Shown here in pieces: positions 1 through 64,000 of a DNA stretch of 64,000 bases. This DNA is from Rouxiella sp. WC2420. GTDB lineage: Bacteria; Pseudomonadota; Gammaproteobacteria; Enterobacterales; Enterobacteriaceae. Position 1 is the stretch's first letter; each line of letters begins with the position of its first letter. The DNA is taken from contig NZ_CP165628.1 in NCBI RefSeq assembly GCF_041200025.1, positions 1,054,001 through 1,118,000 of the forward strand, in the 5' to 3' direction. A program made the translations under genes and the position numbers. Below the pieces are notes generated by a model that worked only from the letters and a program-made list of their open reading frames with translations, did not search any database and was not told the origin of the DNA.

Positions 1-2
1 CC

Positions 3-503
3 GATGAGTTTCTTGAATATATTCGCGGTGGCGAGCTGGTCATCCACAATGCCAACTTTGATATTGGCTTTATGGACTACGAATTCGGCATGCTGGGACG
101 CAACATTCCCAAAACCGAAACCTTCTGCAAGATAACCGACAGCCTGTTTATGGCGCGCAAGCTGTTTCCCGGCAAGCGCAACAGCCTCGATGCGCTCAGT
201 GACCGTTATCTAATCGACAACAGCAAGCGAACCCTGCACGGCGCATTGCTTGACTCCGAAATCCTCGCCGAAGTCTATCTGATGATGACCGGTGGGCAGA
301 CGCTAATGAAGTTCTCCCACGAGGGCGAGCAGAATACCGGTGCCGATGGTCTTGATATTCAACCCATTATGCGTCCTGCATCGGGTTTACGGGTGCTGCT
401 GGCCAGCGACGAAGAATTGGTCGCGCATGAATCGCGTCTCGATTTGGTGCAGAAGAAAGGCGGCAGCTGTTTATGGCGTCCTGCGCCACCGGCAACTGAA
501 TAA
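3..503 (+). CDS. dnaQ: DNA polymerase III epsilon subunit (3'-5' proofreading exonuclease), 5' end outside window
   Basis: The open frame runs in from the window edge and ends at 503, giving the C-terminal ~166 residues. The protein is the proofreading exonuclease of the replicative polymerase core, held between the alpha and theta subunits. The visible part has the Exo II segment (HNANFDIGFMDYEF) and the Exo III segment (SKRTLHGALLDSEILAEVY) with its catalytic His and Asp. It ends in the conserved KKGGSCLW tail that precedes or forms the alpha-binding region. The translation follows E. coli DnaQ closely over its whole visible length. The tRNA-Asp gene follows 151 bp downstream, as in E. coli and relatives. 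Only the N-terminus is missing because of the cut. Confidence 0.97.
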   Translation, partial: DEFLEYIRGGELVIHNANFDIGFMDYEFGMLGRNIPKTETFCKITDSLFMARKLFPGKRNSLDALSDRYLIDNSKRTLHGALLDSEILAEVYLMMTGGQTLMKFSHEGEQNTGADGLDIQPIMRPASGLRVLLASDEELVAHESRLDLVQKKGGSCLWRPAPPATE

Positions 504-654
504 AATTAATGGCTTTTTGGCGGTTATATCACCGTGATGACGAAATACTAGGCGAATGAATTTTTTTGGCAGAAAAAGCATTGACGGAATCACTGACCAA
601 CCGTAATATTCGCCTCGTTCCAGTGACATGGAGCGGCAGTAGCAGTAAGAAAGT

Positions 655-731
655 GGAGCGGTAGTTCAGTTGGTTAGAATACCTGCCTGTCACGCAGGGG
701 GTCGCGGGTTCGAGCCCCGTCCGTTCCGCCA
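655..731 (+). tRNA. tRNA-Asp (anticodon GTC)
   Basis: A 77-nt cloverleaf with a 7-bp acceptor stem (GGAGCGG with CCGTTCC, one G-U pair), discriminator G728 and encoded CCA at 729-731. The anticodon arm is CCTGC-CTGTCAC-GCAGG, with GTC at 689-691. The T arm contains the GGTTCGAGCCC type sequence. The position directly after dnaQ matches aspV of E. coli. Confidence 0.98.
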
Positions 732-738
732 CATTCAG

Positions 739-779
739 AAGCCCTGATTCAGCAATGAATCAGGGCTTCGCTGTTTCTA
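739..779 (+). terminator. Intrinsic terminator after tRNA-Asp
   Basis: A perfect 13-bp stem (739-751 with 756-768) closes a GCAA tetraloop and is followed by a short T-rich stretch (cgctgtttcta). It lies 8 bp past the tRNA CCA end, so it most likely terminates the tRNA transcript. Confidence 0.8.
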
Positions 780-791
780 AACCGGCCTAAA

Positions 792-2297
792 CTATTCTTT
801 GCCCAGTTCGGCTTTTACATAACCCATTGAAGTACTGGCCGCGCGATCGTGACGGGCAATAAAGCGATAGAAACCGCCCGACAAGAATGCCCCGATAAAC
901 CAGCTAAAGTTCGCCACCTGATGCAGGCTCGGCGTAAAGCTAATGACCAGCCCAATCAATACCGCCGGGATAAGTGAACCGATTGCTTTCGGGTTGAAGC
1001 CATTGCGATACCAGTAACGACCAGCAGGCGTGGCGTTGAACAGCGCATCCACGTCAAGATGACCGCGTTTGATTAAGTAGTAATCTGCCAGCAAAATCCC
1101 AAACAGTGGCCCGATAAAGGCGCCCAGCACGTCCAGCGTGTAGTGGATGAGCTCTGGCGATTGGAACAGGTTCCACGGAGTCAGCAATACAGAGCCGACA
1201 GCGGCAATCATCCCGCCGGTACGGAAACTGATTTTCTGCGGTGAACAGTTGGAGAAATCGAACGCGGGTGACACGAAGTTGGCAACAATATTAATGCCGA
1301 TAGTGGCAATAATCATAGTCAGCAGGCCGAGTGCGACAGCAACGCTGTTACCCACGCGGCTGACAGTTTCAATCGGGTCGGTGATCATGGTGCCAAACAG
1401 CGATTGAGTTCCAGAAACAATCACTACAGTGACGATCGAAAACAGCAGGAAGTTAAACGGCAGGCCCCAGCGGTTACCACGGCGAATTTCGCTCATGTTT
1501 TTACCGTAACGCGAGAAGTCACCAAAGTTGAGTAGCGGGCCAGAGAAGTAAGACACTACCAGCGCGGTTGCTGTGATCATTTCCCAGGTTTGCTGGCCAA
1601 CGCTCAGTGATTTACTGGCCAGGGTAAAGGAGATATTGCTCAGACCGGTTTTGTACACAATCCAACCTGCCAGCATCAGCATCACCACATAAACCGCTGG
1701 ACCGGCGACGTCGATAAAGCGCTTGATGGCGCTCATGCCATGCCAGAAAACCATCGCCTGCAGCACCCACATCACGCCAAAACAAATCCAGCCCAATGCA
1801 GAAAGACCTAGCCAATGCGGTAGAGTCAGCGGATTAAGCGCCGGGAAGAATTTCAGTAGTACCAGCATCAGCGCGCTTGCTGCCAGATAAGTTTGGATAC
1901 CGTACCAGGCAAACGCGATCAGCCCACGAATCACCGCCGGAATATTGGCCCCGAACACGCCAAACGCCTGACGACAAATAACCGCGTAGGGAACGCCCGC
2001 TTGCTGGCTTGGTCTGGCCACCAGGTTGGCACACAGCTGCACGATACAAATCCCGCACAGCAGGCAAATCAGCACCTGCCAGCTTGCCAGCCCGAGAGTA
2101 AAGAAGCTTGCGGCAACCACGTATCCGCCCATGCTGTGTACGTCTGACATCCAGAATGAAAATATGTTGTACCAGCTCCAATTCTGATCGCGAGTTGGCG
2201 CCAGATCGTCGTTGCATAGCCTTGGGCTATAGTGCGGTTTGATGATACCAGCACTTAATTCCGGGGCTGCCGCAGAGGTGTTTCCCTTGTTTGGCAT
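792..2297 (-). CDS. hpxC: NCS1-family allantoin/hydantoin-type permease (HpxC-like)
   Basis: A 501-residue membrane protein of the nucleobase:cation symporter-1 family (Mhp1, PucI, AllP relatives), expected to import allantoin across the inner membrane. The start at 2297 is chosen over an ATG 24 codons upstream because AGGAG lies 7-8 nt before it and family proteins begin near this point. The conserved NCS1 N-terminal stretch is visible (NWSWYNIFSFWMSDVHSMGG), followed by about twelve hydrophobic segments. It is divergent from hpxS-hpxA-hpxB, the arrangement described for the Klebsiella pneumoniae hpxC / hpxSAB genes, which supports allantoin as substrate. The substrate is inferred from family and context; other hydantoins or purines are possible. 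Confidence 0.85.
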   Translation of the reverse strand: MPNKGNTSAAAPELSAGIIKPHYSPRLCNDDLAPTRDQNWSWYNIFSFWMSDVHSMGGYVVAASFFTLGLASWQVLICLLCGICIVQLCANLVARPSQQAGVPYAVICRQAFGVFGANIPAVIRGLIAFAWYGIQTYLAASALMLVLLKFFPALNPLTLPHWLGLSALGWICFGVMWVLQAMVFWHGMSAIKRFIDVAGPAVYVVMLMLAGWIVYKTGLSNISFTLASKSLSVGQQTWEMITATALVVSYFSGPLLNFGDFSRYGKNMSEIRRGNRWGLPFNFLLFSIVTVVIVSGTQSLFGTMITDPIETVSRVGNSVAVALGLLTMIIATIGINIVANFVSPAFDFSNCSPQKISFRTGGMIAAVGSVLLTPWNLFQSPELIHYTLDVLGAFIGPLFGILLADYYLIKRGHLDVDALFNATPAGRYWYRNGFNPKAIGSLIPAVLIGLVISFTPSLHQVANFSWFIGAFLSGGFYRFIARHDRAASTSMGYVKAELGKE

Positions 2298-2381
2298 AAA
2301 TCGTGCTCCTGTCATAACAACATTTGAAAGAAGAGAGGCCGGTGTCCGGCAATCCAAAAAATTAACCATTCAAATGTTCAT

Positions 2382-2399
2382 TGCAGGAATTAGGCCAAA
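2382..2399 (-). promoter_or_regulatory. Candidate sigma-54 promoter for hpxC
   Basis: Read on the minus strand, TTGGCCTAATTCCTGCAA has the GG-N10-GC spacing of -24/-12 promoters, with GG at 2396-2395 and GC at 2384-2383. The -12 block is good (TGCAA) and the -24 block partial (TTGGC). It is about 86 bp before the hpxC start. The match is weaker than those before hpxF and hpxW. Confidence 0.4.
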
Positions 2400-2408
2400 T
2401 CTCATTTT

Positions 2409-2463
2409 TTGTATACAAAAAAAGAATTTCATGTATACGATAAGTTATATGTTCGGTATACGG
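2409..2463. promoter_or_regulatory. Three phased GTATAC sites, probable HpxS operators
   Basis: GTATAC occurs at 2411-2416, 2433-2438 and 2456-2461, spaced 22 and 23 bp, about two helical turns. The first is embedded in the palindrome TTTTTTGTATACAAAAAA. They lie in the divergent hpxC/hpxS control region just before hpxS. GntR/FCD regulators usually bind short palindromes with a central TA step, so autoregulation by HpxS is the simplest reading. A fourth GTATAC is at 3242-3247 inside the start of hpxA. Confidence 0.6.
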
Positions 2464-2473
2464 AGTAGTGACG

Positions 2474-3214
2474 ATGACCAGCTGGAATGGCCTGAATACG
2501 GCTTACTTTACTGAGGATAAGGACGACCACATTTACAACGCATTGGTAAAATCGATCGTTGAACATAAACTTTTACCGGGCAACAAACTGCCTGAAGAAG
2601 CGTTGGCTGAAGCGTTTTCCGTGAGTCGTACCGGGATCCGTCGCGTGCTACAACGCCTTGCCGCAGTGCAGCTGGTGACACTTTTGCCCAAACGTGGTGC
2701 GCACGTCACGGTTCCTGATGCAGAAGAATCACGCAGCGTCTTTACTACACGCAAGATTTTAGAGTGCGCCAACATGAGCGAAGTTGTTGCGCACTGCCAG
2801 TCAACACATCTGGCAGCCATGAAGAAGATCGTGAGTGAAGAGAAGAAAGCCCACGAAGATCGCGACGGTACAGCGGCGATCCGCCTTTCGGCCGCTTTTC
2901 ATGTGCAGTTACAGGCGATTTCGGGCAATAAAGTGTTAACCGAGACTGTTTCCCAGCTGACGTTGCGATCCTCGCTTGCGATCGCCGCCTGGGGCGCTCC
3001 GTGGCAGCAGGGATGTCGTTGCCACGATCACGACGATCTTTTAGATCTGCTTAAAAAACGTGATGCTCCGGCGCTCGCGGATAAAATGGCCCGCCATTTT
3101 GACAATATCGTTGCCAGCCTGCGTTTTGAGAACAACGAAGGCCCGACACCCGACTTTACGCAGATGTTTTCCAGCATTGCGATGCCGCAGACCCACGATA
3201 AGGAAGTGCAGTAA
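2474..3214 (+). CDS. hpxS: GntR-family (FCD subfamily) transcriptional regulator, HpxS-like
   Basis: A 246-residue regulator with an N-terminal winged helix-turn-helix (about residues 15-80; LPEEALAEAFSVSRTGIRRVLQRL) and a C-terminal all-helical FCD ligand domain. The ATG at 2474 is preferred to an in-frame GTG at 2468 because GGAG at 2462-2465 is 8 nt from the ATG but only 2 nt from the GTG. It is the first gene of a run with hpxA (1-base overlap) and hpxB, and is divergent from hpxC. In K. pneumoniae HpxS is a repressor of this operon; the same role is inferred here from identical gene order and the phased GTATAC sites upstream. Confidence 0.87.
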   Translation: MTSWNGLNTAYFTEDKDDHIYNALVKSIVEHKLLPGNKLPEEALAEAFSVSRTGIRRVLQRLAAVQLVTLLPKRGAHVTVPDAEESRSVFTTRKILECANMSEVVAHCQSTHLAAMKKIVSEEKKAHEDRDGTAAIRLSAAFHVQLQAISGNKVLTETVSQLTLRSSLAIAAWGAPWQQGCRCHDHDDLLDLLKKRDAPALADKMARHFDNIVASLRFENNEGPTPDFTQMFSSIAMPQTHDKEVQ

Positions 3215-3969
3215 TGGCCGAATCCTTCCCCCGTTCGCTGTGTATACAATTAATCAATCCTAATACCAGTATTGGTATGACCGAAGTGATGGCTGCAACC
3301 GCGCGTCAGGTTGCTGCGCCGGGAACTGAAATCCTCGCTGTATGCCCAGAAGAGGGCGCGCCCTCGATTGAGGGGCATTTTGATGAGGCGATTGCAGCGA
3401 TTGGCGTTCTACAGCAGGTCAAGGCAGGGCGCGAAGCGGGCGTTGACGGGCACATTATTGCCTGTTTTGGCGATCCTGGATTGTTCGCCGCGCGTGAAAT
3501 TGCCCGAGCACCGGTGGTGGGCATTGCCGAAGCTGCGATGCACATGGCGACACTCGTGGCGACGCGTTTTTCTGTGGTTACAACTTTGCCACGCACTCTG
3601 GTGATTGCCCGTCATCTTTTGCATCAATACGGTTTTGAGCGTCACTGTGCAGCCCTTCATGCGATTGATCTTCCAGTATTATCTTTGGATGATGGCAGCG
3701 GAATCGCACAGCAGAAAGTCCGTGACCAATGTATTAAAGCTAAACAACATGATGGCAGCGGAGCAATTGTTCTTGGCTGCGGTGGCATGGCCGATTTGGC
3801 GCAAGAGCTGACCCTGGAACTGGGTATTCCGGTGATCGACGGCGTGAGTGCTGCAGTGCGCCTGATTGAATCCCTGCATGCTCTGCGTCTGACCACCAGT
3901 AAATTTGGTGACCTCGATTATCCGATTTCCAAACCCCTTTCCGGGCGCTTTAAAGGTCTGAATAACTGA
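3214..3969 (+). CDS. hpxA: Allantoin racemase (Asp/Glu/hydantoin racemase family)
   Basis: A 251-residue cytoplasmic enzyme of the Asp/Glu/hydantoin racemase family that interconverts R- and S-allantoin so that the whole pool can be hydrolysed. The two expected catalytic cysteines are present in their usual settings: Cys84 in IIACFGDPGL and Cys189 in VLGCGGMA. The N-terminal INPNTS motif is typical of hydantoin/allantoin racemases. Its ATG overlaps the hpxS stop (TAATG), indicating coupled translation. It is followed by the allantoinase gene, matching the hpxSAB order. The family also contains maleate isomerases, but the context makes allantoin the likely substrate. Confidence 0.88.
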   Translation: MAESFPRSLCIQLINPNTSIGMTEVMAATARQVAAPGTEILAVCPEEGAPSIEGHFDEAIAAIGVLQQVKAGREAGVDGHIIACFGDPGLFAAREIARAPVVGIAEAAMHMATLVATRFSVVTTLPRTLVIARHLLHQYGFERHCAALHAIDLPVLSLDDGSGIAQQKVRDQCIKAKQHDGSGAIVLGCGGMADLAQELTLELGIPVIDGVSAAVRLIESLHALRLTTSKFGDLDYPISKPLSGRFKGLNN

Positions 3970-4028
3970 TTGGCAGACCCTATAAAGCCATTTAAGACCC
4001 TAATAACTGGCAACAAGCAGAGAATCTT

Positions 4029-4970
4029 ATGTCTGATATTGATTACAGTTTCACCCAGGATTACCCACGCGATTTGATTGGCTATGCTGGCCGTCCTCCT
4101 CACGCCCAATGGCCGAACGATGCGCGCATTGCCGTGCAGTTTGTGCTTAATTATGAAGAGGGTGGCGAAAATAATGTTCTGCACGGCGATGCCGGTTCCG
4201 AGCAGTTTCTTTCCGATATTATTGGTGCCGCGAGTTTCCCGGACCGCCATATGTCGATGGATTCTTTGTATGAATACGGTTCTCGTGCCGGTTTCTGGCG
4301 TATCCATCAAGAGTTTCAAAAACGAGGTCTGCCGTTAACGGTGTTTGGCGTGGCGATGGCGCTGGCGCGTAATCCTGAAGTGGTAGAAGCGATTAAGCAG
4401 GCGGATTACGACGTAGTAAGCCACGGCTGGCGCTGGATTCACTATCAAGATATGAGTCAGCAGCAAGAAGTCGAGCATATGCAGAAAGCCGTGGCAATTC
4501 TGGGCGATCTGTTTGGCAAAAAACCGCTGGGCTGGTACACCGGTCGCGATAGTCCAAACACTCGCAAGCTGGTGGCCGAGCACGGTAGTTTTCAATATGA
4601 CAGCGATTATTATGGCGATGATCTGCCGTTCTGGACGCCGGTAAAGCTGGATTCCGGCGAAATCCGCCAGCACCTTGTTATCCCTTATACTCTTGAAACC
4701 AACGACATGCGCTTCGCCTCGCCGCAGGGTTTCAATACCGGTGAGCAGTTTTATACTTATCTGAAAGACAGTTTTGACGTGCTTTACGCCGAAGGGGAAA
4801 CCTCGCCAAAAATGATGTCAATCGGCATGCATTGCCGCATTTTGGGCCGACCGGGGCGTTTTCGTGCCTTGCAGCGTTTCCTGGATTACGTTGAATCACA
4901 TGACCGAGTGTGGGTCTGTAAACGCCAGGAAATCGCCGATCACTGGGTTAAGCATCATCCGGTGAAGTAA
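4029..4970 (+). CDS. hpxB: PuuE-type allantoinase (polysaccharide-deacetylase fold)
   Basis: A 313-residue enzyme of the PuuE group, a NodB/polysaccharide-deacetylase-like family that hydrolyses allantoin to allantoate and is unrelated to the metal amidohydrolase AllB. Recognisable family segments are the N-terminal DYPRDLIGYAGRPPHAQWP, FVLNYEEGGE, VVSHGWRWIHYQD and GWYTGRDSPNTRKL, at full family length. It follows hpxA by 59 bp on the same strand and completes the allantoin to allantoate block. Its product would be used by the allantoate amidohydrolase at 19.9-21.2 kb, so the pathway is split into two clusters separated by the beta-glucoside PTS operon. Confidence 0.9.
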   Translation: MSDIDYSFTQDYPRDLIGYAGRPPHAQWPNDARIAVQFVLNYEEGGENNVLHGDAGSEQFLSDIIGAASFPDRHMSMDSLYEYGSRAGFWRIHQEFQKRGLPLTVFGVAMALARNPEVVEAIKQADYDVVSHGWRWIHYQDMSQQQEVEHMQKAVAILGDLFGKKPLGWYTGRDSPNTRKLVAEHGSFQYDSDYYGDDLPFWTPVKLDSGEIRQHLVIPYTLETNDMRFASPQGFNTGEQFYTYLKDSFDVLYAEGETSPKMMSIGMHCRILGRPGRFRALQRFLDYVESHDRVWVCKRQEIADHWVKHHPVK

Positions 4971-4998
4971 ATCATCCCGATCCTCCAAAGCTAAACAC

Positions 4999-5048
4999 GC
5001 TCTGCTTATTTTAATAGCCTTTTCAATGAAGGGCTGGATAGGCAGAGC
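4999..5048 (+). terminator. Nested stem-loop downstream of hpxB
   Basis: GCTCTGC (4999-5005) pairs with GCAGAGC (5042-5048), and inside it AGCC..TTTTC pairs with GAAGGGCT around a short loop. There is no T-run directly after it. It may be a processing or termination structure between hpxB and the PchB-like gene. Confidence 0.3.
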
Positions 5049-5143
5049 CGTAGGCCTCGCTTTTGCCCTTCGATTTAATACTAGATTTAACCCGAATTGC
5101 CTGTAATCTAACGAACTCATGTACTAGCTATGGAGATCATTAA

Positions 5144-5440
5144 GTGGAGTTTTCGTCAATTCAGGATGTCAGAAATCAGATCGACCAACTTGATAATGAA
5201 CTGGTCAGACTGATCGCCCAGCGCGGAAAATGTGTTAAGGCCGCTGCGGCGTTTAAAACCGACCACGCTGACGTGCGCGCGCCCGATCGCGTTCAGCAGG
5301 TGCTCGATAAAGTGTGTATCAAAGCCGCCGATGAAGGATTGCCCGAAGAAATTATTGAGAAAGTTTACCGCACAATGATCGGCGCATTTATTGATTATGA
5401 GCTCGAACAGCATCAGAAGCTGAGGCGAGAGCAAGCCTGA
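5144..5440 (+). CDS. PchB-like chorismate mutase / isochorismate-pyruvate lyase family protein
   Basis: A 98-residue all-helical AroQ-class protein. The sequence pattern is closest to PchB: an N-terminal I-D-x-x-D-x-x-L-V helix, LIAQRGKCVKAAAAFK with the loop Lys at about residue 38, then APDRVQQVL and a final helix VYRTMIGAFIDYELEQ. Such proteins either rearrange chorismate to prephenate or split isochorismate to salicylate and pyruvate, and sequence alone does not decide between them. The start is GTG at 5144 with GGAG 8 nt upstream. It stands alone behind the allantoinase, with no salicylate or siderophore gene beside it. Its link to purine catabolism is unexplained. Confidence 0.8.
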   Translation: MEFSSIQDVRNQIDQLDNELVRLIAQRGKCVKAAAAFKTDHADVRAPDRVQQVLDKVCIKAADEGLPEEIIEKVYRTMIGAFIDYELEQHQKLRREQA

Positions 5441-5447
5441 TGCTTTA

Positions 5448-5477
5448 CAGGCCGAGTGTTTATAAGCTCTCGGCCTG
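5448..5477. terminator. Bidirectional stem-loop between convergent genes
   Basis: CAGGCCGAG (5448-5456) pairs perfectly with CTCGGCCTG (5469-5477) around a 12-nt loop. It lies in the 45-bp gap between the PchB-like gene and the convergent EIIC gene, the right place for a shared terminator, though T-runs are poor on both sides. Confidence 0.5.
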
Positions 5478-5485
5478 CAATCACT

Positions 5486-6856
5486 TTACCCTACCGTGAC
5501 TTTGCCATTCACTTCGGCCTGAGCCTGAGCCGCCTGAGTGGAAATGTGCTGCTGCTCTTCGCGATATTTCTGTTTGTCCCATACGCGGAAGAACGGGTAG
5601 TAAATTACCATCGAGATAGCCAGATTCACCACCTGAATAACCGTGCCGGAAATATGCCCGCCGGTTGCCAGATAGCCGCTGATGAAAATCGGCGTAGTAA
5701 ACGGTAAAGCAATGCCCACTGGCGGCGTGACCAAGCCGGTCGCCATCGCGGTGTAGGTGACGATCACCAGCACCACCGGCGTAAGGATAAACGGCAGGAA
5801 GAAATACGGGTTCATTACCAGCGGAATACCAAACACCATCGGTTCACTGATATTAAACAGGCAGCCCGGTGCAGCGATGCGCCCCAGCTGTTTCATCTGC
5901 GCACTGCGACTGCGGATCAGCATAAAAATCACTAATCCCAACAGTGCCCCGGTTCCTCCCGGCGCTATCCATAAATCATAAAATTGCTGGGTAATAATGT
6001 GCGGAATCGGCTGGTTATTTTGAAACGCAGTCAGGTTCTCGGACATATTCGACAGCCAAATCGGCTGGATAAATACCAGCACGATGGCATCTCCGTGCAA
6101 CCCCAGCGTCCATAGCAGCCCGATGAGAACTACCGAGAAAATCATGCCCGGCAGAGTGCCGCCAATGTGATGCATCGGAATGCCGATAATCGTGGCGATC
6201 ATGGTATTAATATCGCCGAACGGCGTGGCCTCGACAATCAGCCTCAGCGCCAGCACTACCGCTAATACGCAAAAGCCCGGCACCAGACTGAGAAACGATT
6301 TTGCCACTGCAGGCGGAACACCCTCGGGCATAGTGATCACCAGGTCTCGATTGTGTACAAAACGGTAGATCTCGGTGGAAAGCAGCGCAATGAGAATTGC
6401 CACAAACAGGCCCTGACTGCCGATAAAATTCATGGGCAGTACGCCTTTCACCATCATGGCTTCTGCGCCAACCACTGGAGCAAATAAAGTATGCTGTGGA
6501 ATGGTCAGCAGAAAGGCCACCAGGGATACAGCGCCTGTACTTAATGGGTCCAGCCCGCGATACTTTTCTGCCAGCCGATAGGCAATACCGAAGCTGGAGA
6601 TAATTGCCATAATATCGTAGGTGGCTTTAACAGGATAAAGCAGCTTATCGCGCCATGCTGCCCCGAATAAATCCCCCATGAAATTGGCATAGCTAGGGAA
6701 GGGGAGATAGGCAAAAATAAGAAAGAACGATCCAATCAGCATAAACGGCATGTTAAGAATAATACCATCGCGAACGGATAATATATGTTTCTGTCCGGCT
6801 ATTTTTAATGCAGCCGGTAATACGTAACGCTCTATTAGTGTATTTATATTAGCCAT
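5486..6856 (-). CDS. PTS EIIC component, lactose/cellobiose (beta-glucoside) family
   Basis: A 456-residue membrane transporter of the Lac family of PTS enzyme IIC (ChbC/CelB type), which moves and helps phosphorylate cellobiose-like sugars. It starts with the family N-terminus (LPAALKIAGQKHILSVRDGIILNMP split over the first 30 residues) and contains the NISEPMVFGIPLVMNP segment that forms part of the sugar site. About ten hydrophobic segments are visible. It is the last gene of an EIIB-EIIA-GH4-EIIC unit on the minus strand, 143 bp behind the GH4 gene. It was not given a chb symbol because the gene order and regulator differ from E. coli chbBCARFG. Confidence 0.92.
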   Translation of the reverse strand: MANINTLIERYVLPAALKIAGQKHILSVRDGIILNMPFMLIGSFFLIFAYLPFPSYANFMGDLFGAAWRDKLLYPVKATYDIMAIISSFGIAYRLAEKYRGLDPLSTGAVSLVAFLLTIPQHTLFAPVVGAEAMMVKGVLPMNFIGSQGLFVAILIALLSTEIYRFVHNRDLVITMPEGVPPAVAKSFLSLVPGFCVLAVVLALRLIVEATPFGDINTMIATIIGIPMHHIGGTLPGMIFSVVLIGLLWTLGLHGDAIVLVFIQPIWLSNMSENLTAFQNNQPIPHIITQQFYDLWIAPGGTGALLGLVIFMLIRSRSAQMKQLGRIAAPGCLFNISEPMVFGIPLVMNPYFFLPFILTPVVLVIVTYTAMATGLVTPPVGIALPFTTPIFISGYLATGGHISGTVIQVVNLAISMVIYYPFFRVWDKQKYREEQQHISTQAAQAQAEVNGKVTVG

Positions 6857-6999
6857 AGTCCCCCCTTTCTTTTATCTTTATATTTCAATCCGCAGATTGG
6901 TAGGTTTCTTGTCTTCACCTCAGCTAATTAGTAGAGTCAGCCGTTGAGTAGCCATGTAGTGACCGCCTTTCTGCGAATCGAAATATTTTGGTAAAAGTA

Positions 7000-8301
7000 T
7001 TAATTAAACTGCGGTAAGTAACGACGATTAAGTGTGAGTACTTCTTCAAGCATTTCTTCTGCAATATTGGCATTGCCAATTAATGGATTAGTAACCAGCG
7101 CCAATATTGCACTTTTCCTGCAGCCTTTTACGGCGGCTTCAATAGTCAGGCGTTCAAAATCCTTTATCTGCTGAGTTAGTCCATTCATAGCCAACGGCAG
7201 AGGACCAAATGACAAAGGGTGAGCGCCCTGTGCATCAATAACACAGTTAGTTTCAACAACCGCATCAAAAGGAAGTCCTGCAATTGCCCCCTTATTTTGC
7301 GTATTGACCACTAACACTTTACCGGAATTACCGTGAATGGCGCGGATCAGTTCGACGGCTACTTCGGAATAAAAAGCCCCACCGCGAAAATTAAGCTGTT
7401 CGGGTTTTTCAGCCAAATTGGGATCGGCATACAGTTTAAACAGCTCGGCTTCCACCTTCATCACCTGCTCGGCGCGAGTGCCGCGCTCGGCAGCCACTGT
7501 AAACTCCTCGGCCAGCATCGCCTCGGTCTGATAAAAATAGCGATGATAAGGGCAAGGGATTGCGCCCAGCGCGCGCAGGAAAGCCGGTGGCCAGGGAGTA
7601 TCTTTAATGTTGTTCATAGTTAGCGTTTCACCGTTGCACAGTCGCTCAATCACCGACTCGGTGACATCTTCTCCGCGCAAAGTCACCTGATGCACCCACA
7701 CCATATGGTTGAGTCCGGCAAAACGTAGCTCGACATCTTCATAAGCCGCCTTGAGCATATTGGCGACCATGTGATGCATGTTCACTGGCACGTTACAAAG
7801 CCCGATGATTTTAGCCTTGCTATGGCGGCTAACGGCTTCGGTAACAATGCCCGCAGGGTTGGTAAAGTTTATAATCCAGGCATTTGGCGCAAACTTTTCC
7901 ACCGCGTCGGCGATATCCAGCATCACCGGTATAGTGCGCAGCGCCTTGGCAAAGCCGCCGACGCCGGTGGTTTCCTGACCCAACATGTTGAATTTAAGAC
8001 CTAGCCGTTCATCCGCTGCGCGGGCGGCGAGCTGTCCGACGCGCAGTTGAGTCAAAACAAAGCTGGCACCGCTTATCGCCTCCTCCAGTGAAAAATGCAC
8101 TGTAACTTTGACTTGCTCAAGTCCGTTGCGAGTAAACATTCGCCGTGTCAGGTCGGCAATAATTTGCACCTTTTCTCGTCCGGCTTCTACGTCAACCAGT
8201 GCGAGTTCGCTTAAGCCGATTTCACCGTGATGCTGAATAAGTCCATCGACAAGTTCGGGCGTATAGCTGCTGCCACCGCCGATAACGGTTATCTTGGTCA
8301 T
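7000..8301 (-). CDS. 6-phospho-beta-glucosidase, glycoside hydrolase family 4
   Basis: A GH4 enzyme of 433 residues that hydrolyses the 6-phospho-beta-glucosides delivered by the PTS, using NAD and a divalent metal. The N-terminal Rossmann motif (TVIGGGSSYTPELVDGL) and the metal/NAD region (GLCNVPVNMHH with its conserved Cys, then GLNHMVW) are visible. The start at 8301 is chosen over an upstream in-frame ATG because AGGA lies about 8 nt before it and the protein then begins directly with the NAD-binding strand. Only one base separates it from the EIIA stop codon, so translation is probably coupled. Close families are ChbF/CelF and LicH. Confidence 0.93.
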   Translation of the reverse strand: MTKITVIGGGSSYTPELVDGLIQHHGEIGLSELALVDVEAGREKVQIIADLTRRMFTRNGLEQVKVTVHFSLEEAISGASFVLTQLRVGQLAARAADERLGLKFNMLGQETTGVGGFAKALRTIPVMLDIADAVEKFAPNAWIINFTNPAGIVTEAVSRHSKAKIIGLCNVPVNMHHMVANMLKAAYEDVELRFAGLNHMVWVHQVTLRGEDVTESVIERLCNGETLTMNNIKDTPWPPAFLRALGAIPCPYHRYFYQTEAMLAEEFTVAAERGTRAEQVMKVEAELFKLYADPNLAEKPEQLNFRGGAFYSEVAVELIRAIHGNSGKVLVVNTQNKGAIAGLPFDAVVETNCVIDAQGAHPLSFGPLPLAMNGLTQQIKDFERLTIEAAVKGCRKSAILALVTNPLIGNANIAEEMLEEVLTLNRRYLPQFN

Positions 8302-8302
8302 C

Positions 8303-8647
8303 TCAATTTCCTTGTGGGTTACGGCGATACAGTTCAATCATATCGCTGGCGAGTTCCTGAATAAGCATGGCGTTCATCAAGTGATCCTGCGCATGAACCA
8401 GAATCAGACTCACGGGGATTTTCCCTGTTCCTTCATCCAGACCAATTAATTCAGTTTGTATTTTGTGCGCAGCAGATATAAATAATTTAGCCTCGTCTAC
8501 CAGAATCAGTGCATTACTAATTTCACCTCCTCTAGCCTCGCGCAGGGCACTCAATAATGCGCTGCGCGCGCTACCTGCCTGCACTAATAATTCCATCAGC
8601 TTATTTTCTAAATCTGCGCTTTCTAATATTAAATTTTCCAGCGTCAC
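8303..8647 (-). CDS. PTS EIIA component, lactose/cellobiose family
   Basis: A 114-residue helical phosphocarrier. The phosphorylation site His85 is in the signature LVHAQDHLMNAM. It relays phosphate from HPr to the EIIB encoded just upstream. Its length and the three-helix pattern are typical of ChbA/LacF proteins. The next gene (GH4) begins one base after its stop codon. Confidence 0.92.
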   Translation of the reverse strand: MTLENLILESADLENKLMELLVQAGSARSALLSALREARGGEISNALILVDEAKLFISAAHKIQTELIGLDEGTGKIPVSLILVHAQDHLMNAMLIQELASDMIELYRRNPQGN

Positions 8648-8722
8648 AAAAGCTCCTTGAACAGTGGCGTCATTATCTTTTGTCTGAAAATAGGTAAGTT
8701 TTATTATCTAATTAATCAGAGG

Positions 8723-9028
8723 TCAGGAAATATGGCTCAAAGCTTGATCTAATACTTTATCGCCGCGCATGGTGCCGTAATCCATCATATTAATGACTTC
8801 AACCCGTTTGCCGTGAGTGGCGGCAATATCAGATAAGCGAGCGTGTTCATATTTAACCTGTGGGCCAAGTAAAACGATATCCGCCAAAGAAATAATTCTC
8901 TCGAATTCGGCAACCGGAACCGCTTCAATGTCGATAGATAATTGACGCTTATTGGCCTCACTTTTCATTTTTTGCACCAGCATACTGGTAGACATACCGG
9001 CGGCGCAGCATAGGAAAATCTTTTGCAT
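8723..9028 (-). CDS. PTS EIIB component, cellobiose family
   Basis: A 101-residue EIIB of the Lac family. The phosphocysteine is Cys8 in CCAAGMSTSMLVQKM, which matches the CxAGMSTS loop of ChbB, and the VLLGPQVKYE segment is also conserved. It is the first gene of the operon, with a 75-bp gap before EIIA and a 392-bp divergent control region upstream shared with the RpiR-type regulator. Confidence 0.92.
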   Translation of the reverse strand: MQKIFLCCAAGMSTSMLVQKMKSEANKRQLSIDIEAVPVAEFERIISLADIVLLGPQVKYEHARLSDIAATHGKRVEVINMMDYGTMRGDKVLDQALSHIS

Positions 9029-9420
9029 AATTCATTTTCTCATTTGTAGGATTCAGTGGCCGTGGAAATATAAAACGCCAGGCGAGAGGTGAAGTAAATA
9101 GGCTAATTCATAGGTTTTAATTATGACTTTGAATAAAAATCATATAAAACAGTTGGATAGGTTGAATATGTGAGTGAAATTTTTTTTCATGATTGTGATC
9201 TGCGATTTATTTTTGCGTCGGCAAGTTTAATGGTTTTATTAAATTATATATTTATCAATTGGTTGTGTTTTTATGATGTATCTAAAAGCAAATCGAAATA
9301 ATAGTTAGATAATCCCTTTGAAAATTATTTTCATTTTGCTAGTCTGAGCTTAGAGACGACGCTGTGCGAAAATTATGCGGATTATCAGGGTAGATGCAGC
9401 ACGTCGTCACCAGCCGATGA
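9029..9420. promoter_or_regulatory. Divergent control region of the beta-glucoside PTS operon, with two palindromic operators
   Basis: An AT-rich 392-bp gap without a gene. Two 15-bp elements of the form TGAAA-N5-TTTCA are present: TGAAATTTTTTTTCA at 9175-9189 and the perfect palindrome TGAAAATTATTTTCA at 9319-9333, 144 bp apart. RpiR/MurR regulators commonly bind GAAA/TTTC dyads, so these are likely sites for the adjacent regulator; the spacing would allow looping. A half-site resembling CRP (TGTGATC near 9195) is too weak to call. Confidence 0.5.
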
Positions 9421-10572
9421 ATGAACAAGGGCAACTTAGCAGTGGATATTGTTTATCAAATTCAATTCTTGCAGGGAACCTTCAGCCGGCAGGAAAAAAA
9501 GGTCGGCAAGGTTATTCTCGAAAACCCGGCTTTCGCCTCTGCTGCCACGCTGGAGCAATTGGCGGCGCGCGCAGGAGTGAGCACCGCGACGGTAGCGATT
9601 TTCGCTAAGTCGTTGGGTTGTCAGGATATTAATGATTTTATGACTCACATGCGGGCACAGCATTCGCCGCCAGCGTCAAATACGCTGGTCTCGAAACCCG
9701 TGCCTGGCGGGACAGACATCGCTTTTGCTTCCGCGACTTCGCTGGGTAAATTGCCCGGTGTCAGTGCCGAGATGATGCGTCGGTTTGCTAAATCAATCGG
9801 CTACGAAGACATTGGCGATATTATTTATCAAATACGCGCGCAGCAAAATCAGCTCAGCCAACAGGAAAGCAAGGTCGCACAGGCGATCCTCGACGATGTT
9901 GCTTTTGCCTCTTCGGCCACCATTGAGCAGCTTGCCTCGCAGGCTGGAGTGAGTCCGGCGACCATTACCCGTTTCGCAAAATCTATGGGCTGCGACGATA
10001 TTCGCGATCTGCGAATGAAACTCGCGCAGGCCAGCGCGGTGGGTTCGCAATATATGGCGGCTCAGCCGGTAAAATCTGCCGCTTTAGGTTCTGAATCATG
10101 GCAGCAAAATATTATTCAACGTCAGCAGCAGGCAAATCGTCAACTGGCAGCTTTTGACGAACAGGCATTTTTGCAGGCAGCAGCAACAATTTCAGCGGCA
10201 ATTAAGGGAGTGTATATTTTCTCGGCCGAAAGCCGTTGTACGCTGTTTGCCAGCGAGTTGCAGAGTCGATTACTGCGCGCGGGTCATCCGGCTTATGCTT
10301 TTCATGATGCAGAATTGATGCGGCTGAGCGCGACTGGTCTGACGGCGCAGCAGGCGGTATTGATACTTTCGGTGGGCACTGAAAACCAGGGATTAGCCGA
10401 GATAGCGCGGCTTGCGGTCAGTTCCGGCGCACAGGTTATCGCCATCGTACCTGAGAATTCACCGGCAGCCGCGCGGGCCAGTACGTTGCTGGCCATCGAA
10501 GAAAGCCCGCAACAGGCTTTTGGCTCGTCAGGAATGTTAATGGCGATAGACCTGTTGCTGGATAAGCTCTGA
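9421..10572 (+). CDS. RpiR/MurR-family regulator with repeated N-terminal HTH domains
   Basis: A 383-residue regulator, about 100 residues longer than usual for the family (~280). It has a complete HTH_6 unit at about residues 12-78 (TLEQLAARAGVSTATVAIFAKSLG), a degenerate second unit at about 95-138 (TSLGKLPGVSAEMMRRFAKSIG), and a third complete one at about 139-205 (TIEQLASQAGVSPATITRFAKSMG). A SIS sugar-phosphate-binding domain fills about 245-383. The first and third units are clearly similar to each other, so the extension arose by internal duplication. It is divergent from the PTS operon and presumably senses its sugar phosphate. The start at 9421 has no clear ribosome binding site. Confidence 0.85.
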   Translation: MNKGNLAVDIVYQIQFLQGTFSRQEKKVGKVILENPAFASAATLEQLAARAGVSTATVAIFAKSLGCQDINDFMTHMRAQHSPPASNTLVSKPVPGGTDIAFASATSLGKLPGVSAEMMRRFAKSIGYEDIGDIIYQIRAQQNQLSQQESKVAQAILDDVAFASSATIEQLASQAGVSPATITRFAKSMGCDDIRDLRMKLAQASAVGSQYMAAQPVKSAALGSESWQQNIIQRQQQANRQLAAFDEQAFLQAAATISAAIKGVYIFSAESRCTLFASELQSRLLRAGHPAYAFHDAELMRLSATGLTAQQAVLILSVGTENQGLAEIARLAVSSGAQVIAIVPENSPAAARASTLLAIEESPQQAFGSSGMLMAIDLLLDKL

Positions 10573-10593
10573 GTCGTTTGCTCCCACATTCCA

Positions 10594-10618
10594 GCCTTCC
10601 CCCGCAGGCGGAGGGAAG
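10594..10618. terminator. GC-rich stem-loop between convergent genes
   Basis: CCTTCCCCCGC pairs with GCGGAGGGAAGG, with one bulged A, in the 84-bp gap between the RpiR-type regulator and the convergent hpxZ. It is a likely shared terminator without a strong T-run. Confidence 0.4.
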
Positions 10619-10656
10619 GGGGTTTAAATCCCTGACTTTTATATAAAAATAGGAAT

Positions 10657-11058
10657 TTAGATCATCAGGCTCACGTGTGCTGCCACTATCCGCCAGCCGC
10701 TGGGCATTTTGATCCAAGTCTGCATCTGGCGGCCAGTTTTATCGCTGCCTTCACGACGAAACTCGGTGCTGGCGATCGCCATATCGTCGCCATAAGTCGT
10801 GATCACCGTGTTTTGCAGACTGCGATCCAGACCCTGCGCCGGACGTGAGGCGCGAAACTCACGGATCTGGTCGATGCCATACAAGTTCTCACCGGCCCCA
10901 AAGCGAACAGTGCGTGGGTCATGCCAAAAAAGTTCATCTAATACCACAGTATCGTTAGTGATAAGCGCCTGCTCGTAACGATAAAAAGCCGCATTCACTT
11001 CTGCCAGGATCGCCGGACGATCGATATTTTCACTTTTCATTTTTTTCTCGATGCTCAT
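10657..11058 (-). CDS. hpxZ: HpxZ, AtzH-like (DUF3225) cystatin/SnoaL-fold protein
   Basis: A 133-residue protein of the DUF3225/AtzH-like group with an NTF2/SnoaL-type fold, recognised by AFYRYEQALITNDTVVLDELFWHDPRTVRFGAGEN split over two strands and the closing WRIVAAHVSLM. It is the last gene of hpxWXYZ. AtzH of Pseudomonas ADP is a homologous hydrolase (1,3-dicarboxyurea) in cyanurate breakdown, so a related hydrolytic step on a purine-derived N-carboxy compound is possible; this is inference. An alternative start lies six codons further in. Confidence 0.85.
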   Translation of the reverse strand: MSIEKKMKSENIDRPAILAEVNAAFYRYEQALITNDTVVLDELFWHDPRTVRFGAGENLYGIDQIREFRASRPAQGLDRSLQNTVITTYGDDMAIASTEFRREGSDKTGRQMQTWIKMPSGWRIVAAHVSLMI

Positions 11059-11072
11059 TTAAAAACACTTTA

Positions 11073-12470
11073 TCAGCCAACCAGCGAAGCGCTGGCACTG
11101 ACGATCCCCTGTTGTTCCAATGCCCAGGCCGCGCGCAGGCATAAATCTTCGCGCCACGGCGGGGCTATCAACTGTAAACCAATCGGCAGCCCATTGGCAG
11201 TTGTTAATGGCACCGAAACTACCGGCAGGCCGAGGAATGAAATGGGTTGAGCGAGCATGCCCATGCTGGCGCGCGTTGGCAGCGAAACGCCGTTGATTTC
11301 AATGCTTTCTTGACCAATGATTGTCGCCGGACACGGAGTGGAAGGGGCGATCAAAATATCCCAGTGTTCAAACATCGGCAGAACTTGCTGCTGGAACTGG
11401 TGGCGGAAACGCTGCGCCTGCACGTACCAGGCTGAAGGGATCATCGCCCCGGCCAGCAAACGCTCGCGCGACAGCGGCTCAAACTGTTCGGGAATAGTGC
11501 GTAACAACGGCAAATACTGATTACCGCCCTCGGAAGCGGTGATAATAAATGCCGCTGAACGGGCGAGTTCGGCCTGAGGCATTTCCACTACTTCCTGAGA
11601 TTCCAGCGCCTGTGCCACACGTTTCACAGCAGCTTTGGCATCATCGTTACACCAGGTATCGAAATAGCCGCCCAATACGGCAGTACGCAAACCTTGCTGA
11701 CCGCGAGAAAGCTGTGAAAAAGTTTCTACGCTCGGCTTATGCGCCTGAAATGCGTCACCAGCATCAGACGCCTGCAAGGCATCGTAAACCAGCGAAAGAT
11801 CGCTGCTGCTGCGCGCCATCGGGCCGATATGATCCAGGCTGGCGACAAACGGCTGGCTACCGCGTCGGGAGATGCGCCCGAAAGTGGGTTTCAGGCCCAG
11901 AATGCCGGAGAGCGAAGAGGGGACACGAATCGAACCGTTGGTATCGCTGCCGAGTGTAAAGTGCACCAGTCCGGCGGCCACCGCAGCGGCGGATCCTCCC
12001 GAAGAACCACCCGCAATGCGTGTGAGGTCGCGCGGGTTATGGGTCGCGCCATAATGGCTGTTTTCAGTGGTAAAACCGTAGGCGTAGGCATCCATGTTCA
12101 ACATACCGGACAGCAGCGCGCCTTGTTCGGCCAGACGCGAAACCGTCCAGGCATCTTCTTTGGCAACCGGATTGCTGCTGTTGAGGCTCGCCCCGGCCAG
12201 AGTGACCTGACCGGTAACGTCCAGCAGGTTTTTCACTGCGTAAGGCACTGCGGCCAAAGGCGGTAAGGTCGCACCGCTGGCGCGCAGTTTATCAATTTTG
12301 CCTGCTTCACTGAGCATGCGTGCATGAGTGACATGAGTGTACGCGTTGATCGCTGGATCGGCTTTCTCGATGTTGTCCAAGGTTTGCCGGGCAATCTCGG
12401 TGGCTGAAACTTCACCATTTTTGATTGCCTGCTGAATGTCGCTAATGCTGGCCTGATGTAAAGGTTTCAT
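11073..12470 (-). CDS. hpxY: HpxY, amidase-signature hydrolase (AtzE-like)
   Basis: A 465-residue amidase-signature enzyme. The Ser-cisSer-Lys triad can be read as Lys80 (AVPYAVKNLLDV), Ser156 in the GGSSGGSAAAVAAG loop, and the nucleophile Ser180 in GSDTNGSIRVP. Relatives are AtzE (1-carboxybiuret hydrolase) and other amidases that act with a small partner subunit. The ATG overlaps the stop of hpxX by 4 bases (ATGA), so partner and enzyme are translationally coupled. In the hpxWXYZ setting it should hydrolyse an oxalurate- or oxamate-related amide; the precise substrate is not fixed by sequence. Confidence 0.88.
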   Translation of the reverse strand: MKPLHQASISDIQQAIKNGEVSATEIARQTLDNIEKADPAINAYTHVTHARMLSEAGKIDKLRASGATLPPLAAVPYAVKNLLDVTGQVTLAGASLNSSNPVAKEDAWTVSRLAEQGALLSGMLNMDAYAYGFTTENSHYGATHNPRDLTRIAGGSSGGSAAAVAAGLVHFTLGSDTNGSIRVPSSLSGILGLKPTFGRISRRGSQPFVASLDHIGPMARSSSDLSLVYDALQASDAGDAFQAHKPSVETFSQLSRGQQGLRTAVLGGYFDTWCNDDAKAAVKRVAQALESQEVVEMPQAELARSAAFIITASEGGNQYLPLLRTIPEQFEPLSRERLLAGAMIPSAWYVQAQRFRHQFQQQVLPMFEHWDILIAPSTPCPATIIGQESIEINGVSLPTRASMGMLAQPISFLGLPVVSVPLTTANGLPIGLQLIAPPWREDLCLRAAWALEQQGIVSASASLVG

Positions 12471-12667
12471 GCGTGATAAACCCCGGCAATTTCCAGGCGC
12501 GGGTCCAGCGGCAAGTCCATCAAAGGCTGCGCCATTTGCGCGATACGGGTGAACTGATTGAGTAGCTCCTGACGGCGCGTGTCGTCCAGTTCCAGAGCCA
12601 GCACGGCTTCCATCTGGCTGATATAGGCCGCCCAGTCGGCCGGTGCTGCAGCAGGTGTCGCTTTCAT
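12467..12667 (-). CDS. hpxX: HpxX, small AtzG/GatC-like partner subunit (DUF4089)
   Basis: A 66-residue helical protein matching the DUF4089 / AtzG-like group, which binds and stabilises AtzE-type amidases much as GatC does GatA. The start at 12667 is used because the ribosome binding site AGAGGA lies inside the first codons of an upstream ATG reading, 5-8 nt before this ATG. The stop overlaps the hpxY start. The gene lies between hpxW and hpxY. Confidence 0.82.
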   Translation of the reverse strand: MKATPAAAPADWAAYISQMEAVLALELDDTRRQELLNQFTRIAQMAQPLMDLPLDPRLEIAGVYHA

Positions 12668-12747
12668 AAATTTTCCTCTCATCGATCCCCGCCTCTTTTG
12701 CGTTGGAGCAGGGCTAAGGTTGGGGAGTAAACACTCCCTTCTGTAAA

Positions 12748-14334
12748 TTAAAAACCCGCTGCGCTGCCGTTGCTGCGCGGATCGGAGGCGCCTTCGAACA
12801 TGCCGTTGGTATGGCGAATAATTGCCCCGGCATGGCCGACGGCCTCGCTGAATTCAGGAAGCATCTCGACGTCGTGACCGCGTTGACGTAAACCAGCCAG
12901 CGTTGCGTGACTGAAGCGGCTTTCAAGTTTCAATGAATCTGAACTTTGCCCCCAGGTTCGGCCAAGTAACCAGCGCGGGCCGCTAATGGCTTCCTGTAAC
13001 GATTTACCCTGAATAATATGGCGGATAAACACGGCTGCCTGTGTCTGTGGCTGGCCGTCTCCACCCATCGAGCCGTACACCATGGTGCGGCCGTCGTAAA
13101 GGCGCGCAGCGGCTGGATTCAAAGTATGGAAGGGTTGCTTGCCCGGAGCCAGAGCCAACAAATGATCGGCATCAAGGCTGAACGATGCACCGCGGTTTTG
13201 CCACATGATGCCGCTGTCCGGCAAAATAACGCCGCTGCCGAATTCGTGATAAATACTCTGGATAAATGACACCGCCAAACCGCTGCTGTCCATCACACCC
13301 ATCCATACCGTATCGCCCGGCCCCTTGCCTTTGCCCCAATCGGCGGCACGATGAGGATTAATACGCGTCGCCAGCGCATCGAGGTAGGCGGGGTCGAGCA
13401 GTGCCTGTGCATCTTGAGACATGATGCGCGGATCGGTAATAAAGCGGTCGCGCAGGCCAAATGCCAGCTTGGTGGCTTCAACAATGCTGTGGATGGTGGC
13501 GCCTTCGTCCATCGCCTCAAGATTCAGGCGGTCAGTCAGGCCGAGAATGGCCAGTGAGACCAGACCCTGTGTCGGCGGTGTGAGGTTGTAGATTTCGCCT
13601 TTACTGTGTTTGAGTTTCAGCGGCGTGCGGCGCTGCGGATGATAGTCGGCCAGGTCATCACGGGTAAGCGGCATGCCGAGCTTTTGCATATCTGCGGCCA
13701 TGCTGTCAGCCAGCGAGCCGCGGTAAAAACTGTCTAGCCCTTCGTCGCATAATTGCAGCAGCGTAGCGGCCAGTCGCGGTTGGGTGAAACGACTCCCGCA
13801 CAATGGCACGTGCCCATGCGGCACAAAGACTTCGGCAAACGATGGCATGAATTCCAGTTCGTGGCGCTTGCTACGGGTCGCCGCTTCCTGCGAGGCGGTG
13901 ACTGGAAAACCGTCGGCCGCGTAGCGAATGGCGTCGCGCAGTAATCGGGATAACGGCTTTTGCTCGCCGCCGAATTCCGCTGAAACCTTTAGCGCTTCCT
14001 GCCAGCCGCCAACGGTGCCTGCTACTGTCAACGCAGCTTTTGGCCCGCGATGCGGAATGTGGCTTTCGCCGGCATAAAAATCCAGCGACGCTAGCGAGCC
14101 TGCGGCACCGCTGGCGTCGATAGCCACCGGATTGCCCTGCGGCGGCACGATTAACCAGAAACCATCTCCGCCAAGACCATTCATGTGCGGATAAACCACC
14201 GCAATGGTGGCAGCGGCAGCTACCATGGCCTCAATGGCATTGCCACCCTCACGCAGAACCGCCAATGCACTCTGGCTGGCGAGGTGGTGAGGGGTAACCG
14301 CCATACCCAGCGGGGCGCTGTTGCTGTTAATCAT
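12748..14334 (-). CDS. hpxW: Oxamate amidohydrolase, gamma-glutamyltransferase-like Ntn hydrolase
   Basis: A 528-residue N-terminal-nucleophile hydrolase of the gamma-glutamyltransferase superfamily. The precursor should self-cleave before Thr342 (GPGDTVWMGVMD), leaving a large subunit and a small subunit with Thr at its new N-terminus. The conserved GLGGDGFW and GGDGQPQTQAAVFIRH segments are present. No signal peptide is seen, unlike periplasmic GGT, which fits a cytoplasmic HpxW. K. pneumoniae HpxW was shown to be an oxamate amidohydrolase of uric acid degradation. It is first in the hpxWXYZ operon and divergent from hpxU, with a sigma-54 promoter upstream. Confidence 0.9.
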   Translation of the reverse strand: MINSNSAPLGMAVTPHHLASQSALAVLREGGNAIEAMVAAAATIAVVYPHMNGLGGDGFWLIVPPQGNPVAIDASGAAGSLASLDFYAGESHIPHRGPKAALTVAGTVGGWQEALKVSAEFGGEQKPLSRLLRDAIRYAADGFPVTASQEAATRSKRHELEFMPSFAEVFVPHGHVPLCGSRFTQPRLAATLLQLCDEGLDSFYRGSLADSMAADMQKLGMPLTRDDLADYHPQRRTPLKLKHSKGEIYNLTPPTQGLVSLAILGLTDRLNLEAMDEGATIHSIVEATKLAFGLRDRFITDPRIMSQDAQALLDPAYLDALATRINPHRAADWGKGKGPGDTVWMGVMDSSGLAVSFIQSIYHEFGSGVILPDSGIMWQNRGASFSLDADHLLALAPGKQPFHTLNPAAARLYDGRTMVYGSMGGDGQPQTQAAVFIRHIIQGKSLQEAISGPRWLLGRTWGQSSDSLKLESRFSHATLAGLRQRGHDVEMLPEFSEAVGHAGAIIRHTNGMFEGASDPRSNGSAAGF

Positions 14335-14382
14335 GCCATCTTCCTTTTCAAAATCGGATTGTATTCGTTTCTCTATTCATAC

Positions 14383-14400
14383 AAGCAAGAGGTGTTCCAG
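14383..14400 (-). promoter_or_regulatory. Sigma-54 promoter of hpxWXYZ
   Basis: On the minus strand the sequence CTGGAACACCTCTTGCTT fits the sigma-54 consensus TGGCAC-N5-TTGCW with one difference and exact GG-N10-GC spacing (GG at 14398-14397, GC at 14386-14385). The start codon of hpxW is about 50 bp downstream, leaving room for a short leader. Confidence 0.72.
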
Positions 14401-14531
14401 ATCCTCCCCTTATGGATAAAAATTTAAAAAATGTGAACCTCGGCAGGAGATAAAGCCGATAAAATTAATTTGCCCAAGCCAATACTGGGCGTGTTATCTT
14501 CGGCTGAAACGATGGTTACAGGAAACAGCAA

Positions 14532-15371
14532 ATGAAACAGATCGATGAACGTCTGCGCGGATATTACGCCGAGCTTACGCCGCAGGAACAGCGGGTTGCC
14601 GATTTTATCTTCGATCACATTGATGACCTGATGAGCTACAACAGCGCCGAGCTGGCGCGGCTTAGCGGCGTGTCCAAAGCCACCGTCAGCCGCTTGTTCA
14701 AACGCCTCGGCTACCCGAGCTATCGCGACATGCGCGATGAAGTGCGCACTTTGCGCCAGAGCGGGATGCCGTTGACTGACAGCCGTGATGCGGTGCAGGG
14801 CAACACGCTGCTGTCACGTCATTACAAGCAGGAAATGGCCAACCTGACGCAGTGGATTAACCAGATTGACGGCAGCCAGTTTACTGCGGTGATCACCGCG
14901 CTAAGCCTGGCCCGACAGGTGCGTTTGCTGGGATTGCGTAACAGCTATCCGGTCGCTCTACACCTGCGCCAGCAGCTGTTGCAGGTGCGAAATCAGGTGA
15001 TCATGATGCCGCAGCCGGGCCAGACGGTGTCCGAGGAGTTGGTTGATCTAACGCCGCAAGACGTGGTGGTTTTTGTCGCCTTCCGTCGCCGCCCGCGCAC
15101 CGCCCGCGCGATTCTCACCCAGCTGCAGCAAATGAATGTTCCCGTGCTGCTGATTTGTGAACCGCAGGCGCAATCATTGATCCCGTTAGCGCGCTGGCAT
15201 CTTGCCGCCTCGCTGGACAGTGTTTCAGCCTTTGACTCTTACTCCGCCGCCATGAGTCTCGCCAATTTACTAAGTAACGCCTTGCTGCATGAAATGCTGG
15301 CCTCTGGTCGTCAGAGAATTCATCAGATAACTGACCTGTATAACGATCTGGACGAGCTGGAACAGCGCTAG
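14532..15371 (+). CDS. hpxU: RpiR-family transcriptional regulator, HpxU-like
   Basis: A 279-residue regulator with an N-terminal HTH_6 domain (residues ~1-80; SAELARLSGVSKATVSRLFKRLGYPSYRDMRDEV) and a C-terminal SIS domain (~115-265) that should bind a small effector. AGGAA precedes the ATG by about 8 nt. It sits between hpxWXYZ (divergent) and the ABC/aminotransferase/amidohydrolase operon, as HpxU does in K. pneumoniae, where it represses allantoate-catabolic genes. Role inferred from family and position. Confidence 0.87.
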   Translation: MKQIDERLRGYYAELTPQEQRVADFIFDHIDDLMSYNSAELARLSGVSKATVSRLFKRLGYPSYRDMRDEVRTLRQSGMPLTDSRDAVQGNTLLSRHYKQEMANLTQWINQIDGSQFTAVITALSLARQVRLLGLRNSYPVALHLRQQLLQVRNQVIMMPQPGQTVSEELVDLTPQDVVVFVAFRRRPRTARAILTQLQQMNVPVLLICEPQAQSLIPLARWHLAASLDSVSAFDSYSAAMSLANLLSNALLHEMLASGRQRIHQITDLYNDLDELEQR

Positions 15372-15404
15372 ACAGATCAAAATAAAGCCCTGAATTGGTG
15401 CTTT

Positions 15405-15421
15405 TGCACAATAAAAGTGCG
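15405..15421. promoter_or_regulatory. NtrC-type enhancer site upstream of hpxF
   Basis: TGCACAATAAAAGTGCG has the GCAC-N7-GTGC dyad of NtrC sites. It lies about 145 bp upstream of the sigma-54 -24 element at 15552, a normal distance for an activator binding site. No second full-strength site was found nearby. Confidence 0.6.
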
Positions 15422-15513
15422 CTATGTTTTTTCGAGTTTGCTCATTTTGCTCTACTCCGGGGCAAAGTTCGTTTCACGTCCGTTGCTTATTTCCCCTTGT
15501 AAATCTTGAGCTA

Positions 15514-15530
15514 GCGCAGTATTGCTGCGC
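15514..15530. promoter_or_regulatory. 17-bp inverted repeat near the hpxF promoter
   Basis: GCGCAG-TATTG-CTGCGC is a perfect dyad with 6-bp arms, 22 bp upstream of the sigma-54 -24 element. It is a candidate operator for HpxU or a second activator; its sequence does not match the usual NtrC arms. Confidence 0.4.
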
Positions 15531-15551
15531 CATCGGCGCTATTTTAATTTT

Positions 15552-15568
15552 TTGGCACATTAGTTGCA
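15552..15568 (+). promoter_or_regulatory. Sigma-54 promoter of the hpxF-K operon
   Basis: TTGGCACATTAGTTGCA matches the sigma-54 consensus (YTGGCACR-N4-TTGCW) at every conserved position, with GG at 15554-15555 and GC at 15566-15567. Transcription should start near 15579, about 48 bp before the hpxF ATG. Confidence 0.88.
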
Positions 15569-15626
15569 GAATGCCTGGAATAAGAATCTATCGTTTCATA
15601 AACTATTAAATCCCGGGGAGTCGTAA

Positions 15627-16418
15627 ATGAAGATGAACAAACGGTTGTTGGCGTGGGTAGGTGCAGCGATGTTGATGGTTCAGGCACCGCTGGTGTTGGC
15701 CGATCAGTTACAAGATATTCAACAACGTGGCGTGCTGCGCGTGGCGATCCCGCAGGACTTCCCGCCGTTCGGCTCGATTGGCACCGATATGCAGCCGCAA
15801 GGCTACGATATCGACATGGCCCATTATCTGGCCGACAAAATGAAACTTAAGTTGCAATTGGTGCCAGTATCCAGCGCCAACCGCGTGCCATATTTGCAGA
15901 CCGACAAAGTAGACCTGGTGATCTCTAGCCTGGGCAAAAATCCAGAGCGCGAAAAAGTTATCGATTTCAGCAAGGCCTATGCGCCGTTCTTCCTTGGCGT
16001 ATTTGGTGCCAAAGGCGACGCACTCAGCGATGTTAAGCAGTTGTCTGGTAAATCTATCGGCGTAACTCGTGGGGCCGTAGAAGATTTGGTATTAAGCGAT
16101 ATCGCACCTAAAGACGCCAAAATTGAACGTTACGAAGACAACAACACCACGCTGTCTGCTTATCTGTCAGGTCAGGTGGAGTTTATCGCCACCGGTAATC
16201 TGGTCGTCGCGGCGATTGCCCGTCAGAACCCGCAGAAAGCGCCTGAATCCAAAGTGTTGCTGAAAGACTCTCCGTGCTTTATCGGCATGCGTAAAGACGA
16301 ACCGGCATTGAAGGCGAAAGTTAACGCGTTGATCGACCAGGCATTGCAGGACAAAACCTTAAACACTTTGTCTGAAAAATGGATGAAAGCCCCACTGCCA
16401 GCCAATCTGGGTGCCTGA
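15627..16418 (+). CDS. hpxF: ABC transporter periplasmic substrate-binding protein (polar amino acid type)
   Basis: A 263-residue solute-binding protein. It has a cleavable signal peptide (KMNKRLLAWVGAAMLMVQAPLVLA, cut before DQLQDI) and then the family 3 pattern, with LRVAIPQDFPPFG at the start of the mature protein and the DLVISSLGKNPEREKVIDFS segment. It is first in an operon with two permeases and an ATPase, then the aminotransferase and allantoate amidohydrolase, matching hpxFGHIJK of K. pneumoniae. The ligand is probably allantoate or a breakdown product; sequence alone cannot fix it. GGGGAG lies about 7 nt before the ATG. Confidence 0.85.
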   Translation: MKMNKRLLAWVGAAMLMVQAPLVLADQLQDIQQRGVLRVAIPQDFPPFGSIGTDMQPQGYDIDMAHYLADKMKLKLQLVPVSSANRVPYLQTDKVDLVISSLGKNPEREKVIDFSKAYAPFFLGVFGAKGDALSDVKQLSGKSIGVTRGAVEDLVLSDIAPKDAKIERYEDNNTTLSAYLSGQVEFIATGNLVVAAIARQNPQKAPESKVLLKDSPCFIGMRKDEPALKAKVNALIDQALQDKTLNTLSEKWMKAPLPANLGA

Positions 16419-16458
16419 TCTGCCATGAAAAAACTGTCGCGCGCAACGGAGGATCTTC

Positions 16459-17124
16459 ATGACGTATCAGCTTAATTTCACAGCATTATGGCCCTATCTG
16501 CCACAGCTTTTGGCCGGTTTATGGACCACCATCGAGCTGACATTCATGGCGACTATCGGTGGTATTGCCATCGGTATCCTTGGCGCGGCGATTCGCTGCG
16601 GTAACAAGGTCGCACTGCGACGCGCGTGGGGCGTATATGTGGAAGCTATCCGCAACACGCCTTTCGTGGTGCAGCTATTCTTTATCGTGTTTGGTTTACC
16701 GACTCTGGGTCTGAAAATGACCGCCGGTGAGGCTGCGTTGCTGGCAATGCTGATTAACCTCGGCGCATACAGCACCGAGATTATCCGCGCCGGTATTCAG
16801 GCAACGCCAAAAGGGCAGTGGGAGGCCGGGCGCGTGCTGGGCCTGACCCGCAGCCAGACTTTCTTTCGGGTAATTTTGCCGCCGTCGTTGAAACGTATTT
16901 ATCCGGCGCTGGTGAGCCAGTGCATTATCGTGATGCTCGGATCGTCGGTGGTGTCGCAGGTGTCGTATCAGGAGCTGACCTTTGTTGCCAGCCTGATCCA
17001 GTCGCGCACTTTCCTGAGTTTCGAGACTTATTTCGTCTGTACGCTGTTTTATCTGGCTCTGTCGATTGCCATGCGTCAGCTGTTATTGCTCGTCGGACGC
17101 CGCTTCTTTGGGAGTTACAGCTGA
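16459..17124 (+). CDS. hpxG: ABC transporter permease (HisM/GlnP type)
   Basis: A 221-residue inner-membrane permease with about five membrane segments. The EAA loop that docks to the ATPase is visible as GQWEAGRVLGLTRSQTFFRVILPPS. The N-terminal family motif YLPQLLAGLWTTIELTFMA is also present. It overlaps the next permease gene by one base (TGATG), and the two should form a heterodimeric channel. Confidence 0.87.
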   Translation: MTYQLNFTALWPYLPQLLAGLWTTIELTFMATIGGIAIGILGAAIRCGNKVALRRAWGVYVEAIRNTPFVVQLFFIVFGLPTLGLKMTAGEAALLAMLINLGAYSTEIIRAGIQATPKGQWEAGRVLGLTRSQTFFRVILPPSLKRIYPALVSQCIIVMLGSSVVSQVSYQELTFVASLIQSRTFLSFETYFVCTLFYLALSIAMRQLLLLVGRRFFGSYS

Positions 17125-17777
17125 TGATGACCTTTACCGACTGGGACATTCTGCGCAACCTGCTGCTCGCGGCGCGCTGGACTATTATGCTGTCGCTGGT
17201 GGCGTTTATTGGCGGCACGGTGGTGACTATTCCACTCATTTTGATGCGCCTGACGCGCCGCCGCTGGCTGGTCAATGTCGTGCGTGTCTATGTTGAAGTT
17301 TTTCAGGGCACACCGCTGCTGATGCAGCTGTTTCTGGCGTTCTTCGGACTGGGCCTGTTTGGCATCAACGTCAGCCCGTGGACTGCCGCCGCCTTTGCCT
17401 TGACCTTTTATTCCAGCGCGTATCTGGTCGATATCTGGTCCGGCAGTATTGATGCTTTGCCAAAAGGACAGTGGGAAGCGTGCCGCTGCCTTGGTCTGAG
17501 TTTTGGTCAAACTCTGTGGCGAGTGATTGCTCCACAGGCGCTGCGCATCGCCATCGCGCCGACGGTGGGATTTTTGGTACAGGTCATCAAGGGTACCGCG
17601 CTGGCGTCGATTATCGGTTTTGTCGAGCTGACCAAGGCCGGAACCATGCTTAACAACGTGACCTACGAGCCGTTTAAAGTCTTTGGATTAGTCGCCTGCG
17701 GCTATTTCCTGATGTGTTATCCACTCTCTCTTTACAGCCACTATCTGGAAAGAACATTGCTTGGAGATAAAAAGTAA
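17124..17777 (+). CDS. hpxH: ABC transporter permease (HisQ/GlnP type), second subunit
   Basis: A 217-residue permease that starts at ATG 17124, overlapping the previous stop codon; the much longer in-frame extension upstream is antisense-like noise inside hpxG. The EAA loop is KGQWEACRCLGLSFGQTLWRVIAPQ. Membrane segments and length match the polar amino acid permease family. Its stop overlaps the ATPase start by one base (TAATG). Confidence 0.87.
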   Translation: MMTFTDWDILRNLLLAARWTIMLSLVAFIGGTVVTIPLILMRLTRRRWLVNVVRVYVEVFQGTPLLMQLFLAFFGLGLFGINVSPWTAAAFALTFYSSAYLVDIWSGSIDALPKGQWEACRCLGLSFGQTLWRVIAPQALRIAIAPTVGFLVQVIKGTALASIIGFVELTKAGTMLNNVTYEPFKVFGLVACGYFLMCYPLSLYSHYLERTLLGDKK

Positions 17778-18526
17778 TGCCGCTGATCACTATAAATCAG
17801 GTTCAAAAATATTACGGTCAGAACCATGTACTGAAAGGCGTGGATCTGGATATCGAAGGCGGTGAGGTGATTTGCATCATTGGCCGCAGTGGCTCGGGTA
17901 AAAGTACGCTGCTGCGCTGCATGAACGGCCTCGAAGCCTATCAGGACGGCAGCATTAAACTCGGCGGCATGACTATCTCCAGTCGCGATTCACAGGCGCG
18001 TGAAATCAGCCGTTCGGTGGGTATGGTATTCCAGAACTTCAACCTGTTCCCGCACATGACTGCGCTGGAAAACGTCATGCTGGCGCCGCGCCGGGTGCTG
18101 GGTAAAAGCGCCGCCGAATGCCGCGAGCTGGCGATTCAGATGCTGACCAAGGTCGGGCTTGCCGATCGCGTGGATTATTATCCGGCTAATCTGTCCGGCG
18201 GCCAGCAGCAGCGCGTCGCCATTGCCCGCGCGCTGGCGATGAATCCCAAAGTTTTACTGTGTGATGAAATTACCTCCGCGCTCGATCCCGAGCTGGTGGG
18301 GGAAGTCTTGAAAGTGTTGGAGCAGCTGGCGGCAGAAGGTATGACGCTGGTGCTGGTAACACACGAAATGAATTTTGCCCGCGAAGTCGGGGACCGCGTG
18401 GTGTTTATGCATCAGGGCACCGTCTGGGAGCAGGGCGAAAGTCGGGCGCTGTTTGCCAATCCGCAAACTCCCGAATTTAAACAGTTTATTGCGTCGGTGC
18501 GTGGCCTGAACGAAGCCACCTCCTAA
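17777..18526 (+). CDS. hpxI: ABC transporter ATP-binding protein (GlnQ/HisP type)
   Basis: A 249-residue ATPase with Walker A (GRSGSGKST, about residues 37-45), Q-loop (VFQNFNLFPHMT), signature LSGGQQQR, Walker B with switch (VLLCDEITSALDPE) and H-loop (LVTHEM). It energises the two permeases encoded just upstream. The following 118 bp before the aminotransferase gene contain an ERIC-derived remnant, so the operon may be interrupted or use a second promoter there. Confidence 0.9.
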   Translation: MPLITINQVQKYYGQNHVLKGVDLDIEGGEVICIIGRSGSGKSTLLRCMNGLEAYQDGSIKLGGMTISSRDSQAREISRSVGMVFQNFNLFPHMTALENVMLAPRRVLGKSAAECRELAIQMLTKVGLADRVDYYPANLSGGQQQRVAIARALAMNPKVLLCDEITSALDPELVGEVLKVLEQLAAEGMTLVLVTHEMNFAREVGDRVVFMHQGTVWEQGESRALFANPQTPEFKQFIASVRGLNEATS

Positions 18527-18612
18527 TATCCTTTATCTTTCAGGATGCAGAGTCAGTTAATGGGCAAGCACTGAGATGCCGCCTGCCTGAATCTCGAATG
18601 ATGTTGGATATT
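18527..18612 (+). repeat. ERIC-derived remnant between hpxI and hpxJ
   Basis: The stretch GCCGCCTGCCTGAATCTC (18578-18595) and the following GAATGAT match the right end of the ERIC copy at 42.36 kb, and the left part (CTTTCAGGATGCAG) resembles the ERIC left end. The conserved ERIC centre (AGTCACTTACTT type) is missing, so this is an internally shortened or decayed copy. Confidence 0.55.
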
Positions 18613-18644
18613 TAATAATGTTTTGATTAAAAAGGATAATTACT

Positions 18645-19904
18645 GTGGACATCTCAAAATTAGGTCAAATCAATCCGCCTAACCGCCTGCTGATGGGGCC
18701 GGGCCCGATCAACGCCGACCCGCGCGTGCTGCGAGCAATGTCGAGCCAGCTGCTTGGCCAGTACGATCCGGCGATGACCAACTACATGAATGAAGTCATG
18801 GCGCTGTATCGCGCGGTGTTCAAAACCGAAAATCAGTGGAGCTTCCTGATTGACGGCACCTCGCGCGCTGGAATCGAGGCCGTGCTTCTGTCTGGCATTC
18901 GTCCGGGCGATAAAGTGCTGGTACCGGTATTTGGCCGCTTTGGCCATCTGCTGTGCGAGATTGCTCGCCGTTGCCGCGCTGAAGTTCACACTATTGAAGT
19001 GCCGTGGGGCGAAGTGTTTGATCCGCAACAGATTGAAGATGCAATTCAATCGGTTAAACCGCGCTGGCTGCTGACTGTGCAGGGCGACACCTCCACCACC
19101 ATGCTGCAACCGCTGGAACAGCTGGGCGAAATTTGCCGTCGTCATGGCGTGCTGTTTTACTGCGATGCTACGGCGTCGATTGCCGGAAACGCGCTGGAAA
19201 CCGATGCCTGGGGTATTGATGCAGTTTCAGCCGGTTTGCAGAAATGTCTCGGCGGCCCGTCTGGCAGTTCGCCGGTGACCATCAGCCCAAAATTTGAAGA
19301 GCAGATCCGCCGTCGTAAGTGCATTGAAGAGGGGATCCGCACCGCCGATCACGCCGACGGCGACGAAGAGATGATCTATTCCAATTATTTCGATCTCGGC
19401 ATGATCATGGACTACTGGGGGCCTGAGCGCCTAAACCACCATACCGAGGCGACCAGCATGCTGTTTGCCGCCCGTGAATGCGCTCGCGTGATCCTCGAAG
19501 AAGGTCTGCAAAACACTATTGCGCGCCACAAGCTGCACGGCGACGCGCTGCTGGCCGGTATTCAGGGCATGGGGCTTGAGGTATTTGGCGACCTTAATCA
19601 CCGTATGAATAACGTGCTTGGCGTTGTTATCCCGCAGGGCGTGCACGGCGAGCAGGTTCGTTCGACTATGCTCAATGATTTCGGCATTGAGATCGGCACC
19701 TCGTTTGGCCCGCTGAGCGGCAAAATCTGGCGTATCGGCACCATGGGTTACAACGCGCGCAAAGACTGTGTGATGCAAACTCTGGTCGCGCTGGAAGCCG
19801 TGTTGAATCGTCTGGGCTTCGCTTCTAAATACGGCGCAGGTTCTCAGGCGGCGTGGGATCACTATTCCCTGGCAACTCATACCAGCGTGGCAGGAGGCCA
19901 GTAA
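18645..19904 (+). CDS. hpxJ: Ureidoglycine-glyoxylate aminotransferase (PLP class V)
   Basis: A 419-residue fold-type I PLP aminotransferase of the alanine-glyoxylate / ureidoglycine-glyoxylate group. The Schiff-base lysine is Lys200 in SAGLQKCLGGPSG, and the N-terminal LLMGPGPINADPRVL is typical. K. pneumoniae HpxJ transfers the amino group of S-ureidoglycine to glyoxylate, giving oxalurate and glycine. The start is GTG at 18645 with AAGGA 8-9 nt upstream. The stop overlaps the start of hpxK. Low sequence likeness to serine-pyruvate aminotransferases is expected; context resolves the assignment. Confidence 0.88.
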   Translation: MDISKLGQINPPNRLLMGPGPINADPRVLRAMSSQLLGQYDPAMTNYMNEVMALYRAVFKTENQWSFLIDGTSRAGIEAVLLSGIRPGDKVLVPVFGRFGHLLCEIARRCRAEVHTIEVPWGEVFDPQQIEDAIQSVKPRWLLTVQGDTSTTMLQPLEQLGEICRRHGVLFYCDATASIAGNALETDAWGIDAVSAGLQKCLGGPSGSSPVTISPKFEEQIRRRKCIEEGIRTADHADGDEEMIYSNYFDLGMIMDYWGPERLNHHTEATSMLFAARECARVILEEGLQNTIARHKLHGDALLAGIQGMGLEVFGDLNHRMNNVLGVVIPQGVHGEQVRSTMLNDFGIEIGTSFGPLSGKIWRIGTMGYNARKDCVMQTLVALEAVLNRLGFASKYGAGSQAAWDHYSLATHTSVAGGQ

Positions 19905-21160
19905 TGATTGCAGCCATCCCATTGAGTACAGAAGCAGAGCAGGCGGCGCTCAGAGTGATGGCACGGTGCGACACGCTGGCCGAACTGAGCGAAACTCCGG
20001 GCGAACTGACCCGCGTTTATCTCTCCGCTCAGCATATTCAGGCTAACCGGCTGGTTGGCGAATGGATGGCCGCGGTGGGCATGATGACCTGGCAGGACAG
20101 CGTGGGGAATATTTGCGGGCGCTATGAAGGCCTTGACTCGCAGGCTCCGGCGCTGCTGCTAGGCTCACATCTCGACAGTGTTCGCAACGCGGGTCGCTAT
20201 GATGGCCCGCTGGGCGTGCTTACCGCGATTGAAGTGGTCACGCATTTACATGCGAAAGGCATTCGCCTGCCGATGGCGGTGGAAATTGTTGGTTTTGCCG
20301 ACGAAGAAGGCACGCGTTTTGGCATCACTCTGCTGGGAAGCCGCGGTCTGACCGGCACTTGGCCACAGGACTGGCTGCAACGCACCGATGCGCAGGGTAT
20401 TTCTGTCGCCGAGGCGATGCTCGGTCTGGGGCTGAATCCAGCCGATATTTTAACCTCACAGCGCGATATCAACGATTTCTGTGCCTATCTTGAGCTGCAT
20501 ATCGAACAGGGTCCTTGCCTGCAGGCGGCCGAATTACCGCTGGGCGTGGTAACGGCAATCAACGGCGCACGCCGCCTTAACTGCGGTTTTATCGGGCATG
20601 CAGGTCACGCTGGAACCGTGCCGATGGGGCATCGTCAGGATGCCCTGGCCGCCGCCGCTGAGTGGATGGTAGCCATTGAAACCCTGACGACAGCGCGGGG
20701 TAAAAATCTGGTGGCAACCGTCGGACATATCCAGAGTTTCCCCGGCGCGGTGAATGTGATCCCCGGCGAAGTCAAGCTGACCCTCGATGTGCGCGGGCCG
20801 GAAGACGTTGCGCTCGGTGAACTGCTGACCACGCTGCTGGACAAAGCCAAAGAAATCGCCGCTCGTCGTGGCCTGACTTTCAATGCTGAACAGTTTTACG
20901 GTATTCAGGCTACGGTTTGTGATGCGAGCCTGCAACAGCGACTGGCGCAAAGTGTGGAGGCCCTGCAAGGCGCATCAATGCCATTGCCAAGTGGAGCAGG
21001 GCATGACGCTATCGCCATTGCCGAACGTTGGCCGGTAGGCATGCTGTTTGTGCGCTGCAAGGATGGCATCAGTCATCATCCGGATGAATCCGTGACTGTT
21101 GAAGACGTGGCTTACGCTACGCAGGCCTATATCGATACGGTATTAAGCTTTAATCAGTAA
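19904..21160 (+). CDS. hpxK: Allantoate amidohydrolase (M20 metallopeptidase family)
   Basis: A 418-residue enzyme that hydrolyses allantoate to ureidoglycine, CO2 and ammonia. Metal ligands are visible in LLLGSHLDSVRNAGRYDGPLG (His89, Asp100) and GFADEEGTRFG (Glu134/Glu135), and the later LELHIEQG supplies another His. The start at 19904 has GGAGG about 8 nt upstream and overlaps the hpxJ stop (TAATG). Family members include AllC, beta-ureidopropionase and hydantoinases, but the flanking aminotransferase and uraD make allantoate the natural substrate. Confidence 0.9.
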   Translation: MIAAIPLSTEAEQAALRVMARCDTLAELSETPGELTRVYLSAQHIQANRLVGEWMAAVGMMTWQDSVGNICGRYEGLDSQAPALLLGSHLDSVRNAGRYDGPLGVLTAIEVVTHLHAKGIRLPMAVEIVGFADEEGTRFGITLLGSRGLTGTWPQDWLQRTDAQGISVAEAMLGLGLNPADILTSQRDINDFCAYLELHIEQGPCLQAAELPLGVVTAINGARRLNCGFIGHAGHAGTVPMGHRQDALAAAAEWMVAIETLTTARGKNLVATVGHIQSFPGAVNVIPGEVKLTLDVRGPEDVALGELLTTLLDKAKEIAARRGLTFNAEQFYGIQATVCDASLQQRLAQSVEALQGASMPLPSGAGHDAIAIAERWPVGMLFVRCKDGISHHPDESVTVEDVAYATQAYIDTVLSFNQ

Positions 21161-21199
21161 AAAATCTGCAATTACTCAGAAATTAATCAGGGATCGAAG

Positions 21200-21691
21200 A
21201 TGACCTTAGAGGAATTTAATGCACTGTCAGCGGAGCAGGTGCGTGCCGTGCTAAGCCCTTGCGTGAATATCCCGCAGTGGGTAAACGCGGTGAGCAGCGC
21301 TCGCCCGTTTAATTCTGTCGATGATGCCGTAGATTTTGCCACTCAAGCCAGCAGCGGTTGGCAGTCAGCGGCAGTCGGCGGCGCTCTGGCCCAGCATCCG
21401 CGGATTGGTGAGCGGATGACGGGTGAAAGCAAAGAGGCCGCGCTTTCTCGCGCCGAGCAGGCATCTTTAGGACTCGAACAGCAAGCGACTCAGGCCCTGC
21501 TTGCGGGCAATCAGCAGTACGAGCAGCGCTTTAACCGAGTGTTTCTGATTCGTGCCAAAGGCAGAACGCCAGCTGAAATTCTTGAACATTTGCAACGTCG
21601 TTTACACAACAGCGATCAGCAGGAATGGCAGGAAACCGCCGAACAGTTACAGCAGATAACCGTGCTGCGCTTTAAGGAGTTATTTAACTGA
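21200..21691 (+). CDS. uraD: OHCU decarboxylase
   Basis: A 163-residue helical enzyme that decarboxylates 2-oxo-4-hydroxy-4-carboxy-5-ureidoimidazoline to S-allantoin. The family fingerprint is present: His66 in QHPRIGER and the C-terminal FLIRAKGRTPAEILEHLQRR. It overlaps hiuH by one base, so the two steps after 5-hydroxyisourate are coupled. In the Klebsiella nomenclature the equivalent gene is hpxQ. Confidence 0.94.
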   Translation: MTLEEFNALSAEQVRAVLSPCVNIPQWVNAVSSARPFNSVDDAVDFATQASSGWQSAAVGGALAQHPRIGERMTGESKEAALSRAEQASLGLEQQATQALLAGNQQYEQRFNRVFLIRAKGRTPAEILEHLQRRLHNSDQQEWQETAEQLQQITVLRFKELFN

Positions 21692-22026
21692 TGACCAAAA
21701 TCACCACGCATATTCTTGATACTTCTTTAGGTAAACCTGCAACTCAGGTTCGCGTCTGGCTGGAGAAAATCGACGGTCCACACAGCCTGAAAATGAGTGA
21801 AACAGCCACCGACAACGATGGGCGAGCGACTGACCTGACGCCAAATGGCGTAGAAGCGGGTAATTATCGTTTGTATGCCGACATCGGTCAGTATTTTGCG
21901 GCTACAGGTCGTGAAACTCTTTATAACCTGGCGATTATTGACGTCATTATTTATGCCGATCAGGCGCATTATCATTTGCCTATCTTGCTCAGCCCTTATT
22001 CTTATTCAACTTATCGCGGAAGCTGA
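21691..22026 (+). CDS. hiuH: 5-hydroxyisourate hydrolase (transthyretin-related protein)
   Basis: A 111-residue transthyretin-like protein that opens 5-hydroxyisourate to OHCU. It carries the N-terminal ITTHILDTSLGKPA with the active-site His and ends in the invariant YRGS tetrapeptide that distinguishes HIU hydrolases from transthyretin. No signal peptide is seen, so it is cytoplasmic. It lies between uraD and the NCS2 permease and corresponds to hpxT. Confidence 0.95.
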   Translation: MTKITTHILDTSLGKPATQVRVWLEKIDGPHSLKMSETATDNDGRATDLTPNGVEAGNYRLYADIGQYFAATGRETLYNLAIIDVIIYADQAHYHLPILLSPYSYSTYRGS

Positions 22027-22043
22027 CAGCGGGGAGTGGCTCA

Positions 22044-23387
22044 ATGAAAGACGATTCCAGACCCGACGCCGCATGTGAGGCCCCCGAAGACTGCCGTTTG
22101 CCGGCGGGTAAAACTTTTGCCTATGGTTTGCAGCATATTCTGACGATGTACGGCGGTATCATTGCTCCGCCGCTGATTATTGGTAGCGCCGCCGGTTTGG
22201 GCGCTCCACAAATCGGGATGCTTATCACCGCCGCGCTGTTTGTTAGCGGGCTGGCAACACTGCTGCAAACGCTGGGCTTGCCGGGAGTGGGGGCGCGCCT
22301 GCCATTGGTGCAGGGCGTGTCATTTGCGGGTGTAGCCACCATGGTCACTATCGTGACCGGCGGCGGTGGTCTCCCAGAGGTGTTTGGCGCAGTCATCGTC
22401 TCATCATTGATTGGTCTGTTTATCGCGCCTTATTTCGCACAAATCATCCGTTTTTTCCCGCCAATAGTTACGGGTACGGTAGTGACTGTGATTGGTTTGT
22501 CATTGATGCCAGTGGCGGTGCGTTGGGCGATGGGCGGCAATGCCCACGCAGCAGACTGGGGATCGACCGGCAATATTGGTCTGGCAGCTTTCACTTTGGC
22601 AGTGATCTTGCTACTTAACCGCTTTGGAAATCAGGCTATTAGCCGCGTTGCGGTGTTGCTGGCCATGGTGCTTGCTACTGTAGTTGCGGTGTTTCTCGGC
22701 AAGACACATTTCTCAGAGCTGGGTCACGGTCCATTATTGGCGATACCGTCGCCATTTGCTTACGGTTTACCGACGTTTAATATCGCCGCAATTCTTTCCA
22801 TGTTACTGATTGTGTTGGTATTGTTGACTGAAACTACCGCTGGTCTGGTGGCGATCGGCGAGATCGTCGGCTCGCCGGTCGATTCAAAACGCATCGCCAA
22901 AGGGCTACGCGCGGACATGCTGAGCAGCGCGTTGTCGCCGGTATTTAACTCATTTCCACAGAGTTCATTTGCCCAGAATATTGGGCTGGTGGCACTCACG
23001 GGGGTGAAAAGTCGTTTTGTAGTTGCGGCCGGAGGCGGAATTTTAATCGCTTTGGGGCTGTTGCCAGAGTTGGGCACGATGGTGGCATCGGTTCCGTCAC
23101 CCGTGCTTGGCGGAGCTGGCGTAGTGTTGTTCGGATCGGTGGCGGCCAGCGGGATCCGCACATTGTCGAAAGTGGATTACAAAGACAATATGAACCTGGT
23201 GGTGGTGGCAACTTCGATAGCTTTCGGGATGATCCCGATTGTGATGCCTACCTTCTACGATCACTTTCCGGACTGGGTACAAACTCTGCTGCATTCGGGG
23301 ATAAGCGCCGCCTGCCTGGCAGCGGTGACTTTGAACGCCTTGTTTAACCCATTAAGAAATACGGATGCTTTAACCGCACACTCTTAG
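22044..23387 (+). CDS. NCS2-family purine permease, probably for urate
   Basis: A 447-residue nucleobase-ascorbate transporter family permease with about 14 hydrophobic segments. Family motifs LPLVQGVSFAGVATM and the SSFAQNIGLVALTGVKSR loop (the QN-x-G motif) are visible. The neighbourhood (uraD, hiuH) points to uric acid or xanthine, as for UacT and XanQ relatives. The gene starts 17 bp after hiuH. Its last 44 bp overlap the end of the convergent CTP-synthase-like gene. Confidence 0.88.
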   Translation: MKDDSRPDAACEAPEDCRLPAGKTFAYGLQHILTMYGGIIAPPLIIGSAAGLGAPQIGMLITAALFVSGLATLLQTLGLPGVGARLPLVQGVSFAGVATMVTIVTGGGGLPEVFGAVIVSSLIGLFIAPYFAQIIRFFPPIVTGTVVTVIGLSLMPVAVRWAMGGNAHAADWGSTGNIGLAAFTLAVILLLNRFGNQAISRVAVLLAMVLATVVAVFLGKTHFSELGHGPLLAIPSPFAYGLPTFNIAAILSMLLIVLVLLTETTAGLVAIGEIVGSPVDSKRIAKGLRADMLSSALSPVFNSFPQSSFAQNIGLVALTGVKSRFVVAAGGGILIALGLLPELGTMVASVPSPVLGGAGVVLFGSVAASGIRTLSKVDYKDNMNLVVVATSIAFGMIPIVMPTFYDHFPDWVQTLLHSGISAACLAAVTLNALFNPLRNTDALTAHS

Positions 23388-24633
23388 TCAACGAATCGTG
23401 GCTGACGTCCCGCTCTCTGTTATTTTGGCGGACCTGTTGCAGGAACGCCATCAGCAGCGGATGGGGACGTTCACGGCGAGATTGCAGCTCGGGATTTCCC
23501 TGCACGCCGACAAAAAACGGATGATTTTCAAGCTCAATCGACTCGGCAGACAGGCCTGACTCATCGGTGCCGCTTACCTGCAAACCCTCACACGACAGTT
23601 TGTCCAGCAAATGTGGACTAAGCCGCCAGCGCTGGTTATAGCGCATCTGCACTTCTCTCCCCATGGCTTTTGCCAACTTGCTGCCCGACTTAAACATTAC
23701 CTTGTAATTTCCCTGTCGCACTGGCTCATCCATTAATGGCAGGCGGGATTGCACCGCCCCCAGTGTTGACGGGCCGGGCAGGGCGATCGCTTCGTCTCCC
23801 AATACTTTCTGGCCAAGCGCTGCCACCATCATATGCATGCCGCCGTTAATGCCCAGTACAGGCATTTGATTGTCGAGCGCCCATTTCGCCACCGCCAGTT
23901 GGCTAGCGGTACTGGTATGAACGCTTTCCGACCCTAGCACCGCCAGGCCCGGCAAGATAATTCCGTCAATATCGAAAAGCGTACTTTCGAGCTGGCTGCC
24001 CATTAAATTTGCCGGGATATAAGTGACCTGAATGTTCATTGCCAGTGCATCGGCGGCATCACCCAGTGCAGCGAGTGTGGCGGGATAGCTATCGCGATGC
24101 TCGCTGGCATCGCCTAAAATTGCCAAATGAAGATGTTTTCCACCGCGCATCACCGGCTGTGTTACTGAGCCGAGCACCCAGCGGCCAAAGCTGTCACGCG
24201 CCCAGCCGTTGCTGCGTACTTTGCCACTTTCGCAGTCTTCCAACTGGTAACGGTCCTGATTTTTCACCACCTGCAATGACTCGATGGAGATGTCTTTTTC
24301 GCGGATCTGTTGCAACATATCCTGATAGCAGGAGCAGGAAAGCGGTTGATTTAGCGGGACAACAATATCTTCTCTAAGCGCCCGATTTATCAAAGATTCC
24401 ATGTCAAATTCAGCACCGGCTCCGCGACCAGTCAAACGCTCGAGCCACAGTAAGCCACTGGCAATCTGCTGTCCCTGTGGAGAGATATATTGGCGAGCAT
24501 TGATAAAGCGTTTGCTGTCGTAACTAACCGGCAGGTGGCACAGCGGCAACGCCCGTAACTCAGCAAGTATCGCGGCCAGCGCACCATAAAATGCAGGTTC
24601 AGGTGTGGAGTGTGCAATAAACGTGATTGTCAT
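23344..24633 (-). CDS. CTP-synthase-glutaminase-like protein lacking the catalytic Cys and His
   Basis: A 429-residue protein. Residues ~165-405 follow the class I glutaminase domain of CTP synthase: IDGIILPGL, VLGINGGMHM, RYNQRWRLSPHLLDKL, HPFFVGVQGNPEL. The nucleophile Cys of GICLGMQ is Asn263, and the His of FHPE is Asn380, while the Glu (382) remains, so it should not hydrolyse glutamine. Residues 1-160 match no family known to me and contain a SCSC motif (99-102). The synthetase domain of PyrG is absent. It overlaps the 3' end of the NCS2 permease by 44 bp tail to tail. A binding or regulatory role tied to purine use is possible but unproven. Confidence 0.75.
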   Translation of the reverse strand: MTITFIAHSTPEPAFYGALAAILAELRALPLCHLPVSYDSKRFINARQYISPQGQQIASGLLWLERLTGRGAGAEFDMESLINRALREDIVVPLNQPLSCSCYQDMLQQIREKDISIESLQVVKNQDRYQLEDCESGKVRSNGWARDSFGRWVLGSVTQPVMRGGKHLHLAILGDASEHRDSYPATLAALGDAADALAMNIQVTYIPANLMGSQLESTLFDIDGIILPGLAVLGSESVHTSTASQLAVAKWALDNQMPVLGINGGMHMMVAALGQKVLGDEAIALPGPSTLGAVQSRLPLMDEPVRQGNYKVMFKSGSKLAKAMGREVQMRYNQRWRLSPHLLDKLSCEGLQVSGTDESGLSAESIELENHPFFVGVQGNPELQSRRERPHPLLMAFLQQVRQNNRERDVSHDSLTKSVRLKHPYFLMG

Positions 24634-24841
24634 CAGTTACCCTCTGTCAGATGTTTTAACGGGGGTATTTAATGCAAGAATTACACCAGCTATCCTGAAG
24701 CATTGTGAGTTTACATTTGTTGAAGGTTATAGATTGGCGTTCAGGGATGATGAGCAGAATCAAAACTTGTTATTGATTGTTCAGCTAACGGCAAAGGATT
24801 TTGCTGATAATCAGGAAATTATCAGCAATTAATCAGTTGAA

Positions 24842-25615
24842 TTATTCGTGGCGGAGGAAACTGTCTGCATCTCGCCAGGCGGGAAAGGCTTCGCGGTAAT
24901 CCTGTAGCTCTTCCAGAGAGAGCTCTGCTTCGATAGTCATCGCAGCACTCGGTTCGGCGCGTGCCAAAACTTCACCCTGCGGGTTGATGATCAGACTGTC
25001 GCCGCTGTAATGGTGGCCATTGTCGTCGTCGCCAATGCGGTTGCAACCGGCAACATAAGCCTGATTTTCAATCGCGCGGGCGGTCAGCAGCGCTTGCCAG
25101 TGATGAGTGCGGCGAGCAGGCCAGTTGGCGACATACAGCGCCAAATCGTAATCCTGGCCGTTGCGCGACCAAACCGGGAAGCGCAAGTCATAACAGACCT
25201 GCGGCAGGATACGCCAGCCGCGCCATTCGACAATCTCCCGGCGTTTACCTGCGACATAATAGTTATGCTCTCCGGCCATGCGGAACAGGTGACGTTTGTC
25301 GTAAAAATGGACCTTGCCCTGAGGTTCAACCAGCAGGAAACGGTTGACTGCGCCTTTTGGCGTCGACAGCGCCACGCTGCCACCGACCATGGCATTAAGC
25401 CTGTTTGCCCACTGATGCAGCCATTCGATCACCCGAGATTCCGGCAATGCACGTTCCGGCGCCTGCATCGCGAAGCCGGTGGTAAACATCTCCGGCAGTA
25501 CGATTAAATCACGATTAACCAGCGGTGCAAGCAGCGAGTCGAAGTGCTTCAGGTTAGCTTCTCCGTCCAGCCAAACCAGTGGTTGTTGCAACAGCGAAAT
25601 CTTTAAAGTTGACAC
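24842..25615 (-). CDS. yafV: Omega-amidase (nitrilase superfamily), YafV
   Basis: A 257-residue nitrilase-family enzyme with Glu in VLPEMFTTGF, Lys in FYDKRHLF and nucleophile Cys in LPQVCYDLRFPVW. It is collinear with E. coli YafV over its length. Omega-amidases remove the amide from 2-oxoglutaramate made when glutamine is the amino donor, pulling transamination of 2-oxo-4-methylthiobutyrate to methionine. The start is GTG at 25615 with GGAG about 5 nt upstream; this overlaps the ybdL 3' end by 13 bp. The pairing with a methionine aminotransferase here, unlike in E. coli, supports that role. Confidence 0.92.
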   Translation of the reverse strand: MSTLKISLLQQPLVWLDGEANLKHFDSLLAPLVNRDLIVLPEMFTTGFAMQAPERALPESRVIEWLHQWANRLNAMVGGSVALSTPKGAVNRFLLVEPQGKVHFYDKRHLFRMAGEHNYYVAGKRREIVEWRGWRILPQVCYDLRFPVWSRNGQDYDLALYVANWPARRTHHWQALLTARAIENQAYVAGCNRIGDDDNGHHYSGDSLIINPQGEVLARAEPSAAMTIEAELSLEELQDYREAFPAWRDADSFLRHE

Positions 25616-26763
25616 AGGCGCTCCGCGGCAGCGTCCAGCGTGGCTTCCTTCTTGGCAAAGCACAGGCGGACCAGTTTATGGGGAAAAGGCTCGGCGCAGA
25701 ATACCGACAGCGGTATTGCGGCCACCCCAACATGTTCAACCAACCACTGACAGAATGCAACGTCATCCAAATCAGAGACTTCACTGTAATCCACCAACAG
25801 GAAATAGGTGCCTTCGCTTGGCAGCACTTTCAGACGGCTTTTCGCCAGCCCCTGGGCCAAACGATCGCGCTTGGCCTGATAAAATTCAGGCAGTTCCTGC
25901 CAGTGCTCGGGATGCTCGCGTAACATATCGGCCAGTGCCAACTGTACCGGCGTGGTGATTGCGAAGGTCAGAAACTGGTGAATTTTACGCAGTTCGGCGC
26001 TGATTGCCGCAGGAGCCAGACAGTAACCCACACGCCAGCCGGTCATGTGGAAGGTCTTGCCGAACGAAGAAACGGTAATCGCACGCTGGCGCAGCTGCGG
26101 GTGCAGCAGCACGCTGGCATGGCCTTGTTTGGCGAAGCAAATATGTTCGTAGACTTCATCGCTTATCACGAAAATATTGCGTTCGGCGATGATTTGCCAC
26201 AGTCGGTCAACATCCTGCTTGCTCCATGCAGTCGCGGTCGGATTGTGCGGCGTATTAATGATAATCACTTTGGTACGATCGGTGATTTGGTCGGCGAAAT
26301 GCGCCCAGTCAACCTTGAACTCTGGCGGCTGAAGCTGAATACGCCTGCTGATGCCGCCTGCCAGTTGAACCGCCGGGGCGTAACAGTCATAGCTCGGATC
26401 GAAGCTTATTACTTCATCACCCTGCGAGACCAGCGCGGTGATGGCAATGTACAGCGCTTCGGTAGCGCCTGAAGTAATAGTGATATCGCTTTCGGCATCG
26501 GGACGATAGCCATAGGCCTGCTCGGTTTTATCGGCGATCGCGTTACGCAGCGCAGGCGTGCCGGTCATTGGCGCGTACTGGTTAGACCCCGCCGCAACGT
26601 GCACGCTCAGCTGTTGGCGCAGATACTCCGGGCCGTCAAAATCGGGAAATCCCTGCGACAGATTGATAGCATTATGCTTTTGCGCCAGCGCACTCATTTG
26701 CGAGAAAATATTGGTTCCTAATGCGGGCAGTTTGCTCTGTGGAATAAGTGCTGCTGTACTCAT
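25603..26763 (-). CDS. ybdL: Methionine/glutamine-type aminotransferase YbdL (MtnE function)
   Basis: A 386-residue class I PLP aminotransferase collinear with E. coli YbdL. The PLP lysine is in VSSFGKTFHMTGWRVGY, and NLSQGFPDFDGPEYL and NTPHNPTATAW are the substrate and cofactor segments. YbdL prefers methionine, so here it should make methionine from 2-oxo-4-methylthiobutyrate, the last step of methionine salvage. The start at 26763 (SAALIPQSKLPALG type N-terminus) fits E. coli better than the ATG 23 codons upstream. It forms a unit with yafV, divergent from mtnBCD across a MetJ-box region. Confidence 0.93.
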   Translation of the reverse strand: MSTAALIPQSKLPALGTNIFSQMSALAQKHNAINLSQGFPDFDGPEYLRQQLSVHVAAGSNQYAPMTGTPALRNAIADKTEQAYGYRPDAESDITITSGATEALYIAITALVSQGDEVISFDPSYDCYAPAVQLAGGISRRIQLQPPEFKVDWAHFADQITDRTKVIIINTPHNPTATAWSKQDVDRLWQIIAERNIFVISDEVYEHICFAKQGHASVLLHPQLRQRAITVSSFGKTFHMTGWRVGYCLAPAAISAELRKIHQFLTFAITTPVQLALADMLREHPEHWQELPEFYQAKRDRLAQGLAKSRLKVLPSEGTYFLLVDYSEVSDLDDVAFCQWLVEHVGVAAIPLSVFCAEPFPHKLVRLCFAKKEATLDAAAERLCQL

Positions 26764-26887
26764 GGCTTTTCTTGCTCCGGTCGCTGTCTGGGCGATAAAA
26801 AGTCGTATCGTGATAGTACTCATCGATACCAATATGATAGATACCTATTGGTTGATACTACCGCACGATGATAATATTTGGCAATCG

Positions 26888-26919
26888 AGACGCTTAGATG
26901 TTTAAACGGCTAAATGCTT
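26888..26919. promoter_or_regulatory. Four tandem MetJ boxes between ybdL and mtnB
   Basis: Four consecutive 8-bp units resemble the MetJ consensus AGACGTCT: AGACGCTT, AGATGTTT, AAACGGCT and AAATGCTT. They sit between the divergent ybdL-yafV and mtnBCD units and would place both under methionine (SAM) repression. Confidence 0.85.
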
Positions 26920-27005
26920 TTATCGTCTAGCTCATAGCGAATCAGCATAATAAGTAGAATCAGTGCGAGATGGACTTCCTTAATGCATGGCTTGCGGGAA
27001 CAACA

Positions 27006-27620
27006 ATGACCGAAAATAACCCCTTGGAATCTTTGCTTGCTACCTGCCGCTGGATTGGCGACAAGGGCTGGTGCCCGGCCACTGGCGGCAATATGTCGGT
27101 GCGCGAAGATAATCAATACTGTCTGATTACTGAATCCGGTAAAGATAAAGGCACGCTGACCAGCGATGATTTTCTGCGCGTCGAGATTGCGACCAACCAC
27201 GCACCCAGCGGCAGAAGGCCGTCTGCGGAAACCGGGTTACATACGCTGATTTACCAGTTGTTTCCTGAAGTTGGCGCGGTGCTGCACACCCATTCGGTAA
27301 ATTCTACCGTGTTGTCCCGCCTTGAACGCAGCGACGGGCTGGTATTGCAGGGCTATGAAATGCAGAAATCTTTGGCTGGCCAACACACGCATCTTGATAC
27401 GGTCATCATCCCAATTTTCGATAATAGTCAGGATATTACCGCTCTGGCAGCAGAGATTGCCTTATGGGCGCAGTCTCATCCGCTACACTATGGTTTTCTG
27501 GTTCGTGGACACGGCCTGACCTGTTGGGGCAAAACTGTTGCCCACGCGCGCCGTCATCTTGAAGGACTGGAGTTTTTATTCCAGTGTGAGCTGCAACTTC
27601 GCCTGTTGGAGGCTAAATGA
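27006..27620 (+). CDS. mtnB: Methylthioribulose-1-phosphate dehydratase
   Basis: A 204-residue class II aldolase-fold zinc enzyme that dehydrates methylthioribulose 1-phosphate to the diketo compound. The GGNMSVRE motif, the zinc ligands HTHSVNSTV and the later [10 protein letters not shown] are present. The ATG at 27006 ([17 protein letters not shown]) agrees with family N-termini and follows a GGGAA element; an in-frame ATG at 26970 is possible. The mtnC ATG overlaps its stop. Confidence 0.93.
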
Positions 27621-28294
27621 TCCGTGCCATCGTGACTGATATTGAAGGGACCACAACCGACATCCGCTTCGTGCATCAGGTGCTTTTCCCTTATGCCAGA
27701 GCGCGCCTTGCCGATTTTATTACCCGGCATGGACAGGATTTGGAAGTACTGCAGGCGCTCGATGCATTGCGCGAAGAGATTAACCAGCCGCAGGCAGAAA
27801 TTGTCGACTTGGTTGACCAACTGTATGTTTATATGGATAAAGACGAGAAGTCACCGGCGCTGAAAACGTTGCAGGGCATTATCTGGCGCACGGGTTATAC
27901 CGAAGGGGATTTCCGCGGCCACGTTTATCCTGACGTCGTGCCGCAGTTGGTGCAGTGGCAGCAGCAGGGGATCAAACTTTATGTTTATTCTTCAGGCTCG
28001 GTCGATGCGCAAAGACTGCTATTTGGCTACAGCGAAGAAGGGGATCTCCTGCCGCTGTTCACTGACTATTTCGACACCCGCGTCGGTGCCAAGCGCGAAG
28101 TAACGTCTTATCAAAGTATTGCCGACCAGTTGCTGCTGCCGGCGCAGGATTTGCTCTTTTTGTCTGATATTCGCCAGGAATTGGATGCCGCGCGTGAAGC
28201 GGGTTGGCAAACGGTGCAGCTGATTCGCGACGAGCCAGACGAAGTGAGTGACCACAGGCAGGTTAACCGTTTTGATCAGATAGAACTTAACTGA
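27617..28294 (+). CDS. mtnC: Enolase-phosphatase E1 (acireductone synthase)
   Basis: A 225-residue HAD-superfamily enzyme that enolises and dephosphorylates the diketo intermediate to acireductone. HAD motif I is [10 protein letters not shown], motif II the YSSGSVDAQ region and motif IV the [13 protein letters not shown] stretch. Its start overlaps the mtnB stop by 4 bases (ATGA type). Confidence 0.94.
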
Positions 28295-28316
28295 TCTCAT
28301 TCACCAGGAGTTTGCA

Positions 28317-28862
28317 ATGAGTGCACTGACTATTTTCAGCGATAGCGATCCTTCAGCACCTGTTTGGGAAAGTCGTGATGGTGATGCTATCGCCGCCGAA
28401 TTGAAGAAAATCGATGTTCGCTTCGAGCGCTGGCAGGCGGATCGCGAGTTGGGCAGCAATCCTGAATCTGAACAGGTGATCGCCGCTTATCAGCATGAAA
28501 TCAACAAACTGGTGGCCGAGAAGGGCTATCAAAGCTGGGATGTGATTAGCATGAGTCCGGACCATGAACAGCGCGAGGTTCTGCGTACCAAGTTTCTGTC
28601 CGAACATATTCATGGCGAAGATGAAGTACGTTTTTTTGTCGATGGTGCAGGTTTATTCTGCCTGCATCTTGAAGGCAAGATTTTCCAGATCCTGTGCGAG
28701 AAGAATGACCTGATTTCGGTACCGGCCAACACCCGCCACTGGTTTGATATGGGCGGTTCGCCGTCATTTACCGCAATACGCCTGTTCGACAATCCAGAAG
28801 GCTGGGTCGCACATTTTACTGGCGACGCGATTGCCGATGCTTATCCGCGACTCGGTGAGTAA
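28317..28862 (+). CDS. mtnD: Acireductone dioxygenase
   Basis: A 181-residue cupin that cleaves acireductone with O2 to 2-oxo-4-methylthiobutyrate and formate (with Fe). Metal ligands are in [12 protein letters not shown] and the later HWFDMG. It is the third gene of mtnBCD. Its product is the substrate of the divergent YbdL aminotransferase. Confidence 0.95.
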
Positions 28863-28947
28863 TAAAAAGTCCTCTCGCAAACTTATCTAACTTATTGATG
28901 TGAATGGAATTAGTTAATTTATAAGGCAGGGAGCAGCTTTTAAAGTC

Positions 28948-28979
28948 CCGTCCCCCACTTTTTTTACAGTGGAGGACGG
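28948..28979. terminator. Hairpin between convergent mtnD and mtnA
   Basis: CCGTCCCCCACT (28948-28959) pairs with AGTGGAGGACGG (28968-28979) with one mismatch, around a T-rich loop. Its position in the convergent gap suggests a shared terminator, but there is no T-run after the stem on either strand. Confidence 0.4.
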
Positions 28980-29010
28980 CCAGGATGGAGAACTCGCGTC
29001 TCAATCGTAG

Positions 29011-30042
29011 CTAAGCTTTCAAGGCTGTTTTAAAAATCCCGTCTCTGACCTGCTCGGGTAATATTACCCCGCTGTCCAGCACCCACCCGCTGATCAACTC
29101 GGCCGGTGTGACATCAAATGCCGGATTGTAAACTTGCGCATCTTGCGGTGCCCACTGCACGTCGCCGAAACTGCCAGAAACGCCCGTAACTTCTCTCGCT
29201 GCGCGCTGTTCGATTGGTATTGCATCACCATTAGGGCAGTGTGAGTCGTGGGTAGTATGCGGCGCGGCAACGTAAAACGGAATGCCGTGATAGCGCGCGA
29301 GTACCGCCAAACTGTAAGTGCCGATTTTATTAGCTACGTCACCGTTGGCGGCAATGCGGTCAGCGCCGACCCAAATCGCATCGACCTGTTTTTTTGCCAT
29401 CAGGCTGGCGGCCATCGAATCACAAATCAGCTTGTAAGGAATGCCCAGCTCGCCTAATTCCCAGGCGGTCAGGCGTCCGCCCTGTAATAAAGGACGGGTT
29501 TCATCGACCCATACCTGTGAAACGTTACCCTGTTGATGCGCACGATGGATTACGCCCAGTGCAGTGCCGACGCCCGCAGTGGCCAGTCCGCCAGTATTAC
29601 AATGGGTTAGCAGGCGACTACCCGGAGCTACCAGCTGCGCGCCGTTGCTGGCAATGCGATTACACAGCTCACGATCTTCGCCCACCAGCCCTTCTGCTTC
29701 TTGCACCATCGCCGGAACATGAAAACGTTGTTCCAGTGCAGTTTTCATTCGATCCAGATTGTTCATCAGATTTACCGCGGTCGGACGCGATTCCCGAAGC
29801 GTAATCAGAGCCTGATGCAGATCTGCAACTGGCATGCCGCCTTCGGCCAGCTGTGCGAGCAGCAGGCTGGCGGATAAACCTATCAGTGGAGCACCGCGCA
29901 CGCGCAGAGCCTGAATGTGCCCGACCAAATCTTCAACGCTGCGACAAAGATGCCATTCAGCGCGCTGTGGTAAAGCCTGCTGATCCAGTATCCACAGCTG
30001 ACTTTTACGGATACGTAAACTGGTAGTAGTGAGAGTCTGCAT
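29011..30042 (-). CDS. mtnA: S-methyl-5-thioribose-1-phosphate isomerase
   Basis: A 343-residue enzyme of the eIF2B-like sugar isomerase family that converts methylthioribose 1-phosphate to methylthioribulose 1-phosphate. The catalytic Cys is in [19 protein letters not shown] and the Asp in [19 protein letters not shown]. It is divergent from mtnK, the kinase that makes its substrate, with MetJ boxes between them. Confidence 0.96.
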
Positions 30043-30103
30043 TGTGATTGAAATCCCTGTTGCGCGGTTGCATCTGATTGCTTATTCTGCCAACATAAGT
30101 TTC

Positions 30104-30127
30104 GGATGTATAGACGTCTAAATGCTT
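30104..30127. promoter_or_regulatory. MetJ boxes between mtnA and mtnK
   Basis: A perfect MetJ box AGACGTCT (30112-30119) is flanked by GGATGTAT and AAATGCTT in the same 8-bp register. It lies in the divergent mtnA/mtnK promoter region, matching the array before mtnB. Confidence 0.85.
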
Positions 30128-30225
30128 TTATGGCTACTTGCTTTTGCCGAGCACCATTCTGGTTTCAGGCTTTGTTGAACCACATAACATGTCGGGTTGC
30201 ACAAGAAAGATTACGAGAGGTTAGG

Positions 30226-31425
30226 ATGTCACGTTATTACACATTTAACGCCGCGGATGCCGTGGAATATGCCCGTCAGTTTGGTGGCGTGGACGATCCA
30301 CTGTCGTTGATAACTGCCGATGAAATCGGTGACGGCAACCTGAATCTGGTATTTAAAATCCGCGATACTCAGGGCATTAGTCGAGTCATTGTGAAACAGG
30401 CATTGCCGTACGTGCGTTGTGTAGGTGAGTCCTGGCCTTTGACTATTGACCGCTCGAGAATCGAAGCTGAAACGCTGATTGTCCATTATGAGCATTGCCC
30501 TCAGCACACGGCGAGAGTTATTCATCATGACCCTGAGCTGGCGGTGATGGTGCAAGAAGATCTCTCTGATTATGAAATCTGGCGCGGTGAGCTGGTAAAA
30601 GGCAAATACTATCCTCAGGCTGCGAGCCAGCTTGGCGAATATCTGGCGCAATCTCTGTTCCATACTTCAGATCTTTATCAGAACGCCGAGCATAAAAAAT
30701 CGGAAGTTGGCCGCTTTCTTAACCCTGAGCTTTGTCTGATCACTGAAGATCTGTTTTTTACCGATCCGTATATCGAGCATGAGCGCAATTGTTATGACGC
30801 TGCTTTGCAACCTACTGTTGATGAACTTCGCGCCGATATATCGTTACGTATTGCGGTAGGGGATCTTAAACAGCGTTTTCTCAGCAATGCTGAGGCTTTA
30901 TTGCACGGTGATGTGCACAGTGGCTCAATTTTTGTCGCTGAAGGTCGTCTGAAAGTGATCGACGCCGAATTTGGTTTTTATGGGCCGATTGGTTTTGATC
31001 CGGGGTCGGCCATGGGGAATCTGCTGCTGAATTACTGTGGATTACCAGGTTTGGTGGCTACGCGTGAGGCGGCGGACGGGCGTGAACAGCGTTTACAGGA
31101 TTTACGTGATCTGTGGCTGAGCTTCTCCGAGCGCTTCCTGCAACTGGCACGGGATAAAACTCAGGACCTGGCCTTTAAGATTCCGGGCTATGCGGAACAT
31201 TATCTCAAGCATATCTGGCATGATGCGGTAGGCTATTGCGGTTCTGAATTGATACGTCGCACTATTGGCTTTTCGAACGTTGCTGACCTGAAAAACATTG
31301 CCGACCAAGAAATGCGCCACGAATGCCAGCGTCATGCTTTAAGTCTAGGCCAGTGGCTAATTATTACTGCACCACAAATTGATGATATCGAAGGGCTGAT
31401 CGCTCGCATCCGTCAAAACGGTTAA
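30226..31425 (+). CDS. mtnK: S-methyl-5-thioribose kinase
   Basis: A 399-residue kinase of the choline-kinase/APH fold that phosphorylates methylthioribose. Conserved features are GDGNLNLVF (glycine loop), [14 protein letters not shown] (catalytic loop Asp) and [16 protein letters not shown] (metal-binding DxE). The ATG at 30226 follows GAGAGG and gives the usual family length; the 40-codon upstream extension covers the MetJ region and is rejected. Confidence 0.95.
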
Positions 31426-31450
31426 TTTTCCTTCACTTAATTGTTTAAAA

Positions 31451-31475
31451 GCAGCCTGACCTTGATTCAGGCTGC
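31451..31475 (+). terminator. Stem-loop after mtnK
   Basis: GCAGCCTGA (31451-31459) pairs perfectly with TCAGGCTGC (31467-31475), 26 bp after the mtnK stop. T-run is absent; an intrinsic or attenuating terminator is likely. Confidence 0.5.
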
Positions 31476-31611
31476 GTGATACATCAAATATCTCATCAGA
31501 AAGAAGGGGCGCTTGCGTCCCAGACTTGTATAATGCCCGGCTACGAGGCGCCAGCGGGTAATCCCCAAGCAGTTCCTCGGTTACCAATCACCCACACGGG
31601 AATAAAGAATT

Positions 31612-32082
31612 ATGATGAATAACGATGTCTTGCGCAGCGTACGCTATATGCTCGACTTGAGCGAAGGCCGGCTGATTGAGATTCTGGCGTCTACCGGCAC
31701 AATTATTACTCCGGCGGTGATGTCGCGTTATCTGAAAAAAGAAGACGAAGCGGACTATATGGTTTGCCCGGATGAAGTGATGGCGAACTTCCTCAATGGT
31801 CTGATTTTCTTCAAACGTGGTAAAGACGATCGCTTCCCGGCTCCAGAAGTTGAAAAGCGTGTAACCAACAATGTGATGTTGAAAAAGTTGCGCGTGGCTT
31901 TTGAACTGAAAACTGAAGATTTGCAGGGCGTGTTGGCTGCTGCTGATTTTAAAGTTTCTGAAGGTGAGTTGAGCGCGTTCTTCCGTAAAGAAGGCCACAA
32001 GAACTATCGCCCGTGCGGTGATCAGGTTTTGCGCTACTTCTTGAAAGGTCTTACTATGCGCGTTCGCCCGAAAAAAGGCTGA
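31612..32082 (+). CDS. yehS: YehS-type DUF1456 protein
   Basis: A 156-residue protein with two DUF1456 repeats (about 4-70 and 84-150; NDVLRSVRYMLDLSE and NNVMLKKLRVAFELK begin them), collinear with E. coli YehS. The function is unknown. The last 48 bp of the gene are duplicated 613 bp downstream as part of a tandem repeat; the duplicate is an isolated 3' fragment. E. coli has yehS in a different chromosomal location. Confidence 0.9.
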   Translation: MMNNDVLRSVRYMLDLSEGRLIEILASTGTIITPAVMSRYLKKEDEADYMVCPDEVMANFLNGLIFFKRGKDDRFPAPEVEKRVTNNVMLKKLRVAFELKTEDLQGVLAAADFKVSEGELSAFFRKEGHKNYRPCGDQVLRYFLKGLTMRVRPKKG

Positions 32083-32133
32083 TTATTTCCTGACTTTTAT
32101 AAAAAAGTTCTGAAAATCGCCCTGTGCACCGCC

Positions 32134-32165
32134 CACAAAAAAACCGCCTATGGCGGTTTTTTTGT
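32134..32165 (+). terminator. Intrinsic terminator after yehS (also at 32748-32780 in copy 2)
   Basis: CACAAAAAAACCGCC pairs with GGCGGTTTTTTTGTG around a 3-nt loop, with the T-run inside the descending arm. The A-tract arm makes it usable in both directions. The second copy keeps the stem exactly. Confidence 0.88.
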
Positions 32166-32361
32166 GCTGGTCCGGTAAGCGGCCTTTCCAGCGGTATCAT
32201 ATTCATGTATTTCATTGTTTCGCAAGCACGCCTAAGCAAGACGATTTTGGTCTTAATAATATCGACTGTCAAGCGATCCCTAAGCCAAATTGGTGTAGGA
32301 TGGCCGCTGGCCTTTTCGCCACCTTAAGCAAGTGGGCACCGGGTTTAGAAAAGGATATCTA

Positions 32362-32535
32362 ATGGCCGTAACCGCAGGCACGCCTAAGTGCTTGTTTCAC
32401 GGTTTTATCTCCGGTGGTGGTTCCGTGAAGCGGTCTGAGCAAGGACCGCGCAATAAAAAGATACCTTTGTATCTTCATCATTGTTTCGGCTGTGGCAGTG
32501 AGCCTCGGAAAGGGGAGCTGGAATATTTCCAATAA
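32362..32535 (+). CDS. Conserved small ORF in the duplicated spacer, copy 1 (57 aa)
   Basis: The ORF begins at ATG 32362 with AAGGA about 8 nt upstream and encodes a basic 57-residue peptide starting MAVTAGTPKCLFHGFISG. It has three Cys (positions 10, 47, 49; HHCFGCGSEP near the end), suggesting metal binding or a disulfide. The second copy differs by one residue (Lys to Glu near position 37). An intrinsic terminator follows. I do not recognise the family. Equally, the region may be a structured small RNA, since several short inverted repeats lie in it (GCACGCCTAAGTGC, CGGTC..GACCG). Confidence 0.45.
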   Translation: MAVTAGTPKCLFHGFISGGGSVKRSEQGPRNKKIPLYLHHCFGCGSEPRKGELEYFQ

Positions 32536-32576
32536 CTCTCTCAACGTGATCATTACTACAACGAGCAAGTAAGCTA

Positions 32577-32603
32577 ATAGCCACCTGTGAGGGTGGCTAT
32601 TTT
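32577..32603. terminator. Terminator closing each spacer unit (also 33181-33207)
   Basis: ATAGCCACC pairs with GGTGGCTAT around TGTGAG, followed by TTT. In copy 2 it lies 8 bp beyond the fadE stop and would also serve fadE on the minus strand (A-rich/T-rich flanks). Confidence 0.75.
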
Positions 32604-32646
32604 CTATCTGTTAAGCGGCTTCGGTAGGTTTAGGCGTTTAAATGAC

Positions 32647-33240
32647 CTACTTCTTGAAAGGTCTTACTATGCGCGTTCGCCCGAAAAAAGGCTGATTATT
32701 TCCTGACTTTTATGAAAAAAGTTCTGAAAATCGCCCTGTGCACCGCCCACAAAAAAACCGCCAATGGCGGTTTTTTTGTGCTGGTCCGGTAAGCGGCCTT
32801 TCCAGCGGGCTTGAACTAACTTAACGCAAGCACAGATTAGTGATTTAATTTTGACCTTAATATTATTCTCTGTCAAGCGATCCCTAAGCCAAATTGGTGT
32901 AGGATGGCCGCTGGCCTTTTCGCCACCTTAAGCAAGTGGGCACCGGGTTTAGAAAAGGATATCTAATGGCCGTAACCGCAGGCACGCCTAAGTGCTTGTT
33001 TCACGGTTTTATCTCCGGTGGTGGTTCCGTGAAGCGGTCTGAGCAAGGACCGCGCAATGAAAAGATACCTTTGTATCTTCATCATTGTTTCGGCTGTGGC
33101 AGTGAGCCTCGGAAAGGGGAGCTGGAATATTTCCAATAACTCTCTCAACGTGATCATTACCACAACGAGCAAGTAAGCTAATAGCCACCTGTGAGGGTGG
33201 CTATTTTCCATCTATTAAGCGGCTTCGGTATGTTTAGGCG
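32647..33240 (+). repeat. Tandem duplication of the yehS-fadE spacer, copy 2
   Basis: The second copy begins with the last 48 bp of yehS, still in frame (an ATG at 32642 would give a 17-residue remnant), and ends in the genuine 3' end of fadE. Block A differs from copy 1 by one inserted base near 32713 and the terminator loop (AAT for TAT). Block B differs at only a handful of positions in 370 bp. Confidence 0.92.
32966..33139 (+). CDS. Conserved small ORF in the duplicated spacer, copy 2 (57 aa)
   Basis: Same reading frame, start and ribosome binding site as copy 1, with one predicted residue changed. Its upstream 62-bp block has diverged from copy 1 and contains TTTTGACC and TAATATTAT, possible -35/-10 elements, so the two copies may be expressed differently. 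Confidence 0.45.
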   Translation: MAVTAGTPKCLFHGFISGGGSVKRSEQGPRNEKIPLYLHHCFGCGSEPRKGELEYFQ

Positions 33241-35662
33241 ATGGTTTTTCCTCTGGCGCTTTTTGCTGCGCCAACTGGTCCGGTTCAAACTCATCGACGT
33301 TGATTGAGCGCAGGCGACTTTCCTCCGCGCGGGATAGAATACGAGCATCTTCGGCGCTTAAATGACCGGCATCCATTCCCATCTGCGCCAGCTTATCCAG
33401 ACGAGTGAATGACAGTTTTTTACCCATCGCTTCACACAGTCTTTTATGCACCGGCTCGGCGGCAATAATATCTCGTAAAGCTTCTTCCAGCTGACCCACT
33501 GGATTATGCTCGCTTGGCACCAGATACTGACCGCGGGCAATGCGGCTTCGAGTAGCAGAAGGCACCTGAAGGATGCGAGCCAGTTCATGATCTAGTAAGT
33601 CTGAAGGCGCGCGATGTACCCGACCCAGCGGGAAAATCACCAGCGTCATCAACCCAGCAATAAAACCGTTCGGGAAGTTGCGCAGCAGATCGGTTATCGC
33701 CGTCTCGGCCTGATTCAGACAGTCTTGCACGCCCCAATGCACCAGCGGCAGATCGGCCTCGTTGCGACCCTCTTCGTCATAGCGTTTTAACGTAGCGGTG
33801 GCTAAATAAAGCTGACTGAGAATATCGCCAAGACGCGCCGAAATACGTTCGCGACGTTTGAGGCTACCCCCAAGCACGCCCATCGAAATATCTGACAGCA
33901 GCGCGAGGTTGGCGCTCAGACGATTGATATGCTGATAGTAACGACGAGTCGCGTCATTAACCGGCGCGCGGCTGGTGCGACCGTGGGTTAAGCCTAACCA
34001 CAGGCTGCGTACTTTATTGGTTCCAATATGTCCGATATGTCCAAAGAGGGCGCGGTCAAAGCGGGTTAAATCTTTGCTTTCAGCCGCGGCCATTTCTTTT
34101 AGTACATAAGGATGGCAGCGGATAGCACCCTGACCAAAAATAATCATGCTGCGCGTGAGAATATTCGCGCCTTCAACAGTAATGGCGATTGGCGCACCCT
34201 GATACGAACGGGCGACAAAGTTGCTGTTACCGAGCATGATGCCTTTACCACCGGTAATGTCCATGGCGTCCATCACCGCGCGCTGACCGCGATGGGTGCA
34301 GTGATACTTCACAATTGCCGACAGTACGGCCGGTTTTTCACCGAGCATAATGCCGTTGGTGATAAGCGTAGCGGCGGCATCCATCACGTAAGCATTGCCC
34401 GCGATGCGCGCCAGCGGCTCCTCGATCCCTTCCATTTTACCAATCGGCAGTTTGAACTGACGACGTATATAGGCGTAGGCACCGGTAGCAACGGCCAGGG
34501 ATTTCAGGCTGCCGGTAGAGTTGGAAGGCAGGGTAATTCCGCGACCTACCGACAGACATTCAACCAGCATGCGCCAGCCCTGACCGGCCATTTTTGGACC
34601 GCCAATAATATAGTCGATAGGTACGAAAATTGCGTTGCCACGGGTTGGACCATTCTGGAAAGGAATGTTTAACGGGAAGTGGCGATGACCAATTTCGACC
34701 CCTTGGGTATCGGTCGGGATCAGCGCACAGGTAATGCCCAACTCTTCGGTATCGCCCAGCAAATGTTCAGGATCTTTCAACTTGAATGCCAGGCCGAGCA
34801 CGGTCGCGATTGGAGCAAGTGTTATGTAGCGTTTGTTCCAGGTCAGTTTCATGCCAAGAACCTGTTCGCCTTGCCATTCACCCATGCACACCACGCCAAA
34901 ATCCGGGATTGCACCGGCATCAGAACCGGCTTCCGGGCTGGTTAAGGCAAAGCACGGGATCTCAAGACCTTTCGCCAGACGCGGCAGGTAGTGATTTTTC
35001 TGTTCCTCGGTGCCGTAATGTTGCAGCAGTTCACCCGGGCCGAGGGAGTTTGGCACGCCGACGGTAATCGCCAAAATTCCTGAAACGCCCGCCAGCTTTT
35101 GCAGCACGCGGGCCTGAGCATAAGCAGAGAATTCGAGGCCGCCATACTCTTTCTTGATAATCATCGCAAAGAAGCGATGTTCTTTCAGGTAGGCCCAAAG
35201 TTCGGGCGGCAGGTCTGCCAGTTCATGGGTTATCTGGAAGTCATTGGCCATCCGGCAGGCCTCTTCGACCGGCCCATCGATAAAGCGCTGTTCTTCTTCG
35301 GTCAGGGTTTGTTGCGGATAGCCATGCAGCTTGTTCCAGTCTGGCGTACCGCTAAACAAATCGCCCTCCCACCAAGTCGTGCCGGCCTCAATCGCTTCTT
35401 TTTCAGTACGCGACATACTCGGCATGACCTTGCTGAAAGCACGCAGCGCAGGGCCTGAAAACAGGGAACGACGTAAAGAAGGGAGGTTTAAAGGCAGTAG
35501 AATGATTGCCAGAGGCAGCAGTAGCCAGGGAGTCCATAAGCCAATAACGGCCAAGGCAGCGGTATAAACCAGTAGGGCAATACTACTTAATGTCAGGCTG
35601 ACGCGGTGATAAAACAGGGCACCAATCAGCACGAATAAAGCAACGATGCTAAGGACTATCAT
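33215..35662 (-). CDS. fadE: Acyl-CoA dehydrogenase FadE
   Basis: An 815-residue acyl-CoA dehydrogenase, the first oxidation step of fatty-acid beta-oxidation, essentially the same length as E. coli FadE (814). Two hydrophobic N-terminal segments (residues ~1-75) suggest membrane attachment. The FAD/substrate region [17 protein letters not shown] and [15 protein letters not shown] are visible in the central dehydrogenase domain, followed by the long FadE-specific C-terminal part. AGGAG precedes the start by 8 nt, and a FadR-like operator lies just upstream. Its 3' end was captured in the tandem duplication. Confidence 0.96.
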
Positions 35663-35682
35663 AGTAAAACTCCTGAAGTTGT

Positions 35683-35699
35683 AGGAGGTCTGACCTGTT
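35683..35699. promoter_or_regulatory. Candidate FadR operator before fadE
   Basis: On the minus strand AACAGGTCAGACCTCCT resembles FadR sites (core GGTCNGACC), about 20-37 bp upstream of the fadE start codon. FadR repression of fadE is established in E. coli. Confidence 0.6.
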
Positions 35700-35903
35700 G
35701 AGGTGATACTATGGTTTTAGACCAGGACAATGGCTTTATCAACGCGTTTACATTCTAATTACAACTTACGTCACAAAGTCACAGCACGAAGAGTGAAAAG
35801 CGTAAAGTATCGTAGGTAAGACGGCTGGAAGACTTCTAGCCTTTTGCCCTTTCGGCTACACTGCACCGCAGAATATTTGCCTAAGAAACTCTACGAGGTT
35901 GCC

Positions 35904-36485
35904 ATGTACCTGGATATTATCCGTACAGAATTGAACGAAGCTGCTGAAGTACTTAATAAATTCATCAGCGATGAGAACAATATTGCGTCTATTCAACGTG
36001 CTGCAAAACTGATTGCCGACTCTTTCAAAGCCGGTGGCAAAGTGTTGTCCTGCGGTAATGGCGGCTCGCACTGTGACGCTATGCACTTTGCTGAAGAGCT
36101 CACGGGCCGTTACCGCGATAATCGTCCAGGGTATCCGGCCATTGCAATTTCTGACGTTAGCCACATTTCTTGCGTTAGCAACGATTTTGGTTATGAATAT
36201 ATTTTCTCACGCTATCTTGAGGCAGTGGGTCAGAAGGGCGACGTGCTATTGGGCATTTCTACCTCTGGCAATTCGGGCAACGTCATTAAAGCGTTGGAAA
36301 CGGCTAAAGCCAAAGGCATGAAAGTGGTGACTCTGACGGGTAAAGACGGCGGAAAAATGGCCTCGTTGGGTGCCGACGTTGAAATTCGCGTTCCACATTT
36401 CGGCTATGCTGACCGCGTGCAAGAAATTCACATCAAAATCATCCACATCCTGATATTATTAATTGAAAAAGAGATGGCAGAATAA
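35904..36485 (+). CDS. gmhA: Phosphoheptose isomerase
   Basis: A 193-residue SIS-fold enzyme (also called lpcA) that converts sedoheptulose 7-phosphate to D-glycero-D-manno-heptose 7-phosphate for lipopolysaccharide core synthesis. [23 protein letters not shown] and [11 protein letters not shown] are the family signatures. Start at 35904 (GAGG 6-7 nt upstream) matches E. coli GmhA; the 20-codon extension upstream is discarded. Divergent from fadE, as in E. coli. Confidence 0.97.
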
Positions 36486-36527
36486 TAAATCCTGCCTGGG
36501 CAATTTTGTTTTATCAGGAGACTGGCG

Positions 36528-37295
36528 ATGTGTGAACTGCTCGGAATGAGCGCAAATGTCCCTACCGATATTTGCTTCAGTTTTACCGGGTTGGTGCAAC
36601 GTGGGGGGCTGACTGGCCCACATAAAGACGGTTGGGGTATTACTTTCTATGAAGGTAATGGCTGCCGGACGTTTAAAGACCCCCAGCCCAGCTTTAACTC
36701 GCCGATTGCCCGGCTGGTGCAGGAATATCCCATTAAGTCGCTGGCCGTGATCTCGCATATTCGTCAGGCGAACCGTGGAGAAGTGTCGCTGGAAAACACC
36801 CATCCGTTTACCCGCGAATTATGGGGCCGTAACTGGACCTATGCCCATAACGGCCAGCTGCGTGGTTATCGCCAGCTGGATACTGGCAAGCTTAGGCCAG
36901 TTGGGCAAACAGATAGCGAATATGCTTTTTGCTGGTTGCTGCACAAACTTTCAGAACGTTATCCGCGCACGCCTCGCAGTTGGCCGCCAGTGTTTCGCTA
37001 TATTGCTTCGCTGGCCGATGAACTTCGCAAGAAAGGCGTCTTTAATATGCTGCTGTCGGATGGGCATTTTGTGATGGCGTATTGTTCAACCAATCTGCAC
37101 TGGATCACCCGCCGCGCGCCGTTTGGCAAAGCCACGCTGCTGGATCAGGATGTTGAGATTGATTTTCAGCAGCAGACGACACCTAACGATGTCGTCACGG
37201 TCATTGCGACCCAGCCGCTTACCGGCAATGAAACCTGGAACAAGATTGCTCCAGGCGAATTCGCATTATTTCACTGTGGCGAACGCCAGCTGTGA
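36528..37295 (+). CDS. yafJ: Class II glutamine amidotransferase YafJ
   Basis: A 255-residue Ntn-type glutaminase with Cys2 as nucleophile after Met removal ([14 protein letters not shown]). The [18 protein letters not shown] and YAHNGQL segments complete the class II site. The acceptor substrate is unknown. It follows gmhA, as in E. coli. Its last 30 bp overlap the end of the convergent yafK. Confidence 0.93.
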
Positions 37296-37991
37296 AGGCT
37301 GTGGCGTAAGAGTCTGCGATTGATTAACAACATAATTGCCGTTAATGACTGAAACGCTTGGCGGCTGGTGGTATTTCTGGAAATAGGCATAACCAGGCTG
37401 CAGTTGACGCCAGAAATTAATGTAGTAAGAATTTCTATTTAATTGCATGTTGGCGTCAGTCATCCGGAAAGGATAGATACTGATTTCAACGTTGCGCTGC
37501 CCGTTATCGAACGCGGCCTGAACGTAATTAAAGATCACATTCATGTAGGCATCGGTCATGGCATAGCACCCAATAGACAAACAGTTACCGTGGATCATCA
37601 GATATTTACCTGAATAACCTTGAGCGCGATCGTAATCATTGGGGAAGCCGATATTAATAGCGCGATAAAATCTGCTGTCAGGCTTCAAATGGTGAATATC
37701 GATGTTATAAAAACCTTCAGGGCTTTTAAAATCACCTTCACGACGTTTGTTGCCTAAACCGCCCGAGAAATCGCAAATACGATAAGCACCGACCAGTTGG
37801 AATTTATCTTCGACTTTTGCATAGAGTTCGAGAGTGCGCTCTTGCTTAAATATCTGAATATAAACAGGGGAACCTAATAATTGCTGTTGAACACCGGCCT
37901 GTACCGGAGCCTGTTCGCTGGCGACAGCGCTGCTCATGGTAAAAACGGGTAAACTAAAAAGCATCGCAAGTAGCAGCGCGATTCTGACCAT
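37266..37991 (-). CDS. yafK: YkuD-domain L,D-transpeptidase-family protein YafK (LdtF/DpaA)
   Basis: A 241-residue periplasmic protein with an N-terminal signal peptide ([17 protein letters not shown]...SSAVA). The YkuD domain has HG-x8-SIGC as [15 protein letters not shown]. In E. coli YafK (LdtF, DpaA) affects release of Braun's lipoprotein from peptidoglycan. Start 37991 is used since the 26 residues encoded upstream are not signal-like and AGGA lies before this ATG. Confidence 0.92.
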
Positions 37992-38250
37992 TCTTAATCC
38001 TGCTTTATTTACAACTCTATTATTTTTTATCCGCAGACATTTACGTCGCGGACTGCCACAAATATTCAATAGGTTTGAATGTAGCCATATTAATACTGAT
38101 TAAATTTTTATCAATGGCCTTAAATGTAATTTATTTCTTTATTAGGCGAAAAAAAGCCTTTATTTGCAGCTTTTTACAAAACTCTCGGTAATTAAGCCTC
38201 CGCAAACAGATTAAATGTCTCATTTCGACACTTGAGATTAAGAAATCAAA

Positions 38251-38266
38251 CTGTATACTTATACAG
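38251..38266. promoter_or_regulatory. LexA (SOS) box before dinB
   Basis: CTGTATACTTATACAG fits the LexA consensus CTGT-N8-ACAG exactly and sits 22 bp before the dinB start, so SOS induction is expected. Confidence 0.9.
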
Positions 38267-38288
38267 TTATCCATAGAGGGAAGGGGCT

Positions 38289-39347
38289 ATGCGCAAGATC
38301 ATTCACGTCGATATGGACTGCTTTTTCGCAGCCGTTGAAATGCGCGACGATCCCTCATTGCGCGATATCCCGCTGGCGATTGGTGGCAGTAAAGACCGCC
38401 GAGGCGTGATAAGCACCGCCAATTATCCGGCTCGCAAATATGGCGTTCATAGCGCAATGTCTACCGCGATGGCGCTCAAGCTATGCCCGCATCTTAAAGT
38501 GATACCTGGCCGTGGCGAGGCCTATAAAGAAGCTTCGTTGCGCATTCGGGAAATTTTCGCTCGTTACACGTCGCTGATTGAACCCCTATCGCTGGACGAA
38601 GCCTATCTTGATGTCACCGATAGCCCCTACTGCAACGGTTCGGCAACATTGATGGCCAGTGAAATCCGTCAGGCAATCTTCGACGAGCTTAATCTCACCG
38701 CCTCTGCGGGTATTGCACCGATCAAATTTTTAGCAAAAATCGCTTCAGACCTTAATAAACCCAATGGGCAGTTCGTGATCACACCTGACAAAGTTGCTGA
38801 CTTTTTGCAGGATCTGCCGTTGGCAAAAATTCCCGGTGTTGGCAAAGTCACCGCCCGCAAGCTTGAAGAGCAGGGATTGATGACCTGTGGCGATGTGCAA
38901 CGCTATGATTTAGCACTATTACTGAAAAGATTTGGCAAGTTTGGACGCGTATTGTGGGAGCGCTGTCAGGGCATTGATGAACGCGAGATTTCTTCCGAGC
39001 GCCTGCGCAAATCTGTGGGTGTTGAACGCACGCTGGCTGAGGACATCCACGACTGGGAAAGCTGCGTCGAGCTGATTGACCGGCTTTATCCGGAGTTGGA
39101 AACGCGCCTGACTCGTGTAAGCCCTAGTTTGCGTATTGCGCGGCAGGGCGTAAAGCTCAAGTTTCACGATTTTCAGCAGACGACTCAAGAGCATGTCTGG
39201 CCAGTGTTGAACAAGGCTGATTTACTTAACGTTGCACAAGAGGCGTGGGAGATGCGGCGCGGAGGGCGAGGGGTAAGGCTGGTGGGACTGCACGTCACGT
39301 TGCAGGATCCGCAGATAGAACGGCAGCTTTTATTACCCTGGGAGTAA
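38289..39347 (+). CDS. dinB: DNA polymerase IV
   Basis: A 352-residue Y-family translesion polymerase. Catalytic acidic residues are in [16 protein letters not shown] and [11 protein letters not shown]; the helix-hairpin-helix ([17 protein letters not shown]) and little-finger domain follow. Full length compared with E. coli DinB (351). It ends 3-4 bp before the tandem ERIC array. Confidence 0.97.
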
Positions 39348-40097
39348 TATCCGCATCTTTCAAACGGCAGATGCGTTGGCTTCCTTCCATCACTCCAGTC
39401 ACTTACTTGTGTAAGCTCCTGAAGATTCTTCCAGTTGCCGCCTTGCTGCCGTCTGAAATCTACAGGATATTGATTATCCGCATCTTTCAAACGACAGAGG
39501 CGTTGGCTTCCTTCCATCACTCCAGTCACTGACTTGTGTAAGCTCCTGAAGATTCTTCCAGTTGCCGCCTTGCTGCCGTCTGAAATCTACAGGATATTGA
39601 TTATCCGCATCTTTCAAACGGCAGATGCGTTGGCTTCGTTCCATCATTCCAGTCACTTACTTGTGTAAGCTCCTGAAGATTCTTCCAGTTGCCGCCTTGC
39701 TGCCGTCTGAAATCTACAGGATATTGATTATCCGCATCTTTCAAACGGCAGATGCGTTGGCTGCCTTCCATCACTCCAGTCACTGACTTGTGTAAGCTCC
39801 TGAAGATTCTTCCAGTTGCCGCCTTGCTGCCGTCTGAAATCTACAGGATATTGATTATCCGCATCTTTCAAACGACAGAGGCGTTGGCTTCCTTCCATCA
39901 CCCCAGTCACTGACTTGTGTAAGCTCCTGAAGATTCTTCCAGTTGTCGCCTTGCTGCCGTCTGAAATCTACAGGATATTGATTATCCGCATCTTTCAAAC
40001 GGCAGATGTGTTGGCTTCCATCTGTCACTCCAGTCACTGACTTGTGTAAGCTCCTGAAGATTCTTTCAGTTGCCGCCTTGCTGCCGTTTGAAGGATT
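39348..40097. repeat. Tandem array of about six ERIC (127-bp) elements
   Basis: Six copies of the segment starting CCGCATCTTTCAAACG occur at 39351, 39478, 39605, 39732, 39859 and 39986, an exact 127-bp period; the last copy is cut at its end, about 5.9 units in total. Each contains the ERIC core (CCAGTCACT-ACTTGTGTAAGCTCCTG), here with GTGTAAGCTCCTGAAGATTC instead of the common GGGGATTC. Units 2 and 5 share CGACAGAGG where the others have CGGCAGATG, so blocks rather than single units may have been duplicated. It fills the whole gap between dinB and pepD; the short ORFs it carries are by-products of the repeat. Confidence 0.93.
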
Positions 40098-41558
40098 TTA
40101 GCCGCGCTCTGGAATCGCTTTCAGCAGTGCGGTCAGCAACTGCCAGTAAAGGTCAACGCTGCCGATGTGCACTTGCTCATCCGGTGAGTGAGGGCCGGTA
40201 ATGGTTGGGCCGATAGAAACCATGTCCATCTCTGGGTAAGGCTTTTTGAACAGACCACATTCCAGACCCGCGTGGATCACCATGATGTTCGGGGTTTTAT
40301 TAAACAGACCCTGATAAATTTCACGGACTTGCGCCATAACCGGAGACTCCGGGTCCGGCTTCCAGCCTGGATAATCGCCTTTTGGCGAAGTTTTCGCGCC
40401 TGCTAGCTGGCCGACTGAGGTCAACATGCTGACCACGTAGTCTTTGCCGCTATCGATCAGTGAACGAATCAGACAGATGATTTCTGCTTCACCTTCTTTC
40501 ATGCTCACCACGCCAACGTTCAACGAGGTTTCAACTACGCCTTTAACGTCGTCGCTCATGCGGATCACACCGTTTGGCGTTGCGTTTAACAGGCCAAGGA
40601 AACGGCTCTGGCTGTCTTTGCTCAAGGCTTTTACATCGCTGTGTGCAGCTTCGATCACCAGCTTGATGTTTTTTTCCACCGCGGCCAGTTCGAACTGAAT
40701 CACAGACTGGAACTCTTCCGCCGCTGCTTTGAAAGCTTCAACTTTGTCGGCAGCAACCGCTAGCTGAGCGACTGCTTCGCGTGGAATAGCGTTGCGCAAA
40801 GTACCGCCGGTCAGATCCAGCAGACGCACGTCGAGTTTTTCGGCGTGTTTGCACAGGAAGCGAGCCAGCAGTTTGTTGGCATTGCCCAGACCCAGATGAA
40901 TTTCAGCACCGGAGTGGCCGCCTTTCAGGCCTTTCAAAGTAAGTTTCAGCGTAGTGAAATCATCCGGAACCGCTTCGCGCTGCAGAGGCAGAGTGGTGAT
41001 AAAGTCGATACCACCCGCGCAACCCATGTAAATTTCACCCTCGGTTTCCGAGTCGGTGTTAATCAGGATTTCTGCCTGCAGCCAGTTTGGTTGCAGACCA
41101 AATGCGCCGTCCATGCCAGATTCTTCTGTCATGGTCAGCAACACTTCCAGCGGGCCGTGCTCCACATCTTTAGCAACCAGTGCCGCCAAGGCAGAAGCTA
41201 AACCGATGCCGTTGTCTGCGCCAAGCGTTGTGCCGCGCGCTTTTACCCAGCCGTTGTCGATATAAGGCTGAATAGGATCTTTAAGGAAGTCATGAACGGT
41301 GTCGTTATTTTTCTGCGGAACCATATCCAGGTGGGCTTGCAGCACCACAGGTTTACGGTTTTCCATGCCGGCGGTGGCAGATTTGCGCAGCAAGATGTTG
41401 CCAACCTGATCGCGCTCGGCATGGATGCCTTGTTCGGCGGCCCAGTCAATAATGTGCTTAGCCAGTGCTTCTTCATGGTAAGAAGGATGAGGAATAGAAC
41501 AAACCTTGGCAAAAATATCCCACAATGGTTGTGGTGAAAGTTGAGACAGTTCAGACAC
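40098..41558 (-). CDS. pepD: Cytosol nonspecific dipeptidase (beta-alanyl-histidine dipeptidase)
   Basis: A 486-residue M20-family zinc dipeptidase, collinear with E. coli PepD. Metal ligands are in VLQAHLDMVPQ and GADNGIGLASA, with TMTEESGMDGAFGL. The start is GTG at 41558 (SELSQLSPQPLWDIF), with GGAG about 7 nt upstream, as in E. coli; the 57-codon extension upstream is not used. Its stop lies at the edge of the ERIC array, so array RNA follows the coding region directly. Confidence 0.95.
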   Translation of the reverse strand: MSELSQLSPQPLWDIFAKVCSIPHPSYHEEALAKHIIDWAAEQGIHAERDQVGNILLRKSATAGMENRKPVVLQAHLDMVPQKNNDTVHDFLKDPIQPYIDNGWVKARGTTLGADNGIGLASALAALVAKDVEHGPLEVLLTMTEESGMDGAFGLQPNWLQAEILINTDSETEGEIYMGCAGGIDFITTLPLQREAVPDDFTTLKLTLKGLKGGHSGAEIHLGLGNANKLLARFLCKHAEKLDVRLLDLTGGTLRNAIPREAVAQLAVAADKVEAFKAAAEEFQSVIQFELAAVEKNIKLVIEAAHSDVKALSKDSQSRFLGLLNATPNGVIRMSDDVKGVVETSLNVGVVSMKEGEAEIICLIRSLIDSGKDYVVSMLTSVGQLAGAKTSPKGDYPGWKPDPESPVMAQVREIYQGLFNKTPNIMVIHAGLECGLFKKPYPEMDMVSIGPTITGPHSPDEQVHIGSVDLYWQLLTALLKAIPERG

Positions 41559-41805
41559 TGTAAGTCTCCCGATTTTGGATGACGAAAAGATATGACGAAA
41601 TGAAGCACAGAATAACACTTTCTCCGACGCCGTGCGCGTGAGCGAAAGGGGATAATCCGCTAATTTTGGGCTTTCTGTGCCGGATAACTGCTGGTTTTTA
41701 GACTCAGGAGTCACTATAATCTCGCGCAATAAATTTTCCCTGAATAATTTTTTTAAAAGCCGTTAATCTTACAGGCTGGGATATCCCTTTTTTGAGAGTT
41801 AAAAA

Positions 41806-42264
41806 ATGAGCGAAAAGTACGTTGTAACTTGGGACATGCTGCAAATTCACGCCCGTACGCTGGCTAAGCGCCTGCTGCCGGTAGAACAATGGACCGGCAT
41901 TATTGCCGTTAGCCGAGGTGGCCTGGTTCCAGCAGCGTTGCTGGCTCGTGAGTTAAATATTCGTCACGTTGATACCGTGTGTATTTCCAGCTATGACCAC
42001 GACAATCAGCGCGAAATGCACGTACTTAAGCGTGCAGAAGGCGACGGTGAAGGCTTTATCGTAATTGACGATCTGGTCGATACAGGCGGCACTGCTCAGG
42101 CAATCCGTGAAATGTATCCAAAAGCGCATTTTGTGACCGTATTCGCCAAGCCGGCCGGTCGCCCACTGGTTGATGATTATGTGGTTGATATCCCACAGAA
42201 TACTTGGATTGAACAACCTTGGGATATGGGCGTGGTGTTTGTCCCGCCTCTCGTCGGCAAGTAA
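41806..42264 (+). CDS. gpt: Xanthine-guanine phosphoribosyltransferase
   Basis: A 152-residue type I phosphoribosyltransferase that salvages guanine and xanthine. The PRPP motif [14 protein letters not shown] is present, and the sequence is collinear with E. coli Gpt. Divergent from pepD. Two ERIC elements follow its stop. Confidence 0.97.
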
Positions 42265-42268
42265 TCCT

Positions 42269-42387
42269 CTTCATCCTTCAAAATGCAGGGTTGTTGGCTG
42301 CCCTCATTCACCCCAGTTACTGACTCATGTCAGCTCCTGGGGATTCATTCAGTGGCCGCCTACCTGCATCTCGAATGATTTAGAGGA
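42269..42387 (+). repeat. ERIC element after gpt
   Basis: A complete copy of about 119 bp with the core CACCCCAGTTACTGACTCATGTCAGCTCCTGGGGATTC spread over 42309-42346. It is closer to the enterobacterial ERIC consensus than the array copies (CTGGGGATTC kept). Confidence 0.85.
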
Positions 42388-42398
42388 TGCTCTTCACT

Positions 42399-42449
42399 CT
42401 TCATCCTTCAAAATGCAGGGTTGTTGGCTGCCCTTGAATGATTTAGAGG
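42399..42449 (+). repeat. Internally deleted ERIC element
   Basis: Identical to the previous copy for its first ~36 bp (TCTTCATCCTTCAAAATG onwards) and last ~15 bp (GAATGATTTAGAGG), with the central ~68 bp missing. It stands 11 bp after the full copy. Confidence 0.8.
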
Positions 42450-42607
42450 CGTCCAGTGCTGCATTAAGCTTTTATCATTTTAAACGCTCGCTTCTGCGGG
42501 CGTTTTTGATTTATGTCGTGCGTCGAGCCTGCCAGACTTTGTTATAATCCGAGTCTGGAGAAGGTGTGCCCGCGCCTTTTTGCCTGTCAAAGAGGACGCT
42601 CACTGTT

Positions 42608-43855
42608 ATGGCACCTGCTAACCTTTCTGAAACGTTGTTTAAACCGCGTTTTAAATATCCCGAAACCTCGACGCTGGTTGCCCGATCCGATCGCCACTCT
42701 TCGCCGCTGGTTCATTCTGCGCTGGAAGGTGATTCTTTACCCTGTTGGTATCGCACTATCAATCGCCTGATGTGGCTGTGGCGCGGCATCAATCCGTTGG
42801 AAGTTGAAGAGGTTTTATCGCGAATTGCCGTTTCAGTTGCCGAGCGCAGCGATCAACAGTTGCTGGATACCGTAATCGGCTATCGTAACGGTAACTGGAT
42901 TTACGAGTGGTCGCATCAGGGGATGTACTGGCAGCAGCAAGCCCAGGAGCAGCAGGATGCACAAAAGGCCAGCGAGTATTGGCTGCGCGCCGCCAATTTC
43001 TACAGCATCGCTGGTTATCCGCACATTAAAGGCGATTCGCTGGCGGAACAGGCTGAGGTGTTGAGTAATAAAGCTTTCGAAAAATCAGCCGAAAGTTCGA
43101 CCTATGGCTTAAAAGAGTTCTCTTTGCCACGAGAAGGCGGAAAGCCGATTGTCGGATTCGTACACCTGCCTAACAACGGCGAGGCGCCATTCCCTGCAGT
43201 GCTGGTTTGCGGCGGACTCGATACTGTGCAGAGCGATTATCATCGACTTTTTCGCAGCTATCTTGCCCCGTTGGGTATCGCAATGATGACTATCGATATG
43301 CCGTCGGTTGGCTTCTCTTCTCACGTTAAATTGACTCCCGATACCAGCGTATTGCATCAGCAGGTACTTTCTCAACTGGACAAGATCCCTTGGGTGAACT
43401 CAACGCGCATTGCCGTTTTGGGCACCAGATTTGGCGGTAATATTGCCGTGCGTCTTGCCTATCTCGAGCCGCACAGGATCAAGGCCGTAGCCTGTCTCGG
43501 ACCGGTAGTACATCAAATGCTTACCGACGTTGAATGCCAAAAGCGCATACCCGACATGTATATGGACGTGCTGGCAAGTCGTATAGGGATGCCCAATGCT
43601 TCAAACGAAGCGTTAAGGGTTGAACTTAATAGGTATTCTCTGAAAATGCAGGGGCTGCTTGGCCGCAGAACACCTGTGCCAATGCTTTCTGCCTACTGGG
43701 ACAACGATCCGTTTAGTCCGAAGCAGGAATCCAGTCTTATTGCGGGTTCTTGCCCGAATGGCAAAGTTATCGAAATTCCTTCGAAGCCGCTATATGGCAG
43801 TTTTGACCAGGCGCTGAAGGATATCAGCCAGTGGTTGAAGTTGAAAATCACCTAA
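42608..43855 (+). CDS. frsA: FrsA (YafA), alpha/beta-hydrolase-like protein
   Basis: A 415-residue protein collinear with E. coli FrsA (fermentation/respiration switch protein), which binds unphosphorylated EIIA-Glc; esterase or other catalytic activity is disputed. The ATG at 42608 ([22 protein letters not shown]) matches the E. coli N-terminus. In the hydrolase part, the usual GxSxG elbow reads [10 protein letters not shown], with Arg where Ser would be, as in other FrsA proteins (GFRFGAN in E. coli). Confidence 0.94.
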
Positions 43856-43918
43856 CGAAAGTGATTGCTAATTCCCGGAGGTTTGCTACAAATGGATGCT
43901 TAAATAAGGAGATTGTAC

Positions 43919-44320
43919 ATGACGTTACCAAGTGGTCATCCTAAAAGCAGGCTGATGAAACGTTTCGGCACGTTGGGACCTTATATCCGTGAAGCGAAAT
44001 GTGAAAACGAGCGTTTCTTCTTTGATTGTCTGGCAGTTTGCGTAAATGTGAAGCCTGCGCCAGAGAAACGCGAGTTCTGGGGCTGGTGGATTGAGCTGCA
44101 GGCTGATAGCGATCGGTTTACCTATGTCTACGAGTACGGATTGTTCGATAAAGACGGGCATTGGAAAGCGCAAAAGATTAAAGATGCTGAAGTGGTCGAG
44201 AAACTCGAAACCACGTTGCAAACTTTCTATAAAAATCTTAACGCCATGATTGAAGGTATGGAACTCAAGCTCGTCCCGGCAGCAAATCTCCCCAGAGAAC
44301 CCATCAAGCTTCCCGCGTAA
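43919..44320 (+). CDS. crl: Sigma factor-binding protein Crl
   Basis: A 133-residue protein collinear with E. coli Crl, which promotes sigma-S association with core RNA polymerase. [21 protein letters not shown] and [11 protein letters not shown] are the conserved stretches that bind sigma-S. AAGGAG lies 6 nt before ATG 43919. The phoE gene found next to crl in E. coli is absent; proB follows directly. Confidence 0.95.
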
Positions 44321-44463
44321 CGCCAAGATTTTTTCTATCCCGATAGTATGTCATTATTATAGCGTTATGCCGGCTGGCATAACGCATGCTGCCTGTTTAA
44401 AAACAACTGGCGGAATGACTCGGGCTTTCGATTCTCACATTCAAGACAAACGGCAGAAAGATT

Positions 44464-45567
44464 ATGAGTGGCAGCCAAACACTGGTTGTAAAACTGGGCA
44501 CCAGCGTGCTCACGGGTGGCTCACGTCGCCTTAACCGTTCCCATATTGTTGAACTGGTGCGCCAATGCGCTCAGCAACATGCGGCAGGGCATCGTATTGT
44601 TATCGTCACTTCTGGCGCGATTGCGGCCGGACGCGAACATCTTGGCTATCCCGAGCTCCCCGCCACCATCGCCTCCAAGCAGCTGCTGGCGGCGGTAGGT
44701 CAGAGCCGTTTGATCCAACTGTGGGAACAGCTGTTTTCTATATATGGGATCCACATTGGGCAGATGCTGCTGACCCGCGCCGATCTCGAAGATCGCGAGC
44801 GCTTTCTTAATGCCCGTGACACGATGAACGCGTTGCTCGACAACCACATTGTGCCGGTGATTAACGAGAATGACGCTGTGGCGACCGCCGAGATTAAAGT
44901 CGGCGATAACGACAATCTTTCTGCTCTGGCGGCGATTTTAGCCGGTGCAGATAAACTGCTGCTGTTGACCGATCAGCCGGGCCTGTTTACCGCCGACCCA
45001 CGCACTAACCCAGAAGCCGAATTAATCCGCGAAGTAACCGCTATTGACGATGCGCTTCGTGGTATTGCCGGTGACAGCGTTTCCGGGCTGGGGACCGGCG
45101 GGATGGCGACCAAATTACAGGCTGCCGACATTGCCTGCCGCGCCGGTATCGACACTATTATTGCCGCGGGTAGTCTGCCGGGCGTGGTGGGTGATGTGAT
45201 CGCCGGTAATTCGGTGGGCACCCGTTTCCACGCAATGGAAACGCCGCTTGAAAACCGTAAACGCTGGATCTTTGGCGCACCGCCTGCCGGTGAAATTACC
45301 GTTGATGACGGCGCGGTTGCGGCCATGCTTGAGCGCGGAAGCTCGCTTTTGCCCAAAGGTATTCGCGACGTGAAAGGTGACTTCTCGCGCGGCGAAGTGA
45401 TCCGCATCCGCAACCTGACCGGTCGCGATTTGGCTCACGGGGTCAGCCGCTATAACAGTGATGCCATGCGCATGATTGCCGGACACCATTCCCAGCAGAT
45501 CAGCGACATCCTCGGATACGAATACGGTCCCGTTGCCGTTCACCGCGACGATATGATCGTAAGTTAA
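44464..45567 (+). CDS. proB: Glutamate 5-kinase
   Basis: A 367-residue enzyme for the first step of proline synthesis. The amino-acid kinase domain (residues ~1-260: [44 protein letters not shown]) is followed by a C-terminal PUA domain. It forms an operon with proA, 10 bp apart. Confidence 0.97.
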
Positions 45568-45577
45568 GGAGTTATAT

Positions 45578-46831
45578 ATGTTGGAGCAAATGGGCAAAGC
45601 CGCCAGACAGGCGTCCTACCAGCTTTCTACATTAAGTACCGCTCAGAAAAATGCTGCGCTGTTGCTGATTGCCGATATGCTCGAGGCCAACAGCCAGAGC
45701 ATTGTTCAAGCCAACGAGCTGGACATGGCCGCCGCCCGTGAGAGTGGCATGAAAGATTCGCTGCTCGATCGCCTGCTGCTGACTCCGGCGCGTCTTACTG
45801 CCATTGCCAACGATGTGCGCGACGTGTGCCGCTTAAGCGATCCGGTCGGCCAGGTGATCGACGGTGCGCAGATGGACAGTGGTTTAAAACTGCAACGTCG
45901 CCGCGTGCCGCTGGGGGTAGTTGGCGTGATTTATGAAGCGCGCCCAAATGTGACTATCGACGTTGCAAGCCTGTGCCTGAAAACCGGTAATGCGGTCATT
46001 CTGCGCGGTGGTAAAGAAACTCATCACACCAATCTGGCGACCGTCAATGTCATCCAGCAAGCGCTGGAGCAGTGTGGGCTGCCCGCCGCTGCCGTTCAGG
46101 CGATTCAAAGCCCGGATCGCGCCTTGGTCGCCGAGATGCTGCGTCTTGATAAATACATCGACATGCTAATCCCGCGCGGTGGTGCCGCGTTGCACAAACT
46201 TTGCCGCGAGCAATCTACCATTCCGGTGATTACTGGCGGGATTGGCGTGTGCCACACCTTTGTGGATGAAAGCGTTGATTTCGACCAGGCGCTGAAAGTT
46301 ATCGAAAGCGCGAAGGTGCAGCGTCCAAGCGCCTGCAATAGCCTTGAGACTTTGCTGGTTCATGAAGCGATTGCCAGCCGCTTCCTGCCCGCGCTGAGCG
46401 AGAAAATGCATTTTGCGGGCGTAACTTTACATGCCAGCAGCTCGGCGCTGCCGCATTTAAAAAATGGCCCGGCCGCAGTGGTTGAAGTAAAAGAAGAAGA
46501 CTATCAGGATGAGTGGTTGTCTTTAGATCTTAACGTTTCCGTGGTGGCAGATCTCGACGCCGCCGTGGCCCACATCCGTCAGTACGGCACCGAGCATTCC
46601 GATGCGATTTTGACCCGCTCAATCAGCAGTGCAGAACGCTTTGTTAATGAGGTCGATTCATCGGCTGTTTACGTCAACGCCAGCACTCGCTTCACCGATG
46701 GCGGCCAATTTGGCCTCGGCGCAGAAGTGGCGGTCAGTACGCAAAAACTTCACGCTCGTGGCCCGATGGGTCTCGAAGCCTTAACCACCTACAAGTGGAT
46801 CGGCTATGGGGATGATTTGGTAAGGCCATAA
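45578..46831 (+). CDS. proA: Gamma-glutamyl phosphate reductase
   Basis: A 417-residue aldehyde-dehydrogenase-fold enzyme that reduces gamma-glutamyl phosphate to the semialdehyde. The catalytic Cys is in [32 protein letters not shown] is the cofactor segment. Last gene of proBA. In E. coli tRNA-Thr (thrW) follows proA; none is seen here, and the accessory stretch begins instead. Confidence 0.97.
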
Positions 46832-46874
46832 ACAAAGTTTGATTGAACTGAGTGTCAGGCCAAACTCTTTAAAG

Positions 46875-46910
46875 ACCGGCAGAGCGTAATAGCGCGATGC
46901 CGGTTTTTTT
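46875..46910 (+). terminator. Intrinsic terminator of proBA
   Basis: ACCGGCA (46875-46881) pairs with TGCCGGT (46898-46904), followed by seven Ts in total (46904-46910). Confidence 0.88.
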
Positions 46911-46982
46911 ATCTTTATTTTTCAGATTTTTTGCTTCTCCAATTTTGCTATTGTCTTTGCAACAAAGAAAGGGAGTAAGCGT

Positions 46983-47075
46983 ATGAATATTAAAGATTTA
47001 AAACGAAAAAAGGACGTGGTCAGACGGATTTCATGGGCACAACAACAATCTGTTCGAGTAAGCCGCAATGACTGA
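46983..47075 (+). CDS. 30-codon leader ORF upstream of the repeat protein
   Basis: ATG 46983 is preceded by a strong AAGGGAG ribosome binding site and reads a very basic 30-residue peptide (NIKDLKRKKDVVRRISWAQQ in its first part). Its stop TGA at 47073 overlaps the ATG of the next ORF (47068), which has no ribosome binding site of its own. It is therefore either a translationally coupled leader or the true N-terminus of the gene in a frame that has since shifted. The frame equals that of the third segment at 47451. Confidence 0.5.
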   Translation: MNIKDLKRKKDVVRRISWAQQQSVRVSRND

Positions 47076-48074
47076 TATTCCAGTTAATAATTATCCATCG
47101 GTAATTTTATCAATTTCTTCCGGGACTGTTTTACCTGCCAAACCACTTATTGAATCTTCTGCGTCATTTTCGAATTTGGGAGAGCATATTATTCAGGTCT
47201 CCCAAAATCAGAAAATGCCAACATCTTGTTTAATAGATGCCGGACGAAAAGAATCATATCAATACTTAGCAACCTGTGAGCTCAAAGAATTTGAGAGCCA
47301 TAGTAATTATGTTCGGCGTCTAAAAATTAATTACCCTCATCTTAAAGTAGTTGATTTTTCTATTATTTCCGGTTGTCATGTAAATACAATAGGCCGACTT
47401 GCAGAGTTTAAGAAAATGCTAAATCAATATTATTAGCCACACCACAACTGTTGAACGAGGCTAACTCTAGCTATGCACGATGCCTTAAAACTTGCTATTC
47501 CAACCTCAGTGTCGTAGATATTGCAGGAATTGCTAAGGTGAGTGAAGAATATCTTCGTTCTATGCCTGGTTTTAAAAAATTTTCACCGTTTAGTGAGAGG
47601 ATTAAATTACTAACCCCGATAAATCCTGGCGAAAACAATCTGCAATATGCTTTGCGGCTTAAAATTATTTATCCCACATTGGGTTCATATACTATTGCGG
47701 CAATTTCCGGCTTGAATGATTATGCGCTGCGCGTAAGGCGTGAGTTTATAGGGTTGTCAGAAAACGGAAGACTTGCCGGCTTGGCGACACCGCGTGAGCC
47801 CGAAGAGAAAAATATCCCTTATGCTATAAGACTATTAAAGATGCACCCGCAACTTAGCATTAAAGACAACGCAGCCCTCTCTGGAGTATGTATCACTAAT
47901 TTACGAAAAGCTATTAAAAATAATAACTTGGTATCTCAGCCCCCCAAAGAGGGAACTGAATTAATCCAACGGTCGCGACCGACCTCGCCATCGTTTAGTG
48001 AGCAATTTGAACAAGCTATGATTCGCGAGATGTATCGGGATGAGCTATCAATTGAAGATATATTACCTTCTTAA
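47068..48074 (+). pseudogene. Four-repeat HTH-like protein gene, interrupted by a frameshift
   Basis: Two ORFs, 47068-47436 (122 aa) and 47451-48074 (207 aa, TTG as first possible start), belong together. A unit of about 39 residues (pattern YxxRLKxxYPxLxxxDxxxISGxxxxxLRxxxxFK) occurs once at the end of the first ORF and three times in the second. In the second frame upstream of 47451 the text continues as LLATPQLLNEANSSYA, resembling the linker LAGLATPREPEEKNIPYA between later units, so one base seems lost near 47412-47424. No standard slippery heptamer is seen. The region is AT-rich. The repeats look like helix-turn-helix units, and the family is unknown to me. Confidence 0.6.
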
Positions 48075-48168
48075 TTTCTCGACATGAAAACAGTTTAAAA
48101 ACTGACTAATATGTAGAGGGCCAAACATTGAAATATGTCTGGCCCTCGTTTCAATGCTAGGAATTTTA

Positions 48169-49380
48169 CTATTCTACTGCGATTGGCTTCTCATCAATTT
48201 TAACCACTTCGTTACCCTGAATATCTTTAACGCGCTGCTCAACTTTTTGAACGGCTGCTGAATCTTTTAACAGACTGTAGGTAAGAGTAAATTCAGTGCT
48301 TTGACCTGGTTGCAGCTGTTTTACCCGCCCTTGCTCTTTTTCCACAGTGACTGGATAGGCGTAATTTGTACCGGGCTCTATACCTGTAACATAACCTTGC
48401 TTAAGAGTATCTGTATTTTTCCACATAGTGAGCAGCGGTAATTGATGGATATCAAACTCGATTGAGGCACCTTTATCACCCTTGCTGTTAATTACTGCTG
48501 CAATAGTCTTGCCGTTGCTATCAGCTTTGGGTTTTAGGTTAAAAACCATCTCATCAAAATCTTTGGTCGGGCCACTGTAAGTTGCCCAGTTATTCAGACC
48601 CTTTTTAGCGTAATCATTGAAAGGGGAGACCGACTCTAATGGTGCAATAAATCGGGCATCTTTTTCCAATATCGGCGTGCCAAAATTACTGTGATAAATA
48701 ATTTGATAGTCGTGCGGATAATCAGCTTTATTAGTTAGCACATCGTGGAGGGTAAAAGAGTCTTGGCCGGGAATATAGCGCAGCTCAGTCCAGACTTCGA
48801 GATTGGATTTTTTAAATGCATGTTCTTTTAACAGACCTCGAATACGGATCTCGTGTGGAGCCTGGTCTTCTACCGTGACTTCAACTTTTGAAGCCGGTGT
48901 ATTACCCGCTCTGCCATGCAGAGTGTAAATTACGCCGTCTTTAGTGACAGGATGACCCGTCCATTCGAAGCCTGCACGTACCATCATCTCATTGAAACCT
49001 TCCAGCCAACCTAAACCATTGCGGCTCTCAAGATTGATATAGGCCGGATTAACAACTTCATTAACCGGAGAATCCCAACCCAATCGGATCCCATGACCTG
49101 TCACTTTCAAAGGATCCATGCCCCGAGTCGGGCTTAGCATAATTGTCAGGCCATCTTTACTGGTAATAGTAATGACCTTAGACCCTTCCTGCTTGCCACC
49201 GTGCAGCACCTTTTGATCGATGCTGAAATTCTCTCCTGAGTATTTCAGCTGCGTGCTGCTCATATGCCAGTTCCCCAGCTCCGTACTGGTGTCAGCATCG
49301 GTCAGCACCCAGGTTTTTGCTGCTGCATGACCGCTGATCAACACTAAAATTGCGCCTGCCAGAATACGCTTTTTCATCAC
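48169..49380 (-). CDS. Periplasmic aldose-1-epimerase-like protein (DUF4432 type)
   Basis: A 403-residue exported protein with a clear signal peptide (MKKRILAGAILVLISGHAAA before KTW). The rest follows the DUF4432 galactose-mutarotase-like fold: SPTRGMDPLKVTGHGIRLGWDSP near the start, NEMMVRAGFEW, HGRAGNTPASKV, and YHSNFGTPIL in the middle. These proteins are presumed to act on sugars or uronates. It stands alone between the frameshifted repeat gene and the orphan EIIC gene. The exact substrate cannot be told. Confidence 0.8.
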   Translation of the reverse strand: MMKKRILAGAILVLISGHAAAKTWVLTDADTSTELGNWHMSSTQLKYSGENFSIDQKVLHGGKQEGSKVITITSKDGLTIMLSPTRGMDPLKVTGHGIRLGWDSPVNEVVNPAYINLESRNGLGWLEGFNEMMVRAGFEWTGHPVTKDGVIYTLHGRAGNTPASKVEVTVEDQAPHEIRIRGLLKEHAFKKSNLEVWTELRYIPGQDSFTLHDVLTNKADYPHDYQIIYHSNFGTPILEKDARFIAPLESVSPFNDYAKKGLNNWATYSGPTKDFDEMVFNLKPKADSNGKTIAAVINSKGDKGASIEFDIHQLPLLTMWKNTDTLKQGYVTGIEPGTNYAYPVTVEKEQGRVKQLQPGQSTEFTLTYSLLKDSAAVQKVEQRVKDIQGNEVVKIDEKPIAVE

Positions 49381-49792
49381 TCTTTCCCTTTAGCTGAATT
49401 GATTTAGCTTAAACCAACGTCAGACTACAAAGTTAAGCGGGATAAAAACGTGAAGCGAATCACTTGAAGGGTAATTGGGGTTAAGTATCTACGTAAGTAT
49501 GAGATTACTCACAAATAATGATGATTAATATAGTTATTTTCATTGAGGACTGTGACTTAAGGAGGGTGGCTGTATCAAAATTGAAATCGATTCAGCTTTT
49601 TAGTTGGGTAAGTCAGAAAAAATTAAATAGCATTAAAGCACTCAAATTTCGCGGTAATTATAAAATAAGCGTGGCTCCAGGTAACATACCAATGGGATTA
49701 AGTGTTGGCGTACCGATTTGCTGACCTGATAGTACCTATATAAACTCGCTTCCCTGCGAGTTCGTTATTACTGTCGGCGGGAAATTATGATT
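49381..49792. other. Intergenic stretch without a convincing gene
   Basis: 412 AT-rich bases between two minus-strand genes. A 68-codon plus-strand ORF at 49518-49724 lacks a ribosome binding site and resembles nothing known. The stretch near 49741-49768 (AAACTCGCTTCCCTGCGAGTTC) forms a small hairpin, GAACTCGC with GCGAGTTC type arms, probably the terminator beyond the EIIC gene. The upstream half presumably holds the promoter of the epimerase-like gene. Confidence 0.4.
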
Positions 49793-50863
49793 TTATCGTG
49801 AACTTTGCTGATTAAAAGCGGAACTCCCTTCTGCTGTTTCTATTTCATCCGTGCTAATAACTATTGAAGGTTTTAATACTGAATACATCGCACCGGTCAC
49901 CACTGTTCCGGCAATAATCGATAGCAAATACATCCCGACATTTCCTACTGCATGTGGAATGGCAAGGACAAATAAGCCACCGTGCGGTGCCATCAGCGTA
50001 CAGCCAAAGAACATTGATAGCCCTCCTGCCAATGCACCGCCGCACATAGTGGAAGGGATAACACGCATTGGATCCCTCGCCGCAAAGGGTATTGCCCCCT
50101 CTGAGATAAAGCATAGCCCGAGGATAAATGAGGCTTTCCCTGCTTCACGTTCCTGCTGGCTAAATTTCTTGCGTGCCAAATAAGTTGCCACACCCATTCC
50201 CAGTGCGGGAACCATACCTGCGGCCATAATCGCGGCCATTGGACCATAGGTTTGCGAGGCCAACAGGCCAACGCCAAAGGTATAGGCTGCTTTATTAACC
50301 GGTCCTCCCAGGTCGAAGCACTGCATTGCGCCTAATATTATTCCTAACAATACGGCATTGGCGGTGGTCATTCCTGCCAGGAAGGTGGTTAATGCACTCA
50401 TGACTGAGGCGACCGGGCCTCCAACGACATAAATCATCACCAGTCCGGTAAATAATGTGGCTAGCAAAGGCACCACAAGCACCGGTTTAAGGGCTTCCAT
50501 TTCAGCGGGAAGTTTGATCTTCTCAACCAGGAACCTGGCAGTATAGCCAGCAAGAAAACCAGCAACGATACCGCCTAAAAACCCTGCACCGCCCAGGCTG
50601 GCAAGCATTCCGCCGATTAAACCTGGCGCCAGTCCAGGTCGGTCAGCGATGGAAAATGAAATATATCCGGCCAACACCGGCACCATTAAAGCAAAAGCGG
50701 CTTTGCCGCCAATGTTCATCAATGCTGCGGCAAGGGTCCCAGGCTCCTTAAATGCCTGAATGCCGAATACAAAGGAGAGAGCGATACACAAACCTCCTGC
50801 GACAACCAGGGGTAACATATGTGACACGCCGGTCATGAGATGCTTATAAACGTTATTGCTCAT
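49793..50863 (-). CDS. Orphan PTS EIIC component, fructose/mannitol family
   Basis: A 356-residue membrane protein of the Fru-family PTS enzyme IIC (FruA, FrwC, FryC relatives). Family segments are the N-terminal [20 protein letters not shown], the [21 protein letters not shown] loop and [14 protein letters not shown], with APHGGL near the end. No EIIA or EIIB gene, and no fused domain, is in the window, so it must borrow these from another system or act otherwise. A shikimate-dehydrogenase-like gene lies directly upstream on the same strand, 87 bp away. Confidence 0.88.
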
Positions 50864-50950
50864 AGGGTACGCCTTCTATTTTTTATGTTATCGGATAACG
50901 TGTATCGACAGGTTTTTTTATATAAAAGACTGAGGTTGAACTTATTAGGC

Positions 50951-51775
50951 TTAGGCTCCTTGTCGCGCGTATTTTGCTGCCTGTTGGAAGAGTTCATCAT
51001 CAGGGCGAACCCCGGTATAAAGAACAAACTGCTCCACTGCTTGAATAGCAAATACCTCAGAACCGGTTATTACCGTTTTGTTTTGGCTTTTGGCATATTT
51101 CAGTAACGGTGTTTCAGCAGGCAGGGCAACAACTTCAAAGATCACCTTGGCGTGATTAACTTGCTGTTCGCTGAAAGATAATTTTTCGGCATCTGCACCG
51201 CCGCTCATGCCGATAGGCGTGGCATTAATCAACAGGTCAGGGTTAAGGTCCGTCATATCTTTACGCCATTCGAATCCATAGAGTTTTGCTAACTCTGGAC
51301 CGGTTTTTTCATTCTTGGCGACAATAAATCCTTTCTTGAAACCCGCGTCTTTCAAGGCGCAGGCCACGGCTTTTGCCATGCCGCCGCTGCCGTGCAGAGC
51401 AAAAAAATAATCGGTGGGTACGTTATATTGTTTGAGTAGGGTGGCAATGGCGATGTAATCGGTATTGTATGCTTTCAGGTAGCCGTCGGTATTAACGATG
51501 GTATTGACGGAGTTTATTGCACGAGCCGAGGCATCTAATTCATCTAGCATCGGAATACATTCTTCTTTGAACGGCATAGAGATAGCACAGCCACGAATAC
51601 CTAAAGCGCGGACACCAGCAATAGCCCCTTTTAAATCTTTGGTGGTAAAAGCTTTATATAGATAATCGAGGTCCAGCGCGTCATAGAGATAATTGTGGAA
51701 ACGCGTGCCGAAATTGCTTGGTCTTGCGGCCAGTGACATACAAACAATGGTGTCTTTATTCAAATACTTGGTCAT
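50951..51775 (-). CDS. Shikimate 5-dehydrogenase-like protein
   Basis: A 274-residue member of the AroE/YdiB family. The N-terminal substrate domain has the shikimate-binding Ser pattern changed (SLAARPSNFGTRFHN), and AISMPFKEECIPMLDE with the catalytic Lys, INSVNTIVN and YNTDYIAI with the Asp are clear. The NAD(P) loop reads LHGSGGMAKAVA. The start at 51775 has AGGAAG upstream. It is divergent from the SgrR-type regulator and appears to form an operon with the orphan EIIC. The altered substrate loop suggests a compound other than shikimate. Confidence 0.85.
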   Translation of the reverse strand: MTKYLNKDTIVCMSLAARPSNFGTRFHNYLYDALDLDYLYKAFTTKDLKGAIAGVRALGIRGCAISMPFKEECIPMLDELDASARAINSVNTIVNTDGYLKAYNTDYIAIATLLKQYNVPTDYFFALHGSGGMAKAVACALKDAGFKKGFIVAKNEKTGPELAKLYGFEWRKDMTDLNPDLLINATPIGMSGGADAEKLSFSEQQVNHAKVIFEVVALPAETPLLKYAKSQNKTVITGSEVFAIQAVEQFVLYTGVRPDDELFQQAAKYARQGA

Positions 51776-51923
51776 AACAATCTTCCTAAGAATCAATATT
51801 CCTGAATGGCAATCGGTAGATCAGCGCATCCGCTTTGCTGTCACCTGTTGCAGTTTCAAAAATAATGGCCTAAAAAGGTGAGATTAAAAACTGCTGAGTT
51901 TCGATATTTGGAGTTCCTCTTTT

Positions 51924-53681
51924 ATGACTGGTCGCCGCCTCGAACAGCAATATCTGCGTTTGCTGGAGCTGTTTCCGACGCAAAATGTAAGCATCACTCT
52001 GCAGCAACTCGCGGATAATTTGCACTGTAGTAAGCGCCATATGCGCAGTCTTTTAGTTCAGATGCAGGATGCTGGATGGATTGACTGGTTATCGGTTGCG
52101 GGCCGTGGGCATCGCTCGCAGCTAAGACTTTTAAGAAACTCGCATCAGCTGCTAGTGGCAAAAGCGGAGAAATTGCTGGATCAGGGCAGTTATGACGAGG
52201 CGATCAATTTATTGGGAGAGGAAAAGCAGCTGGTAACTTCTTTGCTGCGCAGCAAATTGGGTTATAGCATTCGCGACGATTATCAATCGCTACGCGTTCC
52301 TTATTATCGTTCGCTCCCCAATCTCTATCCCGGTACACCATTAAGGCGCTCTGAGGTGCATTTGGTCCGGCAAATATTTAATGGGTTGACGCGCGTCAAT
52401 GAGCAGAATGGTTTGCCAGAACCTGACCTGGCGCACCATTGGCGACAGCTTGATGCATTGAGCTGGCGATTTTATCTGCGTCCGGGTGTGCAGTTCCACG
52501 ATGGTCGCGAGCTGACTAGCGAGGATATTGTTGTGTCTGTTAACCGTTGTCGATTGCAGCCACTGTTCTCACATATCACCCGAGTCTATCAAAGCGGAAC
52601 ATTGAGTGTTGTAGTGGAGCTTGCTGAACCTGACAATCAGCTGCCGCTTTTATTATCTCACCCTACGGCGCTTATTTTACCCGCGGATCATCAGTCTCGT
52701 GCTGATTTTTCCTCGCGTCCGATAGGCACGGGTCCCTATCAGGTTAGTGAAAATAATGACTGGCATCTGTTGTTGAAAGCTTTCGATCATTACTTTGGTT
52801 TTCGCGCTTTGGTTGATGAGGTTGAAGTTTTAATGTGGCCGGATCTGTCTACGCTGCCGAAAAAAGAGGAACCTGTTTCTTCATCACAAACATTACCGGG
52901 GCAGTCCGCTGCGTGGTTGAGCTCCAGCATTAGTGACGTCGATTATGTAGCGGGTCACGCGGTGAGTTTTACCGGTAAGCCCTCAGACTTTTCAATAGAA
53001 ATGTTTTTGGAACGTGGCGGCTATTTCTTGTTGTGTGACAGCCGCTCTTCGCTTTGGAAGTCCATTGAAACTCGGCGCTGGTTAAGGGAAAAACTTAATC
53101 CTAACCTGCTGATCCAGCAACTGATTGAACCTATTCGCCAGTTTTGGGTGCCCACCGGCAGTTTATTACCCTCCTGGTTTCATTGTATGGATGCCGGAAA
53201 ATCGCAAGCTCCAAAAGCCCCTTGCCGTTTAAGGCTGGCTTACCATGCCCAGCATCCGGAATACACAATGCTGGCTGGAGATATGCAGCGGGTTTTGGCC
53301 GAGGCGGGAGTGGAGTTGGAACTTATCGAGCTTGGTTACGAACTCTGGGCTACCGGAGAAGCTGAAGCCGATTTGTGGCTGGGAACGGTGAATTTTCCAG
53401 TGCCGGAAGAATGGAATGTCGGAGCCTGGTTATTAGGAATGCCGTTGCTGAAAAATAATATCTCGGGTGGAAACAGCGTGCTGTTTGAACAATGGCTTCA
53501 GCAGTGGCGCAGTCAGCAGTTAAGCTCTCAGCAGTTAGTGCAAAATGTCGTTGGCGAGGGTTGGCTTCAGCCGCTGTTCCATCACTGGATGCGTCTAAAA
53601 GGTCCCAGCCAGGCACAGGGAATTCACCTGAATAATCTGGGTTGGTTCGACTTTAAAACGACTTGGATGGAACCTGATTAA
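51924..53681 (+). CDS. SgrR-family transcriptional regulator (HTH plus SBP_bac_5 domain)
   Basis: A 585-residue regulator with an N-terminal HTH (about residues 1-110; ITLQQLADNLHCSKRHMRSLLVQMQDAGW) and a C-terminal solute-binding-protein-like domain (PDLAHHWRQLDALSWRFYLRPGVQFHDGREL). It is collinear with E. coli SgrR but only moderately alike. SgrR senses sugar-phosphate stress and activates the small RNA SgrS. Here no SgrS-like or setA gene is beside it; the divergent neighbours are the AroE-like enzyme and EIIC, its likely targets. It may therefore be a paralogue of SgrR rather than SgrR itself. Confidence 0.83.
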   Translation: MTGRRLEQQYLRLLELFPTQNVSITLQQLADNLHCSKRHMRSLLVQMQDAGWIDWLSVAGRGHRSQLRLLRNSHQLLVAKAEKLLDQGSYDEAINLLGEEKQLVTSLLRSKLGYSIRDDYQSLRVPYYRSLPNLYPGTPLRRSEVHLVRQIFNGLTRVNEQNGLPEPDLAHHWRQLDALSWRFYLRPGVQFHDGRELTSEDIVVSVNRCRLQPLFSHITRVYQSGTLSVVVELAEPDNQLPLLLSHPTALILPADHQSRADFSSRPIGTGPYQVSENNDWHLLLKAFDHYFGFRALVDEVEVLMWPDLSTLPKKEEPVSSSQTLPGQSAAWLSSSISDVDYVAGHAVSFTGKPSDFSIEMFLERGGYFLLCDSRSSLWKSIETRRWLREKLNPNLLIQQLIEPIRQFWVPTGSLLPSWFHCMDAGKSQAPKAPCRLRLAYHAQHPEYTMLAGDMQRVLAEAGVELELIELGYELWATGEAEADLWLGTVNFPVPEEWNVGAWLLGMPLLKNNISGGNSVLFEQWLQQWRSQQLSSQQLVQNVVGEGWLQPLFHHWMRLKGPSQAQGIHLNNLGWFDFKTTWMEPD

Positions 53682-53684
53682 ACA

Positions 53685-54635
53685 CTAATTTTTAATTAAT
53701 CGCATTGCTAAATCGGCACTGAATACGCCTGCCTTTGGTCCGCCATGACAATCAGCTTTAGGGGAGTAATCGCCGTCGGAATTCCCCGGCACTTTTATCC
53801 ATGCGGCGAATATGTTTGCGGATAACTGCTGTGTCGGAATACCTAATTTTGGACCTGCAGCATTACACCATTCACCCGCTTTTGCTGCGTGACCGTTGCG
53901 ACTGGTATCAATGAGGATGGGTTTTTTATAGCCATAATTTTTTAGCAAGATGATATTTATCCTATCGGCATAGGAAATAGATTCTGGAGTTGAATAGGAA
54001 TTAGAGACATTCAGCGCAAAACCCTTGGCGTTTTTAAGCCCTGCATTATCAAGATATTCAGCCATTACGGCAGCAGGTTTCCAGCGCGCATTACCGGCGT
54101 CAAGATATAACTGAGCAGCGGGTGCCTTAGAGTTAAAGGTATCGACGGCATATTTTAATAAACCAAGCCTGACAGATTGTTGCTCTTTATCAAGACAGCC
54201 AATGTCACCCAGACTATCTGGTTCAAGCACAATAACGGCTTTTCTGCCTTTAACGCCATTGGCAAACTCATTAACCCATTGTCTGTAACTCTCGGGTGTT
54301 GCCGCTCCGCCCGCCGAGGCTACGCCGCTGCAATCGCGGTGGGGAATGTTATAGGCCACCATCAGCGGAATTTGATGTTTTTTCACGGCGGCGGAGACAT
54401 AAGAGGACACTTGCTGACTCAGATTATCTTTATCTCGAAGGGAACCGGTAAACCAGCGCGCCATCGGAACATTGGCTATGGACTGCTGTATTACAGCCTG
54501 GCGGGGATCATTGGGGTGCTGTTTTACCCATTCGGCGGCTGTAGAATTTGGATTAACATAAAAACTGTCAGCTGCTTCAGCCGCGAAAAGAGTGGATGAG
54601 ATTAATAATACAGCGAAATAAAACATGATTATCAA
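53685..54635 (-). CDS. Secreted glycoside hydrolase family 6 cellulase (endoglucanase/cellobiohydrolase)
   Basis: A GH6 protein of about 316 residues that cleaves beta-1,4-glucan with inversion. An N-terminal signal peptide is present (MFYFAVLLISSTLFAAEAA). The catalytic region shows YNIPHRDCSG (VYDLPDRDCA-like motif) and VIVLEPDSLGDI with the acid Asp, then LYLDAGNARW and GFALNVSNS, and DTSRNG near the end. No carbohydrate-binding module is present. A TTG at 54635 with GAGGA 7 nt upstream is the best start; ATG 54626 is an alternative. GH6 enzymes are mostly known from actinobacteria, fungi and some proteobacteria, so acquisition by transfer is likely. It ends 3 bp after the SgrR-type gene, convergently. 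Confidence 0.88.
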   Translation of the reverse strand: MIIMFYFAVLLISSTLFAAEAADSFYVNPNSTAAEWVKQHPNDPRQAVIQQSIANVPMARWFTGSLRDKDNLSQQVSSYVSAAVKKHQIPLMVAYNIPHRDCSGVASAGGAATPESYRQWVNEFANGVKGRKAVIVLEPDSLGDIGCLDKEQQSVRLGLLKYAVDTFNSKAPAAQLYLDAGNARWKPAAVMAEYLDNAGLKNAKGFALNVSNSYSTPESISYADRINIILLKNYGYKKPILIDTSRNGHAAKAGEWCNAAGPKLGIPTQQLSANIFAAWIKVPGNSDGDYSPKADCHGGPKAGVFSADLAMRLIKN

Positions 54636-54788
54636 TGTATTATCCTCAATTAAAGTCATCAGAAATGCGCTGGAAAATATTATATTTCTCTTCTTGCCGA
54701 TAAATAATGAGCCTGGCTTGCGGTAAGGGCAACTATTATGAAACGATGAATTTTTGATTGAAGGTAATGACAAAGTCAGGAGCCAATG

Positions 54789-55709
54789 ATGCAGGAAGAA
54801 TATCACTGGAGCTGGATCACCCGCAGTGGTCTTAATGCCTCAAGTGCAGATCACAATATTCGTTTCCCTTATTGGAGCTTTACCAAATCGGTAATCGCTG
54901 TTTGTGCTCTAAAACTTTCCGAAAATGGCTCATTGAATTTGGATGCGTTTTTGCAAGGGCAAAAATATACCCTACGGCAACTTTTGCAGCACACAGCCGG
55001 AGTAGCAGATTACGGTCAGCTTTCAGATTATCACCATGACGTAGCGGCAAATTTGCCGCCATGGTCACGGGATAAAATGCTGGATGCAGTGTTGGCCAAT
55101 GATCCGCTGTTCCTGCCAGGAGAGGGCTGGAGCTACTCTAATGTGGGATATATGCTGGCGCGTGAAAGGATTGAAGAGGTAGCTGGAAAAAGCTTCGCTG
55201 AACTGGTGGCTGAATTTATTACCACGCCGCTAGGGCTGAAAAGCGTGGAAGTTGCCACCACGCAGTTGCAGTTCAGCACTCTGCATTGGCCAGCTGCGGC
55301 CAGTTATCATCCCGGATGGGTCTATCATGGCTGTTTGATAGGCACCGCGCATGATGCTGCCAGTATTTTAGATGCACTGTTTAATAAGAAAATTTTCAGA
55401 AATAATCATGCAACTGGAAGCACGCTGCAGCAAATGCTGGAACATTATCCGCTAGGGGGCGCATTGGCTGGCCGCCCATGGACGAAATGCGGCTATGCAT
55501 TGGGCCTGATGAGCGGCGAGGTAGGCGGGGGACAGCGGGCAATTGGCCACTCTGGCGGTGGGCCATTTTGCGTTAACGCGGTGTATCACTTCCCCGATTG
55601 CGCCGATCCCGTCACTGTATCCTGCTTTGCCAAGGGGACTGACCAAGGTAGCGCTGAACTCTTCGCTACCCGTTTAGCTTTGCAATTAAACGGCAAAAAA
55701 GCGCAATAA
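54789..55709 (+). CDS. Serine hydrolase of the class C beta-lactamase / PBP4* family
   Basis: A 306-residue protein with SFTK (SxxK, near residue 30), YSNVGY (YxN) and HSGGG (KTG-box equivalent), the three motifs of the beta-lactamase-related serine hydrolases. It has no signal peptide, and the SxxK lies unusually near the N-terminus, so it is likely cytoplasmic and acts as an esterase or peptidase rather than a resistance enzyme. AGGAG lies 6 nt before ATG 54789. Divergent from the GH6 gene. Confidence 0.82.
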   Translation: MQEEYHWSWITRSGLNASSADHNIRFPYWSFTKSVIAVCALKLSENGSLNLDAFLQGQKYTLRQLLQHTAGVADYGQLSDYHHDVAANLPPWSRDKMLDAVLANDPLFLPGEGWSYSNVGYMLARERIEEVAGKSFAELVAEFITTPLGLKSVEVATTQLQFSTLHWPAAASYHPGWVYHGCLIGTAHDAASILDALFNKKIFRNNHATGSTLQQMLEHYPLGGALAGRPWTKCGYALGLMSGEVGGGQRAIGHSGGGPFCVNAVYHFPDCADPVTVSCFAKGTDQGSAELFATRLALQLNGKKAQ

Positions 55710-55721
55710 AAGCAGGTAATT

Positions 55722-56189
55722 TCATAATAATTCATAAAATTTCAGCGATACGCCTTCTGCTGTGCGTTGGCCTGTGCAGATGAAAATCGATTCGATCATC
55801 CAGCGTAATGCATCACTGTATACTTCGAATTTAGGCACTGCTCTGAAGTAGATATCCTCCTGCGGGATCTGATTAAAAAACGACATATCTTGATCAAAAA
55901 GACGATCGCGCCACTCTGCAGGAATACGACGTATGCCATTATTTTCTATGTAAACAGTGCCTTGATCTGTTTGTAAACCATAGCGGGCGGAGAGATGACA
56001 GATACCGTCTGGTTGAATAATCTGGCTATCGATGCCGCCCGGCAGCACAACACCATTAATTTTTCCGCTTACTTTCCCTTCAAGAATTGAAATCAACTGA
56101 CGTTTGCCGCCCTCGGCTGTCGCGTTAACAATGACTGGTTTATCAACCTGGATCTCGACAGAAAAACTCAATTTTAGTTCTGGGTGCAT
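55722..56189 (-). CDS. DUF3237 family protein
   Basis: A 155-residue beta-rich protein that matches the DUF3237 pattern: GGKRQLISILEGKVSGKINGVVLPGGIDSQ, then LSARYGLQTDQGTVYIENNGIR, and the closing YFRAVPKFEV. The biochemical function is unknown. GGAGG precedes its ATG. It is convergent with the serine hydrolase, 12 bp apart. Confidence 0.82.
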   Translation of the reverse strand: MHPELKLSFSVEIQVDKPVIVNATAEGGKRQLISILEGKVSGKINGVVLPGGIDSQIIQPDGICHLSARYGLQTDQGTVYIENNGIRRIPAEWRDRLFDQDMSFFNQIPQEDIYFRAVPKFEVYSDALRWMIESIFICTGQRTAEGVSLKFYELL

Positions 56190-56307
56190 TTTTCCTCCGC
56201 AATTTGAGCGATTTATAGCTGTTTGTAGAACGGAACCGTTCTAGTTTGTACACGCTATCTGCTCACTGTTTCACATTAAAAAATTGTCAATTCCAAGGAA
56301 AGAACAC

Positions 56308-56715
56308 ATGCACTATAACATTGCCGAACGTTTGCGTAAGACCCTGAGTAACATGGGTTATCCGGTTGAGTCCAGTCAGTTTGACGCCCATTCCACTATC
56401 GAAATCAGTTTTACTAATATCCCCAGCCTCTATTTTTCAGTAATCGATGATCGGCTCTGGCTATGGAGCGCATTAGATTGGATGGACAGCTCTACCTTTA
56501 CTTCCTGGGGCGCAGAACTGTGGGAGGAGCTACAAGCTGCACTGTGCTGGGTCGTGACCGGGCAACCGGTATTGGGGCAAGGAAGTGAGGGTTACGAATT
56601 AAAAGCCCTGGTAGACGATCACTGTTTTGACGAAGAGTCACGGTTAGAAGAGCTGCTCGAGGGTTTTTATGTACTGTGTCTCAGATTGAGCGACCGTTTC
56701 AGCCAGTCTCGATAA
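56308..56715 (+). CDS. Orphan type III secretion chaperone, InvB/SpaK family
   Basis: A 135-residue protein, the same length as Salmonella InvB, aligning through NIAERLRKTLSNMG, DAHSTIEISFTNIPSLYFSVIDDRLWLW and the tail ELKALVDDHCFDEESRLEELLEGFY. Class IB chaperones of this family bind several effectors and keep them secretion-competent. The start at 56308 has AAGGAAAG about 6 nt upstream. No type III apparatus gene or recognised effector is adjacent; the remaining machinery, if any, would be elsewhere. Confidence 0.82.
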   Translation: MHYNIAERLRKTLSNMGYPVESSQFDAHSTIEISFTNIPSLYFSVIDDRLWLWSALDWMDSSTFTSWGAELWEELQAALCWVVTGQPVLGQGSEGYELKALVDDHCFDEESRLEELLEGFYVLCLRLSDRFSQSR

Positions 56716-56872
56716 GTGGTAAGCGCTAAGTCCAGCGTTATATTGAGGGAAATTTATCGGTTAATTTGATGATTGTCACGATATCATAATTTCATTATAT
56801 AAAGAAATGGCTTGTTTTTTTCGTTTTGTGCAGAGTATTACCAACAGCAGTTAAATACTGATGAGGTTAACT

Positions 56873-57787
56873 ATGTACGACATAGCCAACGCGCCCTGCA
56901 GTTGGGGCGTTGATGACCCCAAAAACCCCCACTTGCCTGCCTGGCAAAAAGTGATTGGTGAAGCTCGTCAGGCCGGTTATTCAAGCCTCGAGCTTGGTCC
57001 GTGGGGTTTTTTACCGAAAGATCCCGCCGTGCTGACTCAGGCGCTGGAGGAACATCAGCTTTCACTGGTAGCGGGGACACTGTTTGATGATCTGGTTTCA
57101 GAAAGCAACTTTTCTAAAATGGTCGAGTTGACTCACAAGATTTGCCATTCGTTGCGTAATACACGCATCGCGCGCGCACTTGGGAAGTTTGCTCCGCCTT
57201 ATCTGGTGATTATTGATTTTGGTAACCCGGAACGAGCCAGGTTTGCCGGCCAGTCTGGTAAAGCTCCGCGGCTGAGTCGCGACGACTGGCAACGTCTGGT
57301 CAATAATATTCGCGAGATTTCGCATATCGCGATGCAGGAATATCAGGTCAGGCCGGTAATCCATCCTCATGCCGGAGGCTGCATCGAGTTTGCAGACGAA
57401 ATAACGCAGATAGCCGATGACGTTCCACATTTTGAGGCGGGATTATGTCTTGATACCGGGCACTTATATTACGCCGGACTGTCTCCAGAAAAGTGGATTG
57501 AGCGCTACATTGACCGTCTGGACTACCTGCATTTTAAAGATGTTAACAAAGCCATTTTCCAGAAAGTTATTGCTCGGGGCACCGATTTTTTCACCGCCTG
57601 TGCTGAAGGCGTAATGTGCCCGCTGGGGCAGGGCGATATTGATTACGCGGCGGTGAAAGCTACGCTCGAAAGCCATCAGTGGCAGGGGTGGATAACCATT
57701 GAGCAGGAACGCGATCCTCGAGATGTAGCGGGAAGTTTGGCTGATGTTTCGGCAAGTTTATCTTATTTAAAAAAAATGGGTTTTTAG
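56873..57787 (+). CDS. iolE: IolE-like inosose dehydratase (sugar phosphate isomerase/epimerase family)
   Basis: A 304-residue TIM-barrel protein of the AP-endonuclease 2 / sugar isomerase family. It starts with ANAPCSWGVDD, typical of IolE, and shows the metal sites VIHPHAGGCIEF, LCLDTGHLYYAG and YLHFKDVN. IolE dehydrates scyllo-inosose in myo-inositol catabolism. The ATG at 56873 (AGG 7 nt upstream) is preferred to the one at 56861. It is the first gene of a pair with the iolI-like gene. Other TIM-barrel isomerases cannot be excluded. Confidence 0.78.
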   Translation: MYDIANAPCSWGVDDPKNPHLPAWQKVIGEARQAGYSSLELGPWGFLPKDPAVLTQALEEHQLSLVAGTLFDDLVSESNFSKMVELTHKICHSLRNTRIARALGKFAPPYLVIIDFGNPERARFAGQSGKAPRLSRDDWQRLVNNIREISHIAMQEYQVRPVIHPHAGGCIEFADEITQIADDVPHFEAGLCLDTGHLYYAGLSPEKWIERYIDRLDYLHFKDVNKAIFQKVIARGTDFFTACAEGVMCPLGQGDIDYAAVKATLESHQWQGWITIEQERDPRDVAGSLADVSASLSYLKKMGF

Positions 57788-57796
57788 GGAGCTGTA

Positions 57797-58624
57797 ATGA
57801 AAAAAGCATTCCACGGCGTATCGGTTTGGTACAGCAACGCAGTCACACAACTGCGTCTCGCCAGTGAAACAGGTTTCGATGCGTTGGAGATCCTGCCTGA
57901 GCATCTGTTCCGCTATGTAGATAACGGCGGATCGCTCGAGAAGTTTCATGCCTTTGCCGAACAGTTTGGCGTTGAAATTAGCTGTATCAATGCTCTTAAA
58001 CGTATTGGTCGGCATCAGCCCGAAGAGCGTGCGGCGATGTTAAAGGAGGCACATAAAATCTGTCATGCGGCACAGGTGCTGAAATGCCCGGTGGTGCAGA
58101 TTATGGCGCTCAATGAGTTGGATCACCTGGACGAAGACGCGCGAAATGAAATTTTAATCAAAAATATCAGTGATATAGCCGATATTGCGCTTCAGTACGG
58201 TATAAAATTGCAGATTGAAGTGGTGGCTTTCACTCGCTTTAACAGCCTGAGCCAGGGGCTGGAGATTATTAAACGTGCAGGCCGCGACAACGTTGGCCTG
58301 GTGATTGATTTCTGGCATCTGCACGCGGGTGGCAACACTCGGCCCGAAGAAGTCGCGCAGATGGACGTTAACCTGATTTACGGCATTCATTTCTGCGATG
58401 GTCGGGCCGCGCGTCAGGGTGAAGAGTGGGATGAATGGGTGCAACGTGACTACCAGCCGGGTGAGGGGGAGGTTGATATCGCCGCCTGGATAGAGGCAGT
58501 GCGTGCCACGGGCTACGACGGTGTGTGGTGCCCGGAACAGCTTAGCCCAACTCATTGGGAAGATGACCTGTGGCAGATTGGTCGAGACAATTACGAAAGC
58601 CTCACTGCGTGGACCAGCCGTTAA
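57797..58624 (+). CDS. IolI-like sugar phosphate isomerase/epimerase
   Basis: A 275-residue TIM-barrel protein of the same superfamily. Metal-binding positions are visible in LQIEVVAF, GLVIDFWHLHAGGN and GIHFCDGRA. It starts 9 bp after the IolE-like gene. A 2-keto-myo-inositol isomerase (IolI) role is the natural guess in this locus, not proven. Confidence 0.72.
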   Translation: MKKAFHGVSVWYSNAVTQLRLASETGFDALEILPEHLFRYVDNGGSLEKFHAFAEQFGVEISCINALKRIGRHQPEERAAMLKEAHKICHAAQVLKCPVVQIMALNELDHLDEDARNEILIKNISDIADIALQYGIKLQIEVVAFTRFNSLSQGLEIIKRAGRDNVGLVIDFWHLHAGGNTRPEEVAQMDVNLIYGIHFCDGRAARQGEEWDEWVQRDYQPGEGEVDIAAWIEAVRATGYDGVWCPEQLSPTHWEDDLWQIGRDNYESLTAWTSR

Positions 58625-58682
58625 TGGAACGTGTTTGAACTGGTATGTTCATAAAATGGGATCCTGCCCGGAGTCTATGAAT

Positions 58683-58698
58683 GAAATATTTTGTTCAT
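58683..58698. promoter_or_regulatory. Candidate operator before the inositol RpiR regulator
   Basis: TGAAATATTTTGTTCA (58683-58698, GAA/TTC dyad) shares the 10-mer TATTTTGTTC with the palindrome at 62956-62972 before iolA. Two promoters of the locus with a common element make an RpiR (IolR-type) operator plausible. Confidence 0.4.
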
Positions 58699-58746
58699 TT
58701 TGGTAGACTTAACTATTCTTCATGATGTCCTAGAGGGCGAATTCCC

Positions 58747-59583
58747 GTGTCAAAACATACAACTCAATTGTCTATTTTACAGGAAGACATTCGCACCCGT
58801 TATGACAGCTTGAGCAAGCGTCTTAAACAGGTTGCACGCTATATACTTGATAATAGTAACAGCGTGGCATTTGATACGGTGGCATCCATAGCGCAGCGTG
58901 CAGATGTTCCTCCTTCAACGCTAATCCGTTTTGCCAGCGCTTTTGGTTTCAGCGGTTTCAATGAAATGAAACAGGTATTCCGTCAGCATCTGATGGAAGA
59001 AACCGTGAGTTATACAGAAAGGGCGCGGCTATTTAGAAAATCCTCTGTGGATGAAGGCACAGCTGCGCCGGAAAAGCCTGATGAAGTACTGAATATGTTT
59101 TCGATGGTTAACGCACAGGCTCTACAGCAGCTGCCGACGCATATCAGCGCTGAACAACTGGACGAAGCGATTGCTCTGCTTTCACAGGCCGATAACATCT
59201 ATATCATTGGCTTACGTCGTTCATTCAGCGTCGCCAGCTATCTGACCTATGCTTTACGCCATCTTGAGCGTCGCGCCTTTCTAATCGATGGGTTGGGCGG
59301 AATGTTCTCGGAGCAGTTGAGCATGGTGAGTCCAAAAGACGTGGTGATCGCCATCAGTTACTCGCCGTATGCCAGCGAGGCGATGGAATTAGTTCAGCTT
59401 GGTGCACGTCGCGGTGCTCGTCAGATTGCCATTACCGACAGCCAGGTCAGCCCGCTTGCCGCCTTTAGCGATGTCTGTTTTGTGGTGCGTGAGGCCCAGC
59501 TCGACGGTTTCCGTTCTCAGGTGGCCTCAATGTGTCTGGCGCAAACTATCGCAGTATCATTGGCGATGAAAACTACAGTCTGA
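58747..59583 (+). CDS. RpiR-family regulator of the inositol locus
   Basis: A 278-residue regulator with HTH_6 (about residues 10-85; SIAQRADVPPSTLIRFASAFGFSGFNEM) and a SIS domain (about 120-270). Starts at GTG 58747 with GAGGG upstream. IolR proteins of Enterobacterales such as Salmonella are RpiR-type repressors of inositol genes, so this is the probable local regulator. Its last 11 bp overlap the end of the convergent Hyi-like gene. Confidence 0.85.
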   Translation: MSKHTTQLSILQEDIRTRYDSLSKRLKQVARYILDNSNSVAFDTVASIAQRADVPPSTLIRFASAFGFSGFNEMKQVFRQHLMEETVSYTERARLFRKSSVDEGTAAPEKPDEVLNMFSMVNAQALQQLPTHISAEQLDEAIALLSQADNIYIIGLRRSFSVASYLTYALRHLERRAFLIDGLGGMFSEQLSMVSPKDVVIAISYSPYASEAMELVQLGARRGARQIAITDSQVSPLAAFSDVCFVVREAQLDGFRSQVASMCLAQTIAVSLAMKTTV

Positions 59584-60373
59584 CTGCAAACGCCTGCTGG
59601 AAGCGTTCAATCGCCACACTGGAATCCCCGGATGCCCAGGCTTCCATACCGACCACCCCGCGATACCCCGTTTCATACAGGGCGTGCGCGATTGCTGGAT
59701 AGTTAATTTCTCCCGTCCCTGGTTCCTTCCTTCCAGGGACGTCGGCCACCTGAATCTCGCCGATAAAATGGGCAGACTCGCGGATCAGCTCAATCAAATT
59801 CCCTTCACCAATTTGCGCATGATACAGATCCAGATTCATCTTCAACCAAGGGCTGTTGACTGCCGAGATTAGCGTTAACGTGTCGCGCGCTTTGGCGAAA
59901 GGCGTAGCGGGGTGGTCAACCAGCGTATTGAGGTTTTCAAGCAAGAATACTTTTTGATGGCGCTCGCCGAGTTTGGCAATCGCGCACAGGGTCTGATAGG
60001 CCTTGATCCACATTGCCCCCGTGACTTCTGTCACCGGCTTAACCGGTAAGCCTTGGCTGTCTAGACCGGTGCCGTGCAGGTTCAGGCTTGGACAGTTCAA
60101 ACGTTGGGCGATTTCTATCGAGATTTCGGCGGTTTCCAAAAGTTTTTCAATTTGGTCATCATCGAGAAGATTGCCGCTGATATAGCCGGTCATTGATGTA
60201 AAACGTGCCCCGGTGGCCGCCAGCGCATCGATGTCTTTTTGGGTCCAGTCCCAAATCTCGACTGCGAATCCGGCCTCATGAATTCGTTTTACGCGTTCAA
60301 CAAATGGCAGGTCCAGAAACACCATTTCGGCACAAACGGCAAGCTGGAAAGGGGAATTAGCGCGGCTAGACAT
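59573..60373 (-). CDS. Hydroxypyruvate-isomerase-like TIM-barrel protein
   Basis: A 266-residue protein of the Hyi / sugar phosphate isomerase family: VCAEMVFLDLPFVERVKRIHEAGF at the start, LLENLNTLVDHPATPF and MNLDLYHAQIGEGNL in the middle carry the metal ligands, and IQVADVPGRKEPGTGEINY follows the Hyi pattern closely. Hydroxypyruvate isomerase links hydroxypyruvate and tartronate semialdehyde, but similar proteins serve in inositol loci. It has its own GGAGG site and lies behind an intrinsic terminator that follows iolB. Confidence 0.82.
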   Translation of the reverse strand: MSSRANSPFQLAVCAEMVFLDLPFVERVKRIHEAGFAVEIWDWTQKDIDALAATGARFTSMTGYISGNLLDDDQIEKLLETAEISIEIAQRLNCPSLNLHGTGLDSQGLPVKPVTEVTGAMWIKAYQTLCAIAKLGERHQKVFLLENLNTLVDHPATPFAKARDTLTLISAVNSPWLKMNLDLYHAQIGEGNLIELIRESAHFIGEIQVADVPGRKEPGTGEINYPAIAHALYETGYRGVVGMEAWASGDSSVAIERFQQAFAVRL

Positions 60374-60395
60374 AATTTTTCCTCCACTGAAATCT

Positions 60396-60421
60396 TAAAA
60401 AGCAGCCTGCAGGCTGCTTTT
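60396..60421 (-). terminator. Intrinsic terminator between iolB and the Hyi-like gene
   Basis: AAAAGCAGCC pairs perfectly with GGCTGCTTTT around TGCA (60398-60421), followed on the minus strand by T. It separates the iolAB transcript from the Hyi-like gene or attenuates read-through. Confidence 0.8.
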
Positions 60422-60453
60422 GTGTTTAAGCGATATGGGTAATTTTTGGAAAG

Positions 60454-61275
60454 CTATTCTTTATTGCGCGGATAAGCGTCGGTATTGACCCAGGCATGGT
60501 CTTTCTCCCAGGTAAACTGCCATTTGCGCTCGGGACCAGCCATTACATTAAGATAATAATTATCGTAACCGGCAATGGTCGCTACCGGATGGTAGCCGCG
60601 AGGCACTTGCACCACGTCACGATCGTAAGGCGCCATGCATTCGTCCAGACTGCGATCGTCGGTATAAACCCGATGTAAAGCAAAGCCTTGCGGCGGATCG
60701 AAACGGTGGTAGTAGGTCTCTTCGAGATAGGTTTCTTTCCCCGCCACCGGCGTATCGTGTTTATGGCTCGGGTAAGAACTGCTGTCGCCTTCATCGGTGT
60801 AAACCTCGACTACCAGCAGGCTATCGGCAGGTTTGTCGTCAGGCAGAATATTGTGCACCAGGCGTTTATTGCGACCCTTGCCACGATGCTCAACCCCAAC
60901 GTCTTTCGGTGCGATCAGGCGTGGAGGCAGGTCGCCAAAGCCTGGTGCACTGCACACTGCCAGCTCTAACGCCGACTCGGCCTTAACTTCAGACTGAGTA
61001 TTGTGCGGCACATAAACCGACCAGGCTGGAATACGCTCGAACGGGCTCATACGTTCGCCAATATGCTCAAAGGTTTCTGTGGGGGTGACCACGCTTGCCC
61101 GGCCCGATACCAGTACCAGGCAGCGTTCTTTATCATCCGCAGGCAGAGTCAGGGACTGGCCTTCTTTGAGCTGATAAACGTCAAAACCCACGTACTTCCA
61201 GCCCGCAGTTTCTGGCGTAATATGCTGAATACGACCGTCTTGTGACGGCGCGTGCTTACTGAGCAAGCGGGACAT
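60454..61275 (-). CDS. iolB: 5-deoxy-glucuronate isomerase
   Basis: A 273-residue bicupin of the KduI/IolB family that converts 5-deoxy-glucuronate to 5-dehydro-2-deoxygluconate. SYPSHKHDT with the metal-binding His residues, LEETYYHRFDPPQGFALHRVYTDD and VQVPRGYHPVATIAGYDNYYLNVMAG are characteristic. Start 61275 is taken because GGAGAGG lies just upstream. It follows iolA on the same strand, 20 bp away. Confidence 0.94.
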   Translation of the reverse strand: MSRLLSKHAPSQDGRIQHITPETAGWKYVGFDVYQLKEGQSLTLPADDKERCLVLVSGRASVVTPTETFEHIGERMSPFERIPAWSVYVPHNTQSEVKAESALELAVCSAPGFGDLPPRLIAPKDVGVEHRGKGRNKRLVHNILPDDKPADSLLVVEVYTDEGDSSSYPSHKHDTPVAGKETYLEETYYHRFDPPQGFALHRVYTDDRSLDECMAPYDRDVVQVPRGYHPVATIAGYDNYYLNVMAGPERKWQFTWEKDHAWVNTDAYPRNKE

Positions 61276-61295
61276 AATCCTCTCCTTGTAAGTGT

Positions 61296-62801
61296 TTAAC
61301 CCAACGTCGGCATACTGAACTCCGCCACGGTTTGCTGACCGCTCGGCCAACGGGTGGTAACCGTTTTCATACGAGTATAAAAGCGAACGCCGTCTGGACC
61401 ATGCACGTTAAGCGCACCAAATACGGAACGTTTCCATCCACCGAACGAGTGGAAGGCAACCGGCACCGGAACTGGAATGTTTACTCCAACCATCCCGGCT
61501 TCAACGTTTTGCACAAACTCGCGGGCATAGTGGCCATTGGTCGTGAAAATCGCGCTACCGTTGCCAAATTCGTGGCCGTTAACTGTGCGTAATGCAGACT
61601 CGAAATCCTTTTCACGCACGATGCCGAGAACGGGTCCGAAAATCTCTTCACGATAAATTTTCATATCGGTGGTGACGTTATCGAACAGCGTACCGCCGAC
61701 GTAAAATCCTTCAGGATGGCCATCGACTTTATAGTTACGACCATCGATAACCAGTTTTGCACCTTCGGATACGCCATGATCAATATAGCCGAGGACTTTG
61801 GTCTGGTGAGCCTTGGAGATAACCGGGCCCATTTCATTTTCTTCTTTACCGCGCAGGTTTCCCGGACCGATACGCAGCGCGTTAACCAGCGGCGTCAGTT
61901 TGGCAATCAGCTTGTCAGCGGTGTCATCACCTACGGCAACCACGATTGGCAGCGCCATGCAGCGTTCACCGGCAGAACCGAATGCACCGCCCATGATTGC
62001 CTGCACAGTAGCGTCGAGGTCAGCATCCGGCATGACGATAGCGTGGTTTTTCGCTGCCCCAAAGGCCTGCACGCGTTTACCGTGGGCGCTGGCGGTAGCA
62101 TAAATATGTTGAGCGACGCCGGATGAGCCGACGAAGCTTACTCCCTGAATGCGTTCATCAGTGGTAAGCAGGCTGGCAGCGTCGTTGCCGCAGTGCACCA
62201 CGTTGAATACGCCGTCTGGCAGTCCCGCCTCTTTCAGTAATTCTGCCAAACGAATAGAGGCAGAAGGTGCCGGGGCCGGGGGTTTGAGAATAAAGGTGTT
62301 TCCGCAGGCCAATGCCACCGGGAACATCCACATTGGCACCATCGCCGGGAAATTAAATGGAGTAATTCCCGCAACAACACCCAGCGGCTGCATTACCGAG
62401 TAGCTGTCTACGCCGCCGCCGACATTGTTTGAGAACTCGCCTTTCAGCAGTTCTGGAATACCGCAGGCAAACTCGACCACTTCCAGACCACGGGTCAACT
62501 CACCCAGCGCATCGGAAAATACTTTACCGTGTTCACTGACAATCAGCTCAGCCAGCTCGTCGCGGTTTTTTTCGATCAATGCCTTGAATTCAAAAAGGAT
62601 GCGCGCACGGCGCAGTGGCGGAGTGTTGGACCATGCCGGGAAAGCGTTGTGTGCATGTTCAATCGCCTTCAACACTTCTTGCTCTGTGCTCTGTGTCACC
62701 TGGCGGATGACCTGACCGGTAGCCGGATTCGTTACCGGCAAAGTTTCTTTACTGCTGCTCGTAGTGCGCTGGCCGTTTATGAAATTCGCGATTATTTCCA
62801 T
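61296..62801 (-). CDS. iolA: Methylmalonate-semialdehyde / malonate-semialdehyde dehydrogenase
   Basis: A 501-residue CoA-acylating aldehyde dehydrogenase. The catalytic Cys is in GSAGERCMALPIVVAVGDD, a family hallmark, and FNFPAMVPMWMFPVALACGNTFILKP and FVGSSGVAQHIYATA are the cofactor parts. It performs the last inositol step, malonate semialdehyde to acetyl-CoA and CO2; MmsA of valine breakdown is the close relative. Context with iolB, iolE and an RpiR regulator favours inositol. Confidence 0.94.
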   Translation of the reverse strand: MEIIANFINGQRTTSSSKETLPVTNPATGQVIRQVTQSTEQEVLKAIEHAHNAFPAWSNTPPLRRARILFEFKALIEKNRDELAELIVSEHGKVFSDALGELTRGLEVVEFACGIPELLKGEFSNNVGGGVDSYSVMQPLGVVAGITPFNFPAMVPMWMFPVALACGNTFILKPPAPAPSASIRLAELLKEAGLPDGVFNVVHCGNDAASLLTTDERIQGVSFVGSSGVAQHIYATASAHGKRVQAFGAAKNHAIVMPDADLDATVQAIMGGAFGSAGERCMALPIVVAVGDDTADKLIAKLTPLVNALRIGPGNLRGKEENEMGPVISKAHQTKVLGYIDHGVSEGAKLVIDGRNYKVDGHPEGFYVGGTLFDNVTTDMKIYREEIFGPVLGIVREKDFESALRTVNGHEFGNGSAIFTTNGHYAREFVQNVEAGMVGVNIPVPVPVAFHSFGGWKRSVFGALNVHGPDGVRFYTRMKTVTTRWPSGQQTVAEFSMPTLG

Positions 62802-63125
62802 CTTCTCTACCTTACCTCAGGACCGTGATGAATTTGCAGGACCCTCTAAGGGCCGCCCGACTAAAATAACCTTATTACTTTGAACTAAATGTTTCAAATT
62901 AAATTTAATGGAATTTATGTTTCTGTGATCGATGGCAGAGTTTTGGGTTGGAAAGGAACAATTATTTTGTTCTTGAACGATTAAGGTTTTTATATAATAA
63001 GTTGATTTATATAATTTAATTTTTCCCAAGGGCGCGTGGGGAGATATCAGGTGTGGAGGCCAGTCCTGAGAAAATCTTCATGACTGGCATAACCTTATAT
63101 ATTTCATTTTATCGGTATAAAAAGT
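62802..63125. promoter_or_regulatory. Control region of iolAB with palindrome at 62956-62972
   Basis: 324 AT-rich bases without a gene. GAACAATTATTTTGTTC is a perfect 17-bp dyad with 6-bp arms, sharing TATTTTGTTC with the element before the RpiR gene. A candidate operator for the inositol regulator. GGGCGCGTGGGG near 63032 is a GC-rich island of unknown role. Confidence 0.4.
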
Positions 63126-64000
63126 TCATTTCGCTGTTTTTTTATGCCGCTGGTGGCAAGTGGCGTAATTTGACTGGTTTTTACCTCGCTGCAATCCGAT
63201 TTTTACCAATAGCATACCGACAAAGGCACAGCCTGCGGCCAGGAAGAACACGCTGCGATAACCGGCAAAGCTCGATAAAATTCCTGCCAGAGGCCCGGTA
63301 ACGCCATAGGCTAAATCCTGAAACGCTGAATAACCTCCGAGCGCCGTGCCTCTGGCTTCTGGTGGAACGCGACGCACAACTTCGACGCCGAGCGACGGGA
63401 AGATAAGCGAGCAACCACAGCCGGTCAGTGCTGCACCGGCTAGCGCCATTAATGGGTTAACCGCCAGACAAATCAGCAATAATCCGGCGCATTCTACTAA
63501 TAGCGAATATTGTGCAACTTTGATGCCACCAAATTTATCTGGCAGATTACCTAGCATCAGTCGCACCGCGATAAATGCGGCACCAAAGGCGGTCAGCGCG
63601 AATCCGGCATACGACCAGCCAAACTGGTTGAAATACAGGGTGATAAAAACACTGAGCACCGAGAATCCGATACCCTGCAGCATCAGGCCCAACCCCGGTC
63701 GCCAGATGCGAACCCAGATAGTACTCAGCGGCTGGCGTTTACCAGCATGGGCTTCAACCGCAGGCACGCCGCGATCGACCAAAAGTGCAATCAGCGGTAA
63801 TAGCAGCATCAGACCGGCAGTGGTGGCCATCCCCTGAGAGCGGTATAGCGCCAGTCCGAGCGGTGCGCCGACAGCCATCGCCCCGTAGGTCGCCATGCCG
63901 TTCCAGGACATCACCTTGCCCGCCAATCCCTCGCCCGCAAGGCCCATACCCCAGGTCAAGTTTCCAGTGAGCAGCAGGCTCTCGCCAACACCCAGTAAAA
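63126..64000 (-). CDS. MFS transporter (YhhS/YfcJ-like), N-terminus outside window
   Basis: The frame is open to the window edge and gives the C-terminal ~291 residues. It contains about eight membrane segments, SLLLTGNLTWG and GKVMSWNGMATYGAMAVGAPLG before the cytoplasmic loop, and ARGTALGGYSAFQDLAYGVTGP, which resemble the YhhS/YfcJ group of major facilitator exporters. The substrate is unknown. The start lies beyond position 64000. Its end is followed by the iolAB control region, and it is not clearly part of the inositol locus. Confidence 0.85.
   Translation of the reverse strand, partial: LLGVGESLLLTGNLTWGMGLAGEGLAGKVMSWNGMATYGAMAVGAPLGLALYRSQGMATTAGLMLLLPLIALLVDRGVPAVEAHAGKRQPLSTIWVRIWRPGLGLMLQGIGFSVLSVFITLYFNQFGWSYAGFALTAFGAAFIAVRLMLGNLPDKFGGIKVAQYSLLVECAGLLLICLAVNPLMALAGAALTGCGCSLIFPSLGVEVVRRVPPEARGTALGGYSAFQDLAYGVTGPLAGILSSFAGYRSVFFLAAGCAFVGMLLVKIGLQRGKNQSNYATCHQRHKKTAK

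What the first reader, a model, noticed from the sequence alone, without database searches (positions are those of the whole stretch)
32034..33240. The entire yehS-fadE spacer is tandemly duplicated, carrying a conserved small gene or RNA
Seen directly: two units of about 600 bp with breakpoints inside the 3' ends of yehS and fadE. Block A (~160 bp) and block B (370 bp) are nearly identical, while the 62-72 bp between them, where a promoter would lie, has diverged. A recent duplication should look uniform, so either conversion or selection keeps the blocks alike and lets the upstream segment change. Block B carries a 57-codon ORF with ribosome binding site, three Cys and one residue difference, and its own terminator, so the unit looks like a mobile or dosage-selected small gene.
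Basis: partly seen in the sequence, partly recalled or inferred. Interest (0 to 1): 0.8.

Follow-up and report, generated by a model that had tools for sequence, protein, structure and literature searches.

The report
Duplicated toxin-antitoxin gene with swapped antitoxin
A stretch of this bacterium's chromosome carries two side-by-side copies of a known self-poison and RNA-antidote gene pair (timP/timR), in which one copy seems to have kept the matching antidote and the other the working toxin; some E. coli strains, K-12 laboratory strains among them, show a similar but milder layout.

Summary
The duplication is real. Each unit is a timP/timR type I toxin-antitoxin locus, not a new small gene: both copies match Rfam ryfA (the timP mRNA) at 170.7 and 177.3 bits (threshold 80). 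The 57-codon ORF is a non-conserved overlapping frame; the coding frame is TimP (39 codons). The diverged 62-72 bp hold the promoter-like site and pairing segment of the predicted antitoxin TimR on the minus strand. TimR1 (copy 1) is complementary to both timP copies. TimR2 (copy 2) is not, but fits the timP of a same-species strain assembled with one unit (Serratia sp. M24T3). Copy 1's TimP start codon reads ATA; copy 2's is ATG. So copy 1 would supply the antitoxin and copy 2 the toxin: a cross-wired pair, made by recombination that left a timR of one specificity beside a timP of another. In 6 of 22 E. coli genomes examined (K-12 layout; not a random sample) the better-matching TimR is likewise upstream and the adjacent one weaker, though not clearly unmatched. 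Tandem ryfA pairs with separate specificities are published for Shigella; the searches made showed no report of cross-wiring. Transcription and function are inferred.

The parts
32034..32646 (.). Unit 1 (yehS 3' end, timR1, timP1, fadE 3' scrap)
32647..33240 (.). Unit 2 (yehS 3' scrap, timR2, timP2, fadE 3' end)
32134..32238 (-). timR1 antitoxin sRNA (predicted; ends approximate): terminator-like hairpin 32134-32166, pairing segment 32221-32238
   Evidence: complementary to timP +68..+85, duplex -36.0 kcal/mol; hairpin read by eye, not listed by the scan
32244..32272 (-). timR1 promoter-like TTGACA-17-CAAAAT
   Evidence: consensus match only
32306..32604 (+). timP1 mRNA (ryfA RNA)
   Evidence: RF00126, 170.7 bits
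32373..32390 (+). TimR target site in timP1 5'UTR
32453..32572 (+). TimP1 reading frame; start codon reads ATA, so probably not translated
32748..32842 (-). timR2 antitoxin sRNA (predicted; ends approximate): hairpin 32748-32780, pairing segment 32825-32842 not complementary to the timP2 core
32848..32876 (-). timR2 promoter-like TTGACA-17-CAAAAT
   Evidence: consensus match only
32763..32869 (.). Mosaic tract: copy 2 equals G004 (Serratia sp. M24T3) and differs from copy 1 at all 37 variable alignment columns (10 of them gap columns); outer bounds 32749-32895
32910..33208 (+). timP2 mRNA (ryfA RNA)
   Evidence: RF00126, 177.3 bits
32977..32994 (+). TimR target site in timP2, identical to the timP1 site
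33057..33176 (+). TimP2, intact 39-aa toxin frame
   Evidence: NCBIfam NF040796 E 0.031, below its cut-off; no Pfam family

Best explanation
The unit is the type I toxin-antitoxin locus timP/timR (timP mRNA = ryfA RNA) of a Rouxiella strain, duplicated in tandem and then cross-wired. Two pairing specificities, a (core CACGCCTAAG) and b (core CACAGATTAG), are seen in the two genomes of this species. Copy 1 carries TimR-a and a timP-a whose TimP frame lacks an ATG. Copy 2 carries an intact timP-a beside TimR-b. TimR-a from copy 1 is expected to act in trans on the timP2 mRNA by pairing with its 5'UTR, as TimR does in Salmonella, while TimR-b is left without a matching timP in this genome. Shown by sequence: duplication, RNA family, mosaic tract, complementarity, start-codon difference. 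Inferred: transcription of both TimRs, loss of TimP1 translation, silencing of TimP2 by TimR1, and that TimR2 is ineffective.
For: Rfam ryfA at both copies. The uSL1-SL3 pseudoknot described for Salmonella has 7 pairs in both copies; 50 of 52 loci have at least 6 pairs in those columns, two of the 50 (L019, L043) out of register. TimP frame conserved. Over 52 loci adjacent TimR/timP pairs have median score 16.75 against 8.5 for other pairs; 46 of 52 adjacent pairs score 13 or more against 179 of 2652 other pairs; window copy 2 does not. TimR2's best partner is the G004 timP (19.5, own timP 10.0); timP2's best partner is TimR1 (16.5). Duplex energies: TimR1 x timP2 -36.0, TimR2 x timP2 -19.8, TimR2 x G004 timP -33.5, third-locus TimR x timP2 -17.1 kcal/mol. 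Copy 2 equals G004 at all 37 variable columns of 32763-32869, and equals copy 1 against G004 at the two columns 32742 and 32748 and at 18 of 18 from 32896 to 33008. The genome search found only 3 ryfA loci, none with a b-type timP.
Against: No RNA or protein data. TimR2 keeps a 10-bp run with timP2 (-19.8; 6 of 500 shuffles as low), so partial control is not excluded. AUA starts translation in rare cases (recalled), and a sequencing error at that base cannot be excluded from one assembly. Only one strain shows this arrangement. G004, the single-unit strain, is a draft of 110 contigs, in which a tandem repeat could have been collapsed. Downstream of 33008 the pattern is mixed: 3 columns copy 1 = copy 2, 3 copy 1 = G004, 2 copy 2 = G004. 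In G003 (R. silvae) both units of a tandem pair have intact TimP, but the first unit's timP is matched only at 14.0 by either TimR there, against 21.5 for the second unit's timP, so a strong match is not always kept. The K-12 parallel is mild: its adjacent TimR scores 13.5, above the line of 13 used here, and -30.7 kcal/mol. The NCBIfam TimP model is below its cut-off and Pfam finds nothing.
Confidence: 0.72

Rival explanations
1. A neutral tandem duplication in decay: the start-codon loss and the mismatch are chance damage of a redundant locus and have no consequence.
For: No ryfA match in 2 of 6 genomes of the genus, one of which keeps a TimR-terminator-like remnant beside yehS (my reading); a TimP frame that appears shifted at the lpdA-side locus of G005 (L009).
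Against: timR2 is not decayed but identical to the allele of another strain over the tract; its promoter-like hexamers are intact; TimP2 and both 5'UTR pseudoknots are intact.
Confidence: 0.3
2. TimR2 still controls timP2 through its 10-bp run, so both units are ordinary self-contained pairs.
For: 10 contiguous pairs, -19.8 kcal/mol.
Against: Score 10.0, rank 22 of 52 timPs. For zor/orz 15 continuous or 17 interrupted pairs were reported as sufficient (PMC11264685, passages). In S. dysenteriae, RyfB1 lowered RyfA1 but not RyfA2, which differ most in a 5-nt variable region (PMC5333039, passages).
Confidence: 0.18
3. A new 57-codon cysteine-containing protein is the conserved product.
For: Frame open in both copies.
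Against: No ATG in 3 of 3 relatives, stop in the closest, 1 synonymous to 7 non-synonymous codons.
Confidence: 0.01

Closest known systems
timP/timR type I toxin-antitoxin locus (ryfA; Salmonella; PMC7667032, parts 1-4 of 7 read; PMC11228461, parts 1-2 of 5 read, passages of the rest)
   Same: timP RNA family, small frame with hydrophobic N-terminal part, divergent antisense gene upstream, pairing in the 5'UTR, SL1-SL3 pseudoknot
   Different: Two units; one toxin frame lacks ATG; the antitoxin beside the intact toxin does not match it
ryfA1/ryfA2 with ryfB1/ryfB2 of Shigella dysenteriae (PMC5333039, part 1 of 7 and passages)
   Same: Tandem units, ryfA copies 95% identical, largest difference in a 5-nt variable region; RyfB1 lowered RyfA1 and not RyfA2
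   Different: There the reported pairing is within a unit (RyfB1 with RyfA1); in the window the intact timP matches the other unit's TimR
E. coli K-12-layout sseA-sseB locus (L063, L072, L073, L081-L083)
   Same: Upstream unit with the better-matching TimR and no complete timP (a timP stub, as read in L072); downstream timP beside a weaker-matching TimR
   Different: Upstream timP is truncated rather than start-less; the mismatch is milder (13.5 and -30.7 against 18.5 and -38.1 kcal/mol)
zor/orz (PMC11264685, passages)
   Same: Tandem type I pairs, variable pairing region, antitoxin-only loci
   Different: Different toxin and RNA; no swapped pairing mentioned in the passages seen

Membership tests
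timP/timR type I TA | ryfA/timP RNA family RF00126 above gathering score | tested here: met
   170.7 and 177.3 vs 80 bits
timP/timR type I TA | Small ORF with hydrophobic, signal-like N-terminal part | tested here: inconclusive
   copy 2 reads MKRYLCIFIIVSAVAVSLGKG...; judged by eye, no signal predictor was run
timP/timR type I TA | NCBIfam TimP model NF040796 above its cut-off | tested here: not met
   14.5 bits vs 45, E 0.031. This is a curated score line, not a published defining trait; the RNA family and the gene arrangement carry the assignment
timP/timR type I TA | Divergent sRNA upstream whose 5' part pairs with the timP 5'UTR | tested here: met
   copy 1 yes (16.5); copy 2 not with its own timP (10.0) but with the G004 timP (19.5); the sRNA itself is predicted
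timP/timR type I TA | uSL1-SL3 pseudoknot of about 7 bp | tested here: met
   CACCGGG x TCCGGTG in both copies
timP/timR type I TA | Toxic on overexpression, silenced by TimR | not testable with these tools
   needs bench work
Rfam IS128 (RF00125) | Match above gathering score in the window | tested here: not met
   17.8 bits vs 80; met by E. coli L072 and L074

The most novel reading that the evidence does not exclude
Tandem duplication followed by exchange of timR or timP tracts is a regular route by which timPR changes its RNA recognition code: a duplicated locus can hold two codes, recombination re-pairs them, and losing one toxin locks the cell into a toxin guarded by the neighbour's antitoxin. 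Collapse of the array through block A would leave the intact toxin without its matching antitoxin, so the array protects itself. Rouxiella and E. coli K-12 would have reached such a state independently.
Probability: 0.3. Interest if true: 0.75.

Novelty: new variant of a known kind. Interest (0 to 1): 0.55.

Why it matters
How a toxin and its antisense antidote can both change their matching sequence without a harmful mismatch is a general question for toxin-antitoxin systems. Here is a natural candidate intermediate with the other allele still visible in a strain of the same species, and a comparable if milder layout in E. coli K-12, where it can be tested at once. If it holds, the sRNA next to timP in K-12-layout strains may not be its main regulator, which bears on RyfA/TimR deletion studies.

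Tried and rejected
The 57-codon ORF was tested and rejected. A first whole-region duplex scan was uninformative: it mixed in terminators, and some minus-strand loci were not turned; an ungapped complementarity scan replaced it. A free search for pseudoknot runs did not discriminate (51 of 52 loci, often at other places) and was replaced by one confined to the expected columns. The terminator scan listed only the timP1 hairpin (1 found, 1.8 expected in shuffles) and neither timR hairpin. A search for other sites with the TimR-b core, 13 bases with up to 1 mismatch, gave 7 places, one of them timR2 itself, against 4 for the reversed pattern; the one equal to the G004 target lies in an ORF with helix-turn-helix domains; the other five were not looked at. 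Phage records gave no TimP match at E 0.1.

Rows dropped and used: the 52 loci are the 48 rows plus the four rows of G004 and G005; 14 of them were fetched. L001 and L002 (the window's copies again) and L039 and L040 (records of G003 and G004) were left out. Six of 52 lack an adjacent score of 13: window copy 2, L018, L019, L034, L043, L050; L050 has no TimP-like frame. L018 was not followed further. The E. coli sample of 22 was picked from rows listed, some because they showed two places or 99% identity, so its proportions say nothing about frequency.

Papers: PMC7667032 parts 1-4 of 7 and passages; PMC11228461 parts 1-2 of 5 and passages; PMC5333039 part 1 of 7 and passages; PMC13188913, PMC11264685 and PMC8205139 passages only; others search listings only. 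Figures and supplements were not seen, so I cannot say which K-12 TimR the published alignments used.

Full report
What is there. The window lies in a genome of the genus Rouxiella: G003 of the same genus holds the contig of Rouxiella silvae 213, and the same-species genome G004 holds the contig of Serratia sp. M24T3 (contig lengths 104,971 and 63,011 agree; the window's own species name was not given). The yehS-fadE spacer is duplicated in tandem as described. Both units match Rfam RF00126, ryfA. [quoted passage not shown] PMC11228461, parts 1-2 of 5).

Anatomy. timP2 (32910-33208) has an intact 39-codon TimP frame; timP1 (32306-32604) has the same frame with ATA where copy 2 has ATG. In Salmonella an ATG to AAG change abolished TimP synthesis and toxicity (PMC7667032), so TimP1 is probably not made; I saw no test of AUA. 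Both 5'UTRs keep the pseudoknot. On the minus strand each unit has a promoter-like TTGACA-17-CAAAAT (3 promoter-like sites against a mean of 1.3, sd 1.3, in shuffles) and a hairpin with T runs in block A, read by eye as the timR terminator and not listed by the scan. The diverged 62-72 bp are the promoter-proximal half of this predicted timR.

The mismatch. An ungapped scan that allows G-U pairs gives an adjacent upstream segment scoring 13 or more in 46 of 52 timP loci, against 179 of 2652 non-adjacent pairs. Adjacent pairs have median 16.75, other pairs 8.5; 38 of 52 TimR regions rank their own timP first, ties counted. Window copy 1 scores 16.5. Window copy 2 scores 10.0, rank 22, while its TimR scores 19.5 with the timP of G004; timP2 is best matched by TimR1 (16.5). 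Duplex energies agree: TimR1 x timP2 -36.0 (0 of 500 shuffles as low), TimR2 x timP2 -19.8 (6 of 500), TimR2 x G004 timP -33.5, third-locus TimR x timP2 -17.1 kcal/mol.

How it arose. The window and G004 are 98.2 and 98.4% identical over two alignments of about 6.9 and 6.7 kb that run into the units. Copy 2 equals G004 and differs from copy 1 at all 37 variable columns between 32763 and 32869 (10 are gap columns). It equals copy 1 against G004 at the two columns just upstream (32742, 32748) and at all 18 from 32896 to 33008; beyond that the pattern is mixed (3, 3 and 2 columns), with copy 2 equal to G004 at the start codon. So copy 2 is a mosaic: a b-type timR inside an a-type unit, or equally an a-type timP that replaced a b-type one beside its timR. 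The direction cannot be told. G004 is a draft in 110 contigs, so a collapsed repeat there is possible.

Genus survey. Six genomes of the genus were held. By ryfA matches, the yehS-side locus has two units in the window and one in G003, G004 and G005; G001 and G002 have no ryfA match in the genome at E 0.001. G002 seems to keep the TimR terminator region beside yehS (my reading). A third, diverged timP lies elsewhere in the window's genome (69.3 bits, below threshold), beside a pyridine nucleotide-disulphide oxidoreductase that I read as lpdA (the name is recalled). In G003 that locus is itself a tandem pair with two intact TimP frames; either TimR scores 21.5 with the second timP but 14.0 with the first, whose core equals that of G005. 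That is a second mosaic-like array, and also a case against the rule that an intact toxin always keeps a strong match. In the family search 39 of 295 genomes had a match at E 1e-6.

E. coli. DNA like K-12 timP is found in 5,375 of 5,426 genomes at 6,667 places, so second copies or pieces are common. In RP437 the order is sseA, timR with core TGCTTCAC, a timP stub, timR with core CGCGTCTC, timP with core TGTTTCAC, sseB. The upstream TimR, 481 nt from the target site, scores 18.5 and -38.1 kcal/mol with timP; the adjacent one 13.5 and -30.7. The adjacent one is thus weaker, not clearly unmatched. Of 22 genomes examined (23 timP genes, picked from listings), 6 genes have this layout, 16 have an adjacent TimR scoring 17.0 to 18.5, and 1 (L080) has none, apparently after a deletion. 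EcE.ESBL.COL has two complete units, each matched. In 1,062 of 5,426 genomes the best place is at least 99% identical to the K-12 timR-timP stretch (coverage is not given for that band, and some K-12 records fall in the 95-99% band because two pieces were joined); 1,835 hold at least 80% of a 150-bp query from the stub and the spacer after it. Rfam's IS128 family matches that stub and spacer in RP437, and the spacer between the two units in EcE.ESBL.COL.

Known and new. Tandem ryfA1/ryfA2 with a 5-nt variable region, and RyfB1 acting on RyfA1 and not RyfA2, are published for S. dysenteriae (PMC5333039); tandem zor/orz with variable pairing, and antitoxin-only loci, likewise (PMC11264685). The listings of searches and the passages seen showed no paper on swapped timPR units; the library is open-access only and figures and supplements were not seen. 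I call it a new variant of a known kind.

Consequence, inferred. A crossover in block A would delete timR1 and leave timP2 beside TimR2, a toxin without its full antidote; a crossover in block B would leave TimR1 with one timP. If TimR2 is ineffective, the array is partly self-locking.

Noticed in passing
L003 1501-1798 (G000:C1:4542772-4543069): Third, diverged timPR-like locus in the same genome beside an lpdA-like gene; 69.3 bits, below Rfam's threshold, but with a TimP-like frame and an adjacent TimR score of 17.0.
   Followed up: partly
L008, L010 (G003:C42, R. silvae 213): A separate tandem duplication of the lpdA-side timPR locus; both TimRs fit the second timP (21.5) better than the first (14.0).
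   Followed up: partly
L009 (G005 lpdA-side locus): TimP frame appears shifted next to a T run; decay or sequencing error.
   Followed up: no
L064 1355-1657 (Serratia sp. JSRIV006 plasmid), L093 901-1020 (E. coli 49.9-kb plasmid): timPR-like loci with adjacent TimR scores of 27.0 and 17.5 on plasmids; 59 plasmid records have a TimP-like match at E 0.1.
   Followed up: partly
L072 957-1165: The Rfam 'IS128' sRNA of E. coli coincides with the timP stub of the first unit and the spacer after it.
   Followed up: partly
L080 793-969: E. coli strain 400660: the timR segment and the timP target seem fused, as if the stretch between the two repeats had been deleted.
   Followed up: no
window 32637-32647: The duplication junction carries fadE sequence from about 116 bp further in, pointing to a second deletion step.
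   Followed up: partly
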